A stretch of DNA of 16,731 nt, taken from Nanobdellota archaeon. Its GTDB lineage: Archaea; Nanobdellota; Nanobdellia; Parvarchaeales; Parvarchaeaceae. Where the stretch lies: assembly GCA_021818905.1 (NCBI GenBank), contig JAKASS010000018.1, forward strand, positions 1 through 16,731, given 5' to 3'. The notes below the pieces were generated by a model that ran no database searches, had not been told where the DNA came from, and saw nothing but the letters and a program-made list of their open reading frames with translations. This document shows, piece by piece, positions 1 to 16,731 of this stretch (positions are counted from its first letter, which is position 1; each line of letters begins with the position of its first letter). Position numbers and translations under genes: made by a program.

Positions 1-190
1 CTTCCAGCTCGTCTACGACGTCCCGATAAGGCTTTCTCTCGTGTTTCATCAGGCAGATGCACGCGGCAAGCTGTGGCTGCGTGTACGTCTTCTTCGAGAA
101 TCTGCTTGAGAAGGGCGACAACGCCCTTCTCGCTATGCCCAATACGATGGACGCAAATCTTTTATAGTAAGAACTCCCATTTTTATCCAT
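1..190 (-). CDS. Transposase, N-terminal part (runs off the left edge)
   Basis: The minus strand encodes 63 residues from an ATG at 190 with no stop before the window edge. The stretch FSKKTYTQPQLAACICLMK followed by YRDVVDELE is the N-terminal signature of IS4/IS5-superfamily DDE transposases common in archaea (helical region before the catalytic core). A GGAGGT Shine-Dalgarno core lies 4 bases before the ATG, but a TATA box about 26 bases upstream would start the native transcript at the ATG itself. The catalytic part lies outside the window, so it cannot be judged intact. A matching C-terminal fragment in the same orientation occurs at the right edge. Confidence 0.8.
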   Translation of the reverse strand, partial: MDKNGSSYYKRFASIVLGIARRALSPFSSRFSKKTYTQPQLAACICLMKHERKPYRDVVDELE

Positions 191-239
191 AACTACCTCC
201 TTTTTTGTTTGTTTTATATAATAATCAAGGAGGTAGTTA
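190..239 (-). repeat. 13-bp inverted repeat covering the transposase Shine-Dalgarno and start
   Basis: Positions 190-202 (TAACTACCTCCTT) and 227-239 (AAGGAGGTAGTTA) are perfect reverse complements separated by 24 bases. In a minus-strand transcript entering from outside the element, the two arms would fold into a hairpin that buries GGAGGT and the A of the start codon. A transcript starting at the internal TATA box (213-220) would lack the upstream arm. The arrangement resembles the protection of transposase genes against read-through transcription known in several bacterial insertion sequences; its role here is inferred. Confidence 0.7.
213..220 (-). promoter_or_regulatory. TATA box of the transposase
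   Basis: On the minus strand TATATAAA sits in the loop of the inverted repeat, centred about 26 bases before the ATG at 190. Archaeal TATA-to-start spacing predicts transcription starting at or next to the start codon. Confidence 0.55.
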
Positions 240-263
240 CTTTAGAGGATTTCTACAGAGCCT
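240..263 (-). repeat. Probable terminal inverted repeat of the left IS fragment
   Basis: Read on the minus strand from 263 the sequence begins GGCTCTGTAGAAATCCTCTA. The plus strand at 16575-16600 begins GCTTTTCAACAAAACCTCCC. Allowing gaps they share GCT-T-A-AAA-CCTC-TAAA, as expected for imperfect terminal inverted repeats of one element type. The exact outer boundary is not visible and no target duplication could be assigned. Confidence 0.4.
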
Positions 264-277
264 GCCTAAAAGAAACA

Positions 278-285
278 TTTAAATA
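278..285 (+). promoter_or_regulatory. TATA box for the pilin-like gene at 307
   Basis: TTTAAATA is centred about 26 bases before the ATG at 307, predicting a leaderless mRNA. It lies just outside the putative IS end, so the IS inserted immediately upstream of this promoter. Confidence 0.6.
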
Positions 286-306
286 TCACAAAAAGGTCAT
301 ATTAAT

Positions 307-666
307 ATGAACATGTCAAAAAGAGCACAGGGACTTCCTATTAATACTATAATACTAATCGCAATAGGTCTGCTGATTCTTGTACTTTTCATAACTTTTG
401 TTTTAGGCGGATTCAAAGGAGTCGGTGGCGCTACAAATCCAAACGCAGCTGCGGAACAAGCATTCGCAGGTCAATGTTCTACTGCATGTTCAGAAGCAAC
501 TACGGGCGGTACTCTAGCAACGTGGTGTGCGTATCCTAATAGTTCAATAACTAATTCAGCCGGTGCGCCGTATAGTTGCGGTACCGTACCAGGTGGAACT
601 TCATCATGTACTGTCGGCGGAGTAGCTTATACGTGGACGTCCGCAAGTTGCATAGCCGATAGATAA
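307..666 (+). CDS. Type IV pilin-like secreted protein with six cysteines
   Basis: A 119-residue protein with a class III (prepilin) signal: basic residues K5 R6, then Q8-G9 followed by an uninterrupted hydrophobic helix at about residues 10-34. A prepilin peptidase would cut after G9, leaving the helix as the N-terminal pilus core. The remaining ~80 residues are Gly/Ser/Thr/Ala-rich with six cysteines (57, 61, 74, 91, 101, 115), enough for three disulfides in an extracellular head. The ATG at 307 fits the TATA spacing; a second ATG two codons later is possible. The gene is followed 14 bases later by a membrane protein gene with no clear promoter, suggesting cotranscription. Family membership is inferred from the signal peptide; the head domain is not recognised. 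Confidence 0.7.
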   Translation: MNMSKRAQGLPINTIILIAIGLLILVLFITFVLGGFKGVGGATNPNAAAEQAFAGQCSTACSEATTGGTLATWCAYPNSSITNSAGAPYSCGTVPGGTSSCTVGGVAYTWTSASCIADR

Positions 667-680
667 AATTGTTCTAAGAT

Positions 681-1304
681 ATGAACAGTTCAAAGAGTAA
701 TAACTTTGCTTTAAGCATAGCTAGTTTAATTTTTATCGTTCTAGTCGCGATTGGCGTTTTCTATGTATTCAGTAAACACATAGTTATCGTAAACGTCTGC
801 TCTGACAATAAGACACTCATAGTATTGGATTCGGGGCCTTCTTGCTTTCCGGGCGTCTCTGGCGTTATAGCCGGAGGAGTTCCTTATTTTATAAATTCTT
901 CGACTGTCGCATCCAGCGTGCAATTGACTCCATTGAGTTTTAGGTTTATCGGCGATGATCCTTTACTATATATATGGAATCAAAATATGTCGGTATCCGC
1001 ACGTCAATACGATTTTCTTACGATCCCAGACACATTTAAAGTGCATATGCAATATACATCTTCGATTCCGACAGAGTTCATGATAATGAACAGTACAGAA
1101 TTTGCACGATTTGAAACAGGGAAAGTTTATAGCTATATTAATTCTACGACTGGTGCATCAATATCCCTATGGTTTAATGAAAGTGCCGGCTGCGCAGGTT
1201 ATGTAGCAGTGATAAAATCGGTTTCCGGCGCGGCTTTCATAATACAGCCGAACGAAACAGCGTTATATGCGCCGGCATCAGAAGCTACTGGGGTCTGCGC
1301 TTAA
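681..1304 (+). CDS. Single-pass membrane protein with extracytoplasmic domain, function unknown
   Basis: A 207-residue protein with one N-terminal hydrophobic segment at about residues 8-31 preceded by a short polar stretch containing a lysine, so the long C-terminal part should face outside. The segment lacks the K/R-G cleavage signature seen in the three pilin-like proteins of this window, so it is more likely a signal anchor than a pilin. The outer domain is rich in Ser, Ile and Phe with N-x-S/T sequons (for example around residues 71-73 and 102-104) and four cysteines. Its start is 14 bases after the preceding stop with no TATA box, so it probably shares that gene's transcript. A pilus-associated or minor-subunit role is possible from context only. 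Confidence 0.55.
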   Translation: MNSSKSNNFALSIASLIFIVLVAIGVFYVFSKHIVIVNVCSDNKTLIVLDSGPSCFPGVSGVIAGGVPYFINSSTVASSVQLTPLSFRFIGDDPLLYIWNQNMSVSARQYDFLTIPDTFKVHMQYTSSIPTEFMIMNSTEFARFETGKVYSYINSTTGASISLWFNESAGCAGYVAVIKSVSGAAFIIQPNETALYAPASEATGVCA

Positions 1305-1323
1305 AACCTAATACGAGAGTCAG

Positions 1324-1331
1324 TTTTAAAT
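1324..1331 (+). promoter_or_regulatory. TATA box for the 1354 gene
   Basis: TTTTAAAT is centred about 26-27 bases before the ATG at 1354, matching the leaderless spacing of other genes here and supporting that start over the ATG two codons later. Confidence 0.55.
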
Positions 1332-1353
1332 TCTTGCAGATGCATTAACTCCT

Positions 1354-1971
1354 ATGGAAATGAACGTTTTTGAAGCGATAAATGAAATCAAAAAGTTCTA
1401 TGATGGCAGCGGTTCTTTGTCAAATCTCGGGGGTCTAATGTCAGCAAAAAAACTTGACGTTAGCTTGGAATACCTGGACGGCGCCGTTAAGATAAAGGCC
1501 CTGCACCCTCTAAGAATATACGCAGATGAGATATACAAAATACTGTTAAGACTTTACATGGTGAATTCTACAGAACTTACGGTCGAGTTCATAACAAACG
1601 GCAAACACAAAAGTGTATCTAAGCGGTTTGGCGCGGATGAAGACATAAAAGAAACGATAGCAGATTTACTTGAGTTACCGCATGAACAACTGCTTGATGT
1701 TATAATAGATACAGAATATTTCAAGTTAGTAGAAGTGAAAGACCTCAGCGACACGGTTTCTATCATCATGAAAAGAGGCGACCAGAAGGCGCTTTTTAGG
1801 AGCCTACTAAATTATCTTTTCCCCTTTATCAATGTTACAGTCGAAAAATACGCAAAAGAGGAGATAACGTTCAATCAACAGAACGATGAAGTAGTTGTCG
1901 ACGTAGCGCTAACGGTGGACGGCGCTTCTATAGGAGTAAAATCAAAGAAGGTAAAACTCCTCAGAGTATGA
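1354..1971 (+). CDS. Conserved-looking cytoplasmic protein of unknown function
   Basis: A 205-residue soluble protein with no signal peptide or membrane segment. It starts with an amphipathic helix (FEAINEIKKFYDGSG), followed by alternating charged and hydrophobic stretches typical of a mixed alpha/beta fold; nothing in it matches a motif I know. Its TGA overlaps the ATG of the KaiC-like gene (ATGA at 1968-1971), so the two are translationally coupled and probably work together. It has its own TATA box, so the pair 1354-2636 forms one operon. Context suggests an accessory of the KaiC/GTPase module; this is inference. Confidence 0.65.
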   Translation: MEMNVFEAINEIKKFYDGSGSLSNLGGLMSAKKLDVSLEYLDGAVKIKALHPLRIYADEIYKILLRLYMVNSTELTVEFITNGKHKSVSKRFGADEDIKETIADLLELPHEQLLDVIIDTEYFKLVEVKDLSDTVSIIMKRGDQKALFRSLLNYLFPFINVTVEKYAKEEITFNQQNDEVVVDVALTVDGASIGVKSKKVKLLRV

Positions 1972-2636
1972 CAGGCATAATGACAAGCTTCCCGTCCTTT
2001 GACACCGCAGCAGGTGGCCTAGATATGAGAAAGACATATCTTGTAACCGGCAACAAGGAAAGCGGAAAAGAGGACTTTAGTTATCGTCTTGCTGCGTCTG
2101 CACTTAATGGAAAGCTTTCTGTCGTTTATGTAACGACAAACAAATCTAATACGGACCTTTTGTCAGAGTTTACTTCTAGGAGCCTAAATGTAGCACAGTA
2201 CTTAGGCGTTAGTATGAAAATAGTCGATGACTATATAAGAAGTATATCCCCACAAGCAATAGACAACAATTATACAAAGGTTCTTAACGGCCCTCTAGAT
2301 CTTACCGGGCTTTCAGTCGCAATGTCCGCTATAAACAGCGACCTGCTAAAAGATGGAAGGACGGTAGTAAACATCTTTGATTCTATATCGTCCCTTCTTT
2401 TGTACAACAGTCCCGTAACTATGTTCAGATTCCTCCAATTTGTTTGCGGGCGTGCGAAGATGTCTGGGGTTACAACGATTTTTCTCTTAGACGAACAAAT
2501 GCACACGCCAGATGTGAATGAAAGCATTAGGTCGCTTGTAGATGGAGTAATATCACTCAAGCTAGACAATGGAAAAAGGTATTTCACCGTTTCAGGGGTC
2601 GCAAAGGAAGTGCTTGGCTGGACTCCGTTAGGTTGA
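1968..2636 (+). CDS. KaiC/RecA-superfamily protein with degenerate Walker A
   Basis: A 222-residue single-domain protein with the KaiC/ArlH-like order: an N-terminal GLDM-R-TYLVTGN entry (residues 17-29), a Walker A-like loop G28-NKES-G33-K34-E35, the strand SVVYVTT (51-57), and a Walker B-like strand TVVNIFDSISSLLLY (132-146). The usual Ser/Thr after the P-loop lysine is Glu, so Mg-ATP binding is doubtful and the protein may act as a binding platform, as proposed for ArlH-type proteins of archaeal motility systems. It overlaps the upstream orphan by 4 bases; an alternative start is M5 at 1980. The next gene carries a second, more degraded KaiC-like domain. Superfamily confidence is moderate to high; the partner and role are not known. 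Confidence 0.65.
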   Translation: MTGIMTSFPSFDTAAGGLDMRKTYLVTGNKESGKEDFSYRLAASALNGKLSVVYVTTNKSNTDLLSEFTSRSLNVAQYLGVSMKIVDDYIRSISPQAIDNNYTKVLNGPLDLTGLSVAMSAINSDLLKDGRTVVNIFDSISSLLLYNSPVTMFRFLQFVCGRAKMSGVTTIFLLDEQMHTPDVNESIRSLVDGVISLKLDNGKRYFTVSGVAKEVLGWTPLG

Positions 2637-2657
2637 TGCTGGATGGAACGAAGAAAA

Positions 2658-2665
2658 GTTAAATT
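2658..2665 (+). promoter_or_regulatory. TATA box for the KaiC-GTPase fusion gene
   Basis: AGTTAAAT is centred about 26 bases before the ATG at 2687. It shows the fusion gene has its own leaderless promoter although it lies only 50 bases after the preceding gene. Confidence 0.5.
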
Positions 2666-2686
2666 GTTTAGAGGGCATCGATAGTT

Positions 2687-3886
2687 ATGAATGATCCGAT
2701 ATTTGGCATAGGCAAGCTGGACGATGACTTAGAGGGAATCCCTTTCAAGAAAACGGTACTTCTTTCGGCATCACCAGCCGTTGGTAACGAGGTGTTTGGT
2801 TACCAAATAATCTATAATAACGTCATACACAAAAACAAGGTTTTGCTTTTCCTTAATAGGACTTCTCCGCAGGTTTACCTTACGGAGATGAAGGAATACG
2901 ATTTTAAGATATACTCGAATCTGGTAATAATAGATTCTTATAGCAACTTGACCGGCATAAAATCAACCGAGACTGCCACAAACAGGGTAATAAACAACCC
3001 TTCTGATAAGGAGGAGATAAGGAAAAAGCTTTCAGAAGAACTCGAAAAAGGCTACGACCTTGTAGTATTCGATTCTCTTTCTCTGCTTATAGACTCGTTT
3101 GATTTTGACTTTGCCGTTTCCATAGTCGATTTAGTGAAACAGACTCTCCAGAACAAAGATAGCTCGGCGGTCATGCTTTTCACGGACTGGGAATATGGCG
3201 AGAACGACATAAATAAACTTTCCAATAAAGCGAATGCACAGATTGAGATTAAAGGAATAGAAAAGAGAGTCATCTTCGGTCAATATTTCGCCGTGATAAA
3301 ATGTGATTGGGTAAAAGGAAAACAATTTTCTTCCGTTCTTTTCAAGGCTGTAAAGCCGGGGGGAATAAAAATATATTTCCCTAAAATATTGGTAACCGGC
3401 CCCACTGACGCAGGAAAGACATCCTTTATACATAGTGCTTCAAAGGATGCCGTAAGTGTAGACAGGTTGGGTGGGACAATAGCTCTTGATCACGGTAATC
3501 TAGATTTCGAGGGTTATAAGGCGGACCTGTTCGGTACACCCGGCCAGGAAAGATTTGACCCACTCCTCAGGCTTTTAGGGGGAGAAGCGATAGGCGTTAT
3601 ATTAGTAGTCGATTCTACCAAATCGGATCAATTCCCCCGCGCGGTAGAGATGTTGCGAAAGACAGAGACATACGGGTTGCCGATAGTGGTCGTTGCAAAC
3701 AAGGCAAATCTACCGGACGCGTTGCCTTTGGACGATATAAGAGAAAGACTGCACCTAGGGAAGGATGCGCCATTGTTCCAAACAGTTGCGGAAGACTTGT
3801 CACATATAGATCCAAATGAACCAACTAAACTGAAAAAAGAGGGGGTTGAAGGAGCACTTCGGGCTTTGTTTAAAGAACTTACATAA
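2687..3886 (+). CDS. Degenerate KaiC-like domain fused to a small Ras-like GTPase (COG2229/MglA type)
   Basis: A 399-residue two-domain protein. Residues 1-225 look like a KaiC/RecA domain: G7-IGKLDDDLEGIPF, then ASPAVGNEVF (28-37) where the Walker A should be, with the P-loop lysine and threonine lost, and a Walker B-like DLVVFDSLSLLID (124-136). Residues 231-399 are a small GTPase: P-loop G238-PTDAGKTS, switch I threonine near T264, switch II LFGTPGQERF (281-290) typical of the archaeal/bacterial SAR1-like COG2229 group, and ANKAN (337-341) at the G4 position, where the specificity aspartate of NKxD is Asn. The next gene encodes a roadblock/LC7 protein, the usual partner and regulator of MglA-like GTPases. 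A GTP-dependent switch acting through a pseudo-ATPase scaffold is the likely design. Family calls are firm for the GTPase and moderate for the N-terminal domain. Confidence 0.8.
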   Translation: MNDPIFGIGKLDDDLEGIPFKKTVLLSASPAVGNEVFGYQIIYNNVIHKNKVLLFLNRTSPQVYLTEMKEYDFKIYSNLVIIDSYSNLTGIKSTETATNRVINNPSDKEEIRKKLSEELEKGYDLVVFDSLSLLIDSFDFDFAVSIVDLVKQTLQNKDSSAVMLFTDWEYGENDINKLSNKANAQIEIKGIEKRVIFGQYFAVIKCDWVKGKQFSSVLFKAVKPGGIKIYFPKILVTGPTDAGKTSFIHSASKDAVSVDRLGGTIALDHGNLDFEGYKADLFGTPGQERFDPLLRLLGGEAIGVILVVDSTKSDQFPRAVEMLRKTETYGLPIVVVANKANLPDALPLDDIRERLHLGKDAPLFQTVAEDLSHIDPNEPTKLKKEGVEGALRALFKELT

Positions 3887-3887
3887 T

Positions 3888-3896
3888 CTTTAAATT
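3888..3896 (+). promoter_or_regulatory. TATA box for the roadblock gene
   Basis: CTTTAAATT/TTTAAATTA follows the GTPase stop directly and is centred about 26 bases before the ATG at 3918, giving a separate leaderless transcript for the roadblock protein. Confidence 0.6.
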
Positions 3897-3917
3897 AAAG
3901 GCACACAACTAATAGTT

Positions 3918-4292
3918 ATGGCTACTAAATCCGAATCATTAAGAATAGCATTAGAGAATCTCGGCAATGTTGGAGGAATAAAAGCTTCTGCAGTGATATC
4001 TGCCGATGGGCTTCCTATGGTTTCTTTAATGCCACAGGATGTAGATCCAAATAACTTCGCCGCGATGTTGGCATCTATGGTCGGTGCTGCAGAAACCGCA
4101 TTGAAATCTTTGGGGTCAAAAAATATACTCGACAGGGTCACAGCGGAATCTAGAGATATCAGGGTAGTCGCAGTAAAAGCAGGGGAAGACGCGATACTTA
4201 CTATAATGATAGACCCAACTACGAATTATGGTCTAATACTTTTGGAAGCAAAGAGAACTTCTGACCAGATAGCTAAGATAATGAAGGAGTGA
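3918..4292 (+). CDS. Roadblock/LC7 (MglB-like) domain protein
   Basis: A 124-residue single-domain protein that fits the roadblock/LC7 fold in length and pattern: an N-terminal helix (LRIALENLGNVGGI), the strand-turn ASAVISADGLPMVSL (residues 23-37), a long Ala/Met-rich central helix (FAAMLASMVGAAETAL), then strands including IRVVAVKAGEDAILTIMID and a C-terminal helix. Such proteins dimerise and bind small GTPases; MglB in bacteria is a GTPase-activating partner of MglA. Here it lies directly after a gene ending in an MglA/COG2229-like GTPase, which supports a cognate pair. The gene has its own TATA box, so its dosage can differ from the GTPase. Confident at family level; GAP activity is inferred. 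Confidence 0.8.
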   Translation: MATKSESLRIALENLGNVGGIKASAVISADGLPMVSLMPQDVDPNNFAAMLASMVGAAETALKSLGSKNILDRVTAESRDIRVVAVKAGEDAILTIMIDPTTNYGLILLEAKRTSDQIAKIMKE

Positions 4293-4350
4293 TAGCGAAA
4301 AAATCTAGTAAGTGCTAAGTAAATCGTCTGCCAAAGAAATAGCTCATGAC

Positions 4351-4608
4351 TTAACGCTTTAGAGACTGTAGGAGGTCGTGCATCTTATCGATGTTGTCTA
4401 CCTTCATTTCTTCGATAAGCGCAAGCTTTTCCTTTTTCCTCAGCTTTACCTTAACGCCGCCCTTAACTACCTTTATCGATTCTTTATTAACGTCGACAGG
4501 GGCAGCACCTTCTCGCCTTTCTTTTTGCTCTTTCTTCACGTATTTCACGTGATAGTCGCCAAAGCTTAGTTCTTTGTTGACTTTCAAAAACCTGTAACTA
4601 CTTTCCAT
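4351..4608 (-). CDS. Small basic protein of unknown function
   Basis: An 85-residue lysine-rich protein with no membrane segment or known motif. The middle is strongly charged (KKEQKERREG, then KVVKGGVKVKLRKKEKLALIEEMK) and the C-terminus looks like an amphipathic helix. A TATA box (minus strand of 4631-4640) lies about 27 bases before the ATG at 4608, so it is probably a real leaderless gene. It is convergent with the roadblock gene and divergent from tRNA-Ser. Nucleic-acid or ribosome binding is possible from charge alone but not shown. Confidence 0.55.
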   Translation of the reverse strand: MESSYRFLKVNKELSFGDYHVKYVKKEQKERREGAAPVDVNKESIKVVKGGVKVKLRKKEKLALIEEMKVDNIDKMHDLLQSLKR

Positions 4609-4630
4609 ATAAGGCTAATCGTAATGCTTA

Positions 4631-4640
4631 TTTTTAAAGG
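4631..4640 (-). promoter_or_regulatory. TATA box for the small basic protein gene
   Basis: Minus-strand CCTTTAAAAA is centred about 27 bases before the ATG at 4608. Confidence 0.5.
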
Positions 4641-4664
4641 TTTTGGCGTTTAAAGACATAAATA

Positions 4665-4673
4665 GCTTTAAAT
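4665..4673 (+). promoter_or_regulatory. TATA box for tRNA-Ser
   Basis: GCTTTAAAT is centred about 29 bases before the first base of the tRNA, an acceptable distance for a 5' end with a very short leader. Confidence 0.45.
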
Positions 4674-4698
4674 CCGCCCAGCGGATAATATAAAAATT

Positions 4699-4782
4699 GC
4701 CTGGGTGACACAACCTGGCACTGTGTACGATTGGAACTCGTATTGGGGAAACCCTTTGCCGGTTCAAATCCGGCCCCAGGCG
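4699..4782 (+). tRNA. tRNA-Ser(GGA)
   Basis: A complete class II tRNA folds from this stretch. The acceptor arm GCCTGGG pairs with CCCAGGC; the anticodon stem TACGA/TCGTA (4726-4730, 4738-4742) encloses the loop TTGGAAC with anticodon GGA at 4733-4735; the variable arm is long (GGG-GAAA-CCC hairpin); the T arm is GCCGG-TTCAAAT-CCGGC. The discriminator is G73 and CCA is not encoded. Long variable arm, G73 and GGA agree on serine (UCC/UCU codons). The tRNA ends 11 bases before the convergent thrS stop. Confidence 0.95.
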
Positions 4783-4793
4783 CTTATTATAAA

Positions 4794-6695
4794 TTATAAG
4801 CTACGGGTACGAGTGTTTTCTGAAAGCTCATTTATGAAAGTCTCAGTGTTAATGTTGTATTTTGTTTTTCCGTCCTTGCTTCTAACAGCTATTGTATTTG
4901 CAGCTTCTTCTTTGTCGCCCAAAACTATTAAGTATGGGATTTTCTTTAGCTGGCCTTCGCGTATTTTATAATCCAATGTAGAGTTACTTTCGTCAAGTTC
5001 AGCTCTTATTCCGTTTTCTATAAATTTAGAAAGCAATTTTTTACCATAATCATTGTTTCTTTCGGTTATCGTAACTATCCTAGCCTGCACAGGCGAAAGC
5101 CACACTGGTAATTCGCCGCCACTATTGGAAAGAATTATTCCCATGAATCTGCCTATCGAGCCCATTATAGATCTATGCAAAACTACTGGAACGTGTTCCT
5201 TATTGTCCGAACCGATATATTTTGCATCAAAACGGTTTGCTAGGTTGAAATCAACCTGAATTGTTGAAGCAGTGTAGGTCGGATTGGGTTTTCCAGTGAA
5301 ATCTAACACGTACGCGTCTATTTTTGGGCCATAAAATGCACCGTCGCCTTCCTTTACTTCATATTTATAACCGCTTTTTTCAAGAGCATTCCTTAATACA
5401 TTTTCAGCTTTGTTCCAGGCTTCTTCCGAACCTATTCGCTGCTCTGGTCTTGTAGCTAGGGTCATAAATGGCGTCAGTTTAAATGGCTTGTATATCTCTT
5501 TCAGCATTTCAAATATCATTCTAATCTCACTTTCGAGTTGCTCTTCTGTTACATAGATATGTGCATCATTCTGCTCAAGTATTCTAGTCCTAAAGAGCCC
5601 ATCAAGAGTGCCTTCAAGTTCATATCTGTGCAAAAAGCCGTAATCAGAAAGTCTTAAAGGCAAGTCCCTGTAACTACGGGTCTTAGAATTGAATACGATA
5701 GTAGAGAAAGGGCAGTTCATCGGTTTTAATGCATATTCCTCGTCTTCCAATGCGAATGGAGTTACTCTATACATGCTTTCATGATATTTTTCATAGTGTC
5801 CGCTAGTTTTCCATACTTCTGATTTTGCGATTATAGGGGTTATTATCTCTTTATAGCCAAACTTTCTATCGACTTCTCTCGCAAATCTTAATAATTCATT
5901 GTATACTATCGCTCCATTTGGCAAGAAAACGGGAGACCCGGGAGACATAGGGGATGTCTCAAATAGTTCAAGTTCTTTACCTATTTTTTTATGGTCGTGC
6001 TTTGATCGCTCGCCTTCGAATTTTGTATATTCTTCAAGCAAAGCCTTTGACGGAAATGATATTCCGTAAATCCTTGTCAATACTTCCCTTTTGCTGTCGC
6101 CTCGCCAATATGCCCCAGCGACTTTAAGCAGTTTGAAAGCTTTTAGATATCTAGTCGATGGGACATGTGGACCCCTGCAAATGTCGACAAAATCCCCGGT
6201 TTCGTAGACTGTTATAGGCGCTTCAGCTTCGTCAAGTATCTCTGTTTTGAACTTGTTTCCTTTGAATAAAGCTAGAGCTTCTTCCTTCGAGACTTCTTTT
6301 CTTGTGAACTTGCTGTCTTCTTCGACTATTTTTTTCATTTCTTTCTCTAGTTTCTCTAAGTCATTGTCACCTAGCTTTAGGTTATAAAAATCATAGTAAA
6401 ATCCTTCGCTTATCGCAGGTCCTAAAGTGAGTTGCGCTGCAGGATAAATACGTTTGACGGCAGCGGCCATAAGGTGGGCGCCCGAATGCCAAAACACTTC
6501 TTTTCCTTCTTTCGATTCAAACGTAAGAAATTCTATTTTTGTGTCTTTGTTTATTTTTCTCATCAAGTCGATCGGTCCAGAATCTATTTTAGCTGCAATG
6601 ACACCGCTTAATTGCGCGCCCAAAGCTTTTGCTATCTCTATCGGCGTTGCGCCGGTTTCAAATTTTTGCTTTTTGTCTCCGTAAACTATCTGCAT
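4794..6695 (-). CDS. thrS: Threonyl-tRNA synthetase, bacterial type
   Basis: Charges tRNA-Thr with threonine in the cytoplasm. The 633 residues follow the bacterial order: TGS domain (1-60); N2 editing domain with the HxxxH motif at H70 and H74 and the CxxxH motif at C173-RGP-H177, which hydrolyse Ser-tRNA-Thr; class II catalytic core (about 240-535) with MNCPFS (zinc cysteine), FRTRILEQNDAHIY, and motif 3 in HRSIMGSIGRFMGIILSNSGG; C-terminal anticodon domain from about residue 536. Many archaea instead use a ThrRS with an archaea-specific D-aminoacyl-tRNA deacylase-like editing domain, so this copy suggests ancient transfer from bacteria or a lineage trait. The start at 6695 fits a TATA-like element about 27 bases upstream. 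It is convergent with tRNA-Ser. Length and motifs look intact. Confidence 0.96.
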   Translation of the reverse strand: MQIVYGDKKQKFETGATPIEIAKALGAQLSGVIAAKIDSGPIDLMRKINKDTKIEFLTFESKEGKEVFWHSGAHLMAAAVKRIYPAAQLTLGPAISEGFYYDFYNLKLGDNDLEKLEKEMKKIVEEDSKFTRKEVSKEEALALFKGNKFKTEILDEAEAPITVYETGDFVDICRGPHVPSTRYLKAFKLLKVAGAYWRGDSKREVLTRIYGISFPSKALLEEYTKFEGERSKHDHKKIGKELELFETSPMSPGSPVFLPNGAIVYNELLRFAREVDRKFGYKEIITPIIAKSEVWKTSGHYEKYHESMYRVTPFALEDEEYALKPMNCPFSTIVFNSKTRSYRDLPLRLSDYGFLHRYELEGTLDGLFRTRILEQNDAHIYVTEEQLESEIRMIFEMLKEIYKPFKLTPFMTLATRPEQRIGSEEAWNKAENVLRNALEKSGYKYEVKEGDGAFYGPKIDAYVLDFTGKPNPTYTASTIQVDFNLANRFDAKYIGSDNKEHVPVVLHRSIMGSIGRFMGIILSNSGGELPVWLSPVQARIVTITERNNDYGKKLLSKFIENGIRAELDESNSTLDYKIREGQLKKIPYLIVLGDKEEAANTIAVRSKDGKTKYNINTETFINELSENTRTRSL

Positions 6696-6716
6696 AAATT
6701 ATATGTTATATCTTTA

Positions 6717-6726
6717 GAATAAAAAG
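6717..6726 (-). promoter_or_regulatory. TATA-like element for thrS
   Basis: Minus-strand CTTTTTATTC is centred about 27 bases before the thrS ATG. It is weaker than the other TATA boxes here. Confidence 0.4.
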
Positions 6727-6761
6727 CTTAATTTGTAAAATTAGATTTTGTATACGACTTG

Positions 6762-6772
6762 TAAAAATAAAA
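6762..6772 (+). promoter_or_regulatory. TATA box for the 6791 gene
   Basis: The AT-rich stretch TAAAAATAAAA is centred about 25 bases before the ATG at 6791. This spacing favours the ATG at 6791 over an in-frame TTG at 6779. Confidence 0.5.
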
Positions 6773-6790
6773 TATTAATTGTTATATACT

Positions 6791-7495
6791 ATGAATCTTT
6801 CTTATAAATATGATTTTATGAGAACACCAGACGAAAAAACAGCGCTTAGATTATCCTGTGGAAGAGATTTTAGTCTAGAGGACATACTTTACAACCACAC
6901 CGAATTGGATTCTAGGAATACGATACCGAAGGAAGGTGATATAATACCAGTTTTAGATGGGATATATCATATCGAAGTCGGCGAAAATTTAGAGAAAATT
7001 TGCACGGAAATGGCAAATTATGCCGACGGAACATTTGGCGTGCATAGGGTTCAGCATTTTATTAAGTTTATATCGAAATACATAATAGCAGACTATTCAG
7101 ATAGATTTAATTTTGAACTTTACAATGGCATAATTTTGGACCTTGGGAAACTTCTGGAGAGAGATGCAGTAAATTCGATGGATGCAGCCGTTTTGCTGAC
7201 TTTTATGATAAACAAGGATAAAACGCTAAAAGACGAGGGATTAACGGCGAGATTCGTCTCTGGCCACGCCATAAACTGGTTCGGAGAGATTAAACACAGT
7301 GTAACGGGAGTAAAATTAGATTATGCCGGTTGCACATCGTATCTAGCGATTCCAAACCTAAAAAAGTTTAAAGAAATTTTGGTTTCTCCACTCACTGCGA
7401 ATATGGATTTTAAATTTGTTGAGGCTTACGAAACAGGGACTCACAAGTTACTTATGTTTGGCGAATACAACCCGATCTTCAGAAAGACAGTTTGA
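6791..7495 (+). CDS. Protein of unknown function, weak transglutaminase-like pattern
   Basis: A 234-residue soluble protein. I chose the ATG at 6791 because the TATA spacing gives a leaderless start there. No confident family is recognised. The stretch from about residue 124 to 180 loosely follows the transglutaminase-like core: N128-S129-M-DAAVLLTFMI where a Cys-containing helix would be, then EGLTARFVSGHA, then GEIKH followed by KLDYAG where the His and Asp would fall. The nucleophile position would be Ser or Asn, so even if related it would be non-catalytic in the usual way. Its TGA overlaps the ATG of the ITPase gene (TGATG at 7493-7497), indicating an operon and possibly a nucleotide-related role; that is inference. 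Confidence 0.55.
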   Translation: MNLSYKYDFMRTPDEKTALRLSCGRDFSLEDILYNHTELDSRNTIPKEGDIIPVLDGIYHIEVGENLEKICTEMANYADGTFGVHRVQHFIKFISKYIIADYSDRFNFELYNGIILDLGKLLERDAVNSMDAAVLLTFMINKDKTLKDEGLTARFVSGHAINWFGEIKHSVTGVKLDYAGCTSYLAIPNLKKFKEILVSPLTANMDFKFVEAYETGTHKLLMFGEYNPIFRKTV

Positions 7496-8040
7496 TGATG
7501 GAAATCGCCTATATCACCGGAAATGAGATGAAGTTTAATGAAGCAAAACAGATTCTTAGTAACATAAACTGGGTCAAAGCCGATTTGCCCGAGATACAGT
7601 CTCTTGATCCAAAAGAAGTTATAATGGCCAAGGTAAAAGAGGCCATGGAATACAGAAGGACATTTATAGTTGAAGATATCTCGCTGCATCTAAATTGCAT
7701 TAAGGGACTTCCAGGTCCGCTTATAAAATGGTTTCTTTCCTCTATAGGGACGGAAGGAATATACGAACTTGTAGATAGATATGGAGATTTTAAAGCCAAA
7801 GCTATCTGTAGCGTATGTTATGCAAAAGACGAAAACGAACTTTTCTTTTTCGAAGGCGAAGTTGATGGCGAGATAGTAAAACCAGATTTAAATTCCAATT
7901 TTTCTTGGAATTCACTTTTTAAACCGATCTGTTCTGAAAAGTCATTGTCATCTTTAAGTGCGGAAGAAAGGAACAAGATAAGTCCACGAGGTATAGCTTT
8001 AAAGAAGCTTTCGGGATTTCTAAGAAGTCAAGCTAAATAA
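7495..8040 (+). CDS. Inosine/xanthosine triphosphate pyrophosphatase (HAM1/ITPA family), eukaryote-like
   Basis: Family members hydrolyse non-canonical ITP, dITP and XTP to monophosphates, keeping them out of RNA and DNA. The 181 residues contain ITGNEMKFNEAK (7-18, phosphate binding), VEDISL (59-64, with E60 and D61 of the metal site) and GLPGPLIKWFLSSIG (71-85), which resembles human ITPA (GLPGPYIKWFLEKLG) more than bacterial RdgB. The base-recognition region differs from the family: FSWN (136-139) where FxWD is usual, and SPR (163-165) where SHR is nearly invariant. The specificity or activity may therefore be altered. Start at 7495 overlaps the upstream stop; ATG at 7498 is equally possible. 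The gene ends one base from the convergent malate dehydrogenase stop. Confidence 0.85.
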   Translation: MMEIAYITGNEMKFNEAKQILSNINWVKADLPEIQSLDPKEVIMAKVKEAMEYRRTFIVEDISLHLNCIKGLPGPLIKWFLSSIGTEGIYELVDRYGDFKAKAICSVCYAKDENELFFFEGEVDGEIVKPDLNSNFSWNSLFKPICSEKSLSSLSAEERNKISPRGIALKKLSGFLRSQAK

Positions 8041-8041
8041 A

Positions 8042-8956
8042 TTATTTTAGATTTTTAGTTAACTCTTTATATTCATTATACATCTTATCAACAGCGGCAT
8101 TTAGTAGACGAAGATCCTCTTCTGATAAGGATTTTTCCAATGAAGGGCCTATCTTATTTCCCACTATTGTCGGTCTGCTTACGTGTAGGGTCTCGTCTTT
8201 ATACTTGATGGGCGCAGCAATGCTCATTACACGATTCTCGTTTGCAGCTACGGCCACGATTATGTCCCTCATTGATGTTGCTGGACCCCAAGACGTGCCG
8301 CCGAGGACCGCGATGACCTGGGCAGCGACATCTTTTACATAATTAGTAACTTCGTCTCTTGTAAGTTTACCTTTTGCGGCTTCATCAAAAGGTACATTGT
8401 TAATGGTTACCGTGTCCCAAAAGATTGAGAGACCTTCACCATGTTCTCCGCCAGCAAAGCCATCTACGACATCAACAGGAACACCTAGTCTTTCGGCTAT
8501 AAATGATCTCAGCCGCATGTTTTCCACCTGAGCGCCAGAGCTTATAGTAAATCGATTAGAATATTTCATGAACACGGATGCCATCTGATCAACTGGATTA
8601 GTTACTATAATAAAAAGAGCTTTCGGGTTGTTTCGCGGCAAAGTTTTTGCGAATTCTATCATTATTTTGGCATTGTCATTGAAAACATCAGTCCTGTTCT
8701 GATTCGCTTGCCTTGGCTTTCCTGCGCTGATTAACACTATATCGGCGTCTTTTACTTCGTCTATCGAATTCGTCGCCAGTATTTTTGTATTTATTTTTGC
8801 GCTTGCGAGAGCGTGCATCAATTCGTCTTTGAACCTTTGTGGTAAGTCGGGAACTATATCGAATACTATCGCTTTGTCGATGGCTCCAGATAAAAGTGTA
8901 GAATATATTATCGTCTGGCCTATCCTCCCGGCCCCGATAAAAGCAACCTTGGTCAT
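8042..8956 (-). CDS. mdh: Malate/lactate dehydrogenase family protein, probably malate dehydrogenase
   Basis: Catalyses NAD-linked interconversion of malate and oxaloacetate (or lactate and pyruvate in relatives). In 304 residues: Rossmann GAGRIG (8-13), D33 at the end of the second strand (favours NAD over NADP), SAGKPRQANQNR with R82 where malate enzymes have Arg and lactate enzymes Gln, TNPVD (119-123), and catalytic H172 in GEHGEG. The residue pairing with the histidine, normally Asp in D-S-x-R, is E145 in ENMR. I start at 8956 (MTKVAFIGAG) because a TATA box lies about 28 bases upstream; a 15-residue longer start would lie upstream of that promoter. Divergent from the reductase gene at 9078. 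Confidence 0.88.
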   Translation of the reverse strand: MTKVAFIGAGRIGQTIIYSTLLSGAIDKAIVFDIVPDLPQRFKDELMHALASAKINTKILATNSIDEVKDADIVLISAGKPRQANQNRTDVFNDNAKIMIEFAKTLPRNNPKALFIIVTNPVDQMASVFMKYSNRFTISSGAQVENMRLRSFIAERLGVPVDVVDGFAGGEHGEGLSIFWDTVTINNVPFDEAAKGKLTRDEVTNYVKDVAAQVIAVLGGTSWGPATSMRDIIVAVAANENRVMSIAAPIKYKDETLHVSRPTIVGNKIGPSLEKSLSEEDLRLLNAAVDKMYNEYKELTKNLK

Positions 8957-8978
8957 ACTTATGTAAGTTCCACAAGCT

Positions 8979-8989
8979 ATTAATATTTT
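8979..8989 (-). promoter_or_regulatory. TATA box for mdh
   Basis: Minus-strand AAAAATATTAA lies about 27 bases before the ATG at 8956 and decides the start choice for that gene. Confidence 0.5.
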
Positions 8990-9048
8990 TTTAAAGCGCA
9001 AGCAAAAACAAAGAATTATAAGTAATACAAGTAAATTATAGTATATCC

Positions 9049-9056
9049 TAAAAATA
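9049..9056 (+). promoter_or_regulatory. TATA box for the ferredoxin reductase gene
   Basis: TAAAAATA is centred about 26 bases before the ATG at 9078, predicting a leaderless mRNA. Confidence 0.5.
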
Positions 9057-9077
9057 AAGAAATCTTATTTTAGATAC

Positions 9078-10073
9078 ATGGAAGAACACGATTTAGGGAT
9101 AATTGGCGCGGGGCCGACAGGTCTTTTTGCGACTTTTTGTGCCGGGCTAAGAGAGATCAATAGTATAACCTTAGAGGGGCTAGAGACTACGGGGGGTCAA
9201 ATACTTAAATTTTATCCTGTGAAAAATGTACTGGATGTAGAAGGCATACCTGAAATAAAAGGGATAGACTTAGCGAATGCCCTCCTTAAACAGGCACAAC
9301 TTTTCAAAAATAAAATAGTTTTGAATTCCAAGGTTACTGATATAAAAAAGAACCAAGATGGAAGGTTCATTTTAGAAGTAAATGGACAAGATATGTACCG
9401 GGTAAGAGCCATATTAATGTGCAGCGGCATAGGTTCCTTAGTCCCGACAAAGCTTAACATAGACGGGGAGACAAAATACGACGAGCGCGGAGTTTATTAT
9501 ACCGTAAGCAAAACCGAACCATTTGCTAATAAAACGGTTGCTGTAATTGGGGGCGGAGATTCAGGTTTCGATTGGGCCAACCAGATAGTGTCCGTATCAA
9601 AGAAGATATACATCGTCGAGTACATGCCGGTCCTTAAAGCGTTGGAGAGGTCTGTTAGCGACCTGATGAACACTGGAAAAGGCGAAATAGTACTTAATAC
9701 TGCAATAAAAGAAGTAATCGGAGATGGCGATAAGGTCACCGGCATAAAAATAATGGACAGGAAAGACGATTCGGTCCGAACCCTTCCGATAGATGCGCTA
9801 ATAGTTGCTATAGGGCACAAAGCGGAAACAAATTCTTTCAAGTCGACTAAATTTGACGTATTGATGAATAAATTAAAGGTTGATGATGGATATCAAACCA
9901 GCGTATCGGGGGTATACGCTAGCGGAGACGTATCGATTTCTGGTAACAAGCCTAAAGTCGGTCTTCTCGCAGTCGGCGGGGCAGAAGCTTACGAGGCAAT
10001 AAACAACATAAAAAAATTCTTAAATCCGGAAGCCTCAACTTTTGGTGAACATAGCACAAACATAAAGCTATAA
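9078..10073 (+). CDS. Thioredoxin reductase-like ferredoxin-NAD(P) reductase (FNR type 2)
   Basis: A 331-residue flavoprotein matching the YumC-type FNR length. FAD binding: GAGPTG (10-15) and GGQILKFYPVK (39-49), and C-terminal SGD (282-284). NAD(P) binding: IGGGDSGFDWA (157-167). The CxxC of thioredoxin reductases is absent; the corresponding segment is YYTVSKTEPFANK, so electrons are expected to pass to ferredoxin rather than thioredoxin. The HRRxxFR motif that reads the 2'-phosphate of NADPH is replaced by E181-Y-M-P, suggesting NADH or mixed use. The C-terminal HSTNIKL resembles the tail that stacks on the flavin in this family. Leaderless start at 9078; divergent from mdh, convergent with tRNA-Pro. 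Confidence 0.9.
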   Translation: MEEHDLGIIGAGPTGLFATFCAGLREINSITLEGLETTGGQILKFYPVKNVLDVEGIPEIKGIDLANALLKQAQLFKNKIVLNSKVTDIKKNQDGRFILEVNGQDMYRVRAILMCSGIGSLVPTKLNIDGETKYDERGVYYTVSKTEPFANKTVAVIGGGDSGFDWANQIVSVSKKIYIVEYMPVLKALERSVSDLMNTGKGEIVLNTAIKEVIGDGDKVTGIKIMDRKDDSVRTLPIDALIVAIGHKAETNSFKSTKFDVLMNKLKVDDGYQTSVSGVYASGDVSISGNKPKVGLLAVGGAEAYEAINNIKKFLNPEASTFGEHSTNIKL

Positions 10074-10112
10074 AATTTTCTTAGCCGCTATTTTTACGCT
10101 AATAATCTTAAG

Positions 10113-10187
10113 TGGGGCAGCTGGGATTTGAACCCAGGACATCGAGAGCCCTAGTCTCGCATCATAACCAAGCTAGATCACCGCCCC
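10113..10187 (-). tRNA. tRNA-Pro(AGG)
   Basis: A complete 75-base class I tRNA folds on the minus strand: acceptor GGGGCGG/CTGCCCC with one G-U pair, D arm ATC/GAT with AGCTTGGTTA loop, anticodon stem CGAGA/TCTCG around loop CTAGGGC, five-base variable loop, T arm CTGGG-TTCAAAT-CCCAG, A73, no encoded CCA. The anticodon (plus-strand 10150-10152, CCT) reads AGG, proline. A34 is very rare in archaea, which normally use GGG for these codons. It starts 15 bases after the stop of the same-strand mini-pilin gene and may share its transcript. Confidence 0.93.
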
Positions 10188-10202
10188 ACACCATAAAGAA
10201 AC

Positions 10203-10382
10203 TCAAGGGACTGTAATGTTAGGGGTCTTTGTCACATTGGTTAAACTACCTATTGGAGTGATTATCCCGCTTTTTATTAGAAAGAGTATTACAACAAGCA
10301 GTGCAAGTGCTATTACTATCAGGATTATTATCTCCAAACCAAGTGAAATCGCACCTTTTTTCTCAGATCTTAAACCGGGCAT
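10203..10382 (-). CDS. Minimal type IV pilin-like protein (59 residues)
   Basis: A 59-residue gene. It begins MPGLRSEKKG followed by AISLGLEIIILIVIALALL, a class III signal with predicted cleavage after G10 and a hydrophobic helix of about 26 residues with Glu at +7 of the mature form. The mature protein would be that helix plus a ~23-residue tail (KSGIITPIGS...), with no head domain. The helix closely resembles that of the 163-residue pilin-like protein at 10899-11390 (shared GAISLGL and LILIVIAL). A TATA box about 24-27 bases before the ATG at 10382 and an intact frame argue against a chance ORF or a dead remnant. Directly followed by tRNA-Pro. Confidence 0.7.
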   Translation of the reverse strand: MPGLRSEKKGAISLGLEIIILIVIALALLVVILFLIKSGIITPIGSLTNVTKTPNITVP

Positions 10383-10399
10383 ATAAAATTTTGTTTTGT

Positions 10400-10412
10400 G
10401 TATAATTTATAC
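10400..10412. promoter_or_regulatory. Palindromic TATA element between divergent genes
   Basis: GTATAATTTATAC is a palindrome with a one-base centre. Read on the minus strand it supplies the TATA box of the mini-pilin gene (ATG 10382). The plus-strand gene at 10488 is too far away and uses its own element near 10461. Confidence 0.5.
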
Positions 10413-10458
10413 TTTTAGCGTCTCCGCCGAGAAGCAGATATGCGTATAAGATAAAAGG

Positions 10459-10469
10459 CTTAGATATTT
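10459..10469 (+). promoter_or_regulatory. TATA box for the 10488 gene
   Basis: CTTAGATATTT-type AT-rich element centred about 24-27 bases before the ATG at 10488. Confidence 0.4.
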
Positions 10470-10487
10470 AGTTCTCTTAAAACTCAT

Positions 10488-10889
10488 ATGCCAAAGAGAA
10501 ATTCGAAGCATCCGCACAAGTATTTGCCTTCTAGGAAATTAGCGGAAGCCAGGCATCTAGCAGCGATTAAGAAATCCTCATCAGAAAAAGACTTGCATCA
10601 CATGATAAGACTTATAGGTGCGCTTTTCCCATTGCATCAAGATAAGAATACTAAACAAGCTTTAGAACTGCTCTCCGAGCTTTCTCAAAGAAAAGGCTTC
10701 AAGAGCCTTTATGGCCTTCTGCAGGGCCTCCTTGCGGAGGATATAAGTCCAAGCAGATTAGAAAAGGCCTCTGAGACGGTCGTAAAGATGTTTAAGGCCG
10801 AATCTGGCGTAGATCTGTTTGCTAAATTGCCTGGAAAGTCTAATAGAAAACACAAGCAAAATGCCGGTGGATTTTTTCAGGGGCTATAA
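10488..10889 (+). CDS. Basic helical protein of unknown function
   Basis: A 133-residue protein with no membrane segment. The N-terminus (MPKRNSKHPHKYLPSRK) and C-terminus (GKSNRKHKQ) are very basic and His-rich; the middle looks all-helical with Leu-rich repeats of hydrophobic spacing (ALELLSELSQRKGFKSLYGLLQGLL). This charge layout is typical of nucleic-acid-binding or ribosome-associated proteins but no family is recognised. Placed between two pilin-like genes on the other strand; its stop is 9 bases from the stop of the convergent gene. Confidence 0.6.
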   Translation: MPKRNSKHPHKYLPSRKLAEARHLAAIKKSSSEKDLHHMIRLIGALFPLHQDKNTKQALELLSELSQRKGFKSLYGLLQGLLAEDISPSRLEKASETVVKMFKAESGVDLFAKLPGKSNRKHKQNAGGFFQGL

Positions 10890-10898
10890 TTCTAATTT

Positions 10899-11390
10899 TT
10901 AAGTGCAACTAAAGTAGTATATGATTTTAGTTTCGCTTGTCTCCGCATATGCTGATCCGTTGATGCGTGTAGGGCCGTGCCCGGAAGATACATTAGAACA
11001 AAGAAAACCGCTCCCATTTTCGTCTACGTCATAAGCAGTATATGAATAATTGCCCGGGATATCGCTGAATGTTAGCGTTGTGGTCGCAGAGCCGGAGAGG
11101 TTTTGGCCGTTATAATCGATTGCCCACGTATACCCTCCATTCGTCGATGTGAACGGCGCACATTTGGAAGTTAAACAGGAGTATGCTATGAAGTTGGTAG
11201 TAGCAGTTCCACCTATGCCACTTGTACTGCCGCTTGCACCGCTTATCAATTTAGCGAAGTAATCAAAACCTCCTACGATGTAAGTTCTTAATGCATTTGA
11301 CAGCACTATCAATACGACTAAGGCGATCACTATTAGTATAAGAACGGTGAGGCCTAAGCTTATCGCACCGCGCTTTGAATCCAAGACCAT
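10899..11390 (-). CDS. Type IV pilin-like surface protein with an Ig-like head
   Basis: A 163-residue protein. MVLDSKRG is followed by AISLGLTVLILIVIALVV: a class III signal with predicted cleavage after G8 and a helix to about residue 31. After a Gly/Ser-rich linker (50-62) the head shows YTWAIDYNGQNLSGS...LTFSDIPGNYSYTAYDV, the W-x-(V/I)-x-x-x-G ... F ... G-x-Y-x-Y pattern of beta-sandwich domains repeated in surface proteins of acidophilic and thermophilic archaea. Cysteines at 72, 77, 131 and 162. I chose the ATG at 11390 because a TATA box lies about 26 bases upstream; an 18-residue longer start would spoil the signal peptide. Probably a pilus subunit or adhesin. Confidence 0.72.
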   Translation of the reverse strand: MVLDSKRGAISLGLTVLILIVIALVVLIVLSNALRTYIVGGFDYFAKLISGASGSTSGIGGTATTNFIAYSCLTSKCAPFTSTNGGYTWAIDYNGQNLSGSATTTLTFSDIPGNYSYTAYDVDENGSGFLCSNVSSGHGPTRINGSAYAETSETKIIYYFSCT

Positions 11391-11410
11391 AATATTGATT
11401 ATCCAACGAT

Positions 11411-11420
11411 ATATTAAAAT
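11411..11420 (-). promoter_or_regulatory. TATA box for the 11390 pilin-like gene
   Basis: Minus-strand ATTTTAATAT lies about 26 bases before the ATG at 11390 and decides that start; it sits in the short gap after the methyltransferase gene. Confidence 0.55.
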
Positions 11421-11425
11421 GCGAT

Positions 11426-12007
11426 TCATCTGTAAACTACGCAAATCGGCAACATCAACTTTTCTTTTCTGTGGAATCTAGCGGTTTTGGCCAGCGCTAT
11501 ATCTCCTAGTCGTTGCACCGAAAGTGAGTTTTTGTCGGCTATCTGCCTTATCTTTTTGTTGTCCTTATAAAGGAAGAAAAATGAATCGGAGGAGTCATTT
11601 ATTTTTTCTATGAATGCTTCTATATCGAATGTGCTCTGGAAACCGAATGGGGGATTGGATATTATAGTTTCATAGTGTTTTGTTGAATCGAACAAGTCTT
11701 TTTTGCATACATTAACCCGATTTAGACCTAATTTTTTGATGTTTTCTTGGCATATTTGTACCATCATTTCGTCTATGTCATACATATCGACAGATTTAGC
11801 GCACAGAATAGCTGCGCCTATGCCAAGTATCCCATTGCCACATCCAAAATCAGCGATCTTTTTATCCCTTATCCTATCCAAAGAATCGACGAGTAAAAGG
11901 AAATCAACCGCAGTCGATATGTCCGTTGTATATTGTTCAAGCCTTATTTTTTTATTCGGCGCATCCTCAAGTTCTTTGAGTTTAGTAGCTAATCTTATCT
12001 TATCCAT
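11426..12007 (-). CDS. METTL5-like N6-adenine RNA methyltransferase
   Basis: A 193-residue Rossmann-fold S-adenosylmethionine-dependent methyltransferase: LEQYTT (23-28) before motif I DFGCGNG (53-59), DID (77-79, acidic ribose contact), and the catalytic NPPFG (118-122), typical of N6-adenine methylation. The LEQY(P/T)T lead-in and total length match the archaeal/eukaryotic METTL5 group, which methylates small-subunit rRNA. The TTARFH/KTARFHRKEK segment (about 174-183) corresponds to the Y-K-F-H-K-K-K region near the METTL5 C-terminus. Its start overlaps the end of gatE by 8 bases, so it belongs to the gatD-gatE operon. rRNA is the likely but unproven substrate. Confidence 0.82.
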   Translation of the reverse strand: MDKIRLATKLKELEDAPNKKIRLEQYTTDISTAVDFLLLVDSLDRIRDKKIADFGCGNGILGIGAAILCAKSVDMYDIDEMMVQICQENIKKLGLNRVNVCKKDLFDSTKHYETIISNPPFGFQSTFDIEAFIEKINDSSDSFFFLYKDNKKIRQIADKNSLSVQRLGDIALAKTARFHRKEKLMLPICVVYR

Positions 12008-13823
12008 TTTTCAAGAGCTTCGACGCAATTTCGTAAGCTTCACTGGCGTCAAAAGAAAATCCAAATTTATCGCGTAGATTCGTTACTAGAGTGTCATATC
12101 TGTCGAATTTACCGGAAGAAACCAACCTTTTTATCTCGGCCTCTAGCGTTTTTTTGTCTTTTTTCTGCAGGTCGAATTTTTTTATTACGTCTTCCGCGTT
12201 TTTGCCCTTGCCAATGGCGATATTTTTGAATATAAATTGAGACGCGTCTTTTGCTATTTTACCTTGTGATATTTCGGCCACTACAGCTTCAAGGTCTTCA
12301 TCACTCAATTCCAGGTCGAAGTGCCTTTTCGTGTATCTGAAATCATCTACAAGAACGGTTATCAATGTCTTTGGAGCGGCGTTAAATTTGCTTCTAAGCT
12401 TTATCGCGAGGTTAAGTTTCTTTGCGCCGATCAAAAGATCAAGGAATTCTTCGGTTATGCCATATTTTTCTACCAAGGAATCTACGCTAAAACCAGCATA
12501 TTCCAAAGCACGGTCTAGTATATGCTTTTCAACGCTTATGATAGGAAGATCAGTTTCTACGTACATCCTATCTTTGCCCCCCAGCGGCCTTAAAAAACTG
12601 TTTGTATTGTCTTCCTCTACGACCCTTACTTCTGCGGGTACTGAAATAAGCAGCTCTTTTATTCTGCTGATTATGTCGGCGCCTACTTTGCCAGAAGTCC
12701 CATTTTCACATATAGAAAAAAGGAAGGCATCGCCATTTACGCAGCCCAATGAATAGGAAAGTTCATCCTTTTCTTCCTTTGTTATTCCATAAGCAGGCAG
12801 CTCATCTGAGTGTACAATCCCGCTAGAGTCTTTTATCTTGAGATAATCGCTTATTTCCGTACCAAAACGCTTACCCGGTATAAGCTCGGTCCCTAGAACC
12901 CCGTCAAAGCCCCTTAATCTTAGACCGATTATCTCTTTGCCCTTTGCCAGAGCGTTTTTTATTAAATTTGAGCTCGAATTTTTCAACTTTTCACTTATAA
13001 CGACAGCAGAAGCACCTTCTAGATTCTCAACTAGATATCGCTTGGTTTTTTGTAGCTCTATCAAAGCCAACTGTCTTCTTGCCTCATTTATTATTGCTTT
13101 GTCCATTTCTCTTATGTTCTGGAAGCCCTTAAGTTCTACCCTGCTGCCGCCATCTATCGAAAGGTTTACATCCTGTCTTATGGTCCCTATGCCGCGCCTA
13201 ACGTTAAAAAGTCTGGTAAATTTGCCGAATGCTAAAGCAATTTCCTTTGCATTATTTTCATCAGTTTCTATTATGTCAGTTGCTATCTCGACCAATGGGA
13301 CCCCTAGTCTATCAAGTTTATATGTAACCGTATTACGGTCCTCTTTCTCTTTTCTTGCCGAATCCTCCTCAAGCGAAATGGAAGATATGCCAATTTCCTT
13401 TTTGCCGACCGTAAATTTACCGTTTAAACCTATTATCGCGGTTCTTTGGAATCCGCTGGTATTGGATCCGTCGACTATTATTTTTCTCATGAATACAATG
13501 TCCTTGAATAAAACAGCGTTGAGCGCACCGGCCATGATAAACGCAGTTTCAAGCGCGTTCTTGTCCGGCGCATGCGGAGGCTCTTCATCTAAGTCTACAA
13601 GACAGTCGGAATCAGAAAAAACTTTGTAGATGGTCTTTTTCATCGCTTCGCCTTCAAATGATGCACTTTTGTCTACCTTGCCGCCTTCTCCGAAAGAAGG
13701 GTGCAGGAGGCGAGTCACTTCAAGGTCGCATACTGGTTCTTCGTGCATCATCGAATTGCAGCGGCAGAAAAGCTTGCCACTGTTTATCTGAATATGCCAT
13801 TCGAACCCGCAGCGTATCTTCAT
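12000..13823 (-). CDS. gatE: Glu-tRNA(Gln) amidotransferase subunit E
   Basis: Together with GatD it converts Glu-tRNA(Gln) to Gln-tRNA(Gln), the archaeal route to Gln-tRNA. The 607 residues are near the usual GatE length. The N-terminal GatB-like kinase fold is seen in the region with DLDEEPPHAP, IVDGSNTSGFQRTA, YKLDRLGVPLVEIATD and RRGIGTIRQDVNLSI; the GatE-specific AspRS-like insertion shows FLRPLGGKDRMYVETDLP; the C-terminal third is the helical YqeY-type tRNA-binding tail. Near the N-terminus CRC and CDLEVTR lie where family members bind zinc or contact the tRNA acceptor. The ATG at 13823 overlaps the gatD stop (ATGA), so the subunits are made from one mRNA. Confidence 0.95.
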   Translation of the reverse strand: MKIRCGFEWHIQINSGKLFCRCNSMMHEEPVCDLEVTRLLHPSFGEGGKVDKSASFEGEAMKKTIYKVFSDSDCLVDLDEEPPHAPDKNALETAFIMAGALNAVLFKDIVFMRKIIVDGSNTSGFQRTAIIGLNGKFTVGKKEIGISSISLEEDSARKEKEDRNTVTYKLDRLGVPLVEIATDIIETDENNAKEIALAFGKFTRLFNVRRGIGTIRQDVNLSIDGGSRVELKGFQNIREMDKAIINEARRQLALIELQKTKRYLVENLEGASAVVISEKLKNSSSNLIKNALAKGKEIIGLRLRGFDGVLGTELIPGKRFGTEISDYLKIKDSSGIVHSDELPAYGITKEEKDELSYSLGCVNGDAFLFSICENGTSGKVGADIISRIKELLISVPAEVRVVEEDNTNSFLRPLGGKDRMYVETDLPIISVEKHILDRALEYAGFSVDSLVEKYGITEEFLDLLIGAKKLNLAIKLRSKFNAAPKTLITVLVDDFRYTKRHFDLELSDEDLEAVVAEISQGKIAKDASQFIFKNIAIGKGKNAEDVIKKFDLQKKDKKTLEAEIKRLVSSGKFDRYDTLVTNLRDKFGFSFDASEAYEIASKLLKNG

Positions 13824-15127
13824 ATTAAAAACTCGCCAAAATTGTCCTTATCATTTATTTCTCCGGCCAAAGGCGTGCACATAATATTCCTTATCTCACC
13901 CATTTTCTCCGTCTGGCCCATAGCAAACATAAGTTTTACAAAAGCGGTTTCAGTAAGCATGTTTTCAACATATATTATATTATCGAATCCAGAAAGTTCC
14001 CTTAATGTACTATATACAAATCGATTTGTAGCGCCATATATCGTCTGAGAAGTTATAACTATTGGAACCCCCTCTTTGTGTGCATATCCCAATGCTTCAT
14101 ATACGCTCTTCTCTTTGAGTGGCAGATTTCCGAAGCCCGTGCCAGCAATTACTAAACCATGTGCGCCCCTTTTTATTGAATCTTTTATGGCGTCGCCGGT
14201 CATTCCAGGGTAGCCTACAAGTAACTTTGCTTTACTGTCTATTCTAGTATTAAGCACCGTCTCTTTGCCCCTGTCAAAATGGTCTGAGATATTCTCTATT
14301 TTTCCGTCTAGATATACCTTGGCTAAAGGCGTAGAGTTTACGGGCCTAAAAGCATCCCTTCTCTCAGAATGCATTTTTCTAACCCGATTGCCCCTTATTA
14401 TGAAATTATAATCATCATTCAGCGTAGCGTGCATGCACACAACAGATTCGGCGCCGGCCCATTTTGAAGCGGTTATAGCAGAAAGCAAGAGATTTGTCGA
14501 TGCGTCGGAGGACCCTCTGTCGGTGCTTCTTTGTGCGCCTGTAAAAACTATCGGTACGGACAGAGGATTTAACATGAATGATATGGCAGCAGATGCGAAA
14601 TGCATCGTGTCGGTCCCGGTTGTAACTATTACACCTTTGGACCCCTTTTTTATCGCGTCGTACGCAGCTTTTGCTATTTTTACCCAATCATCGGGTTTCA
14701 TGTCCTCAGAAAAAATGCTCATTAAACTGTTTATTTCTATATTACCGTAGTTTTTTAGTCCGGGCGCTATCTGGAGATAGTATTCCGGCGGCACGGATGG
14801 CGAGACGCCGCCGGTTTTGTAATCTATTTTGGAGGATATCGTACCTCCGGTCGTTATTATACTCAGATCCGGATTGGGAATCGGCAAAGCGCCCTTCACT
14901 GCAACCGTCTTCTTATTCACGGATAGAGCTTTTTGTATAATGCTAATTTTTGAGATGTCTTTTTCCGCTATCGCAATATCGTAGCCAGATTTTAGCTTTA
15001 TTACTACTAATTTTCGTTCGTCATCGAATCTTATAAATTCGCCATGGAAATCACGCTTGCTGAAATTTACTTCGACGACATCGCCGAACTTAAGTGATTT
15101 TAGAACGTTGTTTTTAGATAGCGTCAT
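13820..15127 (-). CDS. gatD: Glu-tRNA(Gln) amidotransferase subunit D (asparaginase-like)
   Basis: Releases ammonia from glutamine for GatE. The 435 residues begin with the small beta-barrel domain found in GatD but not in plain asparaginases (about 1-75: FGDVVEVNF...LVVIKLKSGYDIAI), followed by the L-asparaginase fold. Catalytic elements: TTGGTISSKIDYKTGGV (92-108), TTGTDTMHFASAAI (169-182) with the T-D pair, and RGNRVRKMHSERRDAF (245-260). Start at 15127 fits a TATA box about 27 bases upstream. It is the first gene of gatD-gatE-methyltransferase and is divergent from ftsZ. Presence of GatDE predicts that this organism lacks a glutaminyl-tRNA synthetase. Confidence 0.95.
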   Translation of the reverse strand: MTLSKNNVLKSLKFGDVVEVNFSKRDFHGEFIRFDDERKLVVIKLKSGYDIAIAEKDISKISIIQKALSVNKKTVAVKGALPIPNPDLSIITTGGTISSKIDYKTGGVSPSVPPEYYLQIAPGLKNYGNIEINSLMSIFSEDMKPDDWVKIAKAAYDAIKKGSKGVIVTTGTDTMHFASAAISFMLNPLSVPIVFTGAQRSTDRGSSDASTNLLLSAITASKWAGAESVVCMHATLNDDYNFIIRGNRVRKMHSERRDAFRPVNSTPLAKVYLDGKIENISDHFDRGKETVLNTRIDSKAKLLVGYPGMTGDAIKDSIKRGAHGLVIAGTGFGNLPLKEKSVYEALGYAHKEGVPIVITSQTIYGATNRFVYSTLRELSGFDNIIYVENMLTETAFVKLMFAMGQTEKMGEIRNIMCTPLAGEINDKDNFGEFLI

Positions 15128-15135
15128 GTCTAGAT

Positions 15136-15150
15136 TATGACTTAGTCATA
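15136..15150. promoter_or_regulatory. Dyad between gatD TATA box and start (candidate operator)
   Basis: TATGACT-T-AGTCATA is a perfect 7-1-7 palindrome directly downstream of the gatD TATA box and 9 bases upstream of the start codon. A repressor here would block polymerase or TBP/TFB. No cognate regulator is visible in the window. Confidence 0.45.
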
Positions 15151-15158
15151 TTTTAACT
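15150..15158 (-). promoter_or_regulatory. TATA box for gatD
   Basis: Minus-strand AGTTAAAAT is centred about 27 bases before the ATG at 15127, predicting a leaderless gatDE mRNA. Confidence 0.5.
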
Positions 15159-15282
15159 TTTTTAGGCGACACAATCAAAAATTTTATTTTGAGCGCTTAA
15201 CTTATAAAAATTTATTATGAAACTCTAGTTCAATAAGGCTTTTAAATATAAAAGTAGTACAATCATTATAAAAGAATAAATT

Positions 15283-15314
15283 AAAATTCGAACGTTGGGG
15301 AACGTTCAAATTTT
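15283..15314. repeat. Palindrome A upstream of ftsZ
   Basis: AAAATTCGAACGTT and AACGTTCAAATTTT pair at 13 of 14 positions around a GGGG centre (15297-15300). It could be a dimer-binding operator in DNA or a stem-loop in RNA. Its centre lies exactly 40 bp from that of palindrome B. Confidence 0.65.
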
Positions 15315-15327
15315 TAAACATGATTTT

Positions 15328-15349
15328 GTAAGTATTGGGAAACACTTAC
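15328..15349. repeat. Palindrome B upstream of ftsZ
   Basis: GTAAGTATT and AACACTTAC pair at 8 of 9 positions around a GGGA centre (15337-15340). It abuts a TATA-like TTTATAAATA (about 15353-15362), the position of a BRE or activator site. Confidence 0.6.
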
Positions 15350-15378
15350 TTTTCTTTATAAATAAATAAGCCAAGATG

Positions 15379-15387
15379 AGAATATAA
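15379..15387 (+). promoter_or_regulatory. Candidate TATA box for ftsZ
   Basis: AGAATATAAAG-type element; a start about 26 bases downstream falls near 15409 and would give a leader of roughly 19 bases that contains the Shine-Dalgarno. The TATA-like stretch at 15353-15362 is an alternative giving a leader near 44 bases. Confidence 0.45.
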
Positions 15388-15413
15388 AGCTTTAGGTTTT
15401 GTATTTTTGTCGG

Positions 15414-15422
15414 CGAGGAGGG
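15414..15422 (+). promoter_or_regulatory. Strong Shine-Dalgarno of ftsZ
   Basis: GCGAGGAGGG with the GGAGG core ends about 6 bases before the ATG at 15428. It decides that start over an in-frame TTG at 15407, which would place the Shine-Dalgarno inside the coding region. Confidence 0.75.
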
Positions 15423-15427
15423 AAAAA

Positions 15428-16513
15428 ATGGTAATGGATCTGTTGGTGGAGAGCGCGCTCAAAGCCAGCAAAGAAAGTGGAGCAGACGAACCGCTTTTCA
15501 ACCAAGCCCTTATAAAAGTTGTAGGGATAGGTGGCGGGGGCAACAACATGGCCAGTTGGCTATACAAAAAAGGCGTTAAAGGCGCCGAAGTCGTGATAGC
15601 GAACACCGACCAGGTACAGCTAAATGCAAGACACGGAGATAAGAAAATCCTTATTGGAAAAGAATTGACACGTGGACTTGGTGCGGGCGGATTTCCTGCT
15701 AAGGGAAAGGCTGCAGCAGAGGAGTCGGCAAGAGAACTCAAGGATTCGCTTAGGGGGGCGGATCTAGTATTTGTATGCGCTGGATTGGGTGGCGGTACAG
15801 GTACTGGTGCGGCGCCAGTAGTCGCTAAATTAGCAAAAGAGGCGGGTGCAATCGTGATCAGTACTGTGACTATGCCATTCAAGACAGAAAGAAAACGCGT
15901 AGAAAACGCCGAAACCGGCCTCGGGGAATTGCGAGCCAATTCCGACACCGTAATCGTCATCGACAACAACAGGCTCGTGTCATTGGCGGGTAATTTGCCA
16001 CTTGACCAGGCTTTCAACGTAGCAAACGAAGTCGTAGCTACGATGATAAAAGGCATCGTCGAAACGATATCAGACGCAGCAGCTTTGGTACACCTTGACT
16101 TCGCAGACATTAAAGCGATAATGAACCAGGGCGGTGTCTCCGTCATAGGGATCGGAGAGACAGACGCATCCGATTCAAGGGTGAATGAAGTCGTGAGAAG
16201 AGCCCTTAACAACCCATTGCTTGACGTCAGCTACAAGGGTGCGAAAGGCGCTTTGATACACATAACGGGCGGTCCGGACCTTACTCTCTCCGAAGTAAAC
16301 GCGATAGGAGAATTAGCGACGCAATCGCTAGACCCAGATGCAGTAGTCATATGGGGCGCTAGGGTCGACGAAGGTCTATCCGGAAAGCTAAGGGTAATGA
16401 CCATAATAACGGGCGTAAGCTCGCCGTATCTGTTAGGTCAGGAAGAGTTAACGACTCTTTCAAAGACGGCCGGTGCGATAAGCCAGGAACTCGGTATAGA
16501 GGTACTGAGATAA
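15428..16513 (+). CDS. ftsZ: Cell division protein FtsZ
   Basis: Tubulin-like GTPase that forms the division ring. The 361 residues include VVGIGGGGNNM (31-41), the tubulin signature GGGTGTG (121-127), the MPFKTERKRVENAE segment (149-162), D179-N-N-R-L guanine contact, and the T7 synergy loop LDFADIKAIM (223-232) with D224 and D227 present. The residue two before D224, usually Asn in N-x-D-F-x-D, is H222. The protein ends right after the C-terminal domain and has no obvious conserved tail peptide for membrane anchors, so other proteins must tether it. The start at 15428 follows a strong Shine-Dalgarno. Divergent from gatDE. The gene is intact and confidently assigned; FtsZ1 versus FtsZ2 cannot be decided here. 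Confidence 0.96.
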   Translation: MVMDLLVESALKASKESGADEPLFNQALIKVVGIGGGGNNMASWLYKKGVKGAEVVIANTDQVQLNARHGDKKILIGKELTRGLGAGGFPAKGKAAAEESARELKDSLRGADLVFVCAGLGGGTGTGAAPVVAKLAKEAGAIVISTVTMPFKTERKRVENAETGLGELRANSDTVIVIDNNRLVSLAGNLPLDQAFNVANEVVATMIKGIVETISDAAALVHLDFADIKAIMNQGGVSVIGIGETDASDSRVNEVVRRALNNPLLDVSYKGAKGALIHITGGPDLTLSEVNAIGELATQSLDPDAVVIWGARVDEGLSGKLRVMTIITGVSSPYLLGQEELTTLSKTAGAISQELGIEVLR

Positions 16514-16524
16514 GTTTTTAATTT

Positions 16525-16548
16525 GCCGGGTCGGTATTTTGGCCCGGC
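16525..16548 (+). terminator. GC-rich hairpin after ftsZ
   Basis: GCCGGG and CCCGGC (16525-16530, 16543-16548) pair across a T-rich 12-base loop, 11 bases after the ftsZ stop, with ATTAAATTTAT following. Possible terminator or 3'-end stabilising stem; archaeal termination usually depends more on T runs. Confidence 0.4.
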
Positions 16549-16574
16549 GCATTAAATTTATCAAACCACATCAC

Positions 16575-16600
16575 GCTTTTCAACAAAACCTCCCTAAACT
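16575..16600 (+). repeat. Probable terminal inverted repeat of the right IS fragment
   Basis: This stretch (GCTTTTCAACAAAACCTCCC and on) resembles, with gaps, the sequence read inward from 263 at the left IS end. It spans the transposase stop codon. Similarity is partial, so the boundary is approximate. Confidence 0.4.
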
Positions 16601-16731
16601 CTAATGGGGCTTCCAATAGCCCCATTATTTTTATTTCTAGCATGCACATAATCCCGGAGTCTCTCCCTCGAAAACCTGTGGTTTCTCTCCGAATCGTATC
16701 CTTTATCAGCCAGTATCTTATCGATCTTTAC
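16594..16731 (-). pseudogene. Transposase C-terminal fragment (runs off the right edge)
   Basis: The minus strand enters at 16731 in frame and encodes 45 residues to a TAG at 16594-16596. ILADKGYDSERNHRFSRE is the conserved region around the second catalytic Asp of IS4/IS5-superfamily DDE transposases, followed by a basic YVHARNKNN as in Y-I-P-x-R-N. Relatives continue for roughly 90 more residues with an R/Y...E...K region holding the third acidic residue; this fragment ends after about 30, and neither other frame restores it. The copy is therefore probably truncated. It could belong to the same element type as the left fragment. Confidence 0.65.
16603..16626 (+). terminator. Perfect hairpin followed by T-rich run
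   Basis: AATGGGGCT and AGCCCCATT pair perfectly around TCCAAT and are followed by ATTTTTATTT on the plus strand. It would end transcripts reading from ftsZ into the IS fragment, and it lies inside the truncated transposase frame, where it may mark the site of rearrangement. Confidence 0.45.

Follow-up and report, generated by a model that had tools for sequence, protein, structure and literature searches.

The window, that is, the whole stretch of 16,731 nucleotides that was analysed, carries a gene for a fusion protein in which a pseudo-KaiC domain precedes an MglA-type GTPase, together with the neighbouring genes listed in Table 1. The source genome (945 kb) was estimated to be 100% complete, and the database entries of its close relatives are MAGs labelled Candidatus Parvarchaeota or Nanoarchaeota. 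Below, f1 denotes the window's family (Parvarchaeota-type DPANN archaea), and f24, f26, f14, f52, f93 and f12 denote other families of the class. The order in the f1 loci that were read is pilin-like, single-TM, 205 aa orphan, KaiC-like, fusion and Roadblock genes; in two genomes (G028 and G029) the first two of these were not found at the locus.

Table 1. Features of the fusion locus, in window coordinates.
Feature	Coordinates	Strand	Basis or remark
Short protein, class III (pilin)-like N-terminus KRAQGLPINTI followed by a hydrophobic stretch	307..666	+	Syntenic in f1; by eye
Single-TM protein, same gene cluster	681..1304	+	Clustered, syntenic in f1
Orphan 205 aa protein; stop overlaps start of KaiC-like gene	1354..1971	+	Operon-conserved in f1 only
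KaiC/ArlH-like protein, 222 aa, upstream, predicted partner	1968..2636	+	PF06745, E 3e-13
Fusion protein, pseudo-KaiC domain and MglA-type GTPase	2687..3886	+	399 aa plus stop
N-terminal KaiC/RecA-fold domain, residues 1-228 (about 229), degenerate active site	2687..3370	+	PF06745, VIA, HMM alignment
Ex-Walker A loop, residues 28-35, ASPAVGNE (intact KaiC: GxPGTGKT)	2768..2791	+	Alignments
C-terminal MglA/Arf-like GTPase domain, residues 229-399	3371..3883	+	Pfam, NCBIfam and PDB sequence matches
G1 P-loop GPTDAGKT, residues 238-245	3398..3421	+	Intact in 33/33 fusions
G3 GTPGQ, residues 283-287, MglA group 2-5 type	3533..3547	+	32/33 fusions
G4 NKAN, residues 338-341 (NKxD, D to N)	3698..3709	+	Alignment
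Roadblock/LC7 (MglB-like) protein, 124 aa, predicted GTPase regulator	3918..4292	+	PF03259, E 2e-12

A sequence-only reading had described the gene as a KaiC-like domain fused to a small GTPase, and Pfam, structure models and orthologues bore this out; ASPAVGNEVF, GPTDAGKTS and TPGQERF are all present in the translation. That reading had overlooked the degenerate KaiC-like and Roadblock genes on either side, as well as the pilus genes near the fusion in relatives. The Pfam KaiC match (PF06745, residues 7-230) scored 27.1 bits against a cut-off of 26.6, and 25.2 bits in the genome-wide search. The AlphaFold model of the fusion (24 orthologues) had a mean pLDDT of 86 and a pTM of 0.71. Compared separately, the N-terminal half of the model matched the archaeal KaiC-like protein PH0284 (2dr3) with a VIA Z of 24.8 and an rmsd of 2.4 over 215 residues, KaiC CII with Z about 24 and ArlH (4yds) with Z 21.8; Foldseek also gave KaiC-type structures. 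The half is therefore RecA-type, which disposes of the non-RecA fold named as the outcome that would count against the fusion claim.

HMM alignment with PH0284 (E 3e-15) placed the GPGTGKT of that protein opposite a degenerate xxPgvene in the fusions, and its catalytic EE opposite non-acidic residues. The reported loss of the Walker A Lys and Thr was upheld by this alignment: the Lys is absent in 33 of 33 aligned fusions, and the first Gly and both catalytic Glu are gone as well, leaving neither the KaiC motif GxxxxGK[ST] nor its Glu pair. Sequence and model together thus support a predicted RecA/KaiC fold that has lost its ATPase residues. The Walker B Asp is retained in the window (FDSLS) and in most fusions, and the changed loop shows conservation of its own, as ASP[ASD]VGNE[VA]F in nearly all f1 copies and xxPxVxxxxF in most others, with P30 and F37 invariant. 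These last features would suit a domain that still binds or turns over nucleotide in some non-canonical way; with the first Gly, Lys, Thr and both Glu missing, such use is quite improbable.

The GTPase half was matched as a small GTPase at about residues 232-375 (Pfam and NCBIfam), with Pfam Arf/Roc/Ras matches at 233-367. Its nearest PDB sequences are Arf proteins (best Arf1, E 6e-13). The P-loop GPTDAGKTS and the TPGQERF motif were confirmed, and the domain appears intact as far as its motifs tell. In G3 the usual Asp is replaced by Gly (GTPGQ), a mark of MglA groups 2-5 (PMC4316618); the f14 copy is the sole exception among the 33 fusions. Next to the G2 Thr, where group 1 has Arg and groups 2-5 have Thr, a Thr is found in the f24, f26, f52 and f93 fusions (GTT), but the window's fusion and most f1 copies carry Gly (GGT). 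G4 alternates between NKxD and NKxN across lineages, with N in the window, at loci L004, L007 and L028, and in f26 and f93; the change from D to N could weaken or shift guanine specificity. The f14 fusion (L045, 1687-2718) has a degenerate GTPase (G3 GAPGDD, G4 NRVK, G1 intact), so that both halves look inactive in that copy.

Ras superfamily small GTPases are single-domain proteins, whereas a KaiC-fold domain was fused in every strong match recovered here, and a GTPase-only profile found no unfused GTPase at E 1e-12 in 371 genomes. The model has almost no linker between the halves: the last KaiC strand (226-229) is followed by the first GTPase strand at 233-237. In all comparisons against the window's fusion the GTPase half was better conserved than the KaiC half (53% and 34% identity, respectively, with the f24 fusion).

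The fusion was found in 28 of 32 f1 genomes, the window's genome included, and in five other families of the class (f24, f26 and f14, with f52 and f93 added by a phylum search). Orthologues are full-length and free of internal stops; identity is 65-94% within the genus and falls to about 40% for the copies from other families. In the tree all fusions group in a single clade (support 100/99), with a stand-alone KaiC half from f12 (G042) at its base (91/83); the loss of the P-loop may therefore predate the fusion, or f12 may have lost the GTPase. In one genome (G012) a complete fusion is accompanied by a partial copy, 81% identical, on another contig (C45 and C78), perhaps a strain mixture. In a tblastn search of plasmids no hit region reached 80% coverage of the query; the matches were confined to the GTPase half, such as Streptomyces ATP/GTP-binding proteins, several of them beside DUF742 genes. 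No fusion was found in viral contigs. A decaying gene or an assembly artefact might be suspected from the degenerate motifs of one half and from the f14 copy, in which the GTPase is degenerate too. This is refuted by the full-length orthologues, and the chance that it applies is negligible: the same fusion recurs in independent assemblies and six families, stop-free and highly conserved. The fusion is a conserved architecture, not decay or accident.

The upstream KaiC-like protein of the window is also degenerate; it keeps the Walker A Lys and has lost the following Ser/Thr (SGKE) and the catalytic EE. Such a partner, again with Lys kept and Ser/Thr gone in f1, f24, f26 and f93, adjoins the fusion at each of the 13 f1 loci that were searched, as well as in f24, f26, f93 and f14, which makes five of the six fusion families; none was seen at the f52 locus. 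These partners form their own group in the tree (87/79). Against the ArlH equivalog NF052589 the protein scored 33.9 bits (cut-off 215), and the fusion was far below the cut-off too. The 205 aa orphan was modelled with confidence (pLDDT 89) as beta hairpins that alternate with helices, and VIA listed no PDB structure reaching Z 5; weak Foldseek rows to Roadblock/Ragulator chains, with rmsd near 10, were rejected as not credible.

MglA-Roadblock pairs are classic. The Roadblock protein beside the fusion is the only one in the window's genome and carries the Asp-Gly pair (ADG) that is conserved among the Roadblock partners of MglA groups 2-5. A Roadblock gene is next to the fusion at every one of the 13 f1 loci that were searched; the same holds for f24, f26, f52 and f93. 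When 378 genomes of the class were searched, the pseudo-KaiC domain and a Roadblock were each present in 32 genomes, 31 of them shared; put by fusion, a Roadblock occurred in 31/31 fusion genomes and in 1/347 others, counts that are not independent because 28 of the 31 belong to one family. The Roadblock accompanies the GTPase half, since it is absent from G042, which has the KaiC half alone, and from the four f1 genomes without a fusion. The exception, G069, has a Roadblock without a fusion; there a PAS-like protein precedes it, and no KaiC-like match was found at that place. By family, the link is seen in f1, f24, f26, f52 and f93 and is doubtful in f14. That f14 lacks a Roadblock altogether was considered and rejected: one lies on another contig, next to a PAS-type sensor, and is of another type, with EGLP in place of the Asp-Gly pair. 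In G240 (L061, 2431-7336) three Roadblock genes in a row are accompanied by a pair of HAMP membrane proteins and a further pair of proteins with hydrophobic N-termini, an array resembling a repeated sensor-Roadblock cassette.

Type IV pilus genes lie near the fusion in two other families. In f52, pilin-like genes, a T2SSE ATPase, two T2SSF genes, the fusion and a Roadblock follow one another on one strand, as in a T4P locus. In f24, read across the joined ends of a single contig assumed to be circular, the fusion comes after pilin-like genes, with T2SSE at a distance of a few kb. A class III signal pilin is found near the f14 fusion, and the stand-alone KaiC half of f12 has a neighbour whose N-terminus, judged by eye, is of pilin type. 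Sensors are also found near fusions: f52 has HAMP proteins together with three Roadblocks, f26 has PAS proteins, and f93 has both PAS and V4R proteins. Neither a T4P ATPase nor a class III pilin was recognised at the f26 and f93 loci. T2SSE with T2SSF/TadC nearby was not found in the window; throughout f1 the genes for the T4P ATPase and TadC are located away from the fusion, and in the source genome T2SSE is on contigs C2 and C17. The short protein at the start of the cluster gave no Pfam Class_IIIsignal match. Elsewhere in the window, 10899-11444 encodes a protein with a pilin-like hydrophobic N-terminus near amidotransferase-like genes, and similar genes recur in relatives.

The reading preferred here, at a probability of about one half, is that the fusion is a GTP switch of the MglA/MglB type whose adapter, the pseudo-KaiC domain, is part of the same protein, its likeliest target being pilus-type machinery. 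The C-terminal GTPase would alternate between its GTP and GDP states, and the Roadblock of the adjacent gene would control this as GAP or co-regulator. The pseudo-KaiC domain, not handling ATP, would bind proteins and so attach the switch to its target, probably jointly with the neighbouring KaiC/ArlH-like protein; it might also be the scaffold or oligomerisation platform that the sequence-only reading proposed. Rigid passage of the nucleotide state could be envisaged, because in the model the last KaiC strand runs nearly straight into the first GTPase strand. The target would most likely be machinery related to T4P or the archaellum. In the literature, MglA-GTP stimulates assembly of the T4P machinery in Myxococcus (PMC9481161), Roadblock genes are frequent in archaeal T4P loci, where KaiC genes have been described as well (PMC4858521), and ArlH controls the ArlI motor (PMC8978795). 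Control of pilus-type machinery is thus likely given the pilus and pilin genes near the f52, f24, f14 and f12 loci, although f26, f93 and the window differ.

The same switch and adapter might instead belong to a general sensory hub, in which a membrane or PAS sensor, a Roadblock and the GTPase work together and the output is not a pilus. In actinobacterial conservons the genes for a histidine kinase, a Roadblock, a DUF742 protein and a GTPase lie together, and the Streptomyces plasmid matches beside DUF742 genes recall that arrangement, as do the HAMP, PAS and V4R sensors that adjoin the fusion in distant families. The KaiC family has moreover been proposed as general signalling hubs (PMC5847659). 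The pilus genes would then be neighbours for unrelated reasons. Against this stand the pilus or pilin genes next to the f52, f24 and f14 fusions and the protein with a pilin-type N-terminus beside the KaiC half of f12; a hub of this kind is rated a serious possibility rather than the expectation.

How the Roadblock acts admits of a variant that is compatible with the preferred switch and adapter. Ragulator is a recruiting platform for Rag GTPases, and the Roadblock here might likewise be a scaffold that recruits the GTPase, not a GAP. Wuichet and Sogaard-Andersen found the Roadblocks of groups 2-5 little conserved save for the Asp-Gly pair, with no evident catalytic residue (PMC4316618), and that pair is present in the window's Roadblock. 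The MglB of group 1 is, for its part, an established GAP, and the scaffold role is regarded as somewhat unlikely. More speculative, and unlikely as a whole, is a KaiC-type hub switched from ATP to GTP control, perhaps as a mixed ring, gating a motor of pilus or archaellum type. This is suggested because both KaiC-like proteins have lost ATPase residues and the GTPase is the sole NTPase with intact motifs; the GTPase would sit on the pseudo-KaiC domain where clock KaiC has its second ATPase domain.

Set against known systems, the switch with its pseudo-KaiC adapter has several partial counterparts. Inactivated KaiC-like domains of archaea (iKaiC) were reportedly treated by Makarova in 2017. The fusion fits the iKaiC definition, with a KaiC fold, a degenerate ATPase site and a signalling-domain partner. 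Archaeal iKaiC proteins likewise join a KaiC fold that has lost its ATPase residues to a signalling domain (Galperin, 2018; PMC5847659); unlike the fusion, the partners covered here are REC and HalOD1, neither of them a small GTPase. ArlH/FlaH, the archaellum motor regulator (PMC8978795), shares the KaiC fold, does not hydrolyse ATP and acts on a pilus-type motor; it does bind ATP, whereas the KaiC half of the fusion has no P-loop, and in the window no T2SSE/ArlI-type gene lies beside the fusion or the KaiC-like gene. MglA groups 2-5, including CvnD/CvnB of the actinobacterial conservon, share GTPGQ, an adjacent Roadblock and, in some families, sensors nearby, but are single-domain GTPases, not fused to a pseudo-KaiC domain (PMC4316618). 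The window genes scanned around the fusion gave no DUF742 or kinase match of the conservon kind.

No description of a KaiC and small GTPase fusion was found in the literature searched, in which coverage of KaiC surveys is incomplete, and the fusion is a named family in no library searched, contrary to the prospect that it would prove a common annotated one. The proposal of a new architecture calls for moderation, since iKaiC domains fused to signalling domains were already described in archaea (PMC5847659). The surface machinery of DPANN archaea is poorly understood, and the locus offers a small, conserved and testable module in these organisms (two degenerate KaiC-like proteins, one GTPase and one Roadblock), as well as an example of a dead ATPase domain retained in a role other than catalysis. 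Archaeal KaiC-type hubs and MglA/Roadblock polarity switches, which have been investigated as separate signalling systems, are brought together in it. Inactivated KaiC domains in signalling proteins and MglA-Roadblock pairs are each known; in the literature searched, the joining of such a domain to an MglA-type GTPase appears undescribed.
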